DNA of 64,000 nt from a virus. The notes below the pieces were generated by a model. The model was not told the DNA's origin. It made no database searches and saw only the letters and a list, made by a program, of their open reading frames with translations. Positions 1 through 64,000 of the stretch are shown in pieces (within the stretch, counting starts at the first letter, position 1; every line of letters begins with the position of its first letter). Both the position numbers and the translations under genes were made by a program. The stretch spans positions 1 through 64,000 of IMG/VR virus record IMGVR_UViG_3300042923_000275. One strand, 5' to 3'.

Positions 1-333
1 CGCGCGGCCCCACCACCAGCACAACACAGCCGCGCGCCCGTGTCAAGGGCCGTGGCGGGCCGTCCTGGGCTGTGGCGGGCGGTGGGACGCAGGGGCGTTC
101 GCCGCGCTCCACGGACCTCCGCCGCGCTCGCTCGCGCTACCCCACCCGCTAGCGGGCCGTGGACACCGGGCCTCCGTGTGCGTCCCAGCAGGACACGTCC
201 TCCCGGTGTGGGCGGCTGTGCGTCCTGGGTGGGCGTCCCTCTGTGGGACTTCTGGCGTCCCACCCCACCTGTCCGCGCCCGGAGGACATCAGTCCATTAC
301 CACAACACAGCATGACCACTTTAAAGGACTAAA
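1..333. other. GC-rich non-coding left segment
   Basis: This stretch is strongly GC-rich, unlike the AT-leaning phage genes to its right. The first 40 bases contain no T on the + strand, and A is scarce throughout. ACAACACAGC occurs twice, near 21 and near 301. Open frames here translate to low-complexity Arg/Pro/Gly/Ala sequence without a good ribosome binding site, so I call no gene. It could be native phage DNA or the edge of a foreign or chimeric segment; the sequence alone cannot decide. Confidence 0.6.
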
Positions 334-754
334 GCGTCCGGCCCGGTCTTCTGGGTGTGCGGGGTGCGGTGCGGCCCTTTGTCTGGTGTGCGTTCTCGGT
401 GCGGTGGGTGTGGGGGTTGGTCGGGTTGGTTTGGCCCGCGTCGTTGCCGGGCTGGCGGGCCGTGGGGCGTCCCGCTGTGCTTGCGCTCCGTGGGGGTTTG
501 GGTTCCCTGTGTGTGGCTCGGCGTGGGTTGGGTTCGGGGTGGCGTGGGCTTGCTTGCCTTGTTTGGTGCGCTCTGCTTGCCTTTGGCCCGGTGGTGTGCT
601 GGCCTCGTCGGCCTCGTCCTGCTTGGGCCGCCGTGTGTTCTCGGCCCGTTCGCCGCGCGGGTTCGTGGCCTTGCTGGTCTTTGGCGTGTCGGTCTTGTCG
701 GGCGTGCTTGGCTTGTGGGGCCGGGTGCGTGCTGGCCTTGGCGGGTCGGGGCCG
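334..754 (+). other. 421-base adenine-free tract
   Basis: Direct counting gives G 189, C 109, T 123 and A 0 on the + strand, so the minus strand has no T. No stop codon can occur on either strand, so all six frames are open and the long open frames here are not evidence for genes. The tract is bounded on the left by ACTTTAAAGGACTAAAGCG and on the right by GCCGATCGCC. Function unknown. G at 45 percent with no A is what complete A-to-G replacement of a normal-composition sequence would give, but selection or an assembly fault are alternatives. Confidence 0.95.
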
Positions 755-1196
755 ATCGCCTTTCATCAAGTAAAGCATGAAACCCTTTAGTACGGTACTA
801 CCCTACCGCTTTAGCCCAGTACCCCCATATAGGAGTGGCACTTTAAAGCGGTAAAGAGGGAAAGGCATAGCCCTCACCGATCAGACGAATTATATCCTCC
901 GTAGGTCGGTATGTATATCCTTAAGCTTCACATACCTATCCCCTTCTTTCTTGGAAATATACACCCTACTTTAAGCATGACACATGCACCCCTCGAAATA
1001 GTCGCGGTCGTGGGGATTATAGTGGTCTCTCAAGAATGACAATGCCATGTTTAAAACAAGCTAGACACATACGTGAAAGCCTTGCAAGAGGCCGACCGTT
1101 TAAGGTAGACGACGTGCAAGGCTTGCAACTAACGACTATCTAACCAATATATTCGCGACCATGGCACACACCCAACCAAGAACAAAGTACATACAC
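755..1196. other. Intergenic region at left operon end
   Basis: No convincing gene is seen. Short motifs recur: AAGCATGA-like words near 309, 772 and 970, and ACTTTAAAG-like words near 317 and 840, on both sides of the A-free tract. The leftward early operon ends just to the right, so its transcripts would run into this region. A regulatory, replication or packaging role is possible but not shown. A frame of 18 codons on the minus strand (about 1136-1192) has no ribosome binding site and was not called. Confidence 0.5.
1077..1124. repeat. 10-bp inverted repeat, 28-nt loop
   Basis: The arms AAGCCTTGCA and TGCAAGGCTT pair perfectly across a 28-nt loop. It lies downstream of the last leftward gene. 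It lacks a clear T run, so it could be a weak terminator, an RNA stability structure or a protein-binding site. Confidence 0.6.
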
Positions 1197-1316
1197 TTAA
1201 TTAGTACTATCTCGTCCATTTTCATTCGTCTCACTCGACTCCCTGTCTTTGATACGTTCCTCGACATAACGAACGATGTTGTCAAAGAAACTACCTCCGC
1301 ATACCTCCAATCCCAT
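1197..1316 (-). CDS. Small hypothetical protein, 39 aa
   Basis: A 39-codon gene preceded by an excellent site, AAGGAGGTGTGATC directly before the ATG. The product (MGLEVCGGSFFDNIVRYVEE...) has one Cys and an acidic, polar C-terminal half rich in Glu, Asp, Ser and Asn. No family recognised. It is the last well supported gene of the leftward left-arm operon. The call rests on the ribosome binding site. Confidence 0.55.
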   Translation of the reverse strand: MGLEVCGGSFFDNIVRYVEERIKDRESSETNENGRDSTN

Positions 1317-1328
1317 GATCACACCTCC

Positions 1329-1418
1329 TTATATTCTACTTATTTTACCAACCATAACTCCGATTATGAAGAAGATAAATGCCCAACCGAATATGAACAG
1401 TACAAGAATCACTTCCAC
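1329..1418 (-). CDS. Small single-span membrane protein, 29 aa
   Basis: A GTG-started frame encoding an almost wholly hydrophobic peptide (MEVILVLFIFGWAFIFFIIG...) with a short basic tail, which fits one membrane span. It begins 5 nt after the previous gene's stop and ends just before the strong ribosome binding site of the next gene, so translational coupling is plausible. It has no strong site of its own. Function unknown. Confidence 0.4.
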   Translation of the reverse strand: MEVILVLFIFGWAFIFFIIGVMVGKISRI

Positions 1419-1422
1419 TTTC

Positions 1423-1905
1423 TTAATCAGTCACGATCAATATGATGGCAGGACCCTGTATAAGTTTCGAGTGGATTTGGTAAGGCCTCAATTCCTCTCG
1501 TTCTACTCCCACTCGTAAGGAGAGTTCGTTAACTAATTCCTTTGTTGAGATCTTCTTCAGATCAGGCGGAGTGGCTTTGATTTCTCCTGTATTAGTCGAT
1601 TCGGATTTGTGGTCGTCTACTGGATTCACGACCGAATCGCAAGGCCGACAGCAATGACGGCGAGGCTGTTCTACGGATTGGATGAATGGCGGCGTCTGCA
1701 TTAGTTTGCTAAGCTCCTCAGTAGAAATCGCAGGAACAGAAAATTCATGTGCTTCGCTTAGTTCCGTCTTTTTAGCTGACAAAGCTACCTGCTTTATCGA
1801 ACACATGTCTCCGGCCCACAATGCGCAATTGTTTGCCATACATTCAGGAGATGTCGTAATAGCTGGTGACATCAAAAATAACAATGGACAATATTGTGTG
1901 ATCAC
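1423..1905 (-). CDS. Hypothetical Cys-containing protein
   Basis: I chose the GTG start because GGAGG lies 8 nt upstream; the longer frame would cover that site. The N-terminal part has several Cys (CPLLF, PECMANNC, DMCS) and a later HCCRPC motif, which may bind metal. The C-terminal third is polar with KKISTKELVNEL-type helical sequence and ends in a hydrophobic IILIV stretch. No family recognised. Tight spacing with the neighbours indicates one operon. Confidence 0.6.
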   Translation of the reverse strand: MITQYCPLLFLMSPAITTSPECMANNCALWAGDMCSIKQVALSAKKTELSEAHEFSVPAISTEELSKLMQTPPFIQSVEQPRRHCCRPCDSVVNPVDDHKSESTNTGEIKATPPDLKKISTKELVNELSLRVGVEREELRPYQIHSKLIQGPAIILIVTD

Positions 1906-1928
1906 ATTTCTAACCTCCTTATAATAAC

Positions 1929-2147
1929 TCATACATCTCTTCTAATTTGGCGATGTGGTAGGCGATATTGTGCGAATTTGGCCTCCAATGCCTCAATCCT
2001 CTTAATCAATCCTGGAATACACGAATGATGACCAATGGAGCTAAATTTCTCCCCACATAGCGAACATTCGAGGGTAGCAGGACTATTCTGCACGCCGATA
2101 TGCAATGTGTCTCCGACAACCACATCTTTATTTTTGATTATTATCAT
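1929..2147 (-). CDS. Small zinc-finger-like protein, 72 aa
   Basis: The ATG overlaps the stop of the upstream gene (ATGA), implying translational coupling. A CSLCGEKF ... HHSC arrangement near residues 28-45 looks like a single C2HC or C2H2 zinc site, followed by a helix (LIKRIEALEAKFAQYR) that could be a short coiled coil. Likely a small nucleic-acid-binding or adaptor protein; function unknown. Confidence 0.65.
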   Translation of the reverse strand: MIIIKNKDVVVGDTLHIGVQNSPATLECSLCGEKFSSIGHHSCIPGLIKRIEALEAKFAQYRLPHRQIRRDV

Positions 2148-2389
2148 TTCTTTTTACCGACTTTTGGTGATGATTTAGTCGCTGGTTTGGTCTTCGGTGT
2201 CACCGTTTTTGCTACCTTAGCCATAGCATCGGCACTTTCTCTCTGTTCTTTTGCCATATTCTTTGCTTCCTTGGCCGCAAGCTTTGATAACATAGGATCT
2301 TTCTTGATTCTCTCGGCCTCAGCTAGTGTGCGTGCGGCATCTCTACCCATCCACTTTTGATCATCTGTGCTAATTTTCTTGCCCATCAT
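2144..2389 (-). CDS. Small basic hypothetical protein, 81 aa
   Basis: A Lys/Ala-rich, helical protein (residues 10-60) with a Lys/Pro/Thr-rich C-terminal tail ending in KVGKKK, typical of small DNA- or RNA-binding proteins. The start could be either of two adjacent ATGs. It overlaps both neighbours by a few bases, as expected for a compact early operon. No family recognised. Confidence 0.65.
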   Translation of the reverse strand: MMGKKISTDDQKWMGRDAARTLAEAERIKKDPMLSKLAAKEAKNMAKEQRESADAMAKVAKTVTPKTKPATKSSPKVGKKK

Positions 2390-2663
2390 AACATCGATCC
2401 TTTCTTATTGCTGGCTCATAATATAGTTTATGACCGCTATTGCCTAGAGCTAGACATTGACTACATGGGTGCATCTTCATAAAATACTTACACTCTGGAT
2501 TTTTGTTTATTTCATCGATGCTATAGTCGATATTACCATAGCATATTGGCACAAGACCTGGATTATCACCACGATCGTGATATATGTATATTTCGCCATC
2601 AATCTCATCGATGTCTTCTGGTAGTTCATTTATTTTCTGTACGACACTCAACTCTCTATCCAT
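2370..2663 (-). CDS. Hypothetical protein, 97 aa
   Basis: An acidic N-terminal half (NELPEDIDEIDGEIYIY) is followed by a C-terminal region with Cys residues (CKYFMKMHPCSQCLALG), possibly a metal site. The gene overlaps the upstream and downstream genes and shares their operon. Function unknown. Confidence 0.65.
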   Translation of the reverse strand: MDRELSVVQKINELPEDIDEIDGEIYIYHDRGDNPGLVPICYGNIDYSIDEINKNPECKYFMKMHPCSQCLALGNSGHKLYYEPAIRKDRCYDGQEN

Positions 2664-2841
2664 TGTGTTTGTCCTCCTTATTTGTTTTGATTGAAGCGGA
2701 TATGACTATCTGTTTGCCATCTGATGGATTTTGACTTATGTTTATGGAATCGAAATCCAATGTTATGTTATATCTGTTCTTTACATATTCAAGAATGGCT
2801 GTCTTAATCTCGTTATTCTCCAATATGATCGATGTTCTCAT
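2656..2841 (-). CDS. Hypothetical protein, 61 aa
   Basis: The ATG of MRTSIILENNE is preceded by GGAG at suitable distance; an upstream TTG would add three residues. It is a small alpha/beta protein with a Lys-rich tail. It overlaps its neighbours in the leftward operon. No family recognised. Confidence 0.6.
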   Translation of the reverse strand: MRTSIILENNEIKTAILEYVKNRYNITLDFDSINISQNPSDGKQIVISASIKTNKEDKHNG

Positions 2842-3088
2842 AATACTCAACTCCTTGCTCTTTACAATATTTTATAATCTTCTGCTCCCAATCGTCGAAT
2901 CCCATCCACTGCAATACCAAGACATTGAGTGCGATATCACAGTCGAGGCACAATGGCCTCAATATTCTATTGTCGGCGCAAGCCGCCCACGTAGCGTGGG
3001 CTGGCTTACCGCACCGGACGCACGGCAAACGGCGTATTCCTATAATGGTATATGGCTTCCTTCTGCCGTGAATCTTCCACGATTTCAT
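2813..3088 (-). CDS. Zinc-ribbon-like protein, 91 aa
   Basis: The ATG overlaps the stop of the DHH phosphoesterase gene (ATATGA). A CVRCGK ... CAD ... CLDCD pattern over residues 24-55 gives a likely zinc ribbon, followed by a Trp-containing helix (WMGFDDWEQKIIKY). Its coupling to the DHH gene suggests co-expression. Function unknown. Confidence 0.65.
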   Translation of the reverse strand: MKSWKIHGRRKPYTIIGIRRLPCVRCGKPAHATWAACADNRILRPLCLDCDIALNVLVLQWMGFDDWEQKIIKYCKEQGVEYYENIDHIGE

Positions 3089-3951
3089 ATCCAACTCTCT
3101 ATGAAGTTGGCGAGACTCTCGTATGATATCTCATACCCTGCAGCCTTGGCGTGTCCGCCACCGCCAAATATCTTCGCAACCACTGTGACATCGAAATCAT
3201 CCTTAACAGACCTGAGTGATACCCTACGATTGTGTAAATCCATGATAGTAACATAGTCGACATCGATCTTGCGCTGACGGACCAACTCACCGATGAGGCT
3301 CTGACACCTATCAGCCATAACAATAAGTGTAGCTCCACACGGGCCTTCCGATATCTCACCCATGTCTATCGCATGGTTGGCATATCGCCTTTCTTGACAG
3401 TCAAATACTGAAATCACTGCTATTTCGGAACCGAGCAATTTATGTGGTCTTGTCGAATAATCGATACAACGTTCCACAAATCTTTCCATACCGAAAGCCT
3501 GGAATAGCGTATTAAATCGCATCGATCTAGGGTCATCATGAATCCATAAATCATATCCGTTGATTATTTCGACCAATTCAGCGTAATTAGTGATCTTGGT
3601 GGAGTACTTATAGCGCAACATATTGTATATGAGAACTGTCCCACACACATGTTCACCGTATATAACCCAATCATATTGTTCTGCATATTCCATTGTCGTC
3701 TTATGGTGATCTAATAATTTTATGTTGATATTGCCTTGGAACTCGTTCAGCATTCTCATGTGTTCTCCGTCCGGACAGATATCCGCGATAAAAAGATCGG
3801 TGATATTATCGTCCATCAGGACAGATTTAATACGCATGTTGATCGTTGAGTAATTCTCATGAAATATCACGATGTCCGGTATAACGATCTTCATCAATAT
3901 CGCACAACCAGCGCCATCTAGATCGTCGTGAGTAATCAATACTGTCTTCAT
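3085..3951 (-). CDS. DHH-family phosphoesterase
   Basis: The N-terminal DHH domain shows THDDLDGAGCA (residues 7-17), a second metal-binding segment FIADICPD and the name motif LLDHHKT. The C-terminal DHHA1 substrate-binding motif GGGGHAKAAGYE is intact near residue 262. The length, 288 aa, suits NrnA-like enzymes that degrade nanoRNA, pAp or cyclic dinucleotides. In a phage it could recycle short oligonucleotides or destroy signalling nucleotides used by host defence; the substrate cannot be read from sequence. All catalytic motifs look complete. Confidence 0.85.
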   Translation of the reverse strand: MKTVLITHDDLDGAGCAILMKIVIPDIVIFHENYSTINMRIKSVLMDDNITDLFIADICPDGEHMRMLNEFQGNINIKLLDHHKTTMEYAEQYDWVIYGEHVCGTVLIYNMLRYKYSTKITNYAELVEIINGYDLWIHDDPRSMRFNTLFQAFGMERFVERCIDYSTRPHKLLGSEIAVISVFDCQERRYANHAIDMGEISEGPCGATLIVMADRCQSLIGELVRQRKIDVDYVTIMDLHNRRVSLRSVKDDFDVTVVAKIFGGGGHAKAAGYEISYESLANFIESWI

Positions 3952-4301
3952 CTTTTATTCTCCCTATCGTCTATTGGCGGAAATCCACCGAACCTGCCCT
4001 GATTATCAAGTTTGCAACACGTCGTGAATTTCTTATCGCACGCATCGGCGTCCCCAATATATCCACACAAATCGCTCCTAAACCTAAACAAACACCTACC
4101 ACGCTGGTCTCTATCTGATATTTTCTGCATACATGTCGGACATGTAATCTGACCTCTGTGGACGAACCACCCACGGTATAACCTATATACCTCGAATGGC
4201 TCATCACCAGTAATTACGACATTCGGTCTGTTACCACACCTATAGCACGCCATCGGTGGTCTGAACCCATCTACTTCAGTAATCGTGGTCCTTCTCCTCA
4301 C
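3948..4301 (-). CDS. Cys-rich zinc-binding hypothetical protein
   Basis: It contains CYRCGNRP, CPTCMQK, CGYIGDADACDKK and CCKLDNQ, so at least two metal sites are likely. The stop overlaps the start of the DHH gene. The GTG start overlaps the upstream gene by 26 nt and has no clear ribosome binding site, so the true start may be downstream. Possibly a nucleic-acid-binding protein. Confidence 0.6.
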   Translation of the reverse strand: MRRRTTITEVDGFRPPMACYRCGNRPNVVITGDEPFEVYRLYRGWFVHRGQITCPTCMQKISDRDQRGRCLFRFRSDLCGYIGDADACDKKFTTCCKLDNQGRFGGFPPIDDRENKR

Positions 4302-4521
4302 GTGGCATCAATCTCCTCCTATTTGGGTTGAAATCGATTGTTATGATCCCGGACTCAAACAAGCGATTAATAAATTCTCTAGTCTCATTCGGGTTGAAAG
4401 TAATATTACAGCAACCACGGGACCTTATTGTCATCTCTCCGCGCTCCGTTATCTCGATGCGCTTTGAGTCACACCTACCTAGTATGTCATTCACTTCAAA
4501 TTGGAATATACCACCGTACAT
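4276..4521 (-). CDS. Hypothetical protein, 81 aa
   Basis: The ATG follows the upstream stop directly (GAGTGATG), pointing to coupled translation. The product is a mixed alpha/beta protein with NITFNPNETREFINRLFESG in the middle and a basic tail. No family recognised. Confidence 0.6.
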   Translation of the reverse strand: MYGGIFQFEVNDILGRCDSKRIEITERGEMTIRSRGCCNITFNPNETREFINRLFESGIITIDFNPNRRRLMPREEKDHDY

Positions 4522-5162
4522 CACTCATCCTCCGAATCATAGGCCTCATTACCACTCTTCCCATTGGTGGCTACGACATGTTGGGCTATCTTATATAATT
4601 CCTTACGCTCGATCGTATAGCCATACCCTAGGAATCTGGGATAGCGCACCAGTGAGTTCATTGGGAATATTCCATCCAGATTCAATAGGTTATATACTAA
4701 GTATTTATGCTTGATATCATACTGCGTGGTATTGAACATTGTGATCATTATATTGCCATCGTCGTCGGTCCATATAGCACATTGAGCAACCGTAAAATCG
4801 AACGATTCAAGGAGATCACACACAGACTTCTGATTTGGGTTGTCACGTACAATTAACTGTATTGGGGGCAGGTCTGTGACCTCGTATGTAATCGTGGTGA
4901 ATGCAGTTAATTTACCCGACAGTGGACGTATGATCTCTCTGATATATAGCGACATCCTACTGCCCGGATCGTTCTTATTACAGATGAAGAACACGTCGAT
5001 GTCTTTTGGCGTTTTGTTGTTGTCGATAAAATCACGTACCGCCCCACCAGCGATGATAGCACCATTACCAAGTAGGTGTCTATATTTGAATCTCAGTCCT
5101 GTCTCGTTCTCGAATTTTTCAAGTTCCATAGTACGAAAATTACTTGGCATGTCCTTGATCAT
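4521..5162 (-). CDS. Nucleotidyltransferase, Pol beta superfamily
   Basis: I chose the ATG behind GGAGGAATAGAC. The motif GGAVRDFIDNNKTPKDIDVFF has the Gly-Gly and Asp-x-Asp signature of the poly(A) polymerase and tRNA nucleotidyltransferase head domain. The C-terminal RNA-binding part of true CCA enzymes is not evident, and the whole protein is only about 213 aa. Phage versions of this fold may modify tRNA ends, nucleotides or proteins. The transferred nucleotide and the target are unknown. Confidence 0.75.
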   Translation of the reverse strand: MIKDMPSNFRTMELEKFENETGLRFKYRHLLGNGAIIAGGAVRDFIDNNKTPKDIDVFFICNKNDPGSRMSLYIREIIRPLSGKLTAFTTITYEVTDLPPIQLIVRDNPNQKSVCDLLESFDFTVAQCAIWTDDDGNIMITMFNTTQYDIKHKYLVYNLLNLDGIFPMNSLVRYPRFLGYGYTIERKELYKIAQHVVATNGKSGNEAYDSEDE

Positions 5163-5400
5163 GTCTATTCCTCCATCTGGCCTCAATGGCCTTATTTGCC
5201 CTATCTGATATGTGGATGCGAATGACAGCCCTGACTTGCCTGAACTTGATTGGGTTTATTAGCGGTAATCTATATAATAGATCCTTATGTACCGTGGATT
5301 TCCGCAATTTCATCGCTGTTGCTGTGTCTCTGATTGTGTCATGAGTATCTATAATATGGCGTGCTACGTCCAATACCCTTAACACGATATAGTCTCTCAT
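5140..5400 (-). CDS. SpoIIID-like helix-turn-helix regulator
   Basis: The sequence TIRDTATAMKLRKSTVHKDL followed by RLPLINP closely follows the sporulation regulator SpoIIID, in which this segment is the recognition helix-turn-helix. The length, 86 aa, matches that family. It probably binds DNA in the early operon or at host promoters and could redirect sporulation-type transcription. It overlaps the nucleotidyltransferase gene by about 20 nt. Homology is clear in the helix-turn-helix; the regulatory target is inference. Confidence 0.75.
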   Translation of the reverse strand: MRDYIVLRVLDVARHIIDTHDTIRDTATAMKLRKSTVHKDLLYRLPLINPIKFRQVRAVIRIHISDRANKAIEARWRNRHDQGHAK

Positions 5401-5412
5401 GGTCGAATCCCC

Positions 5413-5592
5413 CTATTTGTCTCCTACATCGACATAATCCATTAAGATCAGCGCTGATATAAGTGCCGCGACTCCCGAACCGAACGATGTTGACATTACA
5501 ACGATCGGACATTGTATGCGACTCGCATGATAGGATGTATATAACAATAGGACAGCGGCGAACATCATGAACAACCCATACTGATTCTTCAC
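5413..5592 (-). CDS. Small two-span membrane protein, 59 aa
   Basis: A GTG start lies 7 nt after AGGAGG. The product has two hydrophobic segments (about residues 7-19 and 40-50, the latter VAALISALIL) separated by a short Cys-containing loop, suggesting two membrane spans. A strong RNA hairpin precedes its ribosome binding site. Function unknown. Confidence 0.6.
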   Translation of the reverse strand: MKNQYGLFMMFAAVLLLYTSYHASRIQCPIVVMSTSFGSGVAALISALILMDYVDVGDK

Positions 5593-5602
5593 GTCATACC
5601 TC

Positions 5603-5653
5603 CTGAAGTAGTGGTCGGGTCCGGCCTTCCGGACCCGCCATGTCAGTCTTCAG
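5603..5653 (-). other. Structured leader hairpin
   Basis: CTGAAG and CTTCAG form an outer pair around an inner GC-rich hairpin, CGGGTCCGG and CCGGACCCG, ending right at the AGGAGG of the 59-aa membrane protein. There is no T run, so it is not a typical terminator. It may protect or control the downstream message. The hammerhead core sequences are absent. Confidence 0.5.
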
Positions 5654-5667
5654 CGAATTGACTCAGT

Positions 5668-5796
5668 CTAGGTCAACTTACCAACCGCGAAACCAGCGGC
5701 AAAGCCGACAACAGCACCGATAAGGTCAAATGGAATACTAACAATATAATATTCCCCAACTTTGATATCAAGAGACATCTGATACCATTTCGTCAT
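5668..5796 (-). CDS. Small single-span membrane protein, 42 aa
   Basis: The ATG is preceded by GGGAGGTGATACATAAA, a strong ribosome binding site. The C-terminal half (FDLIGAVVGFAAGFAVGKLT) is a Gly/Ala-rich membrane span. It is downstream of the reductase-like gene in the same operon. Function unknown. Confidence 0.6.
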   Translation of the reverse strand: MTKWYQMSLDIKVGEYYIVSIPFDLIGAVVGFAAGFAVGKLT

Positions 5797-5797
5797 T

Positions 5798-5980
5798 TTA
5801 TGTATCACCTCCCGTCATTTGGAATAGGTTGCAACAACACTCGCCAGATTCTACAAACATAACGCACGGACATGATGTATCGTCCGTCTTCTCTGGTCGG
5901 CATGGGCAATAACCATTATTGTTGCGTAGAGCACGTCTGATGGCCTCTACAGTCCTCTTGTCTGGATTTAACTGAAACAT
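5798..5980 (-). CDS. Mini ferredoxin-thioredoxin reductase-like protein
   Basis: The start is the ATG 8 nt after GGAGG. This 60-aa protein has CPC, a second CPC eleven residues further on, and ECCC after another short spacer. That is the arrangement of the ferredoxin-thioredoxin reductase catalytic subunit (CPC, CPC, CxC), which carries a 4Fe-4S cluster beside a redox disulfide. The N-terminal NPDKRTVEAIRRALRNNNGY also fits that fold. It could keep phage thiol enzymes reduced in an anaerobic cell. The partner is unknown. Confidence 0.6.
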   Translation of the reverse strand: MFQLNPDKRTVEAIRRALRNNNGYCPCRPEKTDDTSCPCVMFVESGECCCNLFQMTGGDT

Positions 5981-5982
5981 TC

Positions 5983-6294
5983 CTACTGCCTCCAATACTC
6001 GCAGTACTCATTTGGTGTGACTATGCGCGTATCTCCTATATGACATAGGTTCTCATCTCGGTAAGAACAGGTACTACAACATTTTATGATACACAGGGTT
6101 GGGTTGCTGTTTGTGAGCATCGACATGGCTATCTCCAGGCCATTATATAGGCCGATTTGATAGATGTCAGCACTCTCGGAATTTGATACAAGTCCAGCTT
6201 GACTATCCCTAAGTACCCTGATGCGCTCAATTACTTGTTGTATCTGTCTGAGTTGTACCGCTGGTAGCGATAAATCTACTATATTTGTGCCCAT
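5983..6294 (-). CDS. Hypothetical protein with IGLYNGLE motif
   Basis: AGGTGACATA gives a good ribosome binding site. The middle carries ADIYQIGLYNGLEIAMSML, which recurs in the neighbouring gene at 6863 (VYNIGLYNGLELA), so the two are paralogues or share a domain. Cys residues near the C-terminus (CCSTC ... NLC) may bind metal. This type of small protein is common in Firmicutes phages, but I cannot name a function. Confidence 0.6.
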   Translation of the reverse strand: MGTNIVDLSLPAVQLRQIQQVIERIRVLRDSQAGLVSNSESADIYQIGLYNGLEIAMSMLTNSNPTLCIIKCCSTCSYRDENLCHIGDTRIVTPNEYCEYWRQ

Positions 6295-6339
6295 TATGTC
6301 ACCTCAGATATTCGTCGCTGTCCCATATTCTATGTTATT

Positions 6340-6378
6340 GAGAAGGCCACCCCGTCTTCATCTCAGGGTGGCCTTCTC
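6340..6378. other. 13-bp intergenic hairpin
   Basis: GAGAAGGCCACCC and GGGTGGCCTTCTC form a perfect stem between the 92-aa gene and the gene at 5983. There is no T run on either side, so it is not a classical intrinsic terminator. It may be a processing or stability element, or a partial terminator. Confidence 0.55.
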
Positions 6379-6425
6379 TACATGATCAAAGGAGGTGCAC
6401 CACCTTGCCTAAGGGTAGGGCCTGA

Positions 6426-6704
6426 TTATTTCGCTTCTTCTGCGGCCTCTTTCACGACAGTGGGCTTAGGAGCCGGATACTGCACGAGATCAATCGATTG
6501 GATGTCGTTAATAGCGGTTTCAGCATCCAGGGAGCCGTTGGCTACACGCAACATGGTTTCAGCTACCATAGCGGTGACCTGGGTGTTATCGATGTTCTCA
6601 GCGGCAAATTCAACTACTTTGGCTTGCTCAACCTTCGCATTGGCGGCATAATAGGCTACAGTGTTAATATGTTTCTTGATTTTGGCGGTCAATTTGATAG
6701 ACAT
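6426..6704 (-). CDS. Hypothetical alpha-helical protein, 92 aa
   Basis: A strong ACGGAGGTAGATATCAAA ribosome binding site and the promoter at 6817-6846 make this a well expressed early gene. The protein is predicted helical (AKIKKHINTVAYYAANAKVEQAK) with an acidic tail (KEAAEEAK). No family recognised. It is followed by a 13-bp hairpin. Confidence 0.65.
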   Translation of the reverse strand: MSIKLTAKIKKHINTVAYYAANAKVEQAKVVEFAAENIDNTQVTAMVAETMLRVANGSLDAETAINDIQSIDLVQYPAPKPTVVKEAAEEAK

Positions 6705-6816
6705 TTTGATATCTACCTCCGTTAATTATGTACTAGGCGGCGGCACGCTTACTTACCTGACAGCCGAGAGGCGAACCCGGCAATGATATCAGCGCACCGC
6801 CATTCCTGCACTCATA

Positions 6817-6846
6817 ATATTGCACGGTGGGGGCTGTCTACTAAAC
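6817..6846 (-). promoter_or_regulatory. Phage-type promoter GTTTAG-N18-CAATAT
   Basis: It matches the phage promoter found elsewhere in the window (GTTTAG, 18 nt, CGATAY) with one change in the -10 element. A GGCTGT/ACAGCC inverted repeat surrounds the -35 box. It would drive the 92-aa protein gene from a leader of about 100 nt. Confidence 0.6.
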
Positions 6847-6862
6847 AGCCATTGGCGATTCG

Positions 6863-7306
6863 CTACCGCATCAATTCGTACGATTTACGGCTCTCGTCTA
6901 ATTCCTCTTCCGAGAGTTCTGATGTCTCCGATGTCGATGTTCTGGCACGACATTCACGACATATGATCGATTCCACTGGCCCGTGCTCATCTTCCATCAG
7001 TTCTGACTTCATATGACGTACTAATGTCCCACATTCAGCGCATGCGATATCTACAATCTCGTCGCATTCAACTGGTATCTGTGGTACATCATTCAAAACT
7101 TCAACCTTATTGTTTGCTGTCGCTTGCATAAATCGTGGCTTACGATCGAACAGCACGGCGCACGCTAGTTCTAATCCATTATATAGCCCGATGTTGTACA
7201 CATCCATACCATCGCCTTTATCGGCAGGTTCAGCCTGTGATGCCTTTAGACCTGATACCCTGCAGATTCTCCGCTCAAGTTCTCTCATACTAACTTTCTT
7301 TTTCAT
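6863..7306 (-). CDS. Hypothetical zinc-ribbon protein, paralogue of 5983
   Basis: AGGAGGGCAATAG precedes the ATG. The N-terminal part contains VYNIGLYNGLELA, shared with the gene at 5983. The C-terminal part has CAECGTL and CRECRAR, a four-Cys zinc site, followed by a Ser/Glu-rich tail. An RNA- or DNA-binding role is possible. Function unknown. Confidence 0.6.
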   Translation of the reverse strand: MKKKVSMRELERRICRVSGLKASQAEPADKGDGMDVYNIGLYNGLELACAVLFDRKPRFMQATANNKVEVLNDVPQIPVECDEIVDIACAECGTLVRHMKSELMEDEHGPVESIICRECRARTSTSETSELSEEELDESRKSYELMR

Positions 7307-7565
7307 CTATTGCCCTCCTGTCTCTGTTCGGTATATGTCTCTCAATGATGCACCTTGGATAATCACGATAGAAATCTTCCTTATTATCGTATCCATGTTC
7401 CGCGATGTGCGGATAGGTCATGGTACCGACCGATCTACCACAACACCCACATATCTCGCGCCTACTGAGTTCACCGGATATCGCCATCATAGATGTATAT
7501 CTATTGTTTACCATGCTCGATATTATCTGGGTGGAGACATATGATCTATCTGATACTCTGGTCAT
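7290..7565 (-). CDS. Hypothetical protein with CGCCGR motif
   Basis: I set the start at the ATG that overlaps the stop of the tiny upstream gene (ATGA); the frame is open further upstream but runs inside the DUF932 gene. The product has ICGCCGRSVG and a His/Asp/Tyr-rich middle (YPHIAEHGYDNKEDFYRDYP), which may be a metal site. No family recognised. Confidence 0.5.
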   Translation of the reverse strand: MTRVSDRSYVSTQIISSMVNNRYTSMMAISGELSRREICGCCGRSVGTMTYPHIAEHGYDNKEDFYRDYPRCIIERHIPNRDRRAIDEKES

Positions 7566-7636
7566 AATAAAATCATGGCCACGTAACCCCAGAATACGAT
7601 CACGGATATTATGACAAATAGACACCCCTGGTTCAT
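7562..7636 (-). CDS. Tiny membrane peptide, 24 aa
   Basis: The ATG overlaps the stop of the DUF932 gene and its own TGA overlaps the ATG of the next gene, so a chain of ATGA couplings links three frames. The peptide (MNQGCLFVIISVIVFWGYVA...) is a single hydrophobic span. The coupling geometry is the main support. Confidence 0.4.
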   Translation of the reverse strand: MNQGCLFVIISVIVFWGYVAMILL

Positions 7637-8598
7637 GCCGCGTCACGCACGATGGAATATGCCAAATCCAGCATATCAGCACCACTAATGATCGATTCGA
7701 ACTTACGTTCATAGGTACGATTCGTGACAGTAGTAGTAGGACCGAATGGACGGTGATCGGAGAAATCTGCAACAGCATTGATAATACCCCACGCACTACC
7801 ACGGAGATTACTTAAGTCCGGTCTAGTGTTATACACTTCCTTCAGTAGTGCACGTGATTCCTCTACCATCTTGATTCTGATATCTGAGAATTCAGGCTTG
7901 ATCGGCATCAACTGCGCGATAAAGTTATCTAACCACGTCGGTTGAATCTTCATCATCGCCAACTTGTCCGCTTCGGCACGCAGGTGATCCATATACGTAT
8001 CATACATGGCTAACGTACGTCTCGCCTCATCCATCTTACCCTTGATATCTCCGGTGTGTGTGGTAGACCACATCCTGTCGGCACTTCTGATAGCCATGTT
8101 AAGAGTATTATTGCACACTACACGGATCGGGGTTATGAATGCCTTTGCAGAACTCTTACCGTCATGACTGTTGGTGAATACTAGGTACGGCTGTATACTA
8201 TCACCAACGATGATACGTTCCGGCATCCTGGCTAGTAACCATACGGTACGACCACCATTTAGGCTTCCGGCTGTCTCGTACGTGATCTCACCACTGCCCA
8301 TTCCTAGTAATGCATCAGTGAAATCAAATGCATCGGTATTTTGAATGATCTTATATTGTTTCGACACGATACCGAACACGGCATTGTCTGTGTTACGGGT
8401 GTTCGCCAGATACCCAGGGATTTCTTCATATTGTCTCTCGATTCCGCAATATAGATGTATGGGCTTCTGCTCCACCATCCAATCTAAACCAGCATTATGT
8501 AATGCCTCTTCAGATGTCGGCGCGGAGTCGACACTCACGCCAAGACCATGCCATGGAACTTCTCTAACATAGAACATTGTCTCAACATTAGCCGCCAT
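7633..8598 (-). CDS. DUF932 phage/plasmid-like protein
   Basis: The protein is 321 aa with a good GGGAGGG site. It shows the features of the DUF932 / phage-plasmid primase-like family: N-terminal VPWHGLGVSV, YKIIQN in the first third, and later FTNSHDGKSSAKAFITPIRVVCNNTL. The family is widespread in phages and plasmids and its biochemical role is not established. Family assignment is firm; function is not. Confidence 0.8.
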   Translation of the reverse strand: MAANVETMFYVREVPWHGLGVSVDSAPTSEEALHNAGLDWMVEQKPIHLYCGIERQYEEIPGYLANTRNTDNAVFGIVSKQYKIIQNTDAFDFTDALLGMGSGEITYETAGSLNGGRTVWLLARMPERIIVGDSIQPYLVFTNSHDGKSSAKAFITPIRVVCNNTLNMAIRSADRMWSTTHTGDIKGKMDEARRTLAMYDTYMDHLRAEADKLAMMKIQPTWLDNFIAQLMPIKPEFSDIRIKMVEESRALLKEVYNTRPDLSNLRGSAWGIINAVADFSDHRPFGPTTTVTNRTYERKFESIISGADMLDLAYSIVRDAA

Positions 8599-8602
8599 AT
8601 TG

Positions 8603-8788
8603 CTATCCCTCCAGCTCTTGTTTAAGAGTGGTTATTAGCGCGGATGCCGCAACACGTGACATCACAGCGAAATTACGCTCATCGCTGTCGTATCCGAGTT
8701 GAATGTCGAGATTCTTGATAAACTCGATCTGAGCGGATGTCACACCGATATCATCGAACCCAATCTTTCTGTTCGCGTTATTGCACAT
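8603..8788 (-). CDS. Hypothetical protein, 61 aa
   Basis: The ATG (MCNNANRKIGFDD) lies 8 nt after a GGAGG supplied by the last copy of a 24-bp tandem repeat. The frame is open further upstream only because it reads through those repeats. It overlaps the end of the upstream gene. The product is alpha-helical in its second half (ASALITTLKQELEG). No family recognised. Confidence 0.55.
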   Translation of the reverse strand: MCNNANRKIGFDDIGVTSAQIEFIKNLDIQLGYDSDERNFAVMSRVAASALITTLKQELEG

Positions 8789-9086
8789 CGTCCTCGCCTC
8801 CATCATGTATATTGTCCTCGCCTCCATCATGTATATTGTCCTCGCCTCCATCATGTATATCATCGTTCCACTTCTCTATTTTAACCATGCGTTCCGGGAC
8901 ACTAACTTGTATTCTATTATCGTCCACTGTGGCGGAATACTCAAAGGTTATACGGTCTCCTGTCTCATCGTAATTTGTAACATTATCGAATTGCTCACGT
9001 TCCCTGGTAGCAATATACATTATTTCAATATGATCATACGAATTACTTTCCGGAGTTAATAGAACCGCAGGATAACGCACCTTCAT
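8778..9086 (-). CDS. Hypothetical protein with NIHDGGED tail repeats
   Basis: GGAGGGGGTGTGTC precedes the ATG. The body (about 75 aa) is beta-rich and unrecognised. The acidic tail is three copies of an IHDGGED unit, encoded by a 24-bp tandem repeat. The same repeat carries the ribosome binding site of the next gene, so the tail and translation initiation are encoded by the same DNA. Confidence 0.6.
   Translation of the reverse strand: MKVRYPAVLLTPESNSYDHIEIMYIATREREQFDNVTNYDETGDRITFEYSATVDDNRIQVSVPERMVKIEKWNDDIHDGGEDNIHDGGEDNIHDGGEDDVQ
8790..8861 (-). repeat. Tandem 24-bp repeat, 3 copies
   Basis: Three adjacent 24-bp units, identical except for the last base of the third. In the frame of the upstream gene they encode the IHDGGED tail. 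Each unit contains GGAGG, so the repeat multiplies the ribosome binding site of the following gene. A copy-number change of one unit keeps both reading frames. Confidence 0.9.
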
Positions 9087-9714
9087 GACACACCCCCTCC
9101 GATACACAATGCGGCCCAGCCTTCTGGAACAGAGCAGGTGCTACTTCCTTTACCTGACGTAGCATCTCATTAGCCATATTCCTAATCTCCCATTGAGCGC
9201 GACTACAGCACCGCTTGGAGAAGAAATGCAGTAATTCCCTGGCATTCATGGTTATGATAATACGTGTCTCGGTGGCATTGGTCATAACATACCTGGCATC
9301 TTCCTTTGGGATGCCGAGCGACACCAATTCACGATATGCTTTATCGATTCTCGTACTGATATCCTCGAAAACACGTCGTGCCTTCTGATTGATAAAGATA
9401 GATGGAGGGGTAATAATGTCCTTGTTGGCACTATCTACGTATCGTTGTGATTGTTGTGAGTATGATGCGACACGGTGACGTACTAGCTGATGAGACAGTA
9501 CACGTGATACACCGTCAACAGCAAAGGTAAATGACGCATGTTCAAATGTCGAGAGATGTCCCATAGATGCGACACGGGTTACTAAACCAGTAACCTGCTC
9601 ATCGGACATTGTGTCCAAAAGTTCCTTCGCGGTGGAAGGAGAGTAACATAGTCGCGCTGATATCGCGACAGCACGTTCTGGATTTGGCGTATGAGATAAT
9701 AATACTACGTTCAA
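9043..9714 (-). CDS. thyX: FAD-dependent thymidylate synthase ThyX
   Basis: The ThyX signature RHRVASYSQQSQRY (RHRxxSxxxxSxRY) is intact near residue 80. The enzyme methylates dUMP to dTMP using methylene-tetrahydrofolate, FAD and NADPH. The start is probably the TTG that overlaps the stop of the upstream gene (TTGA). Length (about 223 aa) is normal. With dUTPase, thymidylate-kinase-like protein and NrdD elsewhere it completes a phage-coded route to dTTP. Confidence 0.92.
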   Translation of the reverse strand: MNVVLLSHTPNPERAVAISARLCYSPSTAKELLDTMSDEQVTGLVTRVASMGHLSTFEHASFTFAVDGVSRVLSHQLVRHRVASYSQQSQRYVDSANKDIITPPSIFINQKARRVFEDISTRIDKAYRELVSLGIPKEDARYVMTNATETRIIITMNARELLHFFSKRCCSRAQWEIRNMANEMLRQVKEVAPALFQKAGPHCVSEGVCHEGALSCGSINSGK

Positions 9715-10127
9715 GATACCACCCCATTCATATTTTTGATTATGTAATGACACGCGTGGATAGGATTTCGGAATACTACGTCAGCCAATGCCTTAATATA
9801 TACCGGATGTTTCTCCCATGGTGATACGACGAGCAGTATCTTGTCGAATTTGCTGGCGATCTCCATCTCGATCGGTGTTCCAATAGAAATACTGTCGGCA
9901 TCAAAGATTAGCAGAACCACATCGCATTGGGATATGGCATAATCATTGATGTTCTTGATCGTACGCTCGGCATCACCACCGTACGCGAATGCTTTGGTAG
10001 GGTTGTATACCGTAATACCGCTGCGACTCAACATACTGACCAAATCGTTTCTCCTCTTAACTACGTCGGGGTTGGCTAGGTCGATAGGGCCACCTAAATA
10101 AACGCTAGTAACTGGCTTACACAACAA
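9711..10127 (-). CDS. Nucleoside 2-deoxyribosyltransferase-like protein
   Basis: The N-terminus (SVYLGGPIDLANPD) and the later GTPIEMEIA, with the expected catalytic Glu, match the deoxyribosyltransferase superfamily, which also includes dNMP N-glycosidases. These enzymes cleave or exchange the base of deoxynucleosides or deoxynucleotides. It is first in its operon, behind two tandem phage promoters, and coupled to thyX. In a PurZ phage it could remove competing adenine deoxynucleotides, but this is inference. A TTG start follows AGGAGG. Confidence 0.7.
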   Translation of the reverse strand: MLCKPVTSVYLGGPIDLANPDVVKRRNDLVSMLSRSGITVYNPTKAFAYGGDAERTIKNINDYAISQCDVVLLIFDADSISIGTPIEMEIASKFDKILLVVSPWEKHPVYIKALADVVFRNPIHACHYIIKNMNGVVS

Positions 10128-10158
10128 TCAGCACCTCCTGCGGATTTCTTCGCCGTAG

Positions 10159-10188
10159 ATATCGGACTGTCGGCGTTGTCTGCTAAAC
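10159..10188 (-). promoter_or_regulatory. Phage-type promoter GTTTAG-N18-CGATAT
   Basis: An exact match to the consensus of this window. A short CGCCG/CGGCG inverted repeat encloses the -10 element. It lies about 30 nt upstream of the deoxyribosyltransferase-like gene and its AGGAGG, so it gives a very short leader. Confidence 0.75.
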
Positions 10189-10305
10189 TCGCGCAATCCG
10201 ACCTTCCTTCGTGAAGAATGGAGGTATGGAAAATCACCCTTAACTACCTTGGAGTGATATGCATATATTATAAGAGGGATATCTTTCTTTTGGCTTACAG
10301 TCTGG

Positions 10306-10336
10306 GTATCGTATCTGCAGAGTTCTCCGACTAAAC
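10306..10336 (-). promoter_or_regulatory. Phage-type promoter GTTTAG-N19-CGATAC
   Basis: The second, upstream member of a tandem promoter pair. The roughly 45 nt downstream of its -10 box resemble those after the promoter at 60737-60767: both continue CCAGAC, GTAAG, an A-rich run and ATCCCTCT or TATCCCTCT. Initial transcribed sequence therefore seems conserved as well as the promoter. Confidence 0.75.
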
Positions 10337-10415
10337 AGCCGACCTCTGAAGACCTTTAGACGATATTTGAAATGCGTATGCAAACGAGCATTAGAAACAA
10401 TCACCGAGGTGTAAT

Positions 10416-10952
10416 ATGGCACGATTGATAAAGGGACCGGAAACCGATCAACACCTAAAAGCATTTGAACTATACTATGGTATGGGTTCTAGCAGATCGT
10501 TACCAGCATTAGCCAAGGAAGTAGGAATGTCGGAGACAGCCGTTAAGGGATGGAGTAGGACGTTCAACTGGACCAAGAGAATAGAAGATAGAGATCAAGA
10601 AGTAGCACACGAATTAAATCGTAAGGCCGCGAAGATAGCCGCCACGAGGAAGATGGCCTATCTGGATACTATAAACATAGGAATGGAACAATTCGCAGAG
10701 GGGTTACGCAATAATACAATACAAGTTAGGTCGGTAGGAGACGCTGAAAAACTCGTTAATATGTATATGAAATTGATCGGTGAGACTCAGATACACCAGA
10801 CCAACGTAATGGTCGTCACCGCCGCTGATATTATCAAAGCAGAAAAGCAGGTGAGAGACGTTGGAGGAACAACACTCGATATCGACCTCAGTGACTATTC
10901 CATTAGTGATGCCGGAGAAGTCGATAGTCCAGAAAATAATAGACTCAATTGA
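10416..10952 (+). CDS. terS: Terminase small subunit
   Basis: The N-terminal helix-turn-helix (LPALAKEVGMSETAVKGWSRTFNW, residues 28-51) is the type seen in Firmicutes phage small terminases that recognise packaging DNA. The middle is helical, as expected for the oligomerisation core. It starts the rightward late operon and overlaps the large terminase gene by up to 92 nt. Assignment rests on the helix-turn-helix and position. Confidence 0.85.
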   Translation: MARLIKGPETDQHLKAFELYYGMGSSRSLPALAKEVGMSETAVKGWSRTFNWTKRIEDRDQEVAHELNRKAAKIAATRKMAYLDTINIGMEQFAEGLRNNTIQVRSVGDAEKLVNMYMKLIGETQIHQTNVMVVTAADIIKAEKQVRDVGGTTLDIDLSDYSISDAGEVDSPENNRLN

Positions 10953-12459
10953 TGTATCACAGAGTCCGTGGATAGCTAGATGTACGTCCGATAGAAATCT
11001 GGCAGTAAAAGTCTACATGAAGTGTAAATACGAACCATGGTTCTTTATGGATAATTTCGTCTGGACCAATGACCCACAGCTTGCATCTGCTATAGAAGCG
11101 TTAGCCGAGGAACTTGGTATAGACGTAGACGCCTCCGACATCCCATCTATTGTAAGATTTAGGTTGTTTGATTATCAAGTAGAAACTATAAAGCGCATAG
11201 TCAACATCCGCCAGAACTCGATCTCATTTAATAACTCCGTTATAGAGAAGTGTCGCCAGATGGGCTTATCGTGGCTCCTGACGGCCTTGGAATTATGGGC
11301 CATCAGCTTCTGGGACGGGGTATCGATACTCAACATATCGCGTAAAGAGGACGAAGTAGACGACGGCGGAGATAATGCGACATTTAAGTCCCTACACGGT
11401 AAGATCAAGTTCATGTGGGATAGATTGCCGCCGTTTCTGAAACCTAGTTTGGTTTTTAAGTTCCTAACCATCCGACATGACGATAGGGACTCATTCATAA
11501 AAGGCGAATCCGCGAATATCAATGCTGGTCGTGGTGGTACATTCAAGTTCGTATTGATAGATGAAGCCGCACACGTACCAAAATCGGAAAGCGTATTCGA
11601 ATCTGTTAAACAGGCGTGCAAGAGAGGAATTTGTCTAAACTCAACACCAAATGGCAAGTCGAATGTATTCGCCCGTATAAGGTTCTCACCGAAGACCACA
11701 TTCAATCTTATAACTCTACACTGGAAGTTACATCCACATAGAGATAATACATGGTACGAACTCCAGAAGAGAGATATGACCGAGGAACAGGTAGCACAGG
11801 AATTAGATATAAGCTATGATAAGTCAGTTAAGGGCCGCGTTTACCCTGAATTTGATTATCAGACACATGTCAAGGACGACATTAAATATAATCCTGCATT
11901 GCCTACGTACGTATCGTGGGACTTCGGCCTACGAGATGCTACATCATTGATATTCTATCAAATAGATCCATATAATAATGTGTTCGTATTCGATGAACTT
12001 GAGAACTCAGGCAAAACCATAGATTGGTACGCCAAGAGATTCAAAGAAAAGAACTACCCTACTAGGGCGCATTATGGTGACCCTGCTGGTAAGCAGAAGA
12101 ATCTCATAACTGGATATAGTGTAATACAGGAATTGAGTTCGAAATTTGGTATCAATGTCATTACCCGTGCTGTTAGTGTTATAGATAAAATACGTGCAGT
12201 ACGTAAATTCCTAAAAGGTAGTGCGAAGGGTCCGCGTTTATTTGTTAGTAGTAAATGTGTCAATTTCATCGACTGTATTACCAATTATAAATATCCGGAT
12301 GCTAAAGAGGGTAAGGAACTATCAGAGACTCCGGTACATGATTGGACATCCCACAGCATGAACTCGTTCGAATACTTCGTTATCAATAAGTTCCCGGCAT
12401 TACTGAGAATCACCAAAACAAGAAATTATACGGATAACCGTATGGCCGCTAGGAGGTAA
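10861..12459 (+). CDS. terL: Terminase large subunit
   Basis: The packaging ATPase-nuclease. An atypical Walker A segment CRQMGLSW is near residue 130, Walker B VLIDEAAH near 232, a coupling-type STPNGKSN follows, and the RNase H-like nuclease domain starts with VSWDFGLRD. The start is uncertain: a TTG at 10861 gives the longest form, while an ATG at 10909 lies closer to the end of the small subunit gene. The protein docks on the portal and drives DNA into the head. Confidence 0.92.
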   Translation: MEEQHSISTSVTIPLVMPEKSIVQKIIDSIDVSQSPWIARCTSDRNLAVKVYMKCKYEPWFFMDNFVWTNDPQLASAIEALAEELGIDVDASDIPSIVRFRLFDYQVETIKRIVNIRQNSISFNNSVIEKCRQMGLSWLLTALELWAISFWDGVSILNISRKEDEVDDGGDNATFKSLHGKIKFMWDRLPPFLKPSLVFKFLTIRHDDRDSFIKGESANINAGRGGTFKFVLIDEAAHVPKSESVFESVKQACKRGICLNSTPNGKSNVFARIRFSPKTTFNLITLHWKLHPHRDNTWYELQKRDMTEEQVAQELDISYDKSVKGRVYPEFDYQTHVKDDIKYNPALPTYVSWDFGLRDATSLIFYQIDPYNNVFVFDELENSGKTIDWYAKRFKEKNYPTRAHYGDPAGKQKNLITGYSVIQELSSKFGINVITRAVSVIDKIRAVRKFLKGSAKGPRLFVSSKCVNFIDCITNYKYPDAKEGKELSETPVHDWTSHSMNSFEYFVINKFPALLRITKTRNYTDNRMAARR

Positions 12460-12464
12460 TAACA

Positions 12465-14075
12465 TTGGATAGAGCCGATTTCGTATTAGTCCCAAACACA
12501 CAAAATGTTGCGCCAATAGTGGACATATGGCAACCAGCGGTGAGACCACAGACTATAGCCTTATACTCGAATTCGTGGGTCCCCATCGAACATAGGCGCA
12601 GATTAGCCGCATATAAGTTATATCATGCTGTATATAACAACTCGCATAAGAACTTCATGGAGAGACAAGGGATATTGGAGTTTGGTGATGCGGCGTTAGT
12701 AGTGGAGACATTGCGCGATGCGCTGATCGGTGTATCTGGAATAAACATAACAGCCGATGACATAGAGACAAGTGAGTCCTCGCTCAAGAGAGTAAAGAGG
12801 TTGCGTAAATGGTGGAAGGCGGAATTACTCGATAGTAAGATATTTGAAAATGAGACCAATTGCACGGTATTAGGTGATTCCGTTTACCGTCTCAGGATGT
12901 CCGTCAAGAAGGGTAAAAAGAAGACGGTTAAAGTCGATACATTTGATCCAGGATTCTTCTTCCCTGAGTTTGACGAAGATGGCGATTTAATAAAGGCACA
13001 TCTGGCGTGGGAAGAAGAATATATACGGAACAACGGAGAAAATGGCAAGAGAGTCTATAAGGAGACATATGTACTTATCGATGATAGATGTTTCGTCACA
13101 GCCGGATACTACGAGCCGATGCGTGAAGATAGTTCGCCGAATAGTGATTGGTTTGATCTTGATGATCTAACACTTATATCATATAAGGTTGACAACAATG
13201 GTGCTGAATATGATAACATGGACCTGCAGATCGATTTTATACCCATTATATATATTCCAAATATTAATGTACAGGGAGAACCATTCGGTAAATCCGATTT
13301 GGCTAGAGCACTCGATATCTTCTCAGAGATAGCTAACAGCAATACCGATATGGCATCTAATACATCTCTCCTAGGTTCACCACCGTTAGTCCTGAAGTCA
13401 GATGGGCAATATGGCGAAGTAGATGATAATGGACAGTCTAGTGTCACTACTGTTGGACCCGGACAGGTCATAGAGGTAGGGCCAACTGGTGATGCGTTCC
13501 TATTGGAAGTCCACAATATGAACGCCGCAATCGATTCCTACTTGAAGGGACTAGACAAGAAATTATTTGAGGTCACTAGGGCGACGAAATTGGCGGCTGG
13601 TAAGATGGAAGGATCTATTATTCCGTCCGGCATATCGTTGAGATTGATGCAAAATCCGTTGGTACAGGCAACATTGCCGAAGCGTATAGGTAGGACACAC
13701 AAATTCCTACTCATGTTGAAATTCGTACAGAAGTTATTCGCCAAGTTCGGTGAGCCTGACGATATGGCATTATTCGCTGATGATGATTATTCTCACATCG
13801 ATATCGAATTCAGCGATATATTCCCAACAGACAGGTCACAGGCTATTAATGACCTAGCCGTTGCATATACAGCTGGATTCTTATCTTTAGAGACAGCAGT
13901 ACGCATGTGCAACAGGCTCGGTATTGATATCGATGATGTCAAGAAGGAAGTTGAGCGTATCAAGAAGGAACGAGAGGAAATGAACACTTTCGTAAATACT
14001 GATGGTACACAACACAGTAACGCTCAAACTAACAAAGACGGAGATATGGTAAACGATGGTGAGGAACCTAACTAA
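12465..14075 (+). CDS. Portal protein
   Basis: A 536-aa protein directly after the large terminase, with a TTG start behind AGGAGGTAATAACA. Its size, position and overall pattern (acidic turns, central helical stem, C-terminal helix-rich crown) fit a portal, the dodecameric ring through which DNA enters. The C-terminal tail is Lys/Glu- then Asn/Asp-rich. Named mainly by synteny and general sequence character. Confidence 0.85.
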   Translation: MDRADFVLVPNTQNVAPIVDIWQPAVRPQTIALYSNSWVPIEHRRRLAAYKLYHAVYNNSHKNFMERQGILEFGDAALVVETLRDALIGVSGINITADDIETSESSLKRVKRLRKWWKAELLDSKIFENETNCTVLGDSVYRLRMSVKKGKKKTVKVDTFDPGFFFPEFDEDGDLIKAHLAWEEEYIRNNGENGKRVYKETYVLIDDRCFVTAGYYEPMREDSSPNSDWFDLDDLTLISYKVDNNGAEYDNMDLQIDFIPIIYIPNINVQGEPFGKSDLARALDIFSEIANSNTDMASNTSLLGSPPLVLKSDGQYGEVDDNGQSSVTTVGPGQVIEVGPTGDAFLLEVHNMNAAIDSYLKGLDKKLFEVTRATKLAAGKMEGSIIPSGISLRLMQNPLVQATLPKRIGRTHKFLLMLKFVQKLFAKFGEPDDMALFADDDYSHIDIEFSDIFPTDRSQAINDLAVAYTAGFLSLETAVRMCNRLGIDIDDVKKEVERIKKEREEMNTFVNTDGTQHSNAQTNKDGDMVNDGEEPN

Positions 14076-14145
14076 GGTATGAGGGGCAGTTGCTCTACAT
14101 ATAAATAGCCTCGTGGGCGTAAAGCACGATTCGAAAGGGGTAGAC

Positions 14146-14862
14146 ATGAAACCGGAAAATTTATTTGTCTCTGGCGATTCCCTAGATGAATTGGGGTTCA
14201 CCTTCGGTCTCCAACGATTTAATGGAGAAGGCGGCGATGGAGGGGATGAAGGAGACGGTAGTGGCGGTGACGACGGAGAAGGCGGCGATGATGGTAAAGG
14301 CGATGGTGGGGACGACAAGACTACCGTCCCATATAATCGGTTCAAAAAGGTAAATGATCGTAAGAAACTGCTGGAAACCGAAAACGGCACACTTAAGACC
14401 CAATTGACTGATGCACAGAATCAGGCGAAAGGGAAAGAAGAGGCTGATGCGTCGCTACGGAAAGAGAAGGACGATGAAGTCAAATCGCATTCGACCACCA
14501 AGGAACAACTCAAACGTGCAAGACTTGAGAATGCATTCATTATCGAGTCCGCCAAAGCAGGTGTGAATTGGGCCGACCTCGACGACGCTATGCGTCTGGC
14601 TGATTTCTCAGAAGTGGAGATCGGCGATGAGGGTGTTGATCGTGACGACATGTCCGCTCTCGTTAAAGGGTTGGCGAAGAAGAAACCACATCTACTTAAA
14701 TCAATAGATGGAGGTCCAAACTTTCCCAATGGTAAGCCACCTAAGAGGGGTGGCGAAAAGACTCCTGAACAGCTTGCTCAGGAACGAGCACTAGAACGTG
14801 CGAACCGTCGTAACGGCGTTTCTAGTTCTGCTGGCGGAGCAAACCCATGGGCTACAAAGTAA
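14146..14862 (+). CDS. Capsid scaffold protein
   Basis: The ATG behind GAAAGGGGTAGAC is preferred over an upstream GTG. After 25 residues there is a Gly/Asp/Glu-rich low-complexity segment, then a coiled coil (about residues 65-125, KLLETENGTLKTQLTDAQ), then a basic C-terminus. This is the layout of phage scaffold proteins (GP20/DUF4355 type) that direct procapsid assembly. It sits between portal and capsid genes. No maturation protease was recognised in the window. Confidence 0.8.
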   Translation: MKPENLFVSGDSLDELGFTFGLQRFNGEGGDGGDEGDGSGGDDGEGGDDGKGDGGDDKTTVPYNRFKKVNDRKKLLETENGTLKTQLTDAQNQAKGKEEADASLRKEKDDEVKSHSTTKEQLKRARLENAFIIESAKAGVNWADLDDAMRLADFSEVEIGDEGVDRDDMSALVKGLAKKKPHLLKSIDGGPNFPNGKPPKRGGEKTPEQLAQERALERANRRNGVSSSAGGANPWATK

Positions 14863-14878
14863 TAGGAGGTAAACAACA

Positions 14879-15256
14879 ATGAGAATTGCTCTTAAGTCTA
14901 GTTCTGTCGAGGCAAAAACACCTAATATTCTCGATTCCGATCAAGTCCGGTTCGTATCTAATGGTGTAACTATCGACGCCGCTACCGTTACTGCGGTCGA
15001 CGGAGTAAAGGTATTACCGATGGGAACAGTCCTTGGTAAAATCACCCTAAGTGGGAAATATGGCCCATACGATTCTGCGGCAGTAGATGGTCGTGCAGTT
15101 CCGGTTTGCATGCTATATCCGGATCAAGCTGATGTTACAGATGGTGATGGCGCTTTCGGTGCTATCGACCATGCACGTGTCATCAAATCAAGATTACCAG
15201 TTGCGCCTGACGCCACGGTGATTGAGAAATTGAATCATATTTCGTTCGTTGACTAA
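14879..15256 (+). CDS. Head decoration protein, lambda gpD-like
   Basis: The 125-aa product has MGTVLGKITLSGKYGPYDSA and ...DGRAVPVCMLYPDQADV, matching the head decoration protein family (lambda gpD, phage HDPD). Such proteins bind as trimers to the expanded capsid and stabilise it. AGGAGGTAAACAAC gives strong translation. The adjacent lambda gpE-type capsid gene supports the call. Confidence 0.82.
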   Translation: MRIALKSSSVEAKTPNILDSDQVRFVSNGVTIDAATVTAVDGVKVLPMGTVLGKITLSGKYGPYDSAAVDGRAVPVCMLYPDQADVTDGDGAFGAIDHARVIKSRLPVAPDATVIEKLNHISFVD

Positions 15257-15281
15257 TCTTACTAAATAGGAGGAACTAAAC

Positions 15282-16319
15282 ATGAAGACAATTCTTGAGG
15301 TATTCAACGACCAGGAATTGCTGGCATATGCCCGTGCATTTCCAGTACCGCAAAATTTCATCGGCCCAACTCTGTTCCCGGCTAAACCTACTAACAGTCT
15401 TGATTTCAAATATGTAAAGGGTTCTCAACAGCAGCCTGTAATGGCTAACGTACAGACCTTTGGTGCTGAAGCCAGCATTGCTGACCGTGAATTTGGATAC
15501 AGCTACATTGAGGGATCCATTCCGCCCATCAAGCGGAAAATCGTCATCAATGAGAAGGAAATCATTCAATATAACATGCCGCGCCTCGATACCGATGATC
15601 AGGAACAGGCAGTCGACAACATCTACAATGACGTCGATAACATGATCACCGCCGTTCAGAACCGTATCGAATGGATGCGCATGAAAGCACTCGTCGATGG
15701 CAAGATCGTCCTCGATGAATTAGGTGTCAAGCTTGAAGTCGATTACGGCTACGTCGCAGAACAGAAAGAGACGCTGGTAGCTGGCGCAATGTGGTCCGAC
15801 CACGCCAACTCCAATCCGATCGATGATATTCGCCGCTGGTGCGATGAAACTGAAGTACGTACCGGGACTCGTCCTACACGTGCTCTGACCACTAACTCAG
15901 TAATGGGCCACATCTTGCTGAATGCCAAACTCCGCCTGATGGTTCACGGCGATCAAGGTTCCATCAAACCCATCACTTGGACAGACGTCCAGGCTATCTT
16001 CTCCGCATTCAATATCCCATTCCCTGCTACGTACGAAGCAACCGTGCGTTCCCAGGCGAGAAATGGTAATATCACGTCCGAACGTCTACTGCCAGTAGAC
16101 AAATTCCTGCTGTTGCCTCCGCAAGCACTCGGTAACACATTATTCGGCCCAACTGCGGAAGCACTTAACAACCATAATATTGACCGCCGTCTGGCTCCTG
16201 GTATTATCGCTCAGGTCTACAAGACCGATGAGCCACCTGCTCACTGGACAAAAGCCGCCGCCGTGTCCTTGCCGACATTCCCTAACGCCGATGCGGTATT
16301 CATTGCCGACGTAATCTAA
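15282..16319 (+). CDS. Major capsid protein, lambda gpE-like
   Basis: The 345-aa protein fits the Phage_cap_E family: early LFPAKPTNSLDFKY, IKRKIVINEKE after the N-arm and a long helical spine segment. AGGAGGAACTAAAC precedes the ATG and codon use is more GC-rich than that of its neighbours, consistent with high expression. It forms the shell with the decoration protein. A hairpin follows the gene. Confidence 0.92.
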   Translation: MKTILEVFNDQELLAYARAFPVPQNFIGPTLFPAKPTNSLDFKYVKGSQQQPVMANVQTFGAEASIADREFGYSYIEGSIPPIKRKIVINEKEIIQYNMPRLDTDDQEQAVDNIYNDVDNMITAVQNRIEWMRMKALVDGKIVLDELGVKLEVDYGYVAEQKETLVAGAMWSDHANSNPIDDIRRWCDETEVRTGTRPTRALTTNSVMGHILLNAKLRLMVHGDQGSIKPITWTDVQAIFSAFNIPFPATYEATVRSQARNGNITSERLLPVDKFLLLPPQALGNTLFGPTAEALNNHNIDRRLAPGIIAQVYKTDEPPAHWTKAAAVSLPTFPNADAVFIADVI

Positions 16320-16333
16320 TAAGTGAACCTGAT

Positions 16334-16355
16334 GGGTGGTCCGAATGGGCCACCC
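16334..16355 (+). other. Hairpin after capsid gene
   Basis: GGGTGG and CCACCC form a small stem in the gap between the capsid gene and the next gene, with no T run. It may stabilise the capsid message or cause partial attenuation. Confidence 0.45.
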
Positions 16356-16381
16356 TTGGGTATTGAGAAAGGAGAATACCA

Positions 16382-16627
16382 ATGTTTGTTGTACTAACGA
16401 AGAAGGTAAATCTCGGTGGTGGAAAGTTCCTACTACCCGATGGTGGTAAAGCGCATCAAGTTACCGATACTCTGGGTAATGAACTGATCAAGCGCGGTGC
16501 GGCTACTAAGGTACAGCCGAAGACCGAATATGTCGCCGCCTCCACACCGCCAGTCGTAGACCCCGACAAGAAGTCAGGTGACGACGGTAACGATGGTGAC
16601 GACGACGGGGACGATGACGAGGAGTAG
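16382..16627 (+). CDS. Small protein with acidic tail, 81 aa
   Basis: AAAGGAGAATACCA precedes the ATG. A small beta-rich N-terminal domain (VNLGGGKFLLPDGGKAHQV) is followed by a linker and a C-terminal tail made almost only of Asp, Glu and Gly. It lies between capsid and connector genes, the position of lambda FI-like or head-assembly accessory proteins. Function by position only. Confidence 0.6.
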   Translation: MFVVLTKKVNLGGGKFLLPDGGKAHQVTDTLGNELIKRGAATKVQPKTEYVAASTPPVVDPDKKSGDDGNDGDDDGDDDEE

Positions 16628-16647
16628 TTCGATAGGCGGTGACCCAA

Positions 16648-17025
16648 ATGGCACATATCACACCAGAAGAAATGAAATTGCTATCCGGAAGTGATGCCAT
16701 TAAGGCCATGGAACCGGAGAACATTCAAGTCTATATTGACGGTGCTACATCGATACTGGACAGCTACGTATTTGACCAATCGAAGAGCGGATTCTCAAAT
16801 GCCATAAAGTTGGCGTCGGTATTGCTGGTAGACCATATCGCCTTCTCGAACATCGGTGGTGGTGCATTCAATGAAGAGAGAATGCGCGACATATGGTATG
16901 TAAGGGGAGACAAAGGGTTATCCAAGAAGATAAGTGAGGTCGAGATCATACTGAGCGCATTTATTGTGTCTGGTGGTAGTGTTGGCAATAGGCGCATTCG
17001 TATGCATAGGATGGTTAGGAAGTGA
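16648..17025 (+). CDS. Head-tail connector (adaptor) protein
   Basis: A 125-aa mainly helical protein with the layout of gp6/gp15-like adaptors: an acidic N-terminal helix (ITPEEMKLLSGSDA), a central helix (FSNAIKLASVLLVDHIAF) and a C-terminal extension. Located directly after the capsid genes. An upstream GTG is possible, but the ATG has AGGCGGTG at better distance. It would sit below the portal. Confidence 0.65.
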   Translation: MAHITPEEMKLLSGSDAIKAMEPENIQVYIDGATSILDSYVFDQSKSGFSNAIKLASVLLVDHIAFSNIGGGAFNEERMRDIWYVRGDKGLSKKISEVEIILSAFIVSGGSVGNRRIRMHRMVRK

Positions 17026-17033
17026 TATAATCC

Positions 17034-17915
17034 ATGAATGATGAACAGCGTGTGAGGGTAGTTATCAAGACTGAGGAAGAATTGATTGCCATCTACAAGG
17101 ATGCCTACATCAAACTTCTTGAAAAACTCGATTATAATACCCTACGTAACATGGATAATCGCCACCTACAGGCGTTACTATCCGATGTCCGCAGCATACT
17201 GAAATCACTATCATCAGATACACGTAAATGGGTCGATGGTAATGTCCCGGACCTATATAATGTCGGCGTGGATGTATCCAAGGAACGTATGTCTGAGATT
17301 GGTATCGGAGGCTCCTTCGCGAAGATTAATCGCTCTGCTATAGAAATATTGTCGGAAGATATGTTCAATGAATTAGCCTCTGGCATGAGTAATGTCAGTA
17401 GGCAGATTCAGACGGACATACGAAAGATCGCGTTCCAATCGTTGCAGAAGAGACTAATGTTCGGTCAATCAGCCTCCATCACGTCTCAAGAGATGTTTGA
17501 GGATATGAAGAAGAACGGTTTAACTGCACTGAAGGATAGGGCCGGGAAGCGCTGGAACCTATTGACATATTCTACTATGGTTGTCAGGACCAAGACGAGA
17601 GAGATAGTCACACGCGGTACTATCAATACCATGTTGGCGGCAGGAGATAAATATAAGGATCAGTTGCTATTCGACCTAGTTCAGGTATCGTCTCATGTCG
17701 GTTCGTGTGAGATATGTCTACCGTATCAAGGTAAAGTGTACTCACTCACTGGAAATCATAATGGATATAATAAAATACCTAGAATAACCCCGTTCCATCC
17801 GAATTGTAGGCACGTCCTTACTCCATTCTTCGAAAAACTATATGATGGTAACATCGAGGAATTGAGGAGTATTAGCAAATCGGAGGTGAACATAAATGTC
17901 TCATCACCTGTTTAG
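17034..17915 (+). CDS. Minor head protein, phage_min_cap2 / Mu gpF-like
   Basis: The C-terminal region has the conserved SCEICLPYQGKVYSL and FHPNCRHVLTPF, which define minor head proteins of the SPP1 gp7 / Mu F group; CxxC and HPNCRH are the characteristic residues. The N-terminal 180 residues are helical. A few copies enter the head with the portal. It overlaps the next gene by 20 nt. Confidence 0.85.
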   Translation: MNDEQRVRVVIKTEEELIAIYKDAYIKLLEKLDYNTLRNMDNRHLQALLSDVRSILKSLSSDTRKWVDGNVPDLYNVGVDVSKERMSEIGIGGSFAKINRSAIEILSEDMFNELASGMSNVSRQIQTDIRKIAFQSLQKRLMFGQSASITSQEMFEDMKKNGLTALKDRAGKRWNLLTYSTMVVRTKTREIVTRGTINTMLAAGDKYKDQLLFDLVQVSSHVGSCEICLPYQGKVYSLTGNHNGYNKIPRITPFHPNCRHVLTPFFEKLYDGNIEELRSISKSEVNINVSSPV

Positions 17916-18177
17916 AGATGTTGTGTCGTTCGAAGCAAAGAGTGACAACCAATTCTACGCCAGCGGCTATGCGGCGGCTATATCGGTCAATTGCCACAAG
18001 ACGGGCAGACAGACACTGGTTAGGAATAACAAGAATGAAGAAGTAGTGTCGAGAGATATGTACATGTTCCCGTCGAACATAAATGTACGTCCAGAGGACA
18101 AGGTCGATGGGAACAAGGTCATATCGACGTCCCCGTGTCGAGGTATTTCACGGTCCTATATTGAGGTGTTCATATAA
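17896..18177 (+). CDS. Head completion / minor capsid protein
   Basis: A 93-aa protein resembling the small minor capsid or stopper proteins found at this position in Firmicutes siphophages. It has SGYAAAISVNCHKTGRQTL and ends IEVFI. It is translationally coupled to both neighbours. The exact role in closing the head (stopper) is inferred from order. Confidence 0.6.
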   Translation: MSHHLFRDVVSFEAKSDNQFYASGYAAAISVNCHKTGRQTLVRNNKNEEVVSRDMYMFPSNINVRPEDKVDGNKVISTSPCRGISRSYIEVFI

Positions 18178-18647
18178 TGGCTAGATATAGCAGTTCCAAG
18201 AGTGACGGTGTATTGTCTATAAGTTGCGACATATCGGAGGCACTGGGTTTCTTAGAAGAAGCCGAGAGGACGGTCATGGTCGCGGCAGAGAAGGGAATGG
18301 CTGTCGCTACTCTCGACTTGTTGGGAGAAGGAATGAGGAACGCACCAATATTAACTGGTGACTTGCGCGGTTCCGGTAGTGCGCGTGTAAATGGCAGACC
18401 TGCCGGACATACCGAAAATAATAATGGTAGTAATGAGGTCGTAAATGATAGCTTCAAGCCTACCGGATTATCAACTATCCTACATGGTGAGGTCGGGTTC
18501 GATCTAGAATATGCCATGAATCAACACGAATCGATGCATTACAAACATCCTCGTGGAGGTAAGGCGAAGTTCCTAGAGGACCCACTGAAGCAGAAATCCG
18601 ATCAATATGTCGGTATCATCGGAGATGCTGTCAAAGGAGTGTTGTAG
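18177..18647 (+). CDS. HK97 gp10-like tail completion protein
   Basis: It contains the family features GEGMRNAPILTGDLRGSG near residue 55 and HESMHYKHPRGGKAKFLEDP near the C-terminus, typical of HK97 gp10 / minor_capsid_2 proteins at the head-tail joint. The length, 156 aa, is usual. It is adjacent to the tail terminator candidate. Confidence 0.75.
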   Translation: MARYSSSKSDGVLSISCDISEALGFLEEAERTVMVAAEKGMAVATLDLLGEGMRNAPILTGDLRGSGSARVNGRPAGHTENNNGSNEVVNDSFKPTGLSTILHGEVGFDLEYAMNQHESMHYKHPRGGKAKFLEDPLKQKSDQYVGIIGDAVKGVL

Positions 18648-19019
18648 ATGGACTTAATTGAAACTATAGCAACATACTTGTCGGCACATGGTATCTCCGA
18701 ACCAATACATGGACTGACATTACCAACCGGACCTGACACGGTAGTTGCGATCTGCGACACTGGTGGGTATAAGCCGGAGATTCAGTCGACCACCAGATAT
18801 CCGACATTCGAGGTATTATGCAGGTCCATAGATTATGTTACTGCAAAGACCATATCGATGTCGATATTCGATTTATTGCATGATCAACAATTCCTAAAGT
18901 TAAGTGAGGATATTGTAGTCATAGCATCAGAGGCGATGTCGGACCCAACCCCGATGGGCCAAGATGAAAATGATAGATGGATAGTTGCTTGCAATTACAG
19001 ATTTACTATTAGGAGGTAG
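18648..19019 (+). CDS. Tail terminator protein
   Basis: A 123-aa alpha/beta protein starting immediately after the gp10-like gene and before the major tail gene, which is the place of tail terminators (minor_capsid_3 / gpU-like). It has VCRS-like ...EVLCRSIDYVTAKTISMSIF and ends RFTIRR. It would cap the tail tube. Named by position and size. Confidence 0.65.
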   Translation: MDLIETIATYLSAHGISEPIHGLTLPTGPDTVVAICDTGGYKPEIQSTTRYPTFEVLCRSIDYVTAKTISMSIFDLLHDQQFLKLSEDIVVIASEAMSDPTPMGQDENDRWIVACNYRFTIRR

Positions 19020-19024
19020 AAACG

Positions 19025-19876
19025 ATGAGTACTATAAACGTTGAACTTGGAACATGCCGCTCCCAATGGGGCGTAATGGCACCATTTCAAACCAAGGGCG
19101 GCGTAGAGGTATCATACGCACCGGAATATCATGAGGTATTTTTGGACATGTATGGTAAATCTCCCGTTGAGCAGGTATTGATTGGCGAGGTCATGAAGGC
19201 AAAGGTGCCAATCGCCGAAACTACCTATAACAACCTGAAGGCCGCGATTCCAGCCGCCACAGAAGTCGCTGGTGTCGATGGCAAAAAGAAATTGACGATC
19301 GGTCGCTTACCGGGATGGAAGTTGAGTCAAGTAGCCGCACCACTCGTATTGCATCCGCTCACATATGACGATGCAGTAAAGAATTATGATATTACCCTCC
19401 ACAAGGCCGTCCCCACTGGAGAGATCAAATTCCTATTTGAATTCGACAAGGAACGTATTTATGAGGTGACTTTCGTCGGTCTCGTCGACACTGACCGTAC
19501 TGCTGGTGATTTTATCGGTGTAATTGGTGATTCCAGTATTGCGGCAGACATTGTCGCCCCGGTGGTATCTACTATTGTTCCAGCTGATAGTGCCGTTAGC
19601 GTCGCACTCGCCGCTCCTGTGGTATTAACATTCTCGAAGGATATTAACTCCGACACTATCAACACCGCTAATATCCTGGTAGTCAATGATGCGACTGGGG
19701 ATCATGTTGCTGGCTCGATCTCATATGATATCGCCACCAAGTCGGCAACATTCATTCCGTCTGTAATGTTTGCCGCCAGCACCAAGTTCGTTGTTATCGT
19801 AACGACGAACGTACGTGGAGCAAATGGAATTGCATTGACTGTTCCTTATGTGAGCACGTTCACGACTACAGCCTAA
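19025..19876 (+). CDS. Major tail protein with C-terminal Ig-like domain
   Basis: AGGAGGTAGAAACG precedes the start. The first 180 residues form the tube domain (GTCRSQWGVMAPFQTKGG, later IYEVTFVGLVD). From about residue 185 there is a bacterial Ig-like (Big_5 type) domain: APVVSTIVPADSAV, VVLTFSKDIN and GANGIALTVPY. Such domains project from the tail tube and may bind carbohydrate. A GC-rich hairpin follows, as for other highly expressed structural genes. Confidence 0.82.
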   Translation: MSTINVELGTCRSQWGVMAPFQTKGGVEVSYAPEYHEVFLDMYGKSPVEQVLIGEVMKAKVPIAETTYNNLKAAIPAATEVAGVDGKKKLTIGRLPGWKLSQVAAPLVLHPLTYDDAVKNYDITLHKAVPTGEIKFLFEFDKERIYEVTFVGLVDTDRTAGDFIGVIGDSSIAADIVAPVVSTIVPADSAVSVALAAPVVLTFSKDINSDTINTANILVVNDATGDHVAGSISYDIATKSATFIPSVMFAASTKFVVIVTTNVRGANGIALTVPYVSTFTTTA

Positions 19877-19890
19877 TCGATATCGTAGTA

Positions 19891-19912
19891 GGGGCCGTTG
19901 AGATACGGCCCC
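19891..19912 (+). terminator. Hairpin after major tail gene, possible terminator
   Basis: GGGGCCG and CGGCCCC form a 7-bp stem followed by TATTAATATTAA, which is T-containing but not a clean run. It probably gives partial termination or protects the major tail message. Confidence 0.5.
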
Positions 19913-19943
19913 TATTAATATTAATGAAAAGGGGTATGAGGAA

Positions 19944-20387
19944 ATGGAAACAAATACAAACGTTGCCCTTAGCGTACCAGTAAAGAGAGTATTCACAATC
20001 GGCTCCAAGACCTATGCTATTAGAAAGATGCATGTTGGTCGATATGCCGAACTACTTGGAAATATGGATAGTCTACCAGTTAAATTGAAGGAAATGTTCC
20101 CAGATGCGAATGTGGCGGACATGAGAGAGAATCTGGACAATCTGGATATCGAATCAGCACTGAAACATTTGCCCAAATTTATGCAATTCGCCGCCATGGA
20201 GATATCAAAGATCATGTCCATCGCCACAGGCATTCCTGAGGAAGTAATACTTGGTAATGATGATACTCCGGAAGATGAGATCTTCGGTCTCGACGAATTC
20301 CTGAGGCTGATTAATACCGTTGCCGCGATCAACAATTTCTCTGAGGTGGCAGAACAATTAAAAAAACTCATGACACTCAGGGAGTAG
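19944..20387 (+). CDS. Tail assembly chaperone (gpG-like)
   Basis: Located between major tail and tape measure genes, where the G/GT chaperones lie. The 147-aa helical protein ends AEQLKKLMTLRE at a TAG. At its end is TTAAAAAAAC in the correct phase for -1 slippage, giving a longer fusion with the next frame. The shorter form binds tape measure during tail assembly. Confidence 0.82.
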   Translation: METNTNVALSVPVKRVFTIGSKTYAIRKMHVGRYAELLGNMDSLPVKLKEMFPDANVADMRENLDNLDIESALKHLPKFMQFAAMEISKIMSIATGIPEEVILGNDDTPEDEIFGLDEFLRLINTVAAINNFSEVAEQLKKLMTLRE

Positions 20388-20413
20388 AAGAAGGTTCCAC
20401 CATGGACCCTGAG
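20360..20413 (+). promoter_or_regulatory. Programmed -1 frameshift site
   Basis: The heptamer A AAA AAA (20360-20366) is in the zero frame of the gpG-like gene. Reading in the -1 frame is open straight into the next gene, without a stop. Nine nt downstream, CTCAGGG pairs with CCCTGAG (20407-20413) to make a 7-bp stem, a typical stimulatory structure. Everything needed for a lambda G/GT-type fusion is present. Confidence 0.85.
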
Positions 20414-20761
20414 GACGTGCGGTTCTACCATGAGAATTGGTTACAAGAACTGATAGCATGGGGATTATCACATGGCATATCGAAGTCGGAACTATTAGAC
20501 ACGTACTACCCGGATGAGATATTGTTGATACGGAAATTCGCCGAAATGCATAGGGCCAGAGATATGATGGTATTACTGAACATAGTACACAACCCACACT
20601 CTGAAGACCCACAAGCATTGCGCGATAGACTTGGTAGTATGTGTGGTCCAGGTATTTGTAGCAGTAACCAATATTGGAAGAAGACCAAACTCAATGAAAC
20701 ACAGTTCGAACAATTGCGTAATGCTATGTCAGAGGCGAGGTCGCATAAGAGGGGTGGGTGA
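20402..20761 (+). CDS. Tail assembly chaperone T part (gpGT C-terminus)
   Basis: The 119-aa product from the internal ATG (MDPEDVRFYHENWLQELIAW) is probably made mainly as the C-terminal part of a -1 frameshift fusion with the preceding gene. The -1 frame is open from the slippery site to here. It is helical and ends HKRGG just before the tape measure gene. Independent initiation is less likely because its ATG lies in the frameshift stem. Confidence 0.78.
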   Translation: MDPEDVRFYHENWLQELIAWGLSHGISKSELLDTYYPDEILLIRKFAEMHRARDMMVLLNIVHNPHSEDPQALRDRLGSMCGPGICSSNQYWKKTKLNETQFEQLRNAMSEARSHKRGG

Positions 20762-20766
20762 GGTAC

Positions 20767-23700
20767 ATGGCGTTCAAGGCTGGCTCAGTAGTAGTAGATA
20801 TAGTAGGTAAGGCCGATGCCCTCCGTCGAACCTTCAGGGAAGCCAAGGATTCCGTTAAGGATTTTGGTAACCAAGTAAAGGAGACGGATAGTCAAGTAAA
20901 GAAGATCGGACAGAACATAGTGTCCTCTATGTCGGAGCCGAAATCAATGTTCGGCTGGCTCAATAAGGTCGGTAAGACATTAAAGGACATAGACTATGTT
21001 GCTGGTCGTGGATTCATCAACACTGGTAAATCGGCTAAACAGATGGTATCAGAAGTAGAGAAGGCATCGGCTAATTTAATTCAGGCGCAAGGTAGGTTGT
21101 CATTAGCGTCTGAAAACTATGCTGTCGCGGCCTTGAATGCCATGAGTGCTGACCTAAAAGGAGCGAAGGGGAAAGAGACATCCGCAAGGAAGTCTCAGGA
21201 GGCCGCACGTGCCAAGGTAGAGGAAGCACGGTCTGCCTTGGCGTCCGCTAGGGCAATCGATACAAACACTCAATCGACGGATCGAAATTCGCGGTCAAAG
21301 GAAAAGCAGACCGGGGCGTCGCGCAAGGCTCAGATGGCTGACTTAGACCTGATATTCGCCGCTATGTATGCGCAGGTTGCACTAGCAGGAATGATCAGTA
21401 GGTTAGAAAATATATATACCGTTGGCAGTAGAACTCGTATGGCATTAATGGGATTAGAATCGACAGTACGCGGATTAGGCGTGAGTGTTGACGCTACAAA
21501 GGATACATTCAAATATTTCCAACAAGACGGATTGATGTCAGACCAGGAAATATCTAGTTCTATGAAGAATCTATTACACATGGGCTATACTATAGAGGAC
21601 ACGAAGACCATAATGGATGCATTTAAGGATTCTGCGGCATTTGGTCGACAAGCGTCATTAGGATTCGGTGAAGCCATCGTACGCACTACTGAGGGTATGA
21701 GATTGGGATTATCTACTTTATCTGATGGTGCTGGTATGGCAAAGAACTTAGGTCAGATATTGGCCGAGAATGGATATGCGGCGGAAGATTTATCTCGTGC
21801 CACTACTGATGCTGGAGTAAGACAGGCACTATTAAATGGCATTATGAAAGAAACATCTACATCTGCTGGTGATGCGGCCAAAATGGCTAAGGACCTAACT
21901 GGTACGATGTCCAGGTTGGGAGCAGAGAGCAACAAGTTATCAACATCAATATTAGTTGCATTATCTGGGGTGTTGAATAGTATAGCCCAGACGCTAATTC
22001 CGGTAATAACCGCGATCAAAGATTGGATAGATGCGCATCCTAGATTGTCTGCGGCTATAATCATAACGATTGGCATAATGCTTGCATTAGTATCAGCATG
22101 TCTGATATGGCAATTCATATTTCCTATGTTGATGAAAGGATTTAAGGAATTAATTGGCATATTGACATTTATGACAAGTCCGATGGGGTTAATAATCGCG
22201 GCAGTAATAGTACTCGCAACTGTCATAGCGGCAAATTGGGACATAATATTGTCCGCATGTAAGGAATTATATCAAGGATGGACATCCTATTTCGGATTAA
22301 TGTGGAATTACATAAAGAGTTTCGCATCGTCCGTCGGTGACATATTTAGTTCATTAGGTAAGATTATAATGGGAGCTATGACATTCGATAAATCAAAAGT
22401 GGAGGACGGAATATCTGGACTAAAACAAGGATTAGTAGATGCCGCTACTACATTTGTTGATAGTTCACGTGCAACTACTGATGTAATATCAGGTACGGCT
22501 AATGTATTATTCAAAAAGCTCGATCCTGTGAAACTGTTTAGTAATACCTGGGATAAGGTTCAAGGTATATTCGACCCGGTGAATGTAGACCTGAGTGATA
22601 AGAAAGCAAATCCTAGAGGATCTGGTGTTGGTGGAGAAAAGAATAAGAAGGCCACTGGTCCATCTCCATATCAGATAGCCATGAGACAGTATGATCATCA
22701 AGTTACCATGGATGAACTATCTGAGTATGACCAAAAATTAAAGGCATTAGCACTCATCGGTAAAACAGTACAAATGACAGCCGAAGAGCAAATGGATTGG
22801 GAAGAGAAGGTATATAACCTTGTTAAGGCAAATAACGAGGATCTAAAGAGATATGCAACTGAGTATATGAATTATCAGGTTGCCACAGGCCAGAAGACTG
22901 TAGAACAACAGTCGGATTTTATTGAGGAACAACTAAAAAACGAAAAAGACAAGTATGCCAAAATTCAATTAATGCAACAGGCTTATGATCTGAGACAAAA
23001 ACTTAAGCAATATGATAACGATTATTTTGATTATCAAGTCAAGATAGGTAAGAAGACATTACAAGATAAACTCGACCGTATTAATCAAGAAATATTAGCG
23101 GAGACGGATAAGTTTAAGAAGTTGGCGCTACTTAATAATAAATTTGATACGGAAACCAAACTATACAATGATCAAGCATATGCGTCTGTGTCCAAACTCA
23201 TGAACGAGGTATACGACGGCACTAACCGATCTATTGATAGTGTGGTTAATGACATCAAGAAGATCGAGAAGTATTACAGATCACTCGGTGCCGCTGGTAA
23301 AGAGGCCGCAGATATGGCATCAGATGCTATCAAGGAACTACAGGACAATACTGACGATTGGGTCGATGGTGTACTCGATGGGCTAGCCAAGGTGACATTG
23401 GGATATGAGAAATTCGGAAATTTCATAGACAATCTATTTGCCGAGATAGCGGTCTCATGGGTTAAATATCAGCTCAAACAGATCCTCGGTAATGTACTTG
23501 GTGGGCTATTTAATAGCATGCCATGGATGTCGGGCAAGGCGCACACTGGTGGGTATATCTCACGTAGTTCCGGTATAGTACAGAAGTATCATACTGGCGG
23601 TATTATCGGAGGACTTGAATCTGATGAGAGGGTATTAATAGGCCAGACAGGTGAGAGGGTATTGAGTCGCAAGGAAACTGCGGCATATGAGGCTGGTAAG

Positions 23701-23883
23701 AGGGTCGCAGGGAATGGTGGCTCCGGTGGCGGTGTTACTAATATATATAACGTTCAGGCCATGGATGCCGCATCGTTCCAGGACTTCGCGGCTAGACATC
23801 GTAATATATTTGGTGCGGCGGCGGCACAAGATTTAATAGAAGGTGGGGCAATGAAGAAAGCCCTTGCATCTAGGAGGGGTTAA
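20767..23883 (+). CDS. Tail tape measure protein
   Basis: About 1038 aa, by far the longest gene after the chaperones. The first 190 residues are helical and Ala/Lys/Ser-rich. Hydrophobic segments near residues 430-495 (IIITIGIMLALVSACLIW and AAVIVLATVIAANW) are typical of tape measures that later cross the host membrane. The second half has long coiled coils, and the C-terminus is Gly-rich. Its length sets the tail length. The ATG after GGTGAGGTAC is preferred over a GTG 9 nt earlier. Confidence 0.93.
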   Translation: MAFKAGSVVVDIVGKADALRRTFREAKDSVKDFGNQVKETDSQVKKIGQNIVSSMSEPKSMFGWLNKVGKTLKDIDYVAGRGFINTGKSAKQMVSEVEKASANLIQAQGRLSLASENYAVAALNAMSADLKGAKGKETSARKSQEAARAKVEEARSALASARAIDTNTQSTDRNSRSKEKQTGASRKAQMADLDLIFAAMYAQVALAGMISRLENIYTVGSRTRMALMGLESTVRGLGVSVDATKDTFKYFQQDGLMSDQEISSSMKNLLHMGYTIEDTKTIMDAFKDSAAFGRQASLGFGEAIVRTTEGMRLGLSTLSDGAGMAKNLGQILAENGYAAEDLSRATTDAGVRQALLNGIMKETSTSAGDAAKMAKDLTGTMSRLGAESNKLSTSILVALSGVLNSIAQTLIPVITAIKDWIDAHPRLSAAIIITIGIMLALVSACLIWQFIFPMLMKGFKELIGILTFMTSPMGLIIAAVIVLATVIAANWDIILSACKELYQGWTSYFGLMWNYIKSFASSVGDIFSSLGKIIMGAMTFDKSKVEDGISGLKQGLVDAATTFVDSSRATTDVISGTANVLFKKLDPVKLFSNTWDKVQGIFDPVNVDLSDKKANPRGSGVGGEKNKKATGPSPYQIAMRQYDHQVTMDELSEYDQKLKALALIGKTVQMTAEEQMDWEEKVYNLVKANNEDLKRYATEYMNYQVATGQKTVEQQSDFIEEQLKNEKDKYAKIQLMQQAYDLRQKLKQYDNDYFDYQVKIGKKTLQDKLDRINQEILAETDKFKKLALLNNKFDTETKLYNDQAYASVSKLMNEVYDGTNRSIDSVVNDIKKIEKYYRSLGAAGKEAADMASDAIKELQDNTDDWVDGVLDGLAKVTLGYEKFGNFIDNLFAEIAVSWVKYQLKQILGNVLGGLFNSMPWMSGKAHTGGYISRSSGIVQKYHTGGIIGGLESDERVLIGQTGERVLSRKETAAYEAGKRVAGNGGSGGGVTNIYNVQAMDAASFQDFAARHRNIFGAAAAQDLIEGGAMKKALASRRG

Positions 23884-23886
23884 ATT

Positions 23887-24225
23887 ATGGCGACATGGAC
23901 ATGGATGCCAGATCTCGCGGATTTTACAGAAGGTGTACGAACGAAGACGTTAATATCTGACATGGGAGGTAGACGTAAACGGTATCCTAAGGGTACACCA
24001 CTGAGAACGTTCAATTTGAAATATACGAGTATTAGTGATGATGTCGCGGACCAAATGCTTCAATTCTTCTATGACCAGCATGGTGAGGCATATGCATTCG
24101 ATCTAATCCACCCAAAGACCGGACAACTGATTAGAGTATGTTTTGATATGCCGGACATGGACAAGAGTTCGTTCTACTTCATTATTGCAACTACCGGAAT
24201 AAAAATGATAGAGGAGTTGCTATAA
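23887..24225 (+). CDS. Minor tail protein, lambda gpM-like
   Basis: The 112-aa product starts MATWTWMPDLADF and has RYPKGTPLRTFNLKY and FFYDQHGEAYAF, matching the gpM / DUF2460-like tail tip proteins. It begins 3 nt after the tape measure gene and is followed by L-, K- and J-like genes in the lambda order. It is part of the tail tip hub. Confidence 0.75.
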   Translation: MATWTWMPDLADFTEGVRTKTLISDMGGRRKRYPKGTPLRTFNLKYTSISDDVADQMLQFFYDQHGEAYAFDLIHPKTGQLIRVCFDMPDMDKSSFYFIIATTGIKMIEELL

Positions 24226-24854
24226 TGAGAGAGGTAGCCACTGACTTACAGACAAGACTAGAAGAAGATACAGTTAGACTTGCTAATCTACTGGTAATTG
24301 TGCTGGACGAGACCACATTATATGTTACAGATCACGATCAGCAGGTTCCATTCTTTGACGAGGCCGATATACCACAAGTATTTATGCCTGTTCCATTTAA
24401 GGTCGGTCAAATAGAGACTAATTCTGATGGTAAATTCTCCCAAGTAAACCTAAGCCTAGACAATGTTACTAGAGAATTCTCACTAATGATGCGTAGTATC
24501 GACTTCGAAGGCAGAAAGGCCATGATATGGAAAATATGCCTAGATGAATTAGACGATCCTGCAAATAAAATAAAATTCTTCGAAGGATTTATAGACAAGC
24601 CGGATATAAACGAAGCCAAATTTCAAGTAACCATATTATCGGCCCCGGAGGTTATGAGATATAGAATACCATACCGACTATATAGAAGAACCTGTCCTTG
24701 GGTATTTGGTTCTACACAATGTCCATATCCGAGTCCTGTTGGTAAAGTATGTAACAAGACGTTCGCAAATTGTGGTTCATATGGCATGACTATATATTTC
24801 GGTGGATTTCGTAAATTACCAGTGACACAGGATGTGAGGGGTATGAATGGATAA
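24225..24854 (+). CDS. Minor tail protein, lambda gpL-like
   Basis: The 209-aa protein has the DUF2163 / gpL layout. The C-terminal part has four Cys (TCPWVFGSTQCPYPS, VCNKTFANCG) at the position where lambda gpL binds an iron-sulfur cluster. It overlaps the gpM-like gene stop and the NlpC/P60 gene. It forms part of the tail tip. Confidence 0.8.
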   Translation: MREVATDLQTRLEEDTVRLANLLVIVLDETTLYVTDHDQQVPFFDEADIPQVFMPVPFKVGQIETNSDGKFSQVNLSLDNVTREFSLMMRSIDFEGRKAMIWKICLDELDDPANKIKFFEGFIDKPDINEAKFQVTILSAPEVMRYRIPYRLYRRTCPWVFGSTQCPYPSPVGKVCNKTFANCGSYGMTIYFGGFRKLPVTQDVRGMNG

Positions 24855-25284
24855 TTTAGTGGATATCGCGTCGAGATATGTTGGGATACCATATAAGCAC
24901 GGGGGTAATAGTATTAACGGAATTAGTTGTATATTCCTGGTCCACAATATTCTACACGAATCTGGTTTAGAATCACCAGCAGAATCCTTCATATCGGTAG
25001 GAGAGGATTGGGATAAGGCTGACCCGACAATAATGAACAGGGAATTGAATAAAATCGGCCAAGAAGTCATAGATGATCTCATGCCATTGGATGTCGTAAT
25101 GTTCGCATTGACAGATGATGCTGAGATCGTCTCTCATGTCGGAGTTATGATAGATAAGACGAGATTTATTCATGTATGTGATGGTGTAAAGTCGAAAGTT
25201 AGTAAAATAACACATCCATTTTGGCGTAGTAAATATAGAGGCGCACGAAGGGTGGCGGTAACGGATGGGAAAACGCGGAGGTAA
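24847..25284 (+). CDS. NlpC/P60 tail peptidase, lambda gpK-like
   Basis: A papain-like cell wall hydrolase. The catalytic Cys is in NGISCIFLV near residue 22 and the His in VSHVGVMID near residue 98. The start of the fold, YVGIPYKHGG, is typical of NlpC/P60. Gene order M-L-K-J is as in lambda. It probably opens peptidoglycan or cuts tail proteins during DNA entry. It overlaps both neighbours. Confidence 0.82.
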   Translation: MDNLVDIASRYVGIPYKHGGNSINGISCIFLVHNILHESGLESPAESFISVGEDWDKADPTIMNRELNKIGQEVIDDLMPLDVVMFALTDDAEIVSHVGVMIDKTRFIHVCDGVKSKVSKITHPFWRSKYRGARRVAVTDGKTRR

Positions 25285-28200
25285 GATAATTGGCGCGATA
25301 GTTGGTGCTGTGACATTTGGTGCAGGAAGTGTAATGTTCGGTTCGTCATTCCTGGCATCTGCTGTCACAGGAGCGGCACTCGGTAGTGCATATGACCAAT
25401 ATAAAGCGGCTAAGGACATGGCTGACCAGAGTAATAGGCTTAGTTCTGCTAATACTAATTCAGAGAACTTGCCATTGGCATTAATTTATGGTACTTGTAG
25501 ATATGGTGGTAATGTCGTATATGACAGCAATAATAGTAGTGCGCAAGTAGAAGACCTTTATGTATGTATAGGAATATGTGAGGGAGAAATTCACTCTATT
25601 CGCGATGTTAAATTCAATGAGAAACCAGTTAATACTTATAAAGGTTGTGATTATAGAGCATATCTCGGAACTAGTGTCCAGACAGCCGATAGTATCAATC
25701 CAGATGAGAATTACAGCAATACAGCATACATAGCGGCGCATATTCACGCCAGTAAGAGCCTAACTGGTAATCCACAGATTACATGTATAGTAGATGGTCT
25801 AAAAGTATTGATGTATAATAATGGTACATGGTATCGCGCATTTAGTAGAAATCCAGTGTGGGCATTATATGACATCATGTCTAACGACCGATATGGCATG
25901 GGAATATCTGCTACTAGATTTGATATTGATAGTTTCATAGAGGCCGCAGCATATTGTGACGAATTGATACGCGAACCGGATGGTACTTTCGCGCCTAGAT
26001 TTACATTCGATGCAATATTTAATGATCCGACAGACGCCGAACAGATAATCTCGGCAATTGCCGCATCATTTCGCGGATTTGTAATCGAGTCAAATGGTAA
26101 ATATTCAGTCAGAATAGAGAGGCCAGAAGTACCTATACAATCATTCGTTGAAGGGGAAACCATAATAGATGGTAGTATGAGACTATATAGACCGTCTTTA
26201 TATGATATACCAAATAGGCTAATTGTAGAATTTACAGATCCTGTGCATTGGAGTACCGATTCGTACCCAATCGACAGTGATTCCGATATATTAAAGCGCA
26301 AGGGTATCTACCCTAAAACTCTCCCATTTGTAGGAGTGACCAGAAGGAATCAAGCGATACGTAATGGTCAGTTTGCGTTCAACACAATGACCAAATGTCG
26401 TGATTTCGTGGAATTTCGTGCGCCGATGGATATGGTTGAGGCTCAGGCCGGAGATGTAATATTAGTCACCCATTCGATACCTGGATATGTAGATCAGCCT
26501 ATGCGTATAATGCAATTAGTATATCATGATGATGCAAACGAAATAGGCATAGTAGCGCGTCAGTATAGTACAGAAGTGTTCGTTGATGATATCGTATTAT
26601 GGACTCCTGGAGAGCGTCCGACGGCATTCAATCCTGCGATAGACCCACCAAATATCACGAATATAGAAGTATCAGAACATTGGAGGACTAGTATCAACAA
26701 TGGTGCTGGTGTTGTCGTAGATTTAGATGTTACATGGACACCAGCATACACTCAATATTATTCACATTCTGATGTATACGTATCGTGTACTAATCCAGCA
26801 TGGGATGAGATATATGATACATGGGAGACCCTTAATACTCCATATGATAATCTCGATGCCCCTGCTACATTCAGATATGTCGGTAAGGCGATAGACAAGA
26901 TCACACTACCCAATTTACTGACAGGAGAGAAATATACAATCAAGATCGTACCATATGGTACTCTAGGTGCTGTGCCTGATTTCGATGATGCTCCGCTTAA
27001 GACTTATACTATAACTGGTAAAACATATTTACCGGATACACCTAGGGGATTGTCGGTATTAATAACCGATAGATGCCTATGGTCATTTCACGAATCTACC
27101 CAGAACGACATCAACTTCCATGAATTACGCACCAATGTCAACCCCGGTACTGATGATGGGTTGTTACTTCGAATAACTACACCAAATACATATGGATTGG
27201 TAACTCCAAATAGCCGTACTGGTACCGTATTCCTATATTCTCACAACACATCGGATAAATATTCTAATCCTGCCGTACTAGATTATAATAAACCAAAACC
27301 TATCGCACCTGTCTTGACTATAGATAAGATATTTCGTGGCATCACAATGTCGACAGGTTCTTTGCCTCCGTTCTGTATAGGTGTGAATTTTCATGTGTCT
27401 AATGGAGATACCGATCAAGTATTCTTTTCTGGAAACAATACATATACCTATATTGGTGTTGGTATTCTGACGATTAGAGCCGCATTTGTCGACATATTTG
27501 GTGAGGGAGATATGTCGGAACCAACAGAGATTACAGTAATTCCCACAATAGACCCAGAATGGATAAAGAATGAATCGCTATCTCTGGAAATGATGGATAC
27601 TGTAATTAAAGATGCGGTGGCAAAGGCTCAGGCTGGTGTCGATCTCACACAATTTGAGGAGATGATAGCACAGCGTGTGAGCTATACTGTATTTAACGAA
27701 AATATTAATGCATTAGTGCAAGCTGATAACTCCAATGCGAGTGCAATACAGCAAACGTCCGAATCTATTACCAATACAGTAGCAGATCTCAATATGCCGC
27801 CCGATCAGACAGGATTCAATGCAATATCGCAACTGAAGCAGACCGCAGATGCAATAACACTAACAGTCTCAGGAAATCGCGAGACCCAAGACGGTGTAAA
27901 CACAGAAGTTCAGAGCCAAATAAATCAGACCGCAGGTAGTGTAACATCCGTTGTTACAGAACTGAATAAGCCATTGGATCAATGCTCATATACAGCCATT
28001 GCTCAGACATTAAATAATTTACAGTTTCGTGCATCAGATGGTACTATGAAATCTCTATTAAACATATCGCCAGAGGCGATTAGTATAATATCTCAATTTA
28101 TACATATAAATGGAGATGTATTGATTGATGATAATATTATAGTCGGCAATATGTTAGCAGCAGATAGTATCACGGCAGACAAGATGAATATAACCTCACT

Positions 28201-28330
28201 CAGTGCGATAACGGCCACGATTGGTGTATTACGTACTGCGGCAACTGGGGCAAGAACAGAGATAAGAGATAATTTAATACAGGTATATGACGCGAACAAT
28301 ATATTGAGGGTCAGAATGGGGGTATGGTAA
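25265..28330 (+). CDS. Tail tip attachment protein, lambda gpJ-like
   Basis: A 1021-aa protein. The N-terminal Gly/Ala-rich hydrophobic stretch (GAIVGAVTFGAGSVMFGSSF) resembles the gpI-type segment. Then LALIYGTCRYGGNVVY and a series of beta-rich and fibronectin-like domains follow, as in central tail fibre proteins. The last 250 residues are coiled-coil and stalk-like with ITNTVADLN/VTSVVTELN repeats. It likely determines receptor contact. Confidence 0.82.
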   Translation: MGKRGGKIIGAIVGAVTFGAGSVMFGSSFLASAVTGAALGSAYDQYKAAKDMADQSNRLSSANTNSENLPLALIYGTCRYGGNVVYDSNNSSAQVEDLYVCIGICEGEIHSIRDVKFNEKPVNTYKGCDYRAYLGTSVQTADSINPDENYSNTAYIAAHIHASKSLTGNPQITCIVDGLKVLMYNNGTWYRAFSRNPVWALYDIMSNDRYGMGISATRFDIDSFIEAAAYCDELIREPDGTFAPRFTFDAIFNDPTDAEQIISAIAASFRGFVIESNGKYSVRIERPEVPIQSFVEGETIIDGSMRLYRPSLYDIPNRLIVEFTDPVHWSTDSYPIDSDSDILKRKGIYPKTLPFVGVTRRNQAIRNGQFAFNTMTKCRDFVEFRAPMDMVEAQAGDVILVTHSIPGYVDQPMRIMQLVYHDDANEIGIVARQYSTEVFVDDIVLWTPGERPTAFNPAIDPPNITNIEVSEHWRTSINNGAGVVVDLDVTWTPAYTQYYSHSDVYVSCTNPAWDEIYDTWETLNTPYDNLDAPATFRYVGKAIDKITLPNLLTGEKYTIKIVPYGTLGAVPDFDDAPLKTYTITGKTYLPDTPRGLSVLITDRCLWSFHESTQNDINFHELRTNVNPGTDDGLLLRITTPNTYGLVTPNSRTGTVFLYSHNTSDKYSNPAVLDYNKPKPIAPVLTIDKIFRGITMSTGSLPPFCIGVNFHVSNGDTDQVFFSGNNTYTYIGVGILTIRAAFVDIFGEGDMSEPTEITVIPTIDPEWIKNESLSLEMMDTVIKDAVAKAQAGVDLTQFEEMIAQRVSYTVFNENINALVQADNSNASAIQQTSESITNTVADLNMPPDQTGFNAISQLKQTADAITLTVSGNRETQDGVNTEVQSQINQTAGSVTSVVTELNKPLDQCSYTAIAQTLNNLQFRASDGTMKSLLNISPEAISIISQFIHINGDVLIDDNIIVGNMLAADSITADKMNITSLSAITATIGVLRTAATGARTEIRDNLIQVYDANNILRVRMGVW

Positions 28331-28331
28331 C

Positions 28332-28625
28332 ATGCCCCAAGGTTTACAGGTATTCAATTCGAGTGGTGTGTTAATAGTAGACATGACTGATAGACTGACG
28401 AGAACCATCGGCGAGATCGATACTGGTGTCAGTAATGGTTCATTCATCGATCCATATCTGTCTACTGGTACACCATGGTTCTTCACTTTACCGTCGTTCG
28501 ATGGATTTAGTGTCGTAGATGCACCATGTTCGATTACTATATCAGGAAATACAATATCATGGATATTTGATCTATCTGATGGTGCTGTGGCATCTAGTAG
28601 AAAAATTATATACGGGGTGTATTAG
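28332..28625 (+). CDS. Minor tail tip protein, 97 aa
   Basis: Starts one base after the J-like gene. The opening MPQGLQVFNSSGVLIVDMTDR resembles short proteins attached to the J-like protein in related phages, and a similar opening occurs in the next gene (GIEVRNNNNILQITDSFR). Likely structural; exact role unknown. Confidence 0.6.
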   Translation: MPQGLQVFNSSGVLIVDMTDRLTRTIGEIDTGVSNGSFIDPYLSTGTPWFFTLPSFDGFSVVDAPCSITISGNTISWIFDLSDGAVASSRKIIYGVY

Positions 28626-28627
28626 CT

Positions 28628-29296
28628 ATGGCGACCGCTGGCATAGAAGTGAGGAATAACAATAACATATTGCAGATAACTGATTCTTTCAGGAATTTGC
28701 GGCTGATATCTAAGGGAATTATTGTTCTACCATATGATCAATATGCGGCGTACACGAGTGCTAGTCTTACGATACAGCAAGATCAATTTTTAGCATTTAG
28801 ATGTATTACTAGTGATAAGGTTGTCGGTGTGCATAGACAATATCCAGATAGTGGACTCACTAGAATATGGTTTACAGGAAACAAGGAAGCACAAATAGAG
28901 TACTATGTATTTGGGTATGCGGTAACACAACCAGGAAATTGCTTCGAGATATATGATAGATTGGGTCGATTGGTATTCTCGGATGGGTCTAGGTTCATGA
29001 AAGTAATAACGTCGGTATCCGGAACGAATAGTAATTTTAGTAATGGAGCCATAATAACAACTACGCCTTATAGTTCACTGCTTACTGGTGCTGTATTGCT
29101 AGGAGAACATTGCTTCCGTAGGCTATATCCCAATTCTGGTCTATCATATATGTATATCGAGCAATTATTTAACTTCAATAGTGGCGTGATTACATCGAAG
29201 AGTATCGTGGTCGCTCAATATGGTGGTGGTCCTGAATATCATTTACGTGTGCGTCCTAATTATAGTTTCACTATCCTAGATGTTACTGGTCTATAG
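28628..29296 (+). CDS. Minor tail protein, 222 aa
   Basis: A beta-rich protein whose N-terminus parallels that of the preceding gene, suggesting duplication. Motifs such as FEIYDRLGRLVFSDGSR indicate a structural beta fold. It lies between the J-like and fibre genes. No enzyme motif was seen. Confidence 0.6.
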   Translation: MATAGIEVRNNNNILQITDSFRNLRLISKGIIVLPYDQYAAYTSASLTIQQDQFLAFRCITSDKVVGVHRQYPDSGLTRIWFTGNKEAQIEYYVFGYAVTQPGNCFEIYDRLGRLVFSDGSRFMKVITSVSGTNSNFSNGAIITTTPYSSLLTGAVLLGEHCFRRLYPNSGLSYMYIEQLFNFNSGVITSKSIVVAQYGGGPEYHLRVRPNYSFTILDVTGL

Positions 29297-29334
29297 CAAT
29301 GCGTCAGCAAATAACTTGTAAGGGGCTGATATGA

Positions 29335-30327
29335 ATGGCAATATTCGATATAGAAACATGGGGTCCAAAATCGAACCCTAAAGATTCGATTCAGAAGATC
29401 ATAGACTGTCTAATATCCCTGAGAGACAATGGTATTGCCATACCAGGGCTGCATGCATCTAAGCATGCTTCTAGTGGTGAAGATCCGTTGATAGCGGCTG
29501 ATATCGGTGCCGAGACTCCAATTGGAGCACAAACTAAAGCAGATCTCGCTCAATCGAACGCCATAACCACAGCCGCCTCCGATGCCACTACTAAATCTGA
29601 GTCCGTCAGAACGGAATTGAATACACATGTTGACAATACAGATAATCCGCATATAGTAACATCTGAACAAGTAAATACATATAATAAACTTACCATAGAC
29701 AACAAGGTGACGACCGCAGTAACTGGCATGACAACCTATGTCGATACTCAAATAGCAAACCTTGTTGGGTCTTCTCCAGAGACTATGAACACATTAAATG
29801 AGCTAGCGAACGCATTAGGTGATGATCCAAATTTTGCTACTACGATGTCTAACCAAATAGGCTCCAAAGAGACACCAGCAGGAGCACAGCTCAAAGCAGA
29901 TACAGCATTAGCGTCTGCGAATTCATATACCGACACACAAATAGCTACCAGGGAGACACCAGCAGGAGCACAATCGAAAGCAGATGCCGCCAAGACCAGT
30001 GCGATCCAGGAGGCAACCACGCAAATCGGTGCTGTACAGACGATATTGACTAGTCATACAGGTGATACGAACAACCCACATGCCACCACCGCCGCACAAT
30101 TAGATGCCTATACGAGATCTGAAGTCGATACAAATATATTAAATAGTATCAATGGTATATTTGGTACTCCTCCTATAGAACTTAATACACTTAGCAAGAT
30201 ATCTACTGCAATAGATAATGATCCGAATTTCGCGACCACTGTGTCAGATAGAATTGGTGCCATAGAGCAAGAAGTACATAGCAGTATGAGTCCGATGGTT
30301 GCGTCTATAATCTTCGGTGGTGGTTGA
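29335..30327 (+). CDS. Tail fibre protein with repeated segments
   Basis: The 330-aa protein has HASKHASSGEDPL near residue 42 and repeated units: ETPIGAQTKAD, ETPAGAQLKAD, ETPAGAQSKAD, and two DDPNFATT/NDPNFATT segments. NTHVDNTDNPH and SHTGDTNNPH also repeat. This is typical of trimeric phage fibres. The C-terminus ends in a short Gly motif. It likely carries the next fibre proteins. Confidence 0.78.
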   Translation: MAIFDIETWGPKSNPKDSIQKIIDCLISLRDNGIAIPGLHASKHASSGEDPLIAADIGAETPIGAQTKADLAQSNAITTAASDATTKSESVRTELNTHVDNTDNPHIVTSEQVNTYNKLTIDNKVTTAVTGMTTYVDTQIANLVGSSPETMNTLNELANALGDDPNFATTMSNQIGSKETPAGAQLKADTALASANSYTDTQIATRETPAGAQSKADAAKTSAIQEATTQIGAVQTILTSHTGDTNNPHATTAAQLDAYTRSEVDTNILNSINGIFGTPPIELNTLSKISTAIDNDPNFATTVSDRIGAIEQEVHSSMSPMVASIIFGGG

Positions 30328-30445
30328 TATATCCGACCTCGTGGAGAAGATCAGACAATATTGTTTAGGTACTTCTAATTATAGAGCAGAAGAAGCCATC
30401 GAGTTCGCAAATGGAATATTGACCATCATTGAGGAGGTTGGGTAG
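30317..30445 (+). CDS. Small hypothetical protein, 42 aa
   Basis: A GTG-started frame that overlaps the fibre gene end and stops just before the next gene, filling the gap exactly. The helical product contains YRAEEAIEFANGILTIIEEVG. Its ribosome binding site is weak, so coupling is assumed. It could be a fibre chaperone or clamp; function unknown. Confidence 0.5.
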   Translation: MVVDISDLVEKIRQYCLGTSNYRAEEAIEFANGILTIIEEVG

Positions 30446-30447
30446 TA

Positions 30448-30783
30448 ATGGCAGAAATATTGGGGTTATTTTCTCAAGGTATATTAACGACCGCTTATCA
30501 GACTATATATACAGTACCTGCTGGCGAGACGTTTATTCCAAAGACCATATCATTCTGTAATATCGGTAGCGATATTGGTTCTGTCTCTATTAATTTCGTT
30601 GCTGGTGGAGAGGTAGCCGCAGAGAAGAATTATATAGTAAAGGATCGCACTGTGGTTCCGCCAGACACTGGATTTCTTAATTCAGATATGTTTCTACAAT
30701 CTGGTTTTACTATTCAGGCTAAATGCAATACAAACAACTTGATTAATTATCAGGTGTCAGGGGTGAAGATAACCAATGGCTAA
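30448..30783 (+). CDS. Small beta-rich structural protein, 111 aa
   Basis: GAGGAGGTTGGGTAGTA precedes the ATG. The sequence (ILGLFSQGILTTAYQTIYTV, later GETFIPKTISFCN) predicts a compact beta domain like those attached to phage fibres. It overlaps the collar-domain fibre gene. Role inferred from position. Confidence 0.6.
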   Translation: MAEILGLFSQGILTTAYQTIYTVPAGETFIPKTISFCNIGSDIGSVSINFVAGGEVAAEKNYIVKDRTVVPPDTGFLNSDMFLQSGFTIQAKCNTNNLINYQVSGVKITNG

Positions 30784-31633
30784 TGTTGCAGTAGCTTCTA
30801 ATGCAAGATTCATACCTGTACCACAGATGCCTGTAGGTATTCCGTTCCTTTGGTTTACTGATAATTTTCCAGAGGGAACATTGAAATGCAATGGTCAGAC
30901 ATTTAGTGCTACTGAATATCCAGAGTTAGCCATGAAATATCCACTATTACAACTCCCAGATATCCGTGGTGTCACCCCCAGAGGCATGGACGAAGGCAGA
31001 GGATTGAATCCAGATGCCAGTGGATTACCTGTTGGTAGTTATCAAGCAGACCAGTTCAAGGCCCATACACATTATAATGGTTCTACGAGTGGTGGTTCTA
31101 ATGTTGGTGGCGTATCATTTGCAGGTAATTTTTCAGGAATGAGTACTGGTTCTTCTGGTGGCACAGAGACAAGAGGTAAATGCGTCCTTTGCTATTGGCT
31201 AGTTTATGCTAGAACAATGTATTATGACTTAGCTGTCGAAGGTGGTAACGCCTACATGTTAGGCGGACATCAATCGAACTACTATGCTAGTAAGCAAGAC
31301 CTGACTAATGCTCTTATCATTCAAGAAGCGTGGCAAACACCTACCTTACTGAACGGATGGGTCAATTATGGAAGCGTATATGCTCCTGCTGGATTTTATA
31401 AAGATCCTTTAGGAATTGTCCATTTGCGCGGTGGTGTCAAGTCTGGAACAATCGGACTGAACGTGTTTACATTACCAGTTGGATACAGGCCAGCGTTTGA
31501 TCTAGTCTTTGTTACATCTTCCAATGCTTTACAGGGCCAAGCGGTAGTTAAAGCTAATGGTGATATAGCACTTATGATAGGTAGTTCTGTATCATTTTAC
31601 TTAGATCATATATCGTTTAGAGCCGAAGGGTAG
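30776..31633 (+). CDS. Tail fibre with phage collar domain
   Basis: The motif GTLKCNGQTFSATEYPELA, followed by LPDIRGVTPRGMDEGRG, is the phage tail collar domain. FKAHTHYNGSTSGG and a Gly-rich trimer region follow, and the last 90 residues form a separate beta domain (WVNYGSVYAPAGFYKDP). Likely host-range determinant. Confidence 0.82.
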   Translation: MANVAVASNARFIPVPQMPVGIPFLWFTDNFPEGTLKCNGQTFSATEYPELAMKYPLLQLPDIRGVTPRGMDEGRGLNPDASGLPVGSYQADQFKAHTHYNGSTSGGSNVGGVSFAGNFSGMSTGSSGGTETRGKCVLCYWLVYARTMYYDLAVEGGNAYMLGGHQSNYYASKQDLTNALIIQEAWQTPTLLNGWVNYGSVYAPAGFYKDPLGIVHLRGGVKSGTIGLNVFTLPVGYRPAFDLVFVTSSNALQGQAVVKANGDIALMIGSSVSFYLDHISFRAEG

Positions 31634-31642
31634 GTGGAAATA

Positions 31643-32683
31643 GTGAGTAAATTCACGAGCATGTTGTCAGACTGGGCGCACAACATAGGATTTTACCCAA
31701 AAGGTAATCTAAAGTCTACTAATGTACAAGATGCGATAAACGAAGTAGCGACTATGTTTCCTGGAAGAAACAAAATAATCAATGGAAACTTTGATGTGTG
31801 GCAACGAGGAACATCTTTTACAAATAGTATTTATACAGCAGACAGATGGGGCGTAAGGGCATACGGCAGTGTTGGTGGTACTCAAACGATATCTCGACAG
31901 GCTTTTGATGTTGGTCAAACAGAAGTTCCCAATAACCCGACATATTTCCATCGGATTGACAACGTAAATGCCATATCAAACACCTATATATATCAAAAAA
32001 TAGAAGATGTTGGAACGTTTGCTGGAAAAACTGCAACACTTTCCTTTTACGCACGATATTCAACGCCTCAATTAATGACGGTTACTGCTACTCAAATATT
32101 TGGCAGTGGTGGAAGTTCGCAAGTTTCTACACCTGCAATACAATTCACGCCAACTGCATCGTGGAAAAAATTCACTATACAAATGGCAATTCCTAGTATT
32201 AGTGGTAAAATAATTACAACAAATCACAATTTACATATTCAAATTACCACATCTGCTATACCCAATGGCACCTTTGATTTGGCGCAAGTACAATTAGAGG
32301 AAGGAAATGTTGCTACACCTTTTGAACAAAGACACATTCAACAAGAATTAGCGCTATGTCAAAGGTATTATAGAAAGAAAGTAGCTACTGTCGCTGCACA
32401 AGCGTTTGGCATTGGTCAAGTATTAGCTACAAACACAGTTTACATGTATGATGCTTTCCCTGTAGAAATGAGAAAGATACCAGGACTTTCGGTTAGTTCT
32501 CTACAATCATCAACTGCAACTGGGACTGGCATTACTGCAAATACAGCCAATATTGCAAATGCAACAGAATATGGTTGTACTATTGCACTAGTAATGGCTT
32601 CATCGTCATTTGTTACTGGAGATGCCTCTATTGTCAGTTCAATCGGAGCAGGTTCGTTTATAGCATATGATGCAGAGTTATAG
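31643..32683 (+). CDS. Tail fibre with carbohydrate-binding-like domain
   Basis: I prefer the GTG that follows AGGTGGAAATA; an in-frame GTG 9 nt upstream is possible. The segment KIINGNFDVWQRGTSF starts a jelly-roll domain common in phage fibres, ending with LAQVQLEEGNVATPFEQR. The base composition is more AT-rich than in the capsid genes, as in many exchangeable fibre genes. Likely binds cell-surface sugar. Confidence 0.75.
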   Translation: MSKFTSMLSDWAHNIGFYPKGNLKSTNVQDAINEVATMFPGRNKIINGNFDVWQRGTSFTNSIYTADRWGVRAYGSVGGTQTISRQAFDVGQTEVPNNPTYFHRIDNVNAISNTYIYQKIEDVGTFAGKTATLSFYARYSTPQLMTVTATQIFGSGGSSQVSTPAIQFTPTASWKKFTIQMAIPSISGKIITTNHNLHIQITTSAIPNGTFDLAQVQLEEGNVATPFEQRHIQQELALCQRYYRKKVATVAAQAFGIGQVLATNTVYMYDAFPVEMRKIPGLSVSSLQSSTATGTGITANTANIANATEYGCTIALVMASSSFVTGDASIVSSIGAGSFIAYDAEL

Positions 32684-32698
32684 AAAGGAGAATAAAAC

Positions 32699-34069
32699 AT
32701 GTCTAACTTAACTAGCGCATTAGGAGATAAAACAGTTGTCTATCTTCCTGTAAGAGATACTGGCGCAAAAAACTATATTGCAGAAGGTATGAAGCTTACG
32801 CCTAATGGTTTATCTGTAGATATTTCTCCTGGTATTGCTAATATCGAACGCTCTTATCAAGAGATAACAGAAACATTAAATCAATCCTTAGAACCACGAA
32901 TGGTTTCCTTAGTTTACGCACAAAAGACAGTCTATTCGGATTGCCCAATGGTTGGTAAAGTTAACGCTGTGTTTCCTGAGCCTGACAATAACACAGTAGC
33001 ACAATGGAGAATTGATGGTAGCTCAACGATTCCTAATTATGCTGTAGGTAAGTCTGCTATCGCTGTAGCCAATAATCTTACTAAAGTTGGTACTGTAAAT
33101 CAAGTTGATGGTTGGATTGGATACGCAGGACAAGGTGATGGTAGTACTGGGTATTACACAAGCGCTAATAGTACAGGATTTCCTGCCGGAGCAAATGCCA
33201 GAGAAATAGACATATTACTAAAGATCAATGCGATAAATATAGCCAATCAGTCAGTTTGGTTTTATGGTACGGCTGGAACTGCAAACTACTCACTCTATAT
33301 GAGGATTGAGAATGCTAGGCTAAAACTCTCAAATGCAAGTTCCGTATGGGATACTGGGTTCGATGTTGAACTAGGAAAAGAATATATAATAGTTACGACA
33401 TATGACGGAGTTACACTTAGTGTTTATATTAATGGGTATTTTGTCTATAGTGTGGCTATTACGTTAGCAACTGTTAATAGTGTATTTTATATTTTGAATA
33501 TAGCTACATTAACGAACGGCTTATCTATGGTTGATTTTGTTGAAATCCGTAATTCTCTACGTACTCCTGCACAAATCTCAGAGATATCCAGTAAACTTCT
33601 ACTTCCTAACCGCTACTATCCTGACGCAAGTAAACCAGAGTATACTGACATTCGTTCTATCCTTCCTACTAATAGTATTTCATTAGGGTTCATCAGAACT
33701 TCATCTACTGCTGTTACAACTTATAATGATACTGATCATCAATATGGACGCAGAGAGGGCGCAACAGGTGGAAACAGAAAGGTCTTTCTTGGGTGGAAGT
33801 CGTTTAGTGGGTCAACTACCCTGATTTGGGATAACCCTTTTGACACTCGCAAGATTAAAACGTATTACACTTGGGCGAAGGATGCAAACGGGGCGAATGA
33901 ATGCGACGTTGTAGACATTCTTTTCAATGTTAACAATTATGGAATATTGCCTACTATGACTTCTTCTAATCGAATAAGCATTACAACTCAACCAATGGGT
34001 GTTGTTCAGTTCAATGGTGCATGGCAAACATCTGGTTACATTGGCTGTTATGCGGAGGTGATAGAGTAG
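32699..34069 (+). CDS. Tail fibre with LamG/concanavalin-like domain
   Basis: A 456-aa protein with AAAGGAGAATAAAAC before the ATG. The centre (QGDGSTGYYTSANSTGF to VTLSVYINGYFVYSVA) matches a LamG/concanavalin A-like beta-sandwich. The N-terminal 100 residues form an attachment domain. It is the last fibre gene before the lysis cassette. Confidence 0.75.
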   Translation: MSNLTSALGDKTVVYLPVRDTGAKNYIAEGMKLTPNGLSVDISPGIANIERSYQEITETLNQSLEPRMVSLVYAQKTVYSDCPMVGKVNAVFPEPDNNTVAQWRIDGSSTIPNYAVGKSAIAVANNLTKVGTVNQVDGWIGYAGQGDGSTGYYTSANSTGFPAGANAREIDILLKINAINIANQSVWFYGTAGTANYSLYMRIENARLKLSNASSVWDTGFDVELGKEYIIVTTYDGVTLSVYINGYFVYSVAITLATVNSVFYILNIATLTNGLSMVDFVEIRNSLRTPAQISEISSKLLLPNRYYPDASKPEYTDIRSILPTNSISLGFIRTSSTAVTTYNDTDHQYGRREGATGGNRKVFLGWKSFSGSTTLIWDNPFDTRKIKTYYTWAKDANGANECDVVDILFNVNNYGILPTMTSSNRISITTQPMGVVQFNGAWQTSGYIGCYAEVIE

Positions 34070-34121
34070 AGAATATATTATATTTAGTTGGTAAATATTG
34101 GATTCGGAGCGTGATTAAGAC

Positions 34122-34682
34122 ATGATACTTGAGTTTTTTCACAGGACATGGAAGACTATCTCAGATATCCAGATCGTGGCAACAGCTGTCACTATTGGAA
34201 CCATAGGAACAGAAATATGCGGTAACAATTTCTGGGCGGTTTTATTGCTGGCGTATGCAGCTATATTCGTCGACACCATCACTAAATGGATATCAATATC
34301 TAAGAAATATTATGTTGATACCGCTGGATGTGATTTAATCGACGTTAGTTGGATTCAAGTAATTCACGGTATACTCGGTGAGGCATGGGGTCCGAAATAT
34401 CTTGCTAGTAGATGTTTTAGTCGTATCATCGAAAAAATATTTACATATACCGTTCTTATTACGTTGTGTTATGCGGCTGGAAAATGGTTGCCGACGCTCG
34501 ATCTGTTCGGATTGAAATTCAGCCCATCTGCTGTATTTCCGGCATCAGCCAGTATAAGTGTGTTTCTTATTGAGATGTCTTCCATCAATGAAAATCTCAG
34601 GGAAATGGGTCAAACTGCGATATCAGATATGTTAACCAAAATAGTTGACTTCGTGATCAATAAAATAACATCTAAGATATAG
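34122..34682 (+). CDS. Holin
   Basis: A 186-aa protein of the phage_holin_4 type. Hydrophobic segments near residues 38-52 (WAVLLLAYAAIFVDT), 108-120 and 137-150 suggest three spans; KWISISKK follows the first. It sits directly before the endolysin gene. It would permeabilise the inner membrane and release or activate the amidase. Confidence 0.8.
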   Translation: MILEFFHRTWKTISDIQIVATAVTIGTIGTEICGNNFWAVLLLAYAAIFVDTITKWISISKKYYVDTAGCDLIDVSWIQVIHGILGEAWGPKYLASRCFSRIIEKIFTYTVLITLCYAAGKWLPTLDLFGLKFSPSAVFPASASISVFLIEMSSINENLREMGQTAISDMLTKIVDFVINKITSKI

Positions 34683-34695
34683 GAGGTGTGCAGAT

Positions 34696-35286
34696 TTGTT
34701 TAGCAAAATCAGCCTTAATGAATTGAGATCTATTGTAAAAGATGATATCAATAACCTATATATCGCCGCAAGCGAATCGGCATATCATAGGCCGATGATA
34801 TATTTACATTGGTCAGCTGGTCCATATGGGCTATTCTTTCGTGATTATGATATTAATATAGATAGTGACGGAGAATATTACGTCCCCGATCTTGTACTAT
34901 CTGACCATGATTCCCACACATGGCGTAGGAATGCTGGTGCCGTCGGAATATCATTTGCTGCATGTCAAGATGCCGTATGTTTAGCCGACGCATCTGGTCC
35001 GAACGATATCGATTTCGGAAAGTACCCACCAACCGTCGAGCAAATAGAAGCTATGTCTAAGTGTGTTGCTGTAATATGCTCAATACTCGGTATTCCTGTT
35101 ACATATGAATACGTCCGCACACATGCCGAGCAGGCTATTGAGGATGGTTATGGCGTAGGTAGCGGAGACAGCGAGACGCGATGGGATTTGTTATTTCTTC
35201 CTCTCCCGGATGAAGGAGATAAGAGTGGTGGGGATATCATAAGAGGAAAGGCTAATTGGTATCTAAATAATGGACTGAACGTATAG
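34696..35286 (+). CDS. Endolysin, N-acetylmuramoyl-L-alanine amidase
   Basis: An amidase_2-like zinc enzyme: YLHWSAGPYG with the first metal His near residue 36, HTWRRNAGAVGIS in the middle, and a C-terminal THAEQA ... TRWDL segment with the second His and the catalytic region. The start is a TTG behind AGGAGGTGTGCAGAT. No separate wall-binding domain is evident, as is common for phages of diderm hosts. It cuts the amide bond between MurNAc and the peptide. Confidence 0.83.
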   Translation: MFSKISLNELRSIVKDDINNLYIAASESAYHRPMIYLHWSAGPYGLFFRDYDINIDSDGEYYVPDLVLSDHDSHTWRRNAGAVGISFAACQDAVCLADASGPNDIDFGKYPPTVEQIEAMSKCVAVICSILGIPVTYEYVRTHAEQAIEDGYGVGSGDSETRWDLLFLPLPDEGDKSGGDIIRGKANWYLNNGLNV

Positions 35287-35433
35287 TGACGCGGTGCCGC
35301 CAACGATCGATGACGGCCTCGACGTACGGTCCGACGGCCTCGTCGTTCGTTATAGAGTGAGCGTCCGGTGCACTCGGACCGTTTGGTGTTATTTGAAGGT
35401 TGACGGGTAGAATAATAAAGGTGGTGTATAGAG

Positions 35434-35946
35434 ATGGAGTTGGAATGCATTTTCGTAACGTCTGGTCGTCATCCCGAAACTGAAAAACTCATATGCAAGG
35501 CAACTGGTGGTATGTATAGCCATGCGGCGTGTCGTATTATGATTGAGGGCAAACCAAGGATTATAGAGGCGACAATGGACAGAGGTGTCCATATTTCTGA
35601 TGGTTCTATATTCGACGATTGTGAGACCATACAGATTATACCGTTTCAAATAACAGAAGCACAGAGGTTAGCAATAATCGACAAGGCATTTGAACTCGTT
35701 GGAAAGCCATATGGCAGAGATGATTGCATTATCGGTGGAACTATGGATGTTCTAGGCGAAGGTCCGGCGTCAATTGCAGAACATATATTCGGAGATGACG
35801 GTACGGAGAACTGTAGTTCAACTCTAGCTCAGTTAATTCGTGTTCTGTTTCACGATTTCGCCATCAATATTCACTCGTCCAAACTGACACCAGAAGCTGT
35901 ACGCTCTAGGGTCGAAATATTACATAGGGAGGCGCTTTGTCATTGA
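35434..35946 (+). CDS. Papain-fold NlpC/P60-like (YiiX-type) protein
   Basis: The sequence pattern ICKATGGMYSHAACRI (His), later VGKPYGRDDC and TENCSSTLAQL (Cys) is that of permuted NlpC/P60 (YiiX/YebB-like) hydrolases. It lies in the lysis cassette after an intergenic gap of 147 nt that holds only a repeated GACGGCCTCG and short inverted repeats. It may cut lipids or peptides of the envelope, adding to lysis. Confidence 0.65.
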   Translation: MELECIFVTSGRHPETEKLICKATGGMYSHAACRIMIEGKPRIIEATMDRGVHISDGSIFDDCETIQIIPFQITEAQRLAIIDKAFELVGKPYGRDDCIIGGTMDVLGEGPASIAEHIFGDDGTENCSSTLAQLIRVLFHDFAINIHSSKLTPEAVRSRVEILHREALCH

Positions 35947-36371
35947 TAAGAAGACTATGGGTATTCTTGCTTGTCTGCTCATTGTTGCTGTTGTCGTCTG
36001 GTATATGTTCGGCGCGGGAGTACATGATCACAGACCAAGAACTGACCAGATTGGAAACTATATTTCAACAGCTGGAACTCAACAACAAGACGCGATTAGC
36101 GACCTCAGAGAAGGTCAAGCAGGACTTAAAATCTCAGAGGATTCAGCTGGAAGAATATCAAAAGGAATTGGAGGAATTGCGCACTCAATTGAGAAAATCG
36201 AGTCTGAAATCGGATCAGGCGATGATAAAACTAGAGATGACGCAAGTCTTATTGAAGAATGCCAACGAATCGCTAGACAAATTAGAGCGAGAGATGAGAT
36301 CAAAGAATAGGAAGTTAACATTCCAACGAGATTTTCTATTTGCTGGTCTGATTTGGGCGTTGGTGAAATAA
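35937..36371 (+). CDS. Secreted coiled-coil protein, spanin-like
   Basis: A 144-aa protein (TTG start) with an N-terminal hydrophobic signal or anchor (VFLLVCSLLLLSSGICSA) followed by a long coiled coil (residues 33-130) and a hydrophobic C-terminal end (FLFAGLIWALVK). Such a layout fits a periplasm-spanning lysis protein. It overlaps almost completely, in another frame, with the 117-aa gene. There is no classical lipobox, though SGIC lies near the signal end. Confidence 0.55.
   Translation: MSLIRRLWVFLLVCSLLLLSSGICSAREYMITDQELTRLETIFQQLELNNKTRLATSEKVKQDLKSQRIQLEEYQKELEELRTQLRKSSLKSDQAMIKLEMTQVLLKNANESLDKLEREMRSKNRKLTFQRDFLFAGLIWALVK
35957..36310 (+). CDS. Overlapping membrane-anchored protein, spanin-like
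   Basis: This 117-aa frame lies within the 144-aa gene in a different phase. It begins with a clear membrane anchor (ILACLLIVAVVVWYMF) and continues as a polar helix (LIEECQRIARQIRAR near the end). Two overlapping frames that both start with a hydrophobic anchor recall Rz/Rz1 spanins. One of the two frames could still be chance, because a helical frame constrains the other. Confidence 0.5.
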   Translation: MGILACLLIVAVVVWYMFGAGVHDHRPRTDQIGNYISTAGTQQQDAISDLREGQAGLKISEDSAGRISKGIGGIAHSIEKIESEIGSGDDKTRDDASLIEECQRIARQIRARDEIKE

Positions 36372-36380
36372 TAAATTAGG

Positions 36381-36412
36381 ACCCCAAGGTTCTATTCGCC
36401 TTGGGGTTTTTT
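36381..36412 (+). terminator. Intrinsic terminator of the late operon
   Basis: ACCCCAAGG and CCTTGGGGT form a 9-bp stem with a 9-nt loop followed by six T. It ends the rightward structural-lysis operon. Its DNA also encodes the last residues (KKPQGE) of the convergent sigma-like gene on the other strand. Confidence 0.92.
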
Positions 36413-36907
36413 CATATTCGTTAGCTTCTCAAATTTCTTGCCTACCCTACTCATTATGTTATTTACTCTACCATGGTGGATACCTAGCATGTCGGCGACA
36501 TCTCTATATGAGAATGCTTTATCTTTAATTAATAGGAATACCTCCTTCTCTCGTGGTGATAACACTGCTAAATATTCCTTTATTATCTCATTGTCCTCAG
36601 GATCATGGTCATCTCTCCTATGTAGAAAGTCGCACGAGCATCCAAATATCCTACTCATCATGTCTGGTTCCATCAGAATTTCGCGTTGTTCTGTGGCCCA
36701 TTTGGTAACTTTATGTATTCTATCTGGATATTTCCTTTGCTCTATATATCGTATGATGAAGCCAATATCTTGAAGCATTGTATTAATATGGCATAGGTCG
36801 TAATTTTCTTCAGGTGATCGTCGGTTCTCCGGTATTCCCTGTATTCGATCTCTGGCTGCCTCGACTATTCTATGCGTTCTTCTGTACTGACGTAGTAATT
36901 CTTTCAT
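36392..36907 (-). CDS. Sigma-70 region 4-like transcription regulator
   Basis: The C-terminal domain (LSPREKEVFLLIKDKAFSYRD, then VADMLGIHHGRVNNIMSRV) is a sigma region 4 helix-turn-helix, as in ArpU-like late regulators. The first 110 residues are helical and lack a sigma region 2 motif. It is last in the leftward replication operon, facing the late genes, so it may act as late gene activator. The target promoter is unknown. Confidence 0.75.
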   Translation of the reverse strand: MKELLRQYRRTHRIVEAARDRIQGIPENRRSPEENYDLCHINTMLQDIGFIIRYIEQRKYPDRIHKVTKWATEQREILMEPDMMSRIFGCSCDFLHRRDDHDPEDNEIIKEYLAVLSPREKEVFLLIKDKAFSYRDVADMLGIHHGRVNNIMSRVGKKFEKLTNMKKPQGE

Positions 36908-37046
36908 TCTCTACCACTTCCTTCAGTACGTTCGTCACCTTGTTCATCCTTGCGTCCAATTCCTCCATTTCCATGCTGTCGGCCTTGCCTTCAAGTATTA
37001 GTTGTTGCTTCCTTGCCAGTAGTCTGTTGAATAGCATCATTGGCAT
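36870..37046 (-). CDS. Small helical protein, 58 aa
   Basis: The ATG (MPMMLFNRLLARKQQLILEG) lies 11 nt after GGAGG and the frame overlaps the start of the sigma-like gene. The product is a single amphipathic helix with a Lys/Glu pattern, possibly a coiled coil. Function unknown; it may associate with the regulator. Confidence 0.5.
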   Translation of the reverse strand: MPMMLFNRLLARKQQLILEGKADSMEMEELDARMNKVTNVLKEVVENERITTSVQKNA

Positions 37047-37137
37047 TGTTGATCATACCTCCACTCACTATGTTGGTTACTCTACCTCCAAATATCTCTA
37101 TGATATATCTCACACACGGTTTATCCCATATAAGCAT
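36991..37137 (-). CDS. Small hypothetical protein, 48 aa
   Basis: It starts 7 nt after the dnaE stop codon (MLIWDKPCVRYIIEIFGG) and overlaps the 58-aa gene. The C-terminal half is polar (NNANDAIQQTTGKEATTNT). No family recognised. Support is from spacing and lack of other coding frames. Confidence 0.45.
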   Translation of the reverse strand: MLIWDKPCVRYIIEIFGGRVTNIVSGGMINNANDAIQQTTGKEATTNT

Positions 37138-37143
37138 CTCAAA

Positions 37144-39720
37144 TCACCATCCATACGATATTTTATTGGTTCCTATAAATGCTTCCACGGCTGACACAAA
37201 CGATGTTGTTACCGATATCATACATTGTGTCATTATCTCTACTTCCTCCTCTCCTGTGTGTACCAATATGTTCACTACTGTATTTCCTGTGCTACATTCA
37301 CATTCGTGTTTGAGTGCGGCCAATGTCATCAGGTGTGGTGTTAATCCTAGATCGATCAATACGGATCTACAGTATACGTTATTTCTTTCTATCACGGCTA
37401 TGTCAGACATTACCAATCCCGTTTTACCCATATATTCGTTATACCTTCCTTTAATTACCACCATCTTTCCTTCTGCGTTCTTAATGATGCTATCGTACTG
37501 CCTAAATACGTCGCTAAACACGGTGCAATCGAAGCTAGTGTTCTCTGATTCTACGGTAATGAACGCCATCTGTCCTTTCTTCGACTGTTGTACACGTACC
37601 GTTTTTAGGATGCCAGCGATGCCCTTATCGTAATCGCCGAATTGATCGAATCGAGTAGTCGCGCCGAATCTACGAATATGTTCATCGGCTGTACTGAATG
37701 GCGTGCCGGATACATAGAAATTCAATAACTCTTTCTCGTGTTGGATCTTGTCCTCTTGACACATAGGTTTGATGATATCTGGTTGTATATACTTCTTATT
37801 ATATCTCGATTCCAACTCATCTATGAGGTATGCTCTATCATCAAATATGTCAAATGCCCCAGATAATATTAGTGTCTTCTTCGCCGCTGAGTTACACTCC
37901 TTGGGAGCCATACGGTCGCAAAAATCCTCGAAACTCCTAAAGTAGCCACTCGCATTTCTTTCCTTAATAATTGCCTGTACCGTCTTTCCGCCTATGCCCT
38001 TGATACCAGTGAGACCAAACCGCACTGCGAAGTTATCAACCTGGAACCCAGTATAACTGTAGTTTATATGTGGCGGTAATAGTGGTATTCCCAATGATTT
38101 GATCTCGCCTATCACGTTTGCCAGTTTATCATTTGTGTCTAAGAATGAGTTCGCCTCGGCGGACATATATTCCATTGGATAATAACACTTCAGATATGCG
38201 GTACGATATGTAATGAGTGCATATGCCGTACTATGTGATTTGTTGAAGCCGTATCGTGCGAATGTCTCTATCTGGTGCGCTACGTCCTCCACGATCGACT
38301 TATCGTATCTCTTCTCAATAGCCCTATCTATGAATTTCCCTTTCTCCTTTGCCATTAGATCCTTGTCTTTTTTACCCATTGCCTTTCTCAGTTTGTCTGC
38401 TTCTGCGGCTGAATATCCAGCCATCACCATCGATATTCTCATGACCTGTTCCTGATATAGTATTACTCCCCATGTGGGTTTCAATATTAGCTCCAGATCA
38501 GGATGTTGGTAAGTAACCACCTCACGGCCTAACTTGCGGTCGATATATATCTTATCCATCTTCGCATCTAATGGGCCGGGACGATATAGAGCCAATAATG
38601 CAATTATATCATTGAATGATGATATGTGCATCCTCTTTACTACCGATGTGATACCCTGACCCTCTAATTGAAATACCGATCTGGTCTTACCATTTCTAAG
38701 CATCTTATATACGTTAGGATCTTCTAGATTTATATCCTGTATAGTGAAATTTGGTTCATGTTTCCTTATTGTCTTGACAGTCTCTGCTATTACTGATAGT
38801 GTACGCAAACCTAGTATGTCCATTTTTAGTAATCCAGCTTCTTCTGCATCATGTTTGTCTAGCTGAACAGTCATATGTGATGAGTCTACTTCTGCGGCAT
38901 CTTTCTTTCCTTTGGCGAACAACGGTACCAGAGTAGCCACTGGGACATCGCAGATTATGACACCTGCGGCATGCTTCGATTCATTACGGTGCAATCCCTC
39001 TAGTTTCAGACATGTTTCCCAGAATCTTGGGTAACGCGAATTGATGTTGTCTACCAATTTACGGAAATCTGCGTATTGCTCGTAGATATCGGTGATAGTG
39101 GTATCGTCATCCTCCTCCTCTTCATTAGGAGTGACATCCTTTATGCGGTTTACTTCATCCCACCCTATCTTCATTACTTTTCCGACGTTCTCTAGCAATG
39201 AATTGCGTTTCAGAGTACCGTATGTCATAATCTGTGCCACGTAATCAGAACCATATCTCTGGATTATGTAATCGACTACTTCTCCTCTGCGGTACTGACA
39301 GAAGTCAATATCAACATCAGGCATCTCTGGGCGCTCAGGATTCAGAAAACGCTCGAAGATCAGGTCATATTCTAGAGGGTCAAATTCCGTTATTCCTAAA
39401 CAGTATGCCACCACCGCACCGCCAGCAGAGCCACGTCCAGGACCGACTGGTATATCACGGAGCCTAGCGGCATTGATCAGGTCCCATACGATCAGAAAAT
39501 ACGAACTGAAGCCCATGTCGTCTATGACTTTTAGCTCGTAGTCTATCTTATCTCTTAGTTGGGTAGTTATTGTACCATATAATCTTGATGCCCCCTTGTA
39601 TGTGAGGTATCTTAGATAATTCGTCGGATTGTGCATACTTCCCATATCACCAGTAGGTACTTGAGAGATGTTACAACACACATCCTTGGCGTCCTGTTGT
39701 TGTAAGTATGTCTCACTCAT
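37144..39720 (-). CDS. dnaE: DNA polymerase III alpha (DnaE), polymerase part
   Basis: 858 aa. It holds the palm-finger region: VGPGRGSAGGAVVAYCLGIT, FERFLNPERPEMPDVDIDF with catalytic Asp residues near 140, then LLKMDILGLRTLSVI and the helix-hairpin-helix region (GLTGIKGIGGKTVQ). An OB-like part follows. The PHP domain normally at the N-terminus is in the separate upstream gene. The ATG overlaps the stop of that gene (ATGA), behind GGAGCGG. It is the replicative polymerase of this phage. Confidence 0.92.
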   Translation of the reverse strand: MSETYLQQQDAKDVCCNISQVPTGDMGSMHNPTNYLRYLTYKGASRLYGTITTQLRDKIDYELKVIDDMGFSSYFLIVWDLINAARLRDIPVGPGRGSAGGAVVAYCLGITEFDPLEYDLIFERFLNPERPEMPDVDIDFCQYRRGEVVDYIIQRYGSDYVAQIMTYGTLKRNSLLENVGKVMKIGWDEVNRIKDVTPNEEEEDDDTTITDIYEQYADFRKLVDNINSRYPRFWETCLKLEGLHRNESKHAAGVIICDVPVATLVPLFAKGKKDAAEVDSSHMTVQLDKHDAEEAGLLKMDILGLRTLSVIAETVKTIRKHEPNFTIQDINLEDPNVYKMLRNGKTRSVFQLEGQGITSVVKRMHISSFNDIIALLALYRPGPLDAKMDKIYIDRKLGREVVTYQHPDLELILKPTWGVILYQEQVMRISMVMAGYSAAEADKLRKAMGKKDKDLMAKEKGKFIDRAIEKRYDKSIVEDVAHQIETFARYGFNKSHSTAYALITYRTAYLKCYYPMEYMSAEANSFLDTNDKLANVIGEIKSLGIPLLPPHINYSYTGFQVDNFAVRFGLTGIKGIGGKTVQAIIKERNASGYFRSFEDFCDRMAPKECNSAAKKTLILSGAFDIFDDRAYLIDELESRYNKKYIQPDIIKPMCQEDKIQHEKELLNFYVSGTPFSTADEHIRRFGATTRFDQFGDYDKGIAGILKTVRVQQSKKGQMAFITVESENTSFDCTVFSDVFRQYDSIIKNAEGKMVVIKGRYNEYMGKTGLVMSDIAVIERNNVYCRSVLIDLGLTPHLMTLAALKHECECSTGNTVVNILVHTGEEEVEIMTQCMISVTTSFVSAVEAFIGTNKISYGW
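37490..37519 (-). promoter_or_regulatory. Possible internal promoter GTTTAG-N18-CGATAG
   Basis: A near-perfect match to the phage promoter consensus lies inside the 3' part of dnaE, upstream of the small genes and the sigma-like regulator. It could give them separate transcription, but the DNA also codes for DnaE, so a chance match is possible. Confidence 0.35.
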
Positions 39721-40640
39721 ATTGCCGCTCCGTTCCGCTGGTTGATTAGCCAAGCGTTGAAATCATTATCGTCCGTCGGTATCTGGAATTTAGGTAGTCT
39801 GATGTTTCCGTATTCTATTATATCGTCATCGCAACTGTCGACTATATGCTGAGTATTCGATAAATATTCCGGTTTGTAAATCATAGACATTTCCTCTGTG
39901 GTTAATAGATGGTAATTCGTACCATCAAACTTGAATTTCCGTGGGTCTACCAGATTCTGACCTGTACCGATACACAATGCTACATCGTGAGCAAATGCAT
40001 CCTCAGCGTTCAGGTAGTGAGAATCCTGTGTCGCAATGATTGGTATACCATAGTGCTTAGAGAAATATTCATATATGTCAGATACCATTTTCTCCTGTGG
40101 TAGGTCGTGATTCTGCACCTCTAGGTAGAAATCACTACCAAATCTCGATGCATATTTCTCTATAACCGCCTTACATCCATCTATATCCTCTTTGAATATA
40201 AGATTCGCAAATTTACTACCTATACATGCCGTGGTTACTATGATGTTATTACCGTCCATTCCGAATAGTAACTCTTCGTCTATGCGCGGCTTGTAGTAAA
40301 ATCCCTCTTTGAATCCTAATGAACACATCTTAATTAGTTGCTCATATCCCCTACGATTCTTGGCAAGAACTATCAGGTGATGATATACTGATTCACCCTT
40401 CTTCGATGTCTTATCGCTCATACTAATCGGTGCCACATAGAACTCACAGCCGATAATATGTTTGATACCAGCTTCTCTACATTCCTTATTAACCTTCACT
40501 AGAGAATACATGTTACCATGTTCGGTTACAGCTACTGCTTTGTGCCCTATAGATTTGAGTTTATTTACCATTTCCTCTACCTTTATTGCTCCATCGAGCA
40601 GACTGTAGGTAGTATGTACGTGCAAATGCGAAAAATTCAT
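39717..40640 (-). CDS. DNA polymerase III alpha, PHP domain part
   Basis: A 307-aa protein that matches the N-terminal third of DnaE. It has HLHVHTTYSLLDGA with the PHP metal His residues, VTEHGNMYSLVK and later IATQDSHYLNAEDA. It stops after the linker (LPKFQIPTDDND), where intact DnaE continues without a break into the palm. The next gene begins in the overlap. The two products presumably assemble. PHP residues look intact, so proofreading or structural metal binding is possible. Confidence 0.9.
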   Translation of the reverse strand: MNFSHLHVHTTYSLLDGAIKVEEMVNKLKSIGHKAVAVTEHGNMYSLVKVNKECREAGIKHIIGCEFYVAPISMSDKTSKKGESVYHHLIVLAKNRRGYEQLIKMCSLGFKEGFYYKPRIDEELLFGMDGNNIIVTTACIGSKFANLIFKEDIDGCKAVIEKYASRFGSDFYLEVQNHDLPQEKMVSDIYEYFSKHYGIPIIATQDSHYLNAEDAFAHDVALCIGTGQNLVDPRKFKFDGTNYHLLTTEEMSMIYKPEYLSNTQHIVDSCDDDIIEYGNIRLPKFQIPTDDNDFNAWLINQRNGAAI

Positions 40641-40662
40641 TCCTCTCCACCTCCTGTATAAA

Positions 40663-40706
40663 TATAGTAAGTGCGCCGCTCGGACGCTAAATCCAAACGG
40701 CGCACT
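40663..40706 (-). promoter_or_regulatory. Hairpin with embedded weak promoter
   Basis: AGTGCGCCG and CGGCGCACT form a 9-bp stem between dUTPase and the PHP gene, followed by TTACTATATTTAT, probably a weak terminator. Its loop contains ATTTAG; ACTATA lies 18 nt further. This resembles the phage promoter with a changed -10. It may end dUTPase transcripts and start polymerase transcripts. Confidence 0.45.
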
Positions 40707-40718
40707 CAGAACGGTTGC

Positions 40719-41294
40719 TTATTTACCCGACGAACCAAATCCGGTGTCACCACGTTCCGATTTACTCAGTTCATCTACCTCTTCGATTGGCGGTACACAT
40801 CTGAAATGAAATATCACTTGCGCGTATCTCTCTCCTGCGATAATCCGTATAGGGACCTCACCGAGGTTAATCATAACGGCCTTCAGTTCACCACGGTATC
40901 CGGTATCGATCGTACCAGTAACGACGTGGAATTTCGGCATGTTTGATTCATCGTTGGCAAATTTCCTCAGGCGTAGTTTCAGTTTCTCCCATAGGCTATA
41001 TCGGTTGATCATCGCCCTTAATTCATTATCTTCCCATCTAGATGCACTCGATCTACCCTCTATAGTAGCCCACAGGTGTTCAGGTATTTCTAATGAGATA
41101 CCGGTCGATACAGTGCGTCTCTCACCCGGCATTATGATCATATCTTCGGTACACGGTAGATCGTATCCTACGTCACCGTCTTTCTTGATCTTGATCAGAT
41201 CATATATTTTGGCCTTCTCGTCCCTCTTCACCTTTACTGGCTTTGCGTTTACTAGCTGATACAATGCCTGTATCATTAGTGAGGAATTATCCAT
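40719..41294 (-). CDS. dut: dUTPase (trimeric type)
   Basis: All five motifs are present: DVGYDL, GRSSAS, GTIDTGYRGELKAVM, GERYAQVIF and the C-terminal RGDTGFGSSG. At 191 aa it is longer than the usual 150 because of an insertion around residues 90-115 (NRYSLWEKLKLRLRKFANDE). It turns dUTP into dUMP, keeping uracil out of DNA and supplying ThyX. It is in the operon with nrdD/nrdG. Confidence 0.92.
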   Translation of the reverse strand: MDNSSLMIQALYQLVNAKPVKVKRDEKAKIYDLIKIKKDGDVGYDLPCTEDMIIMPGERRTVSTGISLEIPEHLWATIEGRSSASRWEDNELRAMINRYSLWEKLKLRLRKFANDESNMPKFHVVTGTIDTGYRGELKAVMINLGEVPIRIIAGERYAQVIFHFRCVPPIEEVDELSKSERGDTGFGSSGK

Positions 41295-41296
41295 CG

Positions 41297-43180
41297 TTAC
41301 TTGCCTCCGATATTCTTAAATTTTCTATATACGAAGTCTAATGTACGCCGTGCCTCACTCCACTTCGATACCATACTGAAATACCCAATGATTCGTGTAA
41401 CCCAATCCTGGATTTCGGCTCCGCATTCGGCGCAGGTACCATCATTGCCGACCATAGACGAGTGTCCGTTGGCGCAGATACCGAATCCAAAATTGACACC
41501 GAGATGTTCGACACCGACTGATGCATGAAACTCAATCATATGTAGCATCTGTGTCTCGGACATCTTATCCTTGATATTCTGGTGCAATATTCCGCCACCA
41601 GATAGCATACTCATAAACTTCCCGGTTAGTACTGCCCTTTTGGTAATCGTGGCATCGACAATTAGTGGTATGTATTGATTACTATATAGGTCGTATTTCA
41701 TTCCATATAGGATTCTGTCGGCCCTTGCCAGCGTAACACACGCACTTTCTCCAGGGATTTCTTCGACATTGAAGCTATATCCACTGCGGTTGCTGAACAT
41801 CGTGGCCTTCATCTCGATGAATTCTAATACCCTAGTGGTAAATTGTTCACCGTCCGGTGTGAGTATATTATGTCCCATCAGTTCACACATTTCATAGATT
41901 CCGGTGATGCCGATGGTGGAAAACAACTGGTTGATGTTGAACCATTCTACTGGCTTACTGAAGAATGTTAGGAATCCCTGTCGGATACGACGCGCCAATA
42001 TTCCATCACGATGAACCATTAACAATTTGTAGCATACTTCCAGCTGGTCACTTAACGCCATGAAGAACACATCATCACATTTATCCGATAGATGTGCGAT
42101 TCGTGGCAAATTGAGTGTCACTACGCGGTGTGAACCGATATTCATTCCACCATTACCAAATGAGTCGGCCCTGAACTTCATCTGCTCAAAGCTACTAGAA
42201 TATCTACAGCATGTGGCTAATTTCGCGCCATCATTGATGTAAATATTAAAGCAACCCTTCTTGGCATTGTTCATCGCCGTCCACGACAGAAATTCGCGGT
42301 CCATGATTCTTCTATCTTCGTCCACCATGAGATTAATAGTCATGACCGGGAACCTATATGGTAGGCCAGTTCTCGGATCTCCGCTTGAGAACCATTCGCC
42401 TATGATCTGTTGTACGTGCATTATGTATTCAAGATCGGCCTTCTCGTCGTTAGGCCAATACTTATCTCCGAACAACTTCTCCAAGTTGTATTTATCGAAG
42501 AGGCTGACATTAGTAAATGGTGATTCACCACTTCTGAATGGTTTGTTCATTGAGTGGACGAATCCCTGGAACAGGTTAACTATCTCTTTATCTGACAATG
42601 ATTCCTGTTTGGCGAAGTACGCTAGGTTGATTAACATATCCGATGGTACGGTAGCACCAGCAAATTCTTGAGACATCTTATGGGTACATTCCTTGACTTG
42701 CTCCATGAAACTCTTTGCTGTCTTCGGTGGTAAATCGTGTAATTGCCCATATGGATTACCGGATTGCATGATCATGTCCGTAGAGAATGCCCAACAATAT
42801 GGTACCTGGATCTTAATGCCTGACGGATCATGGAATTTCACATCGCCCGACCAGATACTATACATCAATTCCGTTGCAGTAGCCTCACCATACATCTTCT
42901 TTGCATATCTCCACAACAGATAATACCCTTCAGCCTTCATGACTCCCTTTGCTATTTCCGATGCGTATACAGCTGGTGATTTGTATTCGTTGGAATTTGC
43001 ATTGGCATCGACAGTCATATCAGATATGTTCGACCGGAAGAAGCTGTGTGACATAGCACCTATGTCCATCTTGTCTCTAGATATTCCCTCTAGAGATAAT
43101 AGTTGTTTACCTGCTGGTGTGGCCTCAAATGCGTCATACGCTCTGTCAAACCCTGGTTCAAATGTGAGAGTTATATCCAT
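41297..43180 (-). CDS. nrdD: Anaerobic ribonucleotide reductase, NrdD
   Basis: A 627-aa class III catalytic subunit. It has the core motifs (VPYCWAFSTD, NLPRIA) and a C-terminal zinc region (CANGHSSM ... CAECG) followed by RIIGYFS, which carries the glycyl radical Gly. It makes deoxynucleotides from ribonucleotides, with formate as usual reductant, only without oxygen. The activase NrdG is encoded next to it and overlaps by 10 nt. The N-terminal ATP cone seems reduced. Confidence 0.93.
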   Translation of the reverse strand: MDITLTFEPGFDRAYDAFEATPAGKQLLSLEGISRDKMDIGAMSHSFFRSNISDMTVDANANSNEYKSPAVYASEIAKGVMKAEGYYLLWRYAKKMYGEATATELMYSIWSGDVKFHDPSGIKIQVPYCWAFSTDMIMQSGNPYGQLHDLPPKTAKSFMEQVKECTHKMSQEFAGATVPSDMLINLAYFAKQESLSDKEIVNLFQGFVHSMNKPFRSGESPFTNVSLFDKYNLEKLFGDKYWPNDEKADLEYIMHVQQIIGEWFSSGDPRTGLPYRFPVMTINLMVDEDRRIMDREFLSWTAMNNAKKGCFNIYINDGAKLATCCRYSSSFEQMKFRADSFGNGGMNIGSHRVVTLNLPRIAHLSDKCDDVFFMALSDQLEVCYKLLMVHRDGILARRIRQGFLTFFSKPVEWFNINQLFSTIGITGIYEMCELMGHNILTPDGEQFTTRVLEFIEMKATMFSNRSGYSFNVEEIPGESACVTLARADRILYGMKYDLYSNQYIPLIVDATITKRAVLTGKFMSMLSGGGILHQNIKDKMSETQMLHMIEFHASVGVEHLGVNFGFGICANGHSSMVGNDGTCAECGAEIQDWVTRIIGYFSMVSKWSEARRTLDFVYRKFKNIGGK

Positions 43181-43623
43181 TTACCGTCATCCCCCTTGAC
43201 ATAATACTTCTGATTGCTAGACGCTAAAGGTCCCTCCTTTTTTCTTAACTTATCAATATATGCGCCTGTTTTGATTACATCGCACACATTTTTCACTTTA
43301 TTTGGTATTTGACTTATGGTACTACCTGTATATAGCCACACCTTTTTATTGGTATCCTTTGCCGCTTGAGCTATTTCTATCAACGCATCTACTTGTTCCA
43401 TAGGCTCTCCACCTGTTAATACCACGCACGTCGCGACCTCATTCCTGAACATGTCTGCTATGACGAAATTGACATCGACCTCAGTGCCACTATCCTTTGG
43501 TTGTAATGATTCGTTATGGCACCCAGTACATCCTCTACTACATCCAGCAAAGAAAATTGTGTGGGCCACATTATCTGGCCCACCATTTATCATATCACAA
43601 TCGTCTATACCACCTATGCGCAT
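43171..43623 (-). CDS. nrdG: NrdG activating enzyme (radical SAM)
   Basis: The radical SAM motif CSRGCTGCHN (CxxxCxxC) is near residue 29 and GGEP near 73. The length of 150 aa is usual. It uses S-adenosylmethionine to create the glycyl radical of NrdD. It overlaps nrdD, so the two are made together. Confidence 0.93.
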   Translation of the reverse strand: MRIGGIDDCDMINGGPDNVAHTIFFAGCSRGCTGCHNESLQPKDSGTEVDVNFVIADMFRNEVATCVVLTGGEPMEQVDALIEIAQAAKDTNKKVWLYTGSTISQIPNKVKNVCDVIKTGAYIDKLRKKEGPLASSNQKYYVKGDDGKWI

Positions 43624-44139
43624 TTATATACCCCCATACACATTACATAGATTCACTATTGACTTTGCCATAGATTCAGATGTACTCGCGTGTCTCACTA
43701 TAATATTATAGTTGAGGAAACCACGCAGGGCCAACTCTACTATCCTATGCGTATCGGTGTAGTAGTCGTTCAACCTATGTAATATTATATCGATACTATC
43801 ATCTGCCCGTCCACGATCCGATAGTCGTGATATCGACACGTCGCTGTTGACAACTAAACAAAATATATCACATTTTCCTACCCAATGCGACAACAGTATC
43901 GCCTGTTCTATCGTCCTCGGAAATCCGTCCAGCACGAAACCATTAGGCGAGTGATTATCAATGGCACTTTTTATTTGCCGTCGCATTGCAGATTCGTCAG
44001 CCATCCGACCGATCGGGGTATTCAGTGATCTTGAGATATCTCCCGACGATATATATGATAGGCCGCACTCATTTGCTATTATTTTGCCAACGGTGCTCTT
44101 CCCGGAACCGGGAGGACCAACCAATACTATCTTCATCAT
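43624..44139 (-). CDS. Adenylate kinase-like nucleotide monophosphate kinase
   Basis: The P-loop GPPGSGKST is at residue 8, ISSGD and DGFPRT follow, as in Adk. The LID region is short (RLSDRGRADDS). The ATG overlaps the upstream stop (ATGATG) behind GGAGGAGAAG. The enzyme should phosphorylate a dNMP or NMP. In a PurZ phage dZMP is a possible substrate, although in known cases host guanylate kinase does this; substrate not proven. Confidence 0.8.
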   Translation of the reverse strand: MMKIVLVGPPGSGKSTVGKIIANECGLSYISSGDISRSLNTPIGRMADESAMRRQIKSAIDNHSPNGFVLDGFPRTIEQAILLSHWVGKCDIFCLVVNSDVSISRLSDRGRADDSIDIILHRLNDYYTDTHRIVELALRGFLNYNIIVRHASTSESMAKSIVNLCNVYGGI

Positions 44140-44402
44140 TTTATCTTCTCCTCCAGTATGCATATCGCTCCGCCAACCGTTACCCCGTATTTGATGACTA
44201 CGCACTCATCCTCGATGTCTCTGACGAATAGGTAGTTATCATCTTCCTCTTTCAATAACTCCATTCGGTTTATAATGCCATCGAACATAACGTTTGCTAT
44301 CTCTTTGACACATTCCTTCTGTGTGTCCGACTCATTGAATAATCTCTGACTGTTTCTGAGGTATTTGATCAGGCCACACACTGATATCTGCGATCTGGGC
44401 AT
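44136..44402 (-). CDS. Hypothetical protein, 88 aa
   Basis: A small alpha/beta protein between primase-helicase and kinase genes. The N-terminal PRSQISVCGLIKYLRN is followed by acidic stretches (LLKEEDDNYLFVRDIEDE). Its stop overlaps the kinase start, so it is coupled to that gene. No family recognised. Confidence 0.6.
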   Translation of the reverse strand: MPRSQISVCGLIKYLRNSQRLFNESDTQKECVKEIANVMFDGIINRMELLKEEDDNYLFVRDIEDECVVIKYGVTVGGAICILEEKIK

Positions 44403-44412
44403 ATATATCCTC

Positions 44413-46989
44413 CTATACTAATTGAATTCTCGCATTATTATCGTGAGCATAGGCATTATATATTTGGTCGTCCTTACGACCGCGATTCTTGTCTAGATAG
44501 ATCAATAGGTTGCCCTTCTGTAGTCCGACGGCTTGTATCTGCTCATCCGTCTTCTGTTGCATAGTTATAAACACGTCTGAGTCCTGTGCTATTTCATAGC
44601 CGCCATATACATCCTCTGCTTGTGCCAAATCTTTGTTCTTCCCCTGCTTGCCTAATTGCGCAACATTTAATACCCCGATGTTTAACTCACCAGCCATCTC
44701 TTTCATGGTCTTCGATATTACACCTAATTCCTGGTACCTCTTTTCCGTCCTGCGCCCGGAGTACATTAATTGGATGTAATCGAATGCCACTACTCTCACT
44801 CCTTCAGATAGGACATATTTTCTAGTAATAGCCACTGCTTCCTCTATTGATCTCCCCTGTTCACATATGAATAGCGGCGATTGCCTTACTTTCAGCGCCC
44901 ATTGTTGTAACATGTCATGTTGATCGGCCGTTAATGTACCGTCCATCATGGCATCCTGTGAGATACCACTTAATATTGCAAGATTTCTTAATGTCAATTC
45001 TTCGGCCGCCATCTCATACGAGAACCACAACAAAGGTGCCTGTTCTACTACCGCTATATTGGTACACATCTCAGCTAGTAATTTTGATTTGCCGACACCT
45101 TGGTTAGCCGATATAGTGTGTAGTCTCTTTGGTTGTATTCCTCGTAATTGTTGAGATAATGCATTCAACCTGTCACCAATATGAATACCTACCATCTTGT
45201 CTGGATTCATCATCCGGTCCTGAATTATGCTCATCGCCATGTCAATTTGTCTGCCGGAATCGGCAACCTTATCATTGCCACTATTAACTATGATATTTGT
45301 TACCCTAGAATTAAACATTTCTATCGCCTGAGACGAATCGACATTGAGGTCATTCATTGAGCACCTCAATTCCTGAGCCAACATTGTTATCTTGCGTCTC
45401 ATTGCCTTGTCCTCGACGTCATGTATGTGCCAATCGATGTTAGTGCCTAATATCTGTCCGATCTCTCGAATATATTCACCATTTTCGAGATGCCCAGCTA
45501 TACCGCAGTTATTGGCTGTACCGATGACTGTCTCTATGCTGATATCTACTCCGCGCTTATTGCACATATCTAGAAGCACCTGATATATCATCCTATGCTT
45601 TGCTAGATAGAAATCATCCACCTTTATCCTCTCTGCGACCTCTATTAGTCTATCCTTATTTCTAATACACTCGCTGAGAATGATCTTTTCTCCGTCTACC
45701 GAATATAGCTGGAATTTGTTATCCCCGTTAGATTTGAAGAAATCTTCAACATAGGTCATATCCAAGTTGAGTCGTGTAGCGATATCAGATATTGCCAATT
45801 TTCTCTCAATCTGGTCCGCATTGTTCACGAATGTCTGTACCTCTCTTAGTACATCCATCCTCTCCGTCATTGTGGTAGTAGGCTTGTCTCTGAACACCTT
45901 GTCTATCACATATTGGATAGCATATACGGAATTATCTAATACCTCCTGCATCCTGGTGCGACCGAATGCGTTGAGAAATTCATCTGGATCGTATCCATGT
46001 ATGTTTGCCACCCTGATTCTGATATCAGGTCTATTAGGCCCAAGATATTTATTGACTATCAGCGATGTGGCATTTATTCCTGCGTCATCACCATCCAACA
46101 ACAGGATGACTTCCTTGATCTTGAATGCTTGTAATAATTTGATTGTCTCATCGTTGAATATCGTGCCCTTTAATCCTGCAGTGTTCTTAAACCCATGTTG
46201 GTGCATCTTGGCTACGTCGCCCTGTCCCTCGACGAGTATCAACTTGCCACCATTCTCTCGTACATATTTCCTGGCGATGTGGAATCCGTATATAGTATAT
46301 TCATACAATGGCGAGTATTTAGATGTACCAATATACTTAGGGTCTTTCTCGTTCTTCCTTGTGAATGGTCTACCATATATCCGTACTGGCCTACCATATG
46401 GGTCGAAATCCGGGAACACTAGCGCATCGAAGAATATGTCATTTCGGTCCAATTCTAGCGATTTGAAGTCAGGCGATGTCGGAGAAGGACACGACGAATA
46501 CCCGATTCTAAACTCCTTGATTATGTCATCGGTAAATCCGCGACCATGGAGATATTCTAGTTTTGATCTCGATATCTGATTTGACTCACTGAACAGACTA
46601 TATTGGGCCGCCATCACGACTGAGTCCATGACACCGACCAGCCGTTCCCTTTCCTTCTCTTCTGGTGTCATATCTTGTAGGTACGGAGTCATGTCCATCC
46701 CGGATATCTCTGCATATTTGTGTATCGACTCGATGAATGACATGTTATATAACTTCATCAGGAAACCGAACTCATCGTCGCCATCGTGGCAACCGAAGCA
46801 ATAATACAACCCCTTAGATGGAGTTACCATTAGCGATGGTGTGTTCTCCTTGTGGAAGCAACATGACACTTTATATAGATCATTATTTACCTTCTCAAGT
46901 GGTAGTCCACACGATTGCATCAATTCCACTAGTGGTTTATCTGTCCTCAGCGCTGATTTCACTTGTTCTAGGTCTCGGAATTTACGCAT
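44413..46989 (-). CDS. Primase-helicase fusion (DnaG-DnaB type)
   Basis: 858 aa. The N-terminal zinc domain has CCFHKENTPSL and YYCFGCHDG. The TOPRIM primase domain contains LVEGQGDV (about 250) and LLLDGDDAG (about 295). A DnaB-N-like part follows, and the RecA-like helicase has Walker A SANQGVGKS and FDYIQLMYSG (Walker B). This fuses the two replisome functions, as in T7 gp4 though with bacterial-type domains. It would unwind DNA and prime the lagging strand for the DnaE polymerase. Confidence 0.9.
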   Translation of the reverse strand: MRKFRDLEQVKSALRTDKPLVELMQSCGLPLEKVNNDLYKVSCCFHKENTPSLMVTPSKGLYYCFGCHDGDDEFGFLMKLYNMSFIESIHKYAEISGMDMTPYLQDMTPEEKERERLVGVMDSVVMAAQYSLFSESNQISRSKLEYLHGRGFTDDIIKEFRIGYSSCPSPTSPDFKSLELDRNDIFFDALVFPDFDPYGRPVRIYGRPFTRKNEKDPKYIGTSKYSPLYEYTIYGFHIARKYVRENGGKLILVEGQGDVAKMHQHGFKNTAGLKGTIFNDETIKLLQAFKIKEVILLLDGDDAGINATSLIVNKYLGPNRPDIRIRVANIHGYDPDEFLNAFGRTRMQEVLDNSVYAIQYVIDKVFRDKPTTTMTERMDVLREVQTFVNNADQIERKLAISDIATRLNLDMTYVEDFFKSNGDNKFQLYSVDGEKIILSECIRNKDRLIEVAERIKVDDFYLAKHRMIYQVLLDMCNKRGVDISIETVIGTANNCGIAGHLENGEYIREIGQILGTNIDWHIHDVEDKAMRRKITMLAQELRCSMNDLNVDSSQAIEMFNSRVTNIIVNSGNDKVADSGRQIDMAMSIIQDRMMNPDKMVGIHIGDRLNALSQQLRGIQPKRLHTISANQGVGKSKLLAEMCTNIAVVEQAPLLWFSYEMAAEELTLRNLAILSGISQDAMMDGTLTADQHDMLQQWALKVRQSPLFICEQGRSIEEAVAITRKYVLSEGVRVVAFDYIQLMYSGRRTEKRYQELGVISKTMKEMAGELNIGVLNVAQLGKQGKNKDLAQAEDVYGGYEIAQDSDVFITMQQKTDEQIQAVGLQKGNLLIYLDKNRGRKDDQIYNAYAHDNNARIQLV

Positions 46990-47632
46990 TAAAATGCCTC
47001 CTAGCCAAATTTTCTAGACGAGCATTCTCTTTCCGTTGCTCCCATCGTGCCATTATAGATATTTTCTCTATCATACCCATATTGCTATCGCTCTGTTTGA
47101 TTATGGGGTTAACCGCTTTGTTATCTAATTCGGACATACGCCTCATGTGTGCTTGCTTCTCCGACCATTCTCTCTGACATATTGCATACACATACGGTAT
47201 CGTATATACACCAGCCTCTTTTGCTATCTTGACCGCCCTCGGTAGTTGCGATGCCATACCGTCACTACATTTCGACAATTCTATCATTTGTAGCAACGCA
47301 TCATAATTGTAATCTCCACATAATAGGCTGTTCTGCAAATATTCAAATACGGTGCCGAACATGGTATCTAATATGTTCGGTGGATTGCTACTGCGTTTAT
47401 TCGTAATTCTTCTGAGCGCCGGATAGTGATATGTGAAATCTGCATACCTATCTAGCTTGTCAGGCTTCGCCTTAGATATCATGTCCTCCATCATCTTTAA
47501 TATCGGGTTTGGGTAATATGTTAGTATAGCCTGTTCCATGTGTATGGCCTCATTGGTTGATATATCTGCCCTCTCAGGCCATTTGCTATATAGTAACCTC
47601 GCTATCTTCCTGGCGTCCCCAGATAGATACAT
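46982..47632 (-). CDS. Hypothetical replication-associated protein, 216 aa
   Basis: It overlaps the primase-helicase gene by 8 nt and the kinase gene by 1 nt. The protein is mostly helical (SGDARKIARLLYSKWP; later YAICQREWSEKQ) without known catalytic motifs. Position suggests a helicase loader or replication accessory protein, but no family was recognised. Confidence 0.6.
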   Translation of the reverse strand: MYLSGDARKIARLLYSKWPERADISTNEAIHMEQAILTYYPNPILKMMEDMISKAKPDKLDRYADFTYHYPALRRITNKRSSNPPNILDTMFGTVFEYLQNSLLCGDYNYDALLQMIELSKCSDGMASQLPRAVKIAKEAGVYTIPYVYAICQREWSEKQAHMRRMSELDNKAVNPIIKQSDSNMGMIEKISIMARWEQRKENARLENLARRHFNA

Positions 47633-48207
47633 CAGTCCTTCACCTCGAACAGTTTGATGCCAGCAGATTTGATGATCTGTATAGCCATTTCGGACGGTGT
47701 TACATCATTACTACTGTGTATCAGTTTAGTGTCGATGATAGCCTTATCTGCATATTCATCATAGTATTTATTATTAATATCGAGTATGTTTCTTAATGAC
47801 TGTTTTTCCAATGGGTTCTGATTAACTCTCGTTCTGTGCCTGATTTGCAATGTCTCCGGGTGTGCAACCAGCACGAATTGGATCGCGCCATACATCGATG
47901 CCAGTTTCTCGAATACTGATAGGCCACCAGATTCATATGACTCAGGGAACATCAGCTTCTCGGTTGTGACGAATCTATCGAATATTAAGGTTCTGTCCGA
48001 GTCGTGGTTGTGAAAGTGTTCCATGATCTTCAGTACCGACGCGTATTGTTTGTGCATCATGTTACCACGCTCCGCCATCGACATACCAGTGTCCGTCGGC
48101 AATCCGGATAGCTTAATCAGAGTATGATATGATATCATGTCCTGTAATGCACGTACTACCGATGTCTTTCCAACCAATTCTCCACCCTCAATAATAACGA
48201 TAGGCAT
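47632..48207 (-). CDS. Thymidylate kinase-like dNMP kinase
   Basis: The P-loop is EGGELVGKTS at residue 7; LIFDRFVTTE gives the DRF motif of dTMP kinases near residue 75, and HRTRVNQNP is in the lid position. With 191 aa it is of usual size. It probably phosphorylates dTMP from ThyX; other dNMP substrates are possible. Confidence 0.75.
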   Translation of the reverse strand: MPIVIIEGGELVGKTSVVRALQDMISYHTLIKLSGLPTDTGMSMAERGNMMHKQYASVLKIMEHFHNHDSDRTLIFDRFVTTEKLMFPESYESGGLSVFEKLASMYGAIQFVLVAHPETLQIRHRTRVNQNPLEKQSLRNILDINNKYYDEYADKAIIDTKLIHSSNDVTPSEMAIQIIKSAGIKLFEVKD

Positions 48208-48213
48208 ATCATT

Positions 48214-49659
48214 CTACCCCCTATTTATTATGAATCTTGGTTCTGTTTGGTACATTCGTAACCTACAATTGAAATGATCTTCTAAATACCTACATTTATC
48301 ATGATATTCTCTGACTATTGGTAATGGCTTGTCATATAATCTCAACGTTCGACCAACACGCTGTAATGCTCGTACAGATGATTTACCACGACCAGCCAAT
48401 AATATACTATCAAGTGGTTTGATATCTAGCCCCTCATCAGCAATTGTCGTGGCAATTAGACACTTTAGGTTTCTGTTACGCATCTCGCGGATGGCATCAC
48501 CACGTACCGTACTGGAATCATTTCCCTGTAGGAACTCGTGTGGTATACCCTCTCTCTTTAGCATCGCCGATAGGATTTGACCATGCTTAATCTGCTTTAC
48601 TAGTATCATACTGATCCTGTGCTGATTATATAGGTCTACGGCGTCCTGTACTACTATCTCATTATTTGCCTCGTTTTCTACCACCCATTGCTTGTATATC
48701 TGGTCATATGTACCGTGCACTGGTGCGCCTGTTACTGTTCTGACATTGATGGTAGGTTGCATCAAGTAGTTCATGTCAATCAGTTCGCTTGCCGACATCC
48801 TGAACACTTGGTGTCCATATGCGGCTTCTAGCATTATGTCCGCGCCATCATCTCTCCATGGCGAAGCCGAAAAACCAACATAGTGTTCCGCGTTACGAAC
48901 AAGCGATGCGACTTCAAAAGCCGAATCACTCGCGACACGATGCACCTCGTCTTGGATGAGCAACCCGACACTATCAATGAACCTTCGTAAAACTTGTTCT
49001 TTCCCATTGATATCCGTGTCGTCATTCTCGTCCTCTTCGGAATACGAGTCCTTTTTATAATGAGTGCCCAAGATACGTGCCACTGTTTGGATCGTTCCGA
49101 CAGTGATATCCCTGACATCTAGCACACCATCTCCTATCTGTCCGCAATCGTAATTCATGAATTCACTATATGCTTCTCTGGCCTGTCTAAGTAAATCCTT
49201 GGTATGCACTAGGAATAGTGTTGGTGTGTTTAGTTGTGCAGTGATTATACAGGCCACTGGCGTCTTACCTCCGCCAGTGGCTATCCGAACTATCGACCTT
49301 TTAGCGTCTATTGCGGCCTGTGCCGCACTGAATTGATACCAGCGCGGTTCGAGTATACTCGACATATCCAGAGGACTACCATGCACCGATCTCGTTGAGT
49401 TATCCTCTACGATCGTCTCATACCCCAAGCATAGCAACTTCGACTGAATCCTGTGCAATAATCCTACCGGGAATGTGTTATACCTAGATTTATAGAGGCG
49501 TTTATATCCGTCCCAACGTCTCTTCTTAAATAGAGCACTATGTTCCGCCCCTTGAACTCTAAAAGAGCATTCATCACTCAATATCTGTTTGATTGAGTCC
49601 GATATCGGTGACTTGATTCTTGCTGTTGTGTTATCGATTGATATGGTAATGAAATCCAT
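48214..49659 (-). CDS. Superfamily 2 DNA helicase, UvsW/XPB-like
   Basis: Motif I RIATGGGKT is near residue 125, motif II LIQDEVHRV (DEVH), motif III GFSASPWRDD, motif V ATTIADEGLDI and motif VI RALQRVGRTLR. The N-terminal region resembles the UvsW-like DNA-binding part (RRWDGYKRLY). The ATG follows GGAGCAGATGGTAGA. It likely acts in branch migration or in replication restart. Confidence 0.87.
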   Translation of the reverse strand: MDFITISIDNTTARIKSPISDSIKQILSDECSFRVQGAEHSALFKKRRWDGYKRLYKSRYNTFPVGLLHRIQSKLLCLGYETIVEDNSTRSVHGSPLDMSSILEPRWYQFSAAQAAIDAKRSIVRIATGGGKTPVACIITAQLNTPTLFLVHTKDLLRQAREAYSEFMNYDCGQIGDGVLDVRDITVGTIQTVARILGTHYKKDSYSEEDENDDTDINGKEQVLRRFIDSVGLLIQDEVHRVASDSAFEVASLVRNAEHYVGFSASPWRDDGADIMLEAAYGHQVFRMSASELIDMNYLMQPTINVRTVTGAPVHGTYDQIYKQWVVENEANNEIVVQDAVDLYNQHRISMILVKQIKHGQILSAMLKREGIPHEFLQGNDSSTVRGDAIREMRNRNLKCLIATTIADEGLDIKPLDSILLAGRGKSSVRALQRVGRTLRLYDKPLPIVREYHDKCRYLEDHFNCRLRMYQTEPRFIINRG

Positions 49660-49660
49660 T

Positions 49661-50083
49661 CTACCATCTGCTCCTATCCTGATTGGATGCATTCCTAGCC
49701 TGACCTACACTCTGCGCGTGCCCTTCCTTCACCTTTATTTCTCTGACAGTGATCATTCTAGATGATGTTTTGATCTTTACGTCCACTGCCTTAAGGATCC
49801 TCTCAAGTGCATCGCGCTTATCCATCATCAGTGTTTTGGCCTCTTTGCTGTTTTCACCAGTGATACTTCTTGTGTAGTGTACCGCGTAGTTATACAGTTC
49901 TGTCAGATAGGAATAATAATTCGTATATCTACGCAACTTCTCATCTAGGGTATTTAGGGCATCCAATCCCTCTGGCTGTTTCTCTACCTCTTCGGTGTAG
50001 TATTTGGCTAGTTGGTCCAGCATGTCCGAGAAGCCGATATACATTAAACTGGTCACTGTTACAGGCAATTTATCTTGTTCCAT
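49661..50083 (-). CDS. Hypothetical helical protein, 140 aa
   Basis: A mostly helical protein (SDMLDQLAKYYTEEVEK) with a basic C-terminal half. It overlaps the RNase H gene end and is followed directly by the helicase. No known motif. A recombination or DNA-binding accessory role is possible by position. Confidence 0.6.
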   Translation of the reverse strand: MEQDKLPVTVTSLMYIGFSDMLDQLAKYYTEEVEKQPEGLDALNTLDEKLRRYTNYYSYLTELYNYAVHYTRSITGENSKEAKTLMMDKRDALERILKAVDVKIKTSSRMITVREIKVKEGHAQSVGQARNASNQDRSRW

Positions 50084-50579
50084 TTCGCACCTCCATCTTT
50101 ATTCGTTCCTTTACGTCCTTGGCAACCTTATCGCAATATTCGTTCTCAGGGACTCCAGTATGACCGTCGACATGTGCCCATTCGATCTTTATACCATGGT
50201 GTCTCCATATGTGCGCCACCAATGAATCGAGTTTCATGAACATCCTGGCATTTGGTCGTAACCCGTCTTCGCCCTTACCGACCCATCCTTTAGACTTCCA
50301 TTTATGTATCCATCCGTCATTGAAGGCGCCAATGATATAATATGAGTCTGACACTACTAGAATCGATTCCACGGCACATCTGTTCATGCCTATGTATGCC
50401 ATCAACATCTCGATCCCACCGATTACGGCCTGTAGTTCCATTGCGTTGTTCGATGTTATTGGTTCACCTCCATATGAATTACATACTACTACGCCATCTT
50501 CCTTAAGGAGTGCGCACCAGCCACCGGGACCTAGACTATTTCCACATGACGAGCCATCTCCCCAAATTTCAAAATTCAC
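50070..50579 (-). CDS. rnhA: Ribonuclease HI
   Basis: The catalytic set is present: first Asp in IWGDGSS, Glu in NNAMELQAV, Asp in VVSDSYYI, and HVDGHTGVPENEYCD with the His and last Asp. It removes RNA primers or R-loops. With 169 aa it is of normal length. It lies beside resolvase-like and RecA genes. Confidence 0.92.
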   Translation of the reverse strand: MNFEIWGDGSSCGNSLGPGGWCALLKEDGVVVCNSYGGEPITSNNAMELQAVIGGIEMLMAYIGMNRCAVESILVVSDSYYIIGAFNDGWIHKWKSKGWVGKGEDGLRPNARMFMKLDSLVAHIWRHHGIKIEWAHVDGHTGVPENEYCDKVAKDVKERIKMEVRNGTR

Positions 50580-50594
50580 GCCGTTTCACCTCTT

Positions 50595-51251
50595 CTATTT
50601 GTGTATTCCATAGAACGTTTTATGCGCTAAATCGACGCAATTATCACGATAGAATCTTACAAAGTCATTGAGGTGCATGATAACCCAACCGCTACCATCT
50701 GCTTCATCCTCGAATCCGAATCTCCAGAATATAGTGTATAATTTAGATTGTCTAATGCCACGGAATCGTCGATCCATTATATATGACTTCTTTATTATGT
50801 AGTTCTTGTGATTTTTGGATTTACGTTTTAGCATGATATCATCATAATGCGGATTAATATATTCACATTGTTGTTCGAAGATATGAAGTAATCTCTCCGG
50901 CATCGCTATAAATTTATGTATCTCACCGAATAGGGTGAATGCCAATATTGGCATCTTGTTACTCTCTTCTGACCTAGTGAGTAATTTCTGTAGCCATTCG
51001 ATCTTGATTGTGTATTCCTTATCGTTAGGATCGTCTGGTGTCATTGTCTTGCATTCACATAACCAATATCCGGAATTTTTGTCTTCCGTGTCCCTAACAT
51101 CACACCAACCGAATACACTACTTACTCCAGACATAGGCACCCGGAACCAACCAAGTGCCTTTGCTATTGCTATTTCGAACGCTTTCCCACGTTCTTTATT
51201 GTTCTTATTCCTCTGAGCCTGTGGAGTCTTCGGACGCGATAAATGTGCCAT
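50595..51251 (-). CDS. PD-(D/E)XK nuclease, Holliday-junction-resolvase-like
   Basis: The N-terminal half has NKERGKAFEIAIAKALGW, then GWCDVRDTED and YWLCECKTM, which supply the acidic residues and the (D/E)xK of this nuclease fold. The second half is unrecognised. It overlaps the recA gene, which suggests a role in recombination. The ATG of MAHLSRPK is preferred. Confidence 0.72.
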   Translation of the reverse strand: MAHLSRPKTPQAQRNKNNKERGKAFEIAIAKALGWFRVPMSGVSSVFGWCDVRDTEDKNSGYWLCECKTMTPDDPNDKEYTIKIEWLQKLLTRSEESNKMPILAFTLFGEIHKFIAMPERLLHIFEQQCEYINPHYDDIMLKRKSKNHKNYIIKKSYIMDRRFRGIRQSKLYTIFWRFGFEDEADGSGWVIMHLNDFVRFYRDNCVDLAHKTFYGIHK

Positions 51252-52257
51252 CTTTCTTCGCCTCACTTACAACTTCATTAAGCATATCATGGATATCTTC
51301 AAATAGTGCTTTGTCGTTGTTAATCTCCGCAAACATTAATGCTTTACCCTGCCACTTCTTATCCCACTTCTCGGTCTTGAAGTAATACATAGAACTAGCC
51401 TGGTCTATTACCCCCCAAGCGATAGCCATCTCGATTATGCCGACTCTACTGTCTAGGCCTTTATAATAGTGAAGTGGGATTGACGCGGCCTTAAACGGAG
51501 GCGCATACTTATTCTTAACAACCTTGACCTTTAGATTGTGTCCAACCTGTAGTTTCCCCTCTTTGATTGGTTCACCTCTGCGTGCCTCGATACGTAAGGA
51601 TGCGTAGAATTTCAGTGCTCTGCCTCCGGTAGTATACTCAGGACTACCATACATGACACCTGGCTTCTCGCGTACTTGGTTGATGAAAATGACTGAAGTA
51701 CGAGATTTTCTAGCTGATGTAGCTAGGATTGGGATCAATTCGGACATCATATTCGCTAATGCAGCACGTTGAGACCCATCATCAAGCTTCTTGCCTAATA
51801 GGATTTTTGGTGTGAGGGCGGCAACGGAATCGACTACTATAACATCAAAGAGTTCCGATTCGACCATATTTTTAATTATATGCATCGCCTGCTCACCGTA
51901 GTCCGGTTGATGAAACGATAATTCCTTGATGTTGACTCCGATAAGTTCTGCCAAAGATAGGTTTAGTGCATGTTCTGCGTCCTCAAAATGACAGACTCCA
52001 CCTAATTCCTGGGCCTTCGCAATAATATGTAGCGCAACAGTAGTTTTCCCGGCTCCTTCTCCACCATAGATCTCGATGATACAGCCGCGTGGTATTCCAC
52101 CAACTCCGATAGCTTCATTCAGTCCGTGAATATCTGTTTTAATGATCATAGAATCGTCAATTGGTGGTGTGTCTCCTAGCATCATGACATTTGTGGTGAA
52201 TTCCTTATTCGTCTTCTTCAAGAACTTATCTAGTTCTACCTTTCTCTTGTCATCCAC
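51205..52257 (-). CDS. recA: RecA recombinase
   Basis: 350 aa. Walker A YGGEGAGKTT near residue 64, FDVIVVDSVAALTPK (Walker B) near 137, FINQVREKPGVMYG near 196 and TTGGRALKFYAS are all typical of RecA. The C-terminal domain is shortened and altered. It promotes strand exchange in phage recombination and repair. It is close to SSB-like, nuclease and helicase genes. Confidence 0.93.
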   Translation of the reverse strand: MDDKRKVELDKFLKKTNKEFTTNVMMLGDTPPIDDSMIIKTDIHGLNEAIGVGGIPRGCIIEIYGGEGAGKTTVALHIIAKAQELGGVCHFEDAEHALNLSLAELIGVNIKELSFHQPDYGEQAMHIIKNMVESELFDVIVVDSVAALTPKILLGKKLDDGSQRAALANMMSELIPILATSARKSRTSVIFINQVREKPGVMYGSPEYTTGGRALKFYASLRIEARRGEPIKEGKLQVGHNLKVKVVKNKYAPPFKAASIPLHYYKGLDSRVGIIEMAIAWGVIDQASSMYYFKTEKWDKKWQGKALMFAEINNDKALFEDIHDMLNEVVSEAKKDGTFIASEDSTGSEE

Positions 52258-52285
52258 TTTAACGCATCTCCTTCATAGATATCAA

Positions 52286-52308
52286 GCCGCAACCATTTCG
52301 ATTGCGGC
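52286..52308 (-). other. Hairpin between ssDNA-binding and recA genes
   Basis: GCCGCAA and TTGCGGC form a 7-bp stem with no T run in the leader of recA. It may be a processing or partial termination signal. Confidence 0.45.
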
Positions 52309-52330
52309 CCGATTCGAACCTATTTGTTTA

Positions 52331-53458
52331 TTATTTGCCGATCGCCTTAGCAAGTAGGGCATCGAGTTGTGCGTCTGTGTACGCCCGTAGGTCGAAGCTC
52401 GGATTAGGATTGGTTACTTCCCTCATGACCTCTACAACCCGTTGATAATTCTTGAATTCAGGGTTCTCGCGGATCACTTTATCGATCGCGGCTAGCTTCT
52501 CTTCACGCGATTGTGCATTGTTGGTTGGCGGAGTCGGTGGCGTCGGCAATGATTGCTCTGGTGCTGGTGAGGCCGTCGTTGGCGTCGTCGGCGTAGTTGT
52601 CTGTGCTGGCTGAGTCGGCGTTACAGGTGGCGTCACGGTCGTCGGCTGGACCGTCGATTGCACAGGTGTCTGGGCAGGTGGCTGAGATACAACTGCTGTG
52701 CCTCCAGATATCAACTGATTCTGGATTGTTTGGCACATCCCCTTTAGATCCGCCATACGTGCATTATTTGCCGCCCATGTAATCCATCCGGTGTCAATAG
52801 TAAACACTTCATGTAGCGTTTTCCCCTTATGCTTACTGAACGGCAACTTGAATGCCAATGCCTCTTCGAGAGTGTAGATCTTCGGCGTGGTGATCGCGTC
52901 GAAATCGATACCGATATCGGCCAGTTCACGGCGAATTTGATCTTCCGGTGTCGGCTGGAACTCAGGTAAGTTATACAAATCCCACGGAATAGCTTCTTCG
53001 CTGCAGCCAGCTGGCAACCCCGGTTGACTACCCATTACTGGAGCGGCGAACCAGTTGGTCTCGCGGCCTGTCCCGACCTTACTAATCATCACGTCGTATC
53101 CTGATAGATGACCTGAAGTAAAGTGAAGTGCCTCAAGCTGATCCTTTAATTTGTTGCCGAAAGCGAATTTTTTCACCGCCCCATCGTCATATGACCACAC
53201 ATTGATCACATTCCGGAACGATACTGGTGCATTGGCGCGGTTGTTGTCGAATTTGCAATTACCGGGACACACATACGATCTCATTGTTTCCGTTTCGTCC
53301 GCATTCACTTTAGTGATTTTGTGTTGAGGCACACTCAACGGCTGTTGATCGCCGAACAATAGGACGCGTACACGTCTAGGTGCGCCAACTTGTACTACCA
53401 GATAATCGTTGCTACCTTCTGATTGATTTTGTTGATATGGATTTGTTCCCCAAGCCAT
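52331..53458 (-). CDS. Single-strand DNA-binding-like protein with exo X-type domain
   Basis: The first 190 residues form an OB-fold-like region with CPGNC and VINVWSYDDG, as in phage replication ssDNA-binding proteins. Residues 200-235 (KLPFSKHKGKTLHEVF, then DTGWITWAANN) match the small domain found in exonuclease X C-termini. A long Pro/Thr/Gln linker follows, then a C-terminal helical domain. It has its own promoter just upstream. Probably the phage SSB; direct proof is lacking. Confidence 0.7.
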   Translation of the reverse strand: MAWGTNPYQQNQSEGSNDYLVVQVGAPRRVRVLLFGDQQPLSVPQHKITKVNADETETMRSYVCPGNCKFDNNRANAPVSFRNVINVWSYDDGAVKKFAFGNKLKDQLEALHFTSGHLSGYDVMISKVGTGRETNWFAAPVMGSQPGLPAGCSEEAIPWDLYNLPEFQPTPEDQIRRELADIGIDFDAITTPKIYTLEEALAFKLPFSKHKGKTLHEVFTIDTGWITWAANNARMADLKGMCQTIQNQLISGGTAVVSQPPAQTPVQSTVQPTTVTPPVTPTQPAQTTTPTTPTTASPAPEQSLPTPPTPPTNNAQSREEKLAAIDKVIRENPEFKNYQRVVEVMREVTNPNPSFDLRAYTDAQLDALLAKAIGK

Positions 53459-53527
53459 AATATTCCTCCTTAAATTTCGGACGGACTGATGCCGTCAAGA
53501 TCGGGAGTCTTCTGAACTCCGTATATA

Positions 53528-53557
53528 ATATCGATCTGCTTCTCTTGTCTGCTAAAC
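53528..53557 (-). promoter_or_regulatory. Phage-type promoter GTTTAG-N18-CGATAT
   Basis: An exact consensus match directly after the terminator at 53571-53607, driving the ssDNA-binding-like gene from a leader of about 60-65 nt. TCTG/CAGA inverted halves surround the -35 box. Confidence 0.78.
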
Positions 53558-53570
53558 AGAATATCTTTAG

Positions 53571-53607
53571 AAAAAGTGAGACTCACCGTTAGCGTCAGGT
53601 GAGTCTC
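53571..53607 (-). terminator. Intrinsic terminator
   Basis: GAGACTCACC and GGTGAGTCTC make a 10-bp stem, followed on the minus strand by ACTTTTT. It ends transcripts coming from purZ and the structured RNA region, and separates them from the promoter at 53528. Confidence 0.92.
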
Positions 53608-53630
53608 GAAGGATGGGAGAGTAATGAAAA

Positions 53631-53836
53631 TATGTGGGTTAGGATTTGCACCTAACATGAGATATCTGCGTGTTAGTCGGCACTCATAACGAGGATATAT
53701 GGTTTCATGATTTTCACGCAGTTTATTGGCTGTCCTACCTTCCGGCTATTTACCCGACTTGTCTTACAGCGTAGGCTCGTGCATCAGCCATCCCTTAACC
53801 ATTATTCGGCGTTTACCTATTCCGCCACCACATATC
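53631..53836 (-). ncRNA. Candidate structured RNA with tRNA-like parts
   Basis: Non-coding region directly after the purZ stop. GATATGTGG at its 5' end can pair with CCATATATC (9 bp with one G-U) after about 125 nt, or its TATGTGG part with CCACATA at the 3' end. A tRNA-Leu-like D arm (GCGGAATAGGTAAACGC) and a 5/7/5 T arm-like hairpin (TTAGG, TGCAAAT, CCTAA) are present. No complete tRNA or anticodon arm can be folded. It may be an intron-interrupted or decayed tRNA or a new RNA. A terminator follows. Confidence 0.4.
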
Positions 53837-53841
53837 TACCA

Positions 53842-54918
53842 TTACGGTAATTCTACCTTATATTGACGGAGATCAACGATCTCGCTATGTTTGGGTCCAG
53901 TACCAATCATAGTTACTGGCACGCCGCTTTCGTCTTCGACTTTTTTAATGAAGTGTTTTGTTTCCTGAGATAACAAGTTGTAGTCGGTGACACCATAATC
54001 GCGGTAATTGATATAATTCACGAAATTCATTGCGATCTGTGTCGGCCTGTTGATCATTACCATATATTGTAATCGATCGAAGTCGAATTCGAAAATTCTG
54101 CGTACCTTCTGAGTGACAGTAGTCCTCTCCAATAATGGTTTCGGTGAGCCTGACATCGCAGTAATTTCACCCCATGTGAGTTCTTTGCCACCCATCGGAC
54201 CGGACCATCCGATCTGTTCGCCACGTTCATTGAATTGATTGCCGACGCGGATTGGATGACACCTCATTACGGCAATTACGTGATCGATAGCCTGAATTGG
54301 AACGCCGCAATCTGCTACAACCTGACCAACATGTGTCTGTCGAGATGTCGTGTACGGATATGCCATTCCGTAATTGATATCGAGGTCAAAACCCTGTGAC
54401 CCCTCGATCATTACCATGTGATTTTGTTCGATATGGTTATTGATCTCATACTCAGTATCAGACAAATACAGACGCAATGATTCGACATCGCGTGCAAGCA
54501 TTACATTTCCCCCACGCATGATTTTGTCGGCTTGTGCCGCACCGCAGCCCTTTTGAGTCGAAGAAATATGACCAAGTGCTTCCGCTTCGATTTTCTTGTG
54601 TTTATCATTGATAATCATAGCACGAGGGTGAATATGTAGCCTGTGACCGCACAAGAATTCACTGAGTTCGCGCTCAAGAATACTCAGTGTAATACCAGCG
54701 CCTGGACCGATGAACAATTCTGTACGTCCATTCACTACTGCCTGTGGGATTTGCTGTACCATAAATGGTTTTCCTTCATCGCTCACCCATGTATGACCAG
54801 CATTGGTATAGAAGTTACAGATGGCGGCATCATAGTTATCCTTGATCGCCATATATCCGACAAATTTGCCTTTGCCCTCGGACCCTGCCTGACCACCAAA
54901 TAATACATTAGTTGACAA
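53842..54918 (-). CDS. purZ: PurZ-type adenylosuccinate synthetase (dGMP-using)
   Basis: About 358 aa, shorter than PurA (about 430). The N-terminal loop is GGQAGSEGKGK; in PurA it is GDEGKGK, with Asp as the catalytic base. Ser at this position is the mark of PurZ, which joins dGMP and aspartate to make N6-succino-2-amino-dAMP, the precursor of dZMP. Other PurA motifs remain: STQKGCGAA, EGSQGFDLDI, TSRQTHVG and IGTGPKHSEIVDL. The start is a TTG 8 nt behind GGAGG. It has its own promoter. Host PurB and guanylate kinase would complete dZ synthesis. Confidence 0.88.
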   Translation of the reverse strand: MSTNVLFGGQAGSEGKGKFVGYMAIKDNYDAAICNFYTNAGHTWVSDEGKPFMVQQIPQAVVNGRTELFIGPGAGITLSILERELSEFLCGHRLHIHPRAMIINDKHKKIEAEALGHISSTQKGCGAAQADKIMRGGNVMLARDVESLRLYLSDTEYEINNHIEQNHMVMIEGSQGFDLDINYGMAYPYTTSRQTHVGQVVADCGVPIQAIDHVIAVMRCHPIRVGNQFNERGEQIGWSGPMGGKELTWGEITAMSGSPKPLLERTTVTQKVRRIFEFDFDRLQYMVMINRPTQIAMNFVNYINYRDYGVTDYNLLSQETKHFIKKVEDESGVPVTMIGTGPKHSEIVDLRQYKVELP

Positions 54919-54957
54919 TGGAACAACCTCCAATATTCTGAATTTCCTGCGATTATT

Positions 54958-54987
54958 ATATCGTCTGTTATGCTTCGTTTGCTAAAT
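54958..54987 (-). promoter_or_regulatory. Phage-type promoter ATTTAG-N18-CGATAT before purZ
   Basis: It overlaps the 3' end of the upstream nuclease gene and lies about 40 nt before the purZ start. Only the first base differs from the consensus GTTTAG. It would give purZ and the following structured RNA their own transcription unit, ending at 53571. Confidence 0.7.
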
Positions 54988-56185
54988 TCGCGATCTTGCG
55001 CTTGTTCAGTGACGGTTTAGTAAAGGACACATTGGCACAATTATCGATCATAGTCATAATAATTTTCTGTCCCTTTACCTCCGGATGTTTCTCCAGTTTG
55101 GTTTTTTCCAATTTGAGACAGTCATTTAATACATGTTCCAACTCGAACGCCGACATTATTTCCCTTACTGCATTAACTGGATATTCCTTACGGCGTTGTT
55201 GGCTGAAGTAGAACTCAGAATCTCCAACCACCAGAGTATTCTTGCGGTCGGCTATCATGAGATTCTTGATCGCCACTTCTATTTCTCCTAGCTTCCCTTC
55301 TATAGCCTTCTTCTGATATGTAAGTATTTCTTTTTCTTCCCACAGTGCTAATGCATCGTTTTCGTCAACGATAGCCGTCTTCATGATAAGTGCCTGTTTA
55401 TATGTATTACAATCTCCACGTAGATCGCAATATCTACAATACTCATTTAACTTCTCTTTGAATTCCTTATCGTATAACATCTGTTGCCATACGTTCTCAA
55501 TAAATTTGATAGTATCTTTTCTCTGTTGGTCAGTTCTCGTCGATCTGAATTCGCCATGTAACGGCTGGTCTAAGATTAATATGACGTTCTTTGCCCATGG
55601 ATATAGCTGTCTTGCCACTATATCATATATGCTCATTTGTAGATGGTTTTCTACTTCATCATGGCTAAATGGTTGTATGTTTGTTTTATAGTCCCTAATA
55701 ATAATAGTATCCTCATTGAGTTTATTAACTCGGTCGATGAATCCCAATATTGGCACATTACCGACATACATTGGCGTCCCCGTGTCCGTCTTCACATCGT
55801 ATCCGAATTGCACCTCCACCCCGATGATCTCCCCTGCAAATGGTTCGTCTCTAGATAAGTATGCATCGATGATCTCGATACCTCTATTATAGAAATCGAA
55901 ATCAGTCAGCTTATATTCCTGCCAGTATGCATCAAATAGCTTTCGAGCATCCTCGAAATTCTGCTTGGCTGGTTCGTTCGCTAGATGTTCAAAAACCTCA
56001 TGGATGATACGACCAAACATTGTGAATACAGTATCTGTTCTTGGTGCGTTGTTTATATAGGTATTTGCCCATTGTCTCGGACACTGGAGATACGCCCCCA
56101 ATCCGGAAGATGAAGTACGGTCAAGTTTGTTTGGTTCAATGATATCACCGTCTTTGATTGCGTCCTCTATTGTCTTATTACTCAA
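54968..56185 (-). CDS. RecB/Cas4-like PD-(D/E)XK exonuclease
   Basis: The TTG start behind GGAGGGATTATA is preferred; the upstream extension would read through the terminator. The order of motifs is typical: SGLGAYLQCPRQWA, GRIIHEVFEHLA, ILGFIDRVNK, IIIRDYKTN (DxK), HLQMSIY and then CRYCDLRGDC. The Cys near the N-terminus and the C-terminal three probably bind a 4Fe-4S cluster as in AddB and Cas4. It probably processes DNA ends for RecA. Confidence 0.85.
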   Translation of the reverse strand: MSNKTIEDAIKDGDIIEPNKLDRTSSSGLGAYLQCPRQWANTYINNAPRTDTVFTMFGRIIHEVFEHLANEPAKQNFEDARKLFDAYWQEYKLTDFDFYNRGIEIIDAYLSRDEPFAGEIIGVEVQFGYDVKTDTGTPMYVGNVPILGFIDRVNKLNEDTIIIRDYKTNIQPFSHDEVENHLQMSIYDIVARQLYPWAKNVILILDQPLHGEFRSTRTDQQRKDTIKFIENVWQQMLYDKEFKEKLNEYCRYCDLRGDCNTYKQALIMKTAIVDENDALALWEEKEILTYQKKAIEGKLGEIEVAIKNLMIADRKNTLVVGDSEFYFSQQRRKEYPVNAVREIMSAFELEHVLNDCLKLEKTKLEKHPEVKGQKIIMTMIDNCANVSFTKPSLNKRKIANLANEA

Positions 56186-56207
56186 TATAATCCCTCCATA
56201 TATAATA

Positions 56208-56241
56208 AAATGCCCTACGAGTGTTATATCGTAGGGCATTT
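56208..56241 (-). terminator. Terminator overlapping a promoter
   Basis: AAATGCCCTACG and CGTAGGGCATTT form a 12-bp stem, followed by TATTA on the minus strand just before the nuclease gene's ribosome binding site. The -10 box of the promoter at 56226 lies in its loop. Transcripts from upstream contain the full hairpin and should stop; transcripts starting at this promoter lack its 5' arm and can continue. Confidence 0.82.
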
Positions 56242-56255
56242 CTTGGACGCTAAAC
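56226..56255 (-). promoter_or_regulatory. Phage-type promoter GTTTAG-N18-CGATAT
   Basis: An exact consensus match nested in the terminator at 56208-56241. It drives the RecB-like nuclease gene and possibly purZ beyond it. Confidence 0.75.
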
Positions 56256-56279
56256 TGAGATGTTGTATTGTTCTACATC

Positions 56280-56585
56280 TTATATCTTGATCCCATCTTT
56301 GGGCGTCAGTTTCTTCTCTATCATAGTTATCTTACCGTCGGTGATGGCCATGCCGAGTACCTTATCATTCTTCTCAAGTATATATAATATCTTTCCATTA
56401 GTGACGTCTATATACTTGTGCATAGAGCCGATCGGCAACTCCTGTGTAGACTCTAATTTCATAAATGGTCTAGGCTTATCCACACTGGTCATCCCGACGG
56501 TGTGTTCCGGTGTATTAGCCATCGCTATCGACATTGTACATACGATCATGATCGCGATTAGGAAATTTATGGTGGCTCTGAACAT
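56280..56585 (-). CDS. Secreted small protein (DUF6440-like)
   Basis: The ATG behind AGGGGATGATATTT is preferred. An N-terminal signal peptide (FLIAIMIVCTMSIAMA) with an AMA cleavage site precedes a domain with LPIGSMHKYIDVTNGKILYI, which resembles the small DUF6440 proteins of Firmicutes and their phages. It would act outside the cytoplasm, for example in envelope modification or exclusion. Role unknown. Confidence 0.65.
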   Translation of the reverse strand: MFRATINFLIAIMIVCTMSIAMANTPEHTVGMTSVDKPRPFMKLESTQELPIGSMHKYIDVTNGKILYILEKNDKVLGMAITDGKITMIEKKLTPKDGIKI

Positions 56586-56590
56586 AAATA

Positions 56591-56701
56591 TCATCCCCTA
56601 TTATTCCGAATATACCATATGAGGTGCAAGATGAGCATTATAGATATAATATAAAATACTACCGGATCGATCGTCGGTATAAAGAATTTTACCTTCTGCA
56701 C
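56591..56701 (-). CDS. Small membrane protein, 36 aa, possibly leaderless
   Basis: A GTG frame encoding a single span (DPVVFYIISIMLILHLIWYI). The -10 box of the promoter at 56707 ends 5 nt before the GTG, so the transcript may start at or near the start codon. No ribosome binding site is seen. It stops just before the secreted protein gene. A weak call. Confidence 0.35.
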   Translation of the reverse strand: MQKVKFFIPTIDPVVFYIISIMLILHLIWYIRNNRG

Positions 56702-56706
56702 GCGCA

Positions 56707-56736
56707 ATAGCGTATGACATTTCTCAAGTACTAAAC
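56707..56736 (-). promoter_or_regulatory. Phage-type promoter GTTTAG-N18-CGCTAT
   Basis: One base off the consensus in the -10 box. It lies just after the 34-aa gene and drives the 36-aa and secreted protein genes. Confidence 0.6.
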
Positions 56737-56742
56737 ATTAGA

Positions 56743-56847
56743 CTATTTCATTGATTTTAATTCCAATATTACGAATAGTATAGTGACGAACGATACGATA
56801 TACAGCATACTATCAAATATCATGGGGTTGATAGCAATATCGAACAT
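56743..56847 (-). CDS. Small membrane protein, 34 aa
   Basis: TAGGAGGTCTATT precedes the ATG. The product (MLYIVSFVTILFVILELKSMK at the end) is a single span with a basic tail. It overlaps the 53-aa gene. Function unknown. Confidence 0.55.
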   Translation of the reverse strand: MFDIAINPMIFDSMLYIVSFVTILFVILELKSMK

Positions 56848-56981
56848 AATAGACCTCCTACGATTATCATGAACAGTATGATTGGAACATTCTTTCCAAA
56901 TTTTGTGTATATCTCGTCTGCCCGTCTGCTATCTTCATCGCTCCAACTACTAAATAACAATTTCATATAATGAAATCTCAT
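56820..56981 (-). CDS. Small membrane protein, 53 aa
   Basis: The ATG overlaps the stop of the upstream gene (GTATGAG). A polar N-terminal half (SSWSDEDSRRADEIYTKFG) is followed by one span (VPIILFMIIVGGLLCSILL). It may form a pair with the 34-aa protein. Function unknown. Confidence 0.55.
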   Translation of the reverse strand: MRFHYMKLLFSSWSDEDSRRADEIYTKFGKNVPIILFMIIVGGLLCSILLSTP

Positions 56982-57346
56982 ACCGCATCAACCGCCTTCA
57001 TAGATGATTCACTATTGTATCCGAACGTACCGTTGTCATATCCGATATGCCAATACCAAATGGCACCTCTCCTGTGGTAGTTACCAAGTATAGTACCAGC
57101 ACCATATTTATAATGCATTATCCGATCTCCAACCTTGAACCTATCACTCTTCAGTCCCTTGATAATCCACCAACCATCAATCGAACAGCCCGGATATAAT
57201 TCGACTATCTTATCCCGTATTGCTCTATTTATTTCGTCTTCTGCGATATTATCCGGTAATTCGATTTTCAATCGGTAGCTTACATTCATCTTGGTGATCG
57301 CGTCTATGTGGTATAAAATGTTATAACCCACCACAAATTCACTCAT
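56978..57346 (-). CDS. Hypothetical protein, 122 aa
   Basis: The ATG 7 nt behind GGAGG is preferred; it begins next to the ligase stop. The middle (FKVGDRIMHYKYGAGTILG) resembles small SH3-like beta barrels that bind nucleic acid or polymerase (CarD-like start). A Trp-rich HYGxx part follows. It could be a transcription or repair factor, but I do not assign one. Confidence 0.55.
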   Translation of the reverse strand: MSEFVVGYNILYHIDAITKMNVSYRLKIELPDNIAEDEINRAIRDKIVELYPGCSIDGWWIIKGLKSDRFKVGDRIMHYKYGAGTILGNYHRRGAIWYWHIGYDNGTFGYNSESSMKAVDAV

Positions 57347-57348
57347 AT

Positions 57349-58446
57349 CTATGCCTCCCATATACAATCTCTTAATGGTTTGTCGATATCGCGAAATCGT
57401 TTAAACCTCGGCAGGTAATACGCATCCAGTGTACCTTCTGGGAAATACGTGATCTCAATTGGTAATCCTATATACATTCCCTTATCTCCAGATATCTCAG
57501 CACGTAATTCGTCACTTATGCCAGATGACACCTTACCAACATATGTTAGTTCCATACTTTCAATATCTGGGAATGTTTTGAATACATCTTGTAGATCATA
57601 ATATTTAGTATGTCGTAATTGCTCGGCGGTAGCCGTTCCGGTCGGTATGTATTGTGCCACGATTAGACTACCAATCCAGCCATTCGTGAAATACCTATTG
57701 ACAGCCATAACCGGGCCATTTTTGTCTACGAGTTTGCGTCCGTTTTTCATCACCTGGGTGAATTGGTCCGGTTCCGTATAGCCGACAATTATAACATCCG
57801 CGTCCTTCTCGGCCTTGATTTTATACCATGTGTTTTCACGCTTCTTACCAGGGATGTAGAGTGAGGATAGATTCTTTAGTACAATACCCTCGCGACCGTT
57901 CGCTAATTCTGTATCGAGCAATTGTTTCTTCGCGTCTGCGCCATAGACCATTGGTAGTAGTATAACGTATTCACTATCGATGGTCTTCATTATGAATTCC
58001 GCCATTTCGTATCGGAATTGTAGGTCGGAATTGATCATCAGATTATTCCTGAACTGTGGGCAATCAAACACAATAAATGTAAGACCGCCACGCTCAGTTT
58101 GTAATCTCAATGCTCTCGCCACATCACTACCAAGCACATTGCTGGTTTTGTTGTAACTCTCATATCCATCGTCTTCTATGAATGCCACTTCACCGTCGAT
58201 TATAAAGCTCAGTTCGGTGCTACACTCTAGAGCCTGTACTATATGCGGTAATAGATCGGTATATTCGGTACGTTCACCGTCATTTCTGCCAGCACCGCGA
58301 CCATATAACCTGACTATGCCCTCGGTCTTCTCGGCTATTAACCGAAAACCGTTAATCTTGCGCTGTCCAACATATCGATCGTCGGACATGAGCTGTGGGA
58401 TTTTATTTTCCTTAGCTGGCTTTGCTCCCATTGCATCAATAGGCAT
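57349..58446 (-). CDS. ATP-dependent DNA ligase, atypical motif I
   Basis: 365 aa. Motif I reads RKINGFRL; the usual sequence is KxDGxR, so the Lys is kept but Asp is Asn. Motif III SFIIDGEVAF, IIIa TFIVFDCPQ, IV NGREGIVLKNL and V WYKIKAEKDADVIIVGY are intact, and an OB domain follows. The N-terminal DNA-binding domain is absent, as in small phage ligases. It seals nicks in the DNA after primer removal. AGGAGGTAGCAACA gives the start. Confidence 0.87.
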   Translation of the reverse strand: MPIDAMGAKPAKENKIPQLMSDDRYVGQRKINGFRLIAEKTEGIVRLYGRGAGRNDGERTEYTDLLPHIVQALECSTELSFIIDGEVAFIEDDGYESYNKTSNVLGSDVARALRLQTERGGLTFIVFDCPQFRNNLMINSDLQFRYEMAEFIMKTIDSEYVILLPMVYGADAKKQLLDTELANGREGIVLKNLSSLYIPGKKRENTWYKIKAEKDADVIIVGYTEPDQFTQVMKNGRKLVDKNGPVMAVNRYFTNGWIGSLIVAQYIPTGTATAEQLRHTKYYDLQDVFKTFPDIESMELTYVGKVSSGISDELRAEISGDKGMYIGLPIEITYFPEGTLDAYYLPRFKRFRDIDKPLRDCIWEA

Positions 58447-58458
58447 TGTTGCTACCTC

Positions 58459-58905
58459 CTATAATATGTATATTTTTACCATTTGTCTACCAAACTTAAG
58501 TGCCTCTTCGTGAGTATTCATGAACTTATCTATACGATTTCCTTTGATCGCCCCTCCAACGTCTGCCGCAACCATCACCCCATGTCCGTTGGCGTATATC
58601 TTACTCCCTAACCTAAGTACATTCGGGTCGACCGCCACCATACCAACCTCGGCTCTAACTCCGGTAGCAGTTATACCATCTGTCTTACCGCAACAGACCT
58701 CACATGGGCAATACGCGGTCATCTCGACAGTAATCGTGCGTATCTCACCACGTGAGGCCATTTGTTCGATCCGTTCTCTATATGTAGGTTCTTTTATTTC
58801 TTCGTATATATGCGGCTCGGTGATGTTATTTGCGACCTCAGGATTACAAGATAATAGTGATATTATAATCGCTACTCCTGCTGTACCTCTGAGGAATCTT
58901 CGCAT
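58459..58905 (-). CDS. 3D-domain lipoprotein (lytic-transglycosylase-like)
   Basis: The signal ends in a lipobox-like ISLLSCNP near residue 20. The C-terminal 3D domain has VEMTAYCPCEVCCGKTDG, TATGVRA, VAVDPNVLRLGS and VMVAADVGGAIKGNRID, with the three Asp that name the domain. Such domains occur in cell-wall enzymes (YuiC, MltA). Its place among replication genes rather than lysis genes suggests early envelope modification, for example superinfection exclusion; this is inference. Confidence 0.78.
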   Translation of the reverse strand: MRRFLRGTAGVAIIISLLSCNPEVANNITEPHIYEEIKEPTYRERIEQMASRGEIRTITVEMTAYCPCEVCCGKTDGITATGVRAEVGMVAVDPNVLRLGSKIYANGHGVMVAADVGGAIKGNRIDKFMNTHEEALKFGRQMVKIYIL

Positions 58906-59297
58906 CCGTCAACCTCCTTGACCATCTCCATATGATTTAGTGGCATTGCCTTCAATTTCCATTTGTGTTTGCGATTCTGTTCCGACAATTGTATTACTAA
59001 GTAACATGATGGGCATTGGGCTGTGATGATATCACCAAATTGATCGGATTTCACTACTCTTTTCAGACTCATTGGTTCGCCACATGATAGACAACATAGA
59101 TTACGCAATTCCGCATCCCGGATATCGGCCCATGCCACTATTGGCTCTGATAAATACTCGTCCGACTGTATCCTGTGGTTATTTGTTTTACAATCCACAC
59201 ACTTGACCTTCGATGCTGTGGCAAATTTCGTTACTTCAACACTTTTGCCACATACGACGCACGGACATGTCTTGGTTTCGTCGTATCCTGTAGTCAT
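58872..59297 (-). CDS. Double zinc-ribbon protein, 141 aa
   Basis: Two Cys clusters, CPCVVCGK with CVDC, and CCLSCGEP with CPSC, form two zinc ribbons. The C-terminal tail is acidic. It lies between a sigma-like gene and the 3D-domain lipoprotein gene and overlaps the latter. Possible transcription or nucleic-acid-binding role; no family assigned. Confidence 0.65.
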   Translation of the reverse strand: MTTGYDETKTCPCVVCGKSVEVTKFATASKVKCVDCKTNNHRIQSDEYLSEPIVAWADIRDAELRNLCCLSCGEPMSLKRVVKSDQFGDIITAQCPSCYLVIQLSEQNRKHKWKLKAMPLNHMEMVKEVDGCEDSSEVQQE

Positions 59298-59299
59298 TT

Positions 59300-60052
59300 T
59301 TAGTTAATCCTCCTATCAATAACTGATTGAATCTCCTCGGTATAATGTTCACACCACGACTTCCTGAGTCTTTTCAAGTACTGTGATACACAGGCAGTAG
59401 ATACTCCCCATTCATCGGCTATTTCGCGCTGATATGATACCGAATTATCTCTGTCTACGCCATTATTTATAGTATCGAATAGCTGTAACACTCGTCCACT
59501 TAATTTGGCTCGAAACTCCTGTATAGACATTCCATCCATTACCATTTCTTCCACCAATTGCTCAGTTCTGGTGGCGAATACATTATCATCCTTAACCTCA
59601 GAACCAGTGATCTGTACTACATCTACGCGATGGCTATGACACTTGGGGCATACCCATTCCGTAAACTTCTTAATTACCACATCATGCTTCTTAAGGGTTT
59701 TTGTCGGTCTGCATGTGTGACCACAATCCAGACATGTCTGTTTCGTATTACCGAATACCTGTTGTCTGAAGTATGAGCGCACTTTCCAAATTCCTTTATT
59801 GATTAGATAGATTATTGGATTGCCGATGCTCATATCTACTTCTGATATGGCGTGTGCGACGCCTATCATGAATTCCTGTGAGACGTCATCATTCTCGGCG
59901 AGTCTATTCTTATTCATATATCGCGCAATAGCACGTGGCATGTGATAGCACCGTATCATGACGAGTAGATCATTAGTGGCTCGTTCGTCGCCTAATTTAG
60001 CTAATTTCAACAGACGTAGGCAATTTATTTCAACATCAACATTAATAGCCAT
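59300..60052 (-). CDS. Sigma-factor-like protein with zinc-ribbon insert
   Basis: The ATG behind GGGAGATGAGATT is preferred. Residues 8-80 (LLKLAKLGDERATNDLL, AENDDVSQEFMIGVAHA) resemble sigma region 2. Residues 95-135 form a zinc ribbon (CLDCGH and CPKCHSH). A region 4-like helix-turn-helix follows near 215 (YQREIADEWGVSTACVSQYL). It is the best candidate in the window for the factor that reads the phage promoter. Direct evidence is absent. Confidence 0.65.
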   Translation of the reverse strand: MAINVDVEINCLRLLKLAKLGDERATNDLLVMIRCYHMPRAIARYMNKNRLAENDDVSQEFMIGVAHAISEVDMSIGNPIIYLINKGIWKVRSYFRQQVFGNTKQTCLDCGHTCRPTKTLKKHDVVIKKFTEWVCPKCHSHRVDVVQITGSEVKDDNVFATRTEQLVEEMVMDGMSIQEFRAKLSGRVLQLFDTINNGVDRDNSVSYQREIADEWGVSTACVSQYLKRLRKSWCEHYTEEIQSVIDRRIN

Positions 60053-60067
60053 AATCTCATCTCCCAC

Positions 60068-60090
60068 GGGCGGCATTATCTTAGCCGCCC
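60068..60090 (-). other. Hairpin before the sigma-like gene
   Basis: GGGCGGC and GCCGCCC form a 7-bp stem ending a few nt before the ribosome binding site. There is no T run. It may control translation or mark an RNA end. Confidence 0.5.
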
Positions 60091-60105
60091 ATCCTTCATA
60101 CTTTA

Positions 60106-60576
60106 TTAGCCAACTATTTCTGTTTTGGTGGCTACTGTACGTTTTTCTTTCAATCGGTCATTACGGCGCGCTTTAGTAAATGCCTGTTGACATGACTTGC
60201 AACGAGTCACCTGGAATGCATCCTGTACCTTAATAATTCTCTCGGCTCCACAGTCCTTGCAATTGATTGCTGTAGTCTTGCCGTGTAGAACCGTCCCATC
60301 TCCGGTGGTGGTCATTGTAGTCTTTGGTTTCTGCTTTGGAATTACATCAGTGTCACCTATAGAGGCCTGTTTAGTGGTCTTCGCTGGTTTTTCCTTTTTG
60401 ATGGTGTCGGTGGCCTGTGCTACTGTTTTCTGTTGGTCGGTGGTAATTTCGTCTTGTGGTACCACCAGAGACTTCTTGATTTTTGCCCCGCAGGTATCAC
60501 ATCTGAGAAAACCACGTACTCCTTCAACTAGATTACCAGTACATCCAGCGAGTATACACTTATGATTCGATTCCAT
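60106..60576 (-). CDS. Two-zinc-ribbon protein with Lys/Thr linker
   Basis: An N-terminal ribbon (CILAGC ... CDTCGAK) and a C-terminal ribbon (CKDCGAE ... CKSCQQ) are joined by a long Lys/Thr/Gln-rich linker (residues 45-100). The layout suggests a nucleic-acid-binding or RNA polymerase-binding adaptor. Its leader carries a hammerhead ribozyme and is transcribed from the promoter at 60737. Confidence 0.65.
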   Translation of the reverse strand: MESNHKCILAGCTGNLVEGVRGFLRCDTCGAKIKKSLVVPQDEITTDQQKTVAQATDTIKKEKPAKTTKQASIGDTDVIPKQKPKTTMTTTGDGTVLHGKTTAINCKDCGAERIIKVQDAFQVTRCKSCQQAFTKARRNDRLKEKRTVATKTEIVG

Positions 60577-60605
60577 CTAGTAGACCTCCTTTATTATCTG
60601 CGAGT

Positions 60606-60660
60606 GGCCTCGTCAGCGTGGACACTATCCACGGACCGGACTCAGTGTCCGGTTTCGGCC
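60606..60660 (-). ncRNA. Hammerhead ribozyme, type II (copy 1)
   Basis: In RNA order: GGCC, GAAA, closed stem III (CCGGAC/GUCCGG), U-C, closed stem I (CGUGGA/UCCACG, loop UAGUG), CUGACGA, GGCC. All core bases are present and stem II is the open one. The cleavage triplet is GUC at 60636-60634, so cutting falls between 60634 and 60633. It ends 29 nt before the start codon at 60576. Confidence 0.9.
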
Positions 60661-60726
60661 TACTGACTTCCTTGATCTGCTTTCCTACTTCCGATATCCT
60701 TATCAGAGGGATAGCTTTTTTTCGAC

Positions 60727-61068
60727 TTACGTCTGGGTATCGTGCTTGTATATCTCATCAGCTAAACACCCAATAATCTCGTTCAATCGGTCAATTTGCT
60801 GAGTGGTAAGTAAGTCTTCGATACCCATCATTCCGCTCAAACTTCGTACGATCGCAACCGATTTCTTAAATATCCGTTTCCCCCGGAGTCCTTCGATATC
60901 TATTTCCCAATCGATTGTTGTACCTGTTCTCAATGCTTCCATAAAAGATGTTGCTTCATTAAATTTCTTATCTCTAGTTAGTGCCTTGAGAATGCGTACG
61001 GACTGTATGTATATTTCTACCCGTGCCCTCTCCGCGAGACGTGATTCTATGGATTGTGATTCGTTCAT
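60727..61068 (-). CDS. Hypothetical helical protein, 113 aa
   Basis: GAAGGAGGTGTACG precedes the ATG. The protein is helical (SRLAERARVEIYIQSVRILKAL) without known motif. Its last codons contain the promoter at 60737-60767. It is part of the early operon. Confidence 0.6.
   Translation of the reverse strand: MNESQSIESRLAERARVEIYIQSVRILKALTRDKKFNEATSFMEALRTGTTIDWEIDIEGLRGKRIFKKSVAIVRSLSGMMGIEDLLTTQQIDRLNEIIGCLADEIYKHDTQT
60737..60767 (-). promoter_or_regulatory. Phage-type promoter GTTTAG-N19-CGATAC
   Basis: It lies within the last codons of the 113-aa gene and is about 75 nt upstream of the ribozyme at 60606-60660. The sequence after its -10 box is similar to that after the promoter at 10306. 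Confidence 0.7.
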
Positions 61069-61189
61069 CGTACACCTCCTTCTTCGATCAGTCCTGCCAT
61101 CCGCCCTACAATATTCGCGGTGGGTTGGATGCCTCGTTCTGAGGCGGCTTTGCGTATCGTCCGTGGTCTGCGATTGCGCCGCTGTACGC
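61069..61189 (-). other. Short intergenic region with small hairpin
   Basis: No gene is evident. GCCTC and GAGGC form a small stem in the leader of the 113-aa gene, and ACGATAC is present without a fitting -35 box. A hammerhead core is not present here. Confidence 0.4.
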
Positions 61190-61513
61190 TTACTTAACGT
61201 ACTTGCCTATTTCTACTGTTAGTAGATCGAATTCAGCCAATTCCTCTTTTGTGAATGCGTCACGGTTGTTATCGTGTATTGCTATCTTGATGGCCTGTAT
61301 CAGTAGTTTGCGCTGTGTGACATTCAGTTTCATGTTTAATCTCCTCTCATATTTCAGATACTCGATATATCTCGTGTATTTGTTCTTATAGATTGCAAAT
61401 ACGTAACGGGCTTGCTTAGCAGATGTGACGACTATACCAGACCTCATTACGTTGGCTATGTGTTGTGCGTACGTTATCTGGTTGTATTCAAGATCGTAAG
61501 TACGGTAGTACAC
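61190..61513 (-). CDS. Hypothetical protein with internal start
   Basis: A GTG 6 nt behind GGAGG is the likely start (MYYRTYDLEYNQITYAQ). Inside the gene, GAGGAGATTAAAC precedes an in-frame ATG at 61333 (MKLNVTQRKLLIQAIK), so a shorter 47-aa product may also be made. The long form has a Tyr/Lys-rich N-terminal part. Function unknown. Confidence 0.55.
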   Translation of the reverse strand: MYYRTYDLEYNQITYAQHIANVMRSGIVVTSAKQARYVFAIYKNKYTRYIEYLKYERRLNMKLNVTQRKLLIQAIKIAIHDNNRDAFTKEELAEFDLLTVEIGKYVK

Positions 61514-61733
61514 GTACATCCTCCAATCCACCCTCTGTGTTCATAATCTCCACAAGCTGGTCGGCGGTGTGTTCTCTGATGTAGACTGTTTCGCGTGTGT
61601 AGGGACCACAGTCGCATCTAGTTCCGACGTAATGTCCACTCCCTGAGTGCATTGATTCGAATTTGAATTCGTGACCACATTCATCACATGTTCTCGATGC
61701 CCCTAAGGCAATCGTCTCTTTTGGAAAGGCCAT
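61488..61733 (-). CDS. Zinc-ribbon protein, 81 aa
   Basis: CDECGHEF and CDCGPY make a four-Cys zinc ribbon in the first half, followed by a helix. AGGAGGTTAGTAAC precedes the ATG. A hammerhead ribozyme ends 29 nt upstream. Function unknown. Confidence 0.62.
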   Translation of the reverse strand: MAFPKETIALGASRTCDECGHEFKFESMHSGSGHYVGTRCDCGPYTRETVYIREHTADQLVEIMNTEGGLEDVRVLPYLRS

Positions 61734-61762
61734 GTTACTAACCTCCTATACTCTCTGACATT

Positions 61763-61822
61763 GGACTCGTCAGCGTGGACACTATCCACGTACGTGGACC
61801 GGACACGGCCCACGTTTCGTCC
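61763..61822 (-). ncRNA. Hammerhead ribozyme, type II (copy 2)
   Basis: Order: GGAC, GAAA, stem III (CGUGG/CCACG), U-A, stem I (CGUGGA/UCCACG, loop UAGUG), CUGACGA, GUCC. Stem II (GGAC/GUCC) is the open one. The cleavage triplet is GUA at 61793-61791, an allowed NUH site; cutting falls between 61791 and 61790. It ends 29 nt before the start at 61733. Confidence 0.85.
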
Positions 61823-61831
61823 TAGGTATGC

Positions 61832-61984
61832 TTACTTGGCTACCGCATTCACAATGAATGCTCCTACCAGTAACATTCCACCGACAACTATCAATGAAGT
61901 GATCATGCTAGCATCTACGATAACGTCACATTTATCGCTATCTTCGTACTGACCTTCCTCATATTGATGTCGGCTTCCCCTCAT
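61832..61984 (-). CDS. Small membrane protein, 50 aa
   Basis: An acidic N-terminal half (YEEGQYEDSDKCD) is followed by one Gly/Val-rich span (SLIVVGGMLLVGAFIV). It begins 3 nt after the stop of the 54-aa gene. No family recognised. Confidence 0.55.
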   Translation of the reverse strand: MRGSRHQYEEGQYEDSDKCDVIVDASMITSLIVVGGMLLVGAFIVNAVAK

Positions 61985-61987
61985 GGG

Positions 61988-62152
61988 CTACTTCTTCTTC
62001 TCGTAGATTTGGACTTGTACTGTGTATACCTCATTGCCGATTTTCACGTCTTGGCGCTCATACCATCCTTCCTTACCGGAAGTGAATGTCTTTGCGGTGG
62101 TCTCCGCATCGATGGTGATACCAATGTGGTTGCTCTCTTTTACTACTTTCAT
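61988..62152 (-). CDS. Small hypothetical protein, 54 aa
   Basis: AGGAGGGTATTTAC precedes the ATG. The product (MKVVKESNHIGITIDAETTA...) looks like a small beta-rich protein with a Lys tail (YEKKK). A hammerhead ribozyme ends 30 nt upstream. Function unknown. Confidence 0.6.
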   Translation of the reverse strand: MKVVKESNHIGITIDAETTAKTFTSGKEGWYERQDVKIGNEVYTVQVQIYEKKK

Positions 62153-62182
62153 GTAAATACCCTCCTTTATCTCTGCGGCCTT

Positions 62183-62236
62183 CGGCTCATCAGTACGGAC
62201 TCTATCCGTAGACCGGACTCAGGTCCGGTTTCGCCG
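62183..62236 (-). ncRNA. Hammerhead ribozyme, type II (copy 3)
   Basis: Order: CGGC, GAAA, stem III (CCGGAC/GUCCGG), U-C, stem I (UACGGA/UCCGUA, loop UAGAG), CUGAUGA, GCCG. The core is perfect and stem II has 4 bp. The cleavage triplet is GUC at 62213-62211, so cutting falls between 62211 and 62210. It ends 30 nt before the start at 62152. Confidence 0.9.
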
Positions 62237-62289
62237 TTGCGAGGCTTGTTGTTATCGTTAGCGCACCACCACCACCGATTACACTATGG

Positions 62290-62319
62290 GTATCGTATGC
62301 CTGATCTTGAGCGCTAAAC
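62290..62319 (-). promoter_or_regulatory. Phage-type promoter GTTTAG-N18-CGATAC
   Basis: A consensus match placed directly after the 79-aa gene and about 55 nt upstream of ribozyme copy 3. It drives the 54-aa gene and those after it. Confidence 0.72.
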
Positions 62320-62326
62320 ACCGATT

Positions 62327-62566
62327 TTAAAATTTGATGCTCTGAATCGCTACGCATTGGTCTGTAGCCTTAGAGAGTATATCAGCTCCTATTAATGCCA
62401 TTATAGGCATGACATTTGGGCATCCTGTCTGCATACACGTTATGATGAACTTGATCTGGTTATTTTCTTCTAGCATGGCACATTTGATCACCAGATAGCT
62501 CCCACAGTCAGGACAGATTTTATCAACCAGTAACCCTTCGTAGTCGCTCAGGTCATCAATTCTCAT
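62327..62566 (-). CDS. Zinc-ribbon protein, 79 aa
   Basis: CPDCGSYLVIKC and a later CMQTGCPN make a likely zinc site. GGAGGTATAAG precedes the ATG. Spacing to the upstream 61-aa gene is 1 nt. Function unknown. Confidence 0.62.
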   Translation of the reverse strand: MRIDDLSDYEGLLVDKICPDCGSYLVIKCAMLEENNQIKFIITCMQTGCPNVMPIMALIGADILSKATDQCVAIQSIKF

Positions 62567-62567
62567 C

Positions 62568-62753
62568 TTATACCTCCCCCTCCGACTTACTTAAAGCCTC
62601 AGTTTCACATCTCTGAATTTGACCCCACGCCGCTTCTTCTGATATTTCGGTACCGAAGACCGTATTACCAGTCTTGGTGTCCGTAATGCGATAGAACCAT
62701 GGTACGTTTAGAAAGTGATCGACCCTTTTGACCTCTTTTATAAACCTGTTCAT
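62568..62753 (-). CDS. Hypothetical protein, 61 aa
   Basis: The ATG overlaps the upstream stop (ATGA). The sequence (NVPWFYRITDTKTGNTVFG) suggests a small beta-rich domain with a helical, acidic tail. No family recognised. Confidence 0.6.
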   Translation of the reverse strand: MNRFIKEVKRVDHFLNVPWFYRITDTKTGNTVFGTEISEEAAWGQIQRCETEALSKSEGEV

Positions 62754-63115
62754 TCCTTCGACTCCTTTACTTTAATTAGATATTTACGTGCCTCGCGTAA
62801 CTTGTATGCCATGTCTAGATCGCGTCCACGTCCGTTGATTAGTTCGGTATCCGTGTATCTTTTATATCTCTTGATTATCGAGTTTATCTCGTGGTCTATT
62901 GATTTGATCGCGAAATCTAGAAATGATATTGTGGTACTCTCGTATACGTACTTACTTCTGCTAGTGTTTATTGCTAGCATCACCGCGCTCTTGAACAGCA
63001 TAAGTTGTGATTTCTCGTTGTCATCTTCGGATTCATCGATAGTCGCTATAATTACCTCTACAGCACTTAAGATATCCTTCATTTGGTTGTCTTCTAAATA
63101 AGGCATTCTCCCCAT
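62750..63115 (-). CDS. Hypothetical helical protein, 121 aa
   Basis: The ATG 9 nt behind GAGGAG is preferred over an upstream TTG. The protein is mostly helical (MKDILSAVEVIIATIDESEDDNE) without a metal or nucleotide motif; it is not a MazG-type pyrophosphatase as far as can be judged. A hammerhead ribozyme ends 28 nt upstream. Confidence 0.6.
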   Translation of the reverse strand: MGRMPYLEDNQMKDILSAVEVIIATIDESEDDNEKSQLMLFKSAVMLAINTSRSKYVYESTTISFLDFAIKSIDHEINSIIKRYKRYTDTELINGRGRDLDMAYKLREARKYLIKVKESKE

Positions 63116-63143
63116 CGTTACCAACTCCTCTATTTCTAATATC

Positions 63144-63196
63144 GGCTCATCAGCACTGGTTTACCAGTGGACGTGGACCGGAGTCCACGTTTCGCC
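63144..63196 (-). ncRNA. Hammerhead ribozyme, type II (copy 4)
   Basis: Order: GGC, GAAA, stem III (CGUGGAC/GUCCACG), U-C, stem I (CACUGG/CCAGUG, tetraloop UAAA), CUGAUGA, GCC. The core is perfect; stem II has 3 bp plus a possible G-U. The stem I loop differs from the other copies. The cleavage triplet is GUC at 63172-63170, so cutting falls between 63170 and 63169. It ends 28 nt before the start at 63115. Confidence 0.88.
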
Positions 63197-63198
63197 AT

Positions 63199-63690
63199 CT
63201 ATGCTCTGATCAGTTCGAGCCGTGTGCGTGATATCAGCTCTAATACCTGCATAAGTGGATAGTCCTCATCTACATTCCCGGTCTTACGACCCTCGATATT
63301 CCTGGCTAAGCCGTCTAATTGGAGTACGGAATCAATGCCGACGCCGAGGTCTATGTCCTGGGATGTTACGGTGCTTATTAGCCATTGTAGAGCTGCAATA
63401 ATACGTGGTGTGTTTCCCTCGTCGTCGATTATATCTCCTATGTCATAATCCCTGTAGTCCGAGACCATTTCATTTAGCCAGTCTTGCAGTACAGTGACGG
63501 AATTCTCATATTCCCAATACGCATCCGGCTTGGTTATGATGTTTAGAGCATCGCATAGTGCCTCCTGCCTAGATATCAATCCCTCTAATTCGTATCCATC
63601 TTCCGATGCCTCTTTACCCATCTCCTCTATATCTCGGTCAACATCCTCTTGTAACCCACGTAATTCCCTTAAGTAGTCTAATGTGTTCAT
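63199..63690 (-). CDS. Hypothetical acidic helical protein, 163 aa
   Basis: AGGAGGTAATGA precedes the ATG. The protein is helical and acidic (QEDVDRDIEEMGKEASEDGYE) with no recognised motif. It lies between two ribozyme-bearing leaders; copy 5 ends 30 nt upstream and copy 4 begins 2 nt after its stop codon. Function unknown. Confidence 0.6.
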   Translation of the reverse strand: MNTLDYLRELRGLQEDVDRDIEEMGKEASEDGYELEGLISRQEALCDALNIITKPDAYWEYENSVTVLQDWLNEMVSDYRDYDIGDIIDDEGNTPRIIAALQWLISTVTSQDIDLGVGIDSVLQLDGLARNIEGRKTGNVDEDYPLMQVLELISRTRLELIRA

Positions 63691-63720
63691 TTCATTACCT
63701 CCTATTTCCCTGCGGCTTCA

Positions 63721-63774
63721 GGCTCGTCAGTGCGGACACTATCCGCAGACCGGACCTTGTGATCCGGTTTCGCC
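63721..63774 (-). ncRNA. Hammerhead ribozyme, type II (copy 5)
   Basis: Order: GGC, GAAA, stem III (CCGGA/UCCGG, with loop), U-C, stem I (UGCGGA/UCCGCA, loop UAGUG), CUGACGA, GCC. The cleavage triplet is GUC at 63750-63748, so cutting falls between 63748 and 63747. It begins immediately after the stop of the 67-aa gene and ends 30 nt before the start at 63690. Confidence 0.9.
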
Positions 63775-63978
63775 TTACTTGATTGGCGGTACGTACCGCT
63801 CATTGCGGTGACCACAATCTGGGCACATCAGCTGTGCGAACACTCCCTTCTCTACGCCTACCACCTGATATCTTACTATACCACACATCGTGCAGTTTGG
63901 CGGTTGATACCTCTCCAGTATTACCTCATCTATGTTGTATTTCGAGTATGTCACTACCAAGATATCGCCATTCGGCAT
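63775..63978 (-). CDS. Zinc-ribbon protein, 67 aa
   Basis: CTMCGIVRY and CPDCGHRN form a zinc ribbon in the second half. The upstream region is cut by the window end, so promoter and start cannot be verified; GAGCCGAG before the ATG is a weak ribosome binding site. Function unknown. Confidence 0.6.
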   Translation of the reverse strand: MPNGDILVVTYSKYNIDEVILERYQPPNCTMCGIVRYQVVGVEKGVFAQLMCPDCGHRNERYVPPIK

Positions 63979-64000
63979 CTCGGCTCTGTGATCGTCGACC

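Follow-up and report, generated by a model that had tools for sequence, protein, structure and literature searches.

Pseudoknot-free type II hammerhead ribozymes as probable punctuation of a polycistronic phage transcript

Five type II hammerhead elements (HH1–HH5) in a phage genome are, in our judgement, quite probably self-cleaving ribozymes that dispense with the usual pseudoknot and punctuate a polycistronic transcript. Since type II hammerheads occupy the same place relative to genes across more than 100 viral contigs, punctuation of mRNA is the best explanation for them. To our knowledge, what hammerheads do in phages has been an unanswered question since 2011.

The window, a 64-kb stretch comprising bases 1–64000 of a 68,058-bp IMG/VR virus record, was scanned with a strict type II descriptor (GAAA, stem III ≥4 bp, UH, stem I ≥4 bp, CUGANGA, and stem II ≥3 bp). 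This returned five elements, all on the minus strand (Table 1), while 40 Markov-shuffled windows scanned on both strands gave no matches. An independent covariance model, for which the training set was 47 hammerheads from elsewhere among the viral contigs and none from the window, returned exactly the same five at 43–60 bits (E 1e-10 to 7e-16). Together, these results confirm the five type II hammerheads that a sequence-only reading of the window had described, with full cores, GUC or GUA cleavage sites, closed stems I and III, and an open stem II. The cut positions given in that reading are identical to ours to the base. Three of its element starts also match; the other two, 63144 and 63721, are one position away from 63143 and 63720, a difference of the outermost stem II pair. 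There were no type I or III hammerheads within the window and, allowing up to two core mismatches, no sixth or degraded copy in the whole circular genome.

The anatomy and orientation of the elements, their placement, and the conservation of core and peripheral residues were computed directly. Every base of CUGANGA and GAAA is present in all five, and the cleavage triplet (NUH, adjoining stem III) is GUC in four and GUA in one. Both the descriptor and the covariance model give three helices, with I and III closed by loops and II open. Around the fixed core, stems I, II, and III vary among the elements with both partners changed; the second stem II pair is G-C in three, A-U in another, and C-G in the fifth. 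Since HH2 has GUA and HH4 has a 4-nt stem I loop (UAAA) rather than a pentaloop, these two may be slower cutters.

Table 1. Ribozymes, linkers, downstream genes, and candidate hairpins of the five leaders (window coordinates)
Feature	Coordinates	Strand	Predicted cut	Description
HH1	60606..60660	(-)	60634/60633, GUC	Type II hammerhead; 60.1 bits (independent covariance model R1)
HH2	61763..61822	(-)	61791/61790, GUA	Type II hammerhead; 44.5 bits (independent covariance model)
HH3	62183..62236	(-)	62211/62210, GUC	Type II hammerhead; 57.2 bits (independent covariance model)
HH4	63143..63197	(-)	63170/63169, GUC	Type II hammerhead; 43.2 bits (independent covariance model)
HH5	63720..63775	(-)	63748/63747, GUC	Type II hammerhead; 57.0 bits (independent covariance model)
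HH1 linker	60577..60605	(-)		Shine-Dalgarno AGGAGG, 60585-60590
HH2 linker	61734..61762	(-)		Shine-Dalgarno AGGAGG, 61742-61747
HH3 linker	62153..62182	(-)		Shine-Dalgarno AGGAGG, 62161-62166
HH4 linker	63116..63142	(-)		Shine-Dalgarno AGGAG, 63125-63129
HH5 linker	63691..63719	(-)		Shine-Dalgarno AGGAGG, 63698-63703
Gene after HH1	60106..60576	(-)		156-aa protein with two Cys-rich, zinc-ribbon-like stretches
Gene after HH2	61488..61733	(-)		81-aa Cys-rich protein; no family match
Gene after HH3	61988..62152	(-)		54-aa protein; no family match
Gene after HH4	62750..63115	(-)		121-aa protein; no family match
Gene after HH5	63199..63690	(-)		163-aa protein; no trustworthy family match
Candidate post-cleavage hairpin, HH1	60598..60616	(-)		Core strand CUGACGAG with linker CUCGCAG; predicted only
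Candidate post-cleavage hairpin, HH2	61755-61773	(-)		Predicted equivalent of the HH1 hairpin
Candidate post-cleavage hairpin, HH3	62173-62193	(-)		Predicted equivalent of the HH1 hairpin
Candidate post-cleavage hairpin, HH4	63136-63153	(-)		Predicted equivalent of the HH1 hairpin
Candidate post-cleavage hairpin, HH5	63710-63730	(-)		Predicted equivalent of the HH1 hairpin

The first 127 bases of the record exactly repeat its last 127. Since the two ends are identical over this length, the phage genome is most likely a complete, closed circle of 67,931 bp. A chimeric GC-rich contig end was also considered but is not supported, given the exact repeat at both ends of the record and the closing of the circle inside that region. 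Structural genes form a plus-strand block and replication genes a minus-strand block; from the translations, we take the latter to include a DnaE-type polymerase, a primase-helicase, RecA, an anaerobic ribonucleotide reductase, and a ligase. The operon had been called early, a putative assignment drawn from gene position. DNA of the ribozyme region matched none of 50,697 phage records and, as judged by such comparison, the phage is unrelated at the DNA level to sequenced phages. Searches for close phage relatives with the ligase, sigma-like, and Zn-ribbon proteins, with DNA, and with the exact loop sequence yielded none that was close. The proteins tried as queries had relatives that were distant or absent, and no relatives of the ribozyme-bearing operon were found in these DNA and protein searches.

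Each ribozyme is followed by a short linker (29, 29, 30, 27, and 29 nt from stem II to ATG for HH1 to HH5) that contains AGGAGG or AGGAG, and HH5 shares its first base with the stop codon of the gene upstream. A near-constant distance to the start codon, right before the ribosome binding site, had been noted previously and holds, with a range of 27–30 nt instead of 28–30 nt. The five leaders are alike also outside the ribozyme; they look duplicated and paralogous.

To place the window in a wider context, we scanned viral contigs for the core and a CCGG stem III, leaving placement unused, and obtained 183 usable type II hammerheads. In this sample, with contig kinship ignored, a co-directional start codon preceded by a Shine-Dalgarno sequence followed within 40 nt for 156 of 183. 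A start codon within 40 nt was present for 6 of 183 on the opposite strand and for 14% of random points. Approximately 142 of the 174 with a mapped upstream stop codon began within about 10 nt of it, again with contig kinship ignored. In a second, differently selected sample (contig kinship likewise ignored), 87 of 126 were near a start (versus 6) and 94 of 126 were within 10 nt of a stop. Thus, a location that follows a stop codon and precedes the next ribosome site is a general rule for viral type II hammerheads rather than a local accident. The earlier assignment of the window elements to gene leaders is supported; they are co-oriented with the genes, and their non-random placement recurs in the viral contigs.

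In some viral contigs, a ribozyme lies between nearly all consecutive gene pairs. One contig (L015) contains 10 hammerheads in 2.8 kb, each at most 4 nt from a stop and 14–19 nt from an ATG, and two others carry arrays of 8–10 (L070) and 11 (L228). Another viral locus (L095) holds both a Pistol ribozyme and a type II hammerhead. Among cultured phages, Rhodobacter phage RcWaterboi has a type II hammerhead of the pseudoknot class between two of its genes (10392-10462).

Two sets can be distinguished among viral type II hammerheads, and they seldom mix within a contig, as 30 of 34 multi-copy loci were pure. In the long-loop set, the loop I/tail pseudoknot is present (12.20 versus 9.70 ± 0.27 when tails were dealt anew). 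The same control revealed no pseudoknot signal in the short-loop set (6.66 versus 6.89 ± 0.28 expected). Members of the short-loop set have a 17-nt stem I hairpin, usually of 6 bp with G-C closing a U-N-A-N-G loop, and a 4-bp stem II, with an A directly 5′ of stem II in 96% of loci. In a second sample, chosen by core and loop letters only, such that pairing was not required, 128 of 132 matches form the three stems. All 107 loci carry the A 5′ of stem II, and 105 of the 107 have a 4-bp stem II. At its own cut-off, Rfam detects 1 of 25 short-loop versus 23 of 29 long-loop hammerheads.

Approximately 40% of the hammerheads in the viral type II set, like the five window elements, are without the published loop I/tail pseudoknot; within the window, this pairing was ruled out for four of the five, and HH1 alone has a 4-bp candidate (AGUG/CACU). 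Its absence went unremarked in the sequence-only reading. Since the pseudoknot is missing, the window elements are below the Rfam cut-off: the Hammerhead_II model (RF02276) gave 35.3, 34.4, and 33.0 bits for three elements and no score for two, and nothing in the window reached the gathering threshold of 37 bits. All five have a 6-bp stem I, a 4-bp stem II, and an A directly 5′ of stem II, and four have an A after stem II. The stem I loop is UAGTG or UAGAG in all but HH4; compared with U-N-A-N-G, these four pentaloops keep the U and the G, but the third base is G, not A. By these features, the window elements appear to belong to or near the short-loop set. The U of the loop and the A next to stem II might replace the pseudoknot contact, by analogy with the conserved reverse-Hoogsteen pair known from type I and III hammerheads.

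In the model that we propose, each hammerhead would fold as RNA polymerase leaves, and the cut would fall between stems III and I. The message upstream of it would retain its own stop codon and gain a 3′ stem III hairpin and a 2′,3′-cyclic phosphate end. The downstream message would have a 5′-OH and a stem I hairpin from its first base, 54–58 nt before the ATG, and its ribosome site would be intact. In bacterial RNA decay, 5′-OH and hairpin ends slow decay that begins at 5′-monophosphates or 3′ ends. Both new ends would be shielded from 5′-monophosphate-dependent nucleases and 3′ exonucleases and, because of this shielding, the pieces could differ in lifetime and translation rate. The sequence-only reading had stressed the 5′ side only. 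Type II is the sole permutation in which each new end carries a closed hairpin, a property that may account for its intergenic use. We infer that a single transcript runs through the region, that it is cleaved in vivo, that its new ends are protected, and that the phage benefits. The placement rule, a class that Rfam misses, and defined cut sites make the mRNA-punctuation hypothesis directly testable.

The predicted units between cuts are 578, 959, 420, and 1157 nt. Since the 959- and 1157-nt pieces hold three genes each, the operon would be cut into short blocks and not only into single genes. Thus, cutting of a polycistronic RNA remains the best reading, but the earlier expectation that all products would be single units does not hold. 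Processing would also be partial, since a ribozyme precedes only five of the approximately 13 genes of the block. No minus-strand terminator-like site was found between the elements; the sole one in 56–64 kb is at 56242-56207. A simple translation switch was considered and dropped, as folding gave no consistent opening of the ribosome site upon cleavage. Since such opening is not predicted, an effect on RNA lifetime and on the independence of units is more likely than a translation switch.

Cutting could itself be governed by ribosomes at the upstream stop or the downstream site, or by an alternative linker hairpin, a possibility that we consider unlikely. In its favor, most viral hammerheads have stem II and GAAA immediately at the stop codon of the preceding gene, and all five window leaders allow pairing between the linker and the catalytic strand CUGANGA (average predicted MFE of -5.5 kcal/mol versus -2.2 kcal/mol for shuffled linkers), with pairing letters that differ between copies (GUCAG/CUGAC, UAUUAG/CUGAUG). 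For the punctuation model, this predicted core-sequestering hairpin is an objection, as it might interfere with folding of the ribozyme. Several points speak against regulation: the hammerhead is transcribed ahead of the linker, a ligand pocket or conserved extra domain is absent, the five leaders look paralogous, and other viral hammerheads show little or no such pairing (5.40 versus 4.93 ± 0.25 in the short-loop class). As it is hardly above chance outside the window, we dropped the hairpin as a general feature and kept it as a local idea only. After cleavage, it could separate the products and block re-ligation, to which we give low weight because of both the weakness of the pairing elsewhere and the paralogy of the leaders.

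A broader proposal, which we hold tentatively and place just short of an even chance, is that type II hammerheads include a second, widespread structural class that Rfam mostly overlooks. In its members, a UNANG pentaloop on a stem I fixed at 6 bp would dock on the near-invariant A beside a stem II fixed at 4 bp, and this contact would stand in for the pseudoknot. Phages would use this class as an operon module in the order stop codon, ribozyme, Shine-Dalgarno sequence, and start codon and, in the phage described here, the linker would refold with the catalytic strand after cleavage to make the cut one-way.

It seems highly unlikely that the cut segments serve instead as substrates for ligation, whereby host RtcB or the ribozyme would join them into circular or spliced RNAs. 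Their ends (5′-OH and 2′,3′-cyclic phosphate) have suitable chemistry, and stem II is the helix that would keep together the ends of a segment released by two neighboring ribozymes. In viral arrays, copies on one contig resemble each other more in stem II (0.85 for the first variable pair, versus 0.34 between contigs) than in stem I or III pairs, and the inner stem II GGC/GCC is common to HH3, HH4, and HH5. However, the stem II sequences of HH1 and HH2 are incompatible, the likeness may reflect mere paralogy or overlap with the stop codon, circles bring no clear gain for translation, and a search for spliced or circular products of phage hammerheads found none (Perreault et al., PMC3088659). 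That the elements are inactive relics, retained as spacer stem-loops or by recombination between the repeated leaders, is scarcely credible: although the leaders are similar past the ribozyme and look duplicated, the stems have diverged on both sides with no core base lost in five elements, degraded copies are absent from the genome, and all five retain the A beside stem II.

Punctuation by self-cleavage, the reading that we prefer, is in essence not new, as hammerhead clusters that flank phage genes in prophages were described in 2011, when the processing hypothesis was proposed (Perreault et al., PMC3088659). In that study, three tandem hammerhead arrays cleaved in vitro, one of them also in E. 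coli, and the loop I/tail pseudoknot was present in the majority, but not all, of the type II motifs. The window elements share with these prophage type II hammerheads (PMC3088659, RF02276) the core, an open stem II, closed stems I and III, GUC, and clusters that flank single genes or short blocks. They differ in that the published consensus has a pseudoknot between loop I and the 3′ tail, while four of the five window elements are without it and all are under the Rfam cut-off. Pseudoknot-free examples may nonetheless be contained in the 2011 data (PMC3088659).

HHphage, of haloviruses HF1 and HF2, also has a hammerhead closely upstream of a phage gene start (13 nt; PMC3088659), but its core carries an insertion, a proposed adaptation to high salt, whereas the window cores are canonical and present in five copies. 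Extended type I and III hammerheads (Schistosoma, sTRSV) have a non-Watson-Crick contact between the stem I loop and stem II, with a conserved reverse-Hoogsteen pair (PMC6155905), and the window elements may make a similar contact; they differ in being permuted, with stem II open and the putatively contacted A in the 5′ flank of the ribozyme. Pistol and the pseudoknot hammerhead (PMC11300833) are likewise small self-cleaving ribozymes, but their folds depend on a pseudoknot, which the window elements do not use. Against this background, what looks new is the quantified geometry of stop codon, ribozyme, Shine-Dalgarno sequence, and start codon, the arrays of up to eleven hammerheads, and a coherent pseudoknot-free class under the Rfam cut-off.

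Where a viral locus holds more than one hammerhead, the stem II sequence was far more similar within than between contigs (0.85 versus 0.34 at the first variable pair), and its within-contig likeness exceeded that of stems I and III. Overlap with stop codons, paralogy, or cross-assembly of neighbouring ribozymes could each account for this likeness.

The minus strand of the window, on which the five type II hammerheads lie, also encodes an adenylosuccinate synthetase homologue (PF00709, 2.6e-44); PurZ-type genes of this kind are found in phages with 2-aminoadenine DNA. By eye, two zinc-ribbon proteins of the ribozyme-bearing gene block have a similar C..CG...FQVTRC stretch and, from this sequence likeness, look like paralogues. 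A ribozyme, hammerhead HH1, precedes only one of their genes. Immediately after the HH1 gene comes that of a 258-aa protein with the Cys pairs of a zinc motif and weak similarity to sigma-70 region 2 (0.0066), possibly a phage sigma-like factor. A strong terminator-like hairpin, with 14 pairs and an AU-rich tail, is a candidate for the end of the minus-strand operon.

Coordinates of features in the window and, as locus L120 or record positions, in the remainder of the record and across its closing point
Feature	Coordinates	Strand
Adenylosuccinate synthetase homologue	window 53842-54933	-
Terminator-like hairpin	window 56242-56207	-
258-aa protein	window 59300-60076	-
Zinc-ribbon protein, HH1 gene	window 60106-60576	-
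Second zinc-ribbon protein	L120 1738-2286	
118-aa gene	record 64216-64572	
GC-rich stretch	window 1-780; L120 2300-5059	

Upstream of the ribozyme operon, GC content is 65-84% over ~3.3 kb (record 65.6 kb to 0.8 kb, spanning the closing point) versus 43% for the genome. The minus-strand reading frames here are Ala-rich and repetitive, and one of them contains a TEHPF stretch that also occurs in the 118-aa gene.

Ribozymes were also observed in other viral sequences. Viral locus L095 contains both a Pistol ribozyme (324-400, 57 bits) and a type II hammerhead. The cultured, Mu-like Rhodobacter phage RcWaterboi (MW677528.1) carries an unannotated type II hammerhead (10392-10462, 65.8 bits), flanked by an HU-like gene and gene 20.
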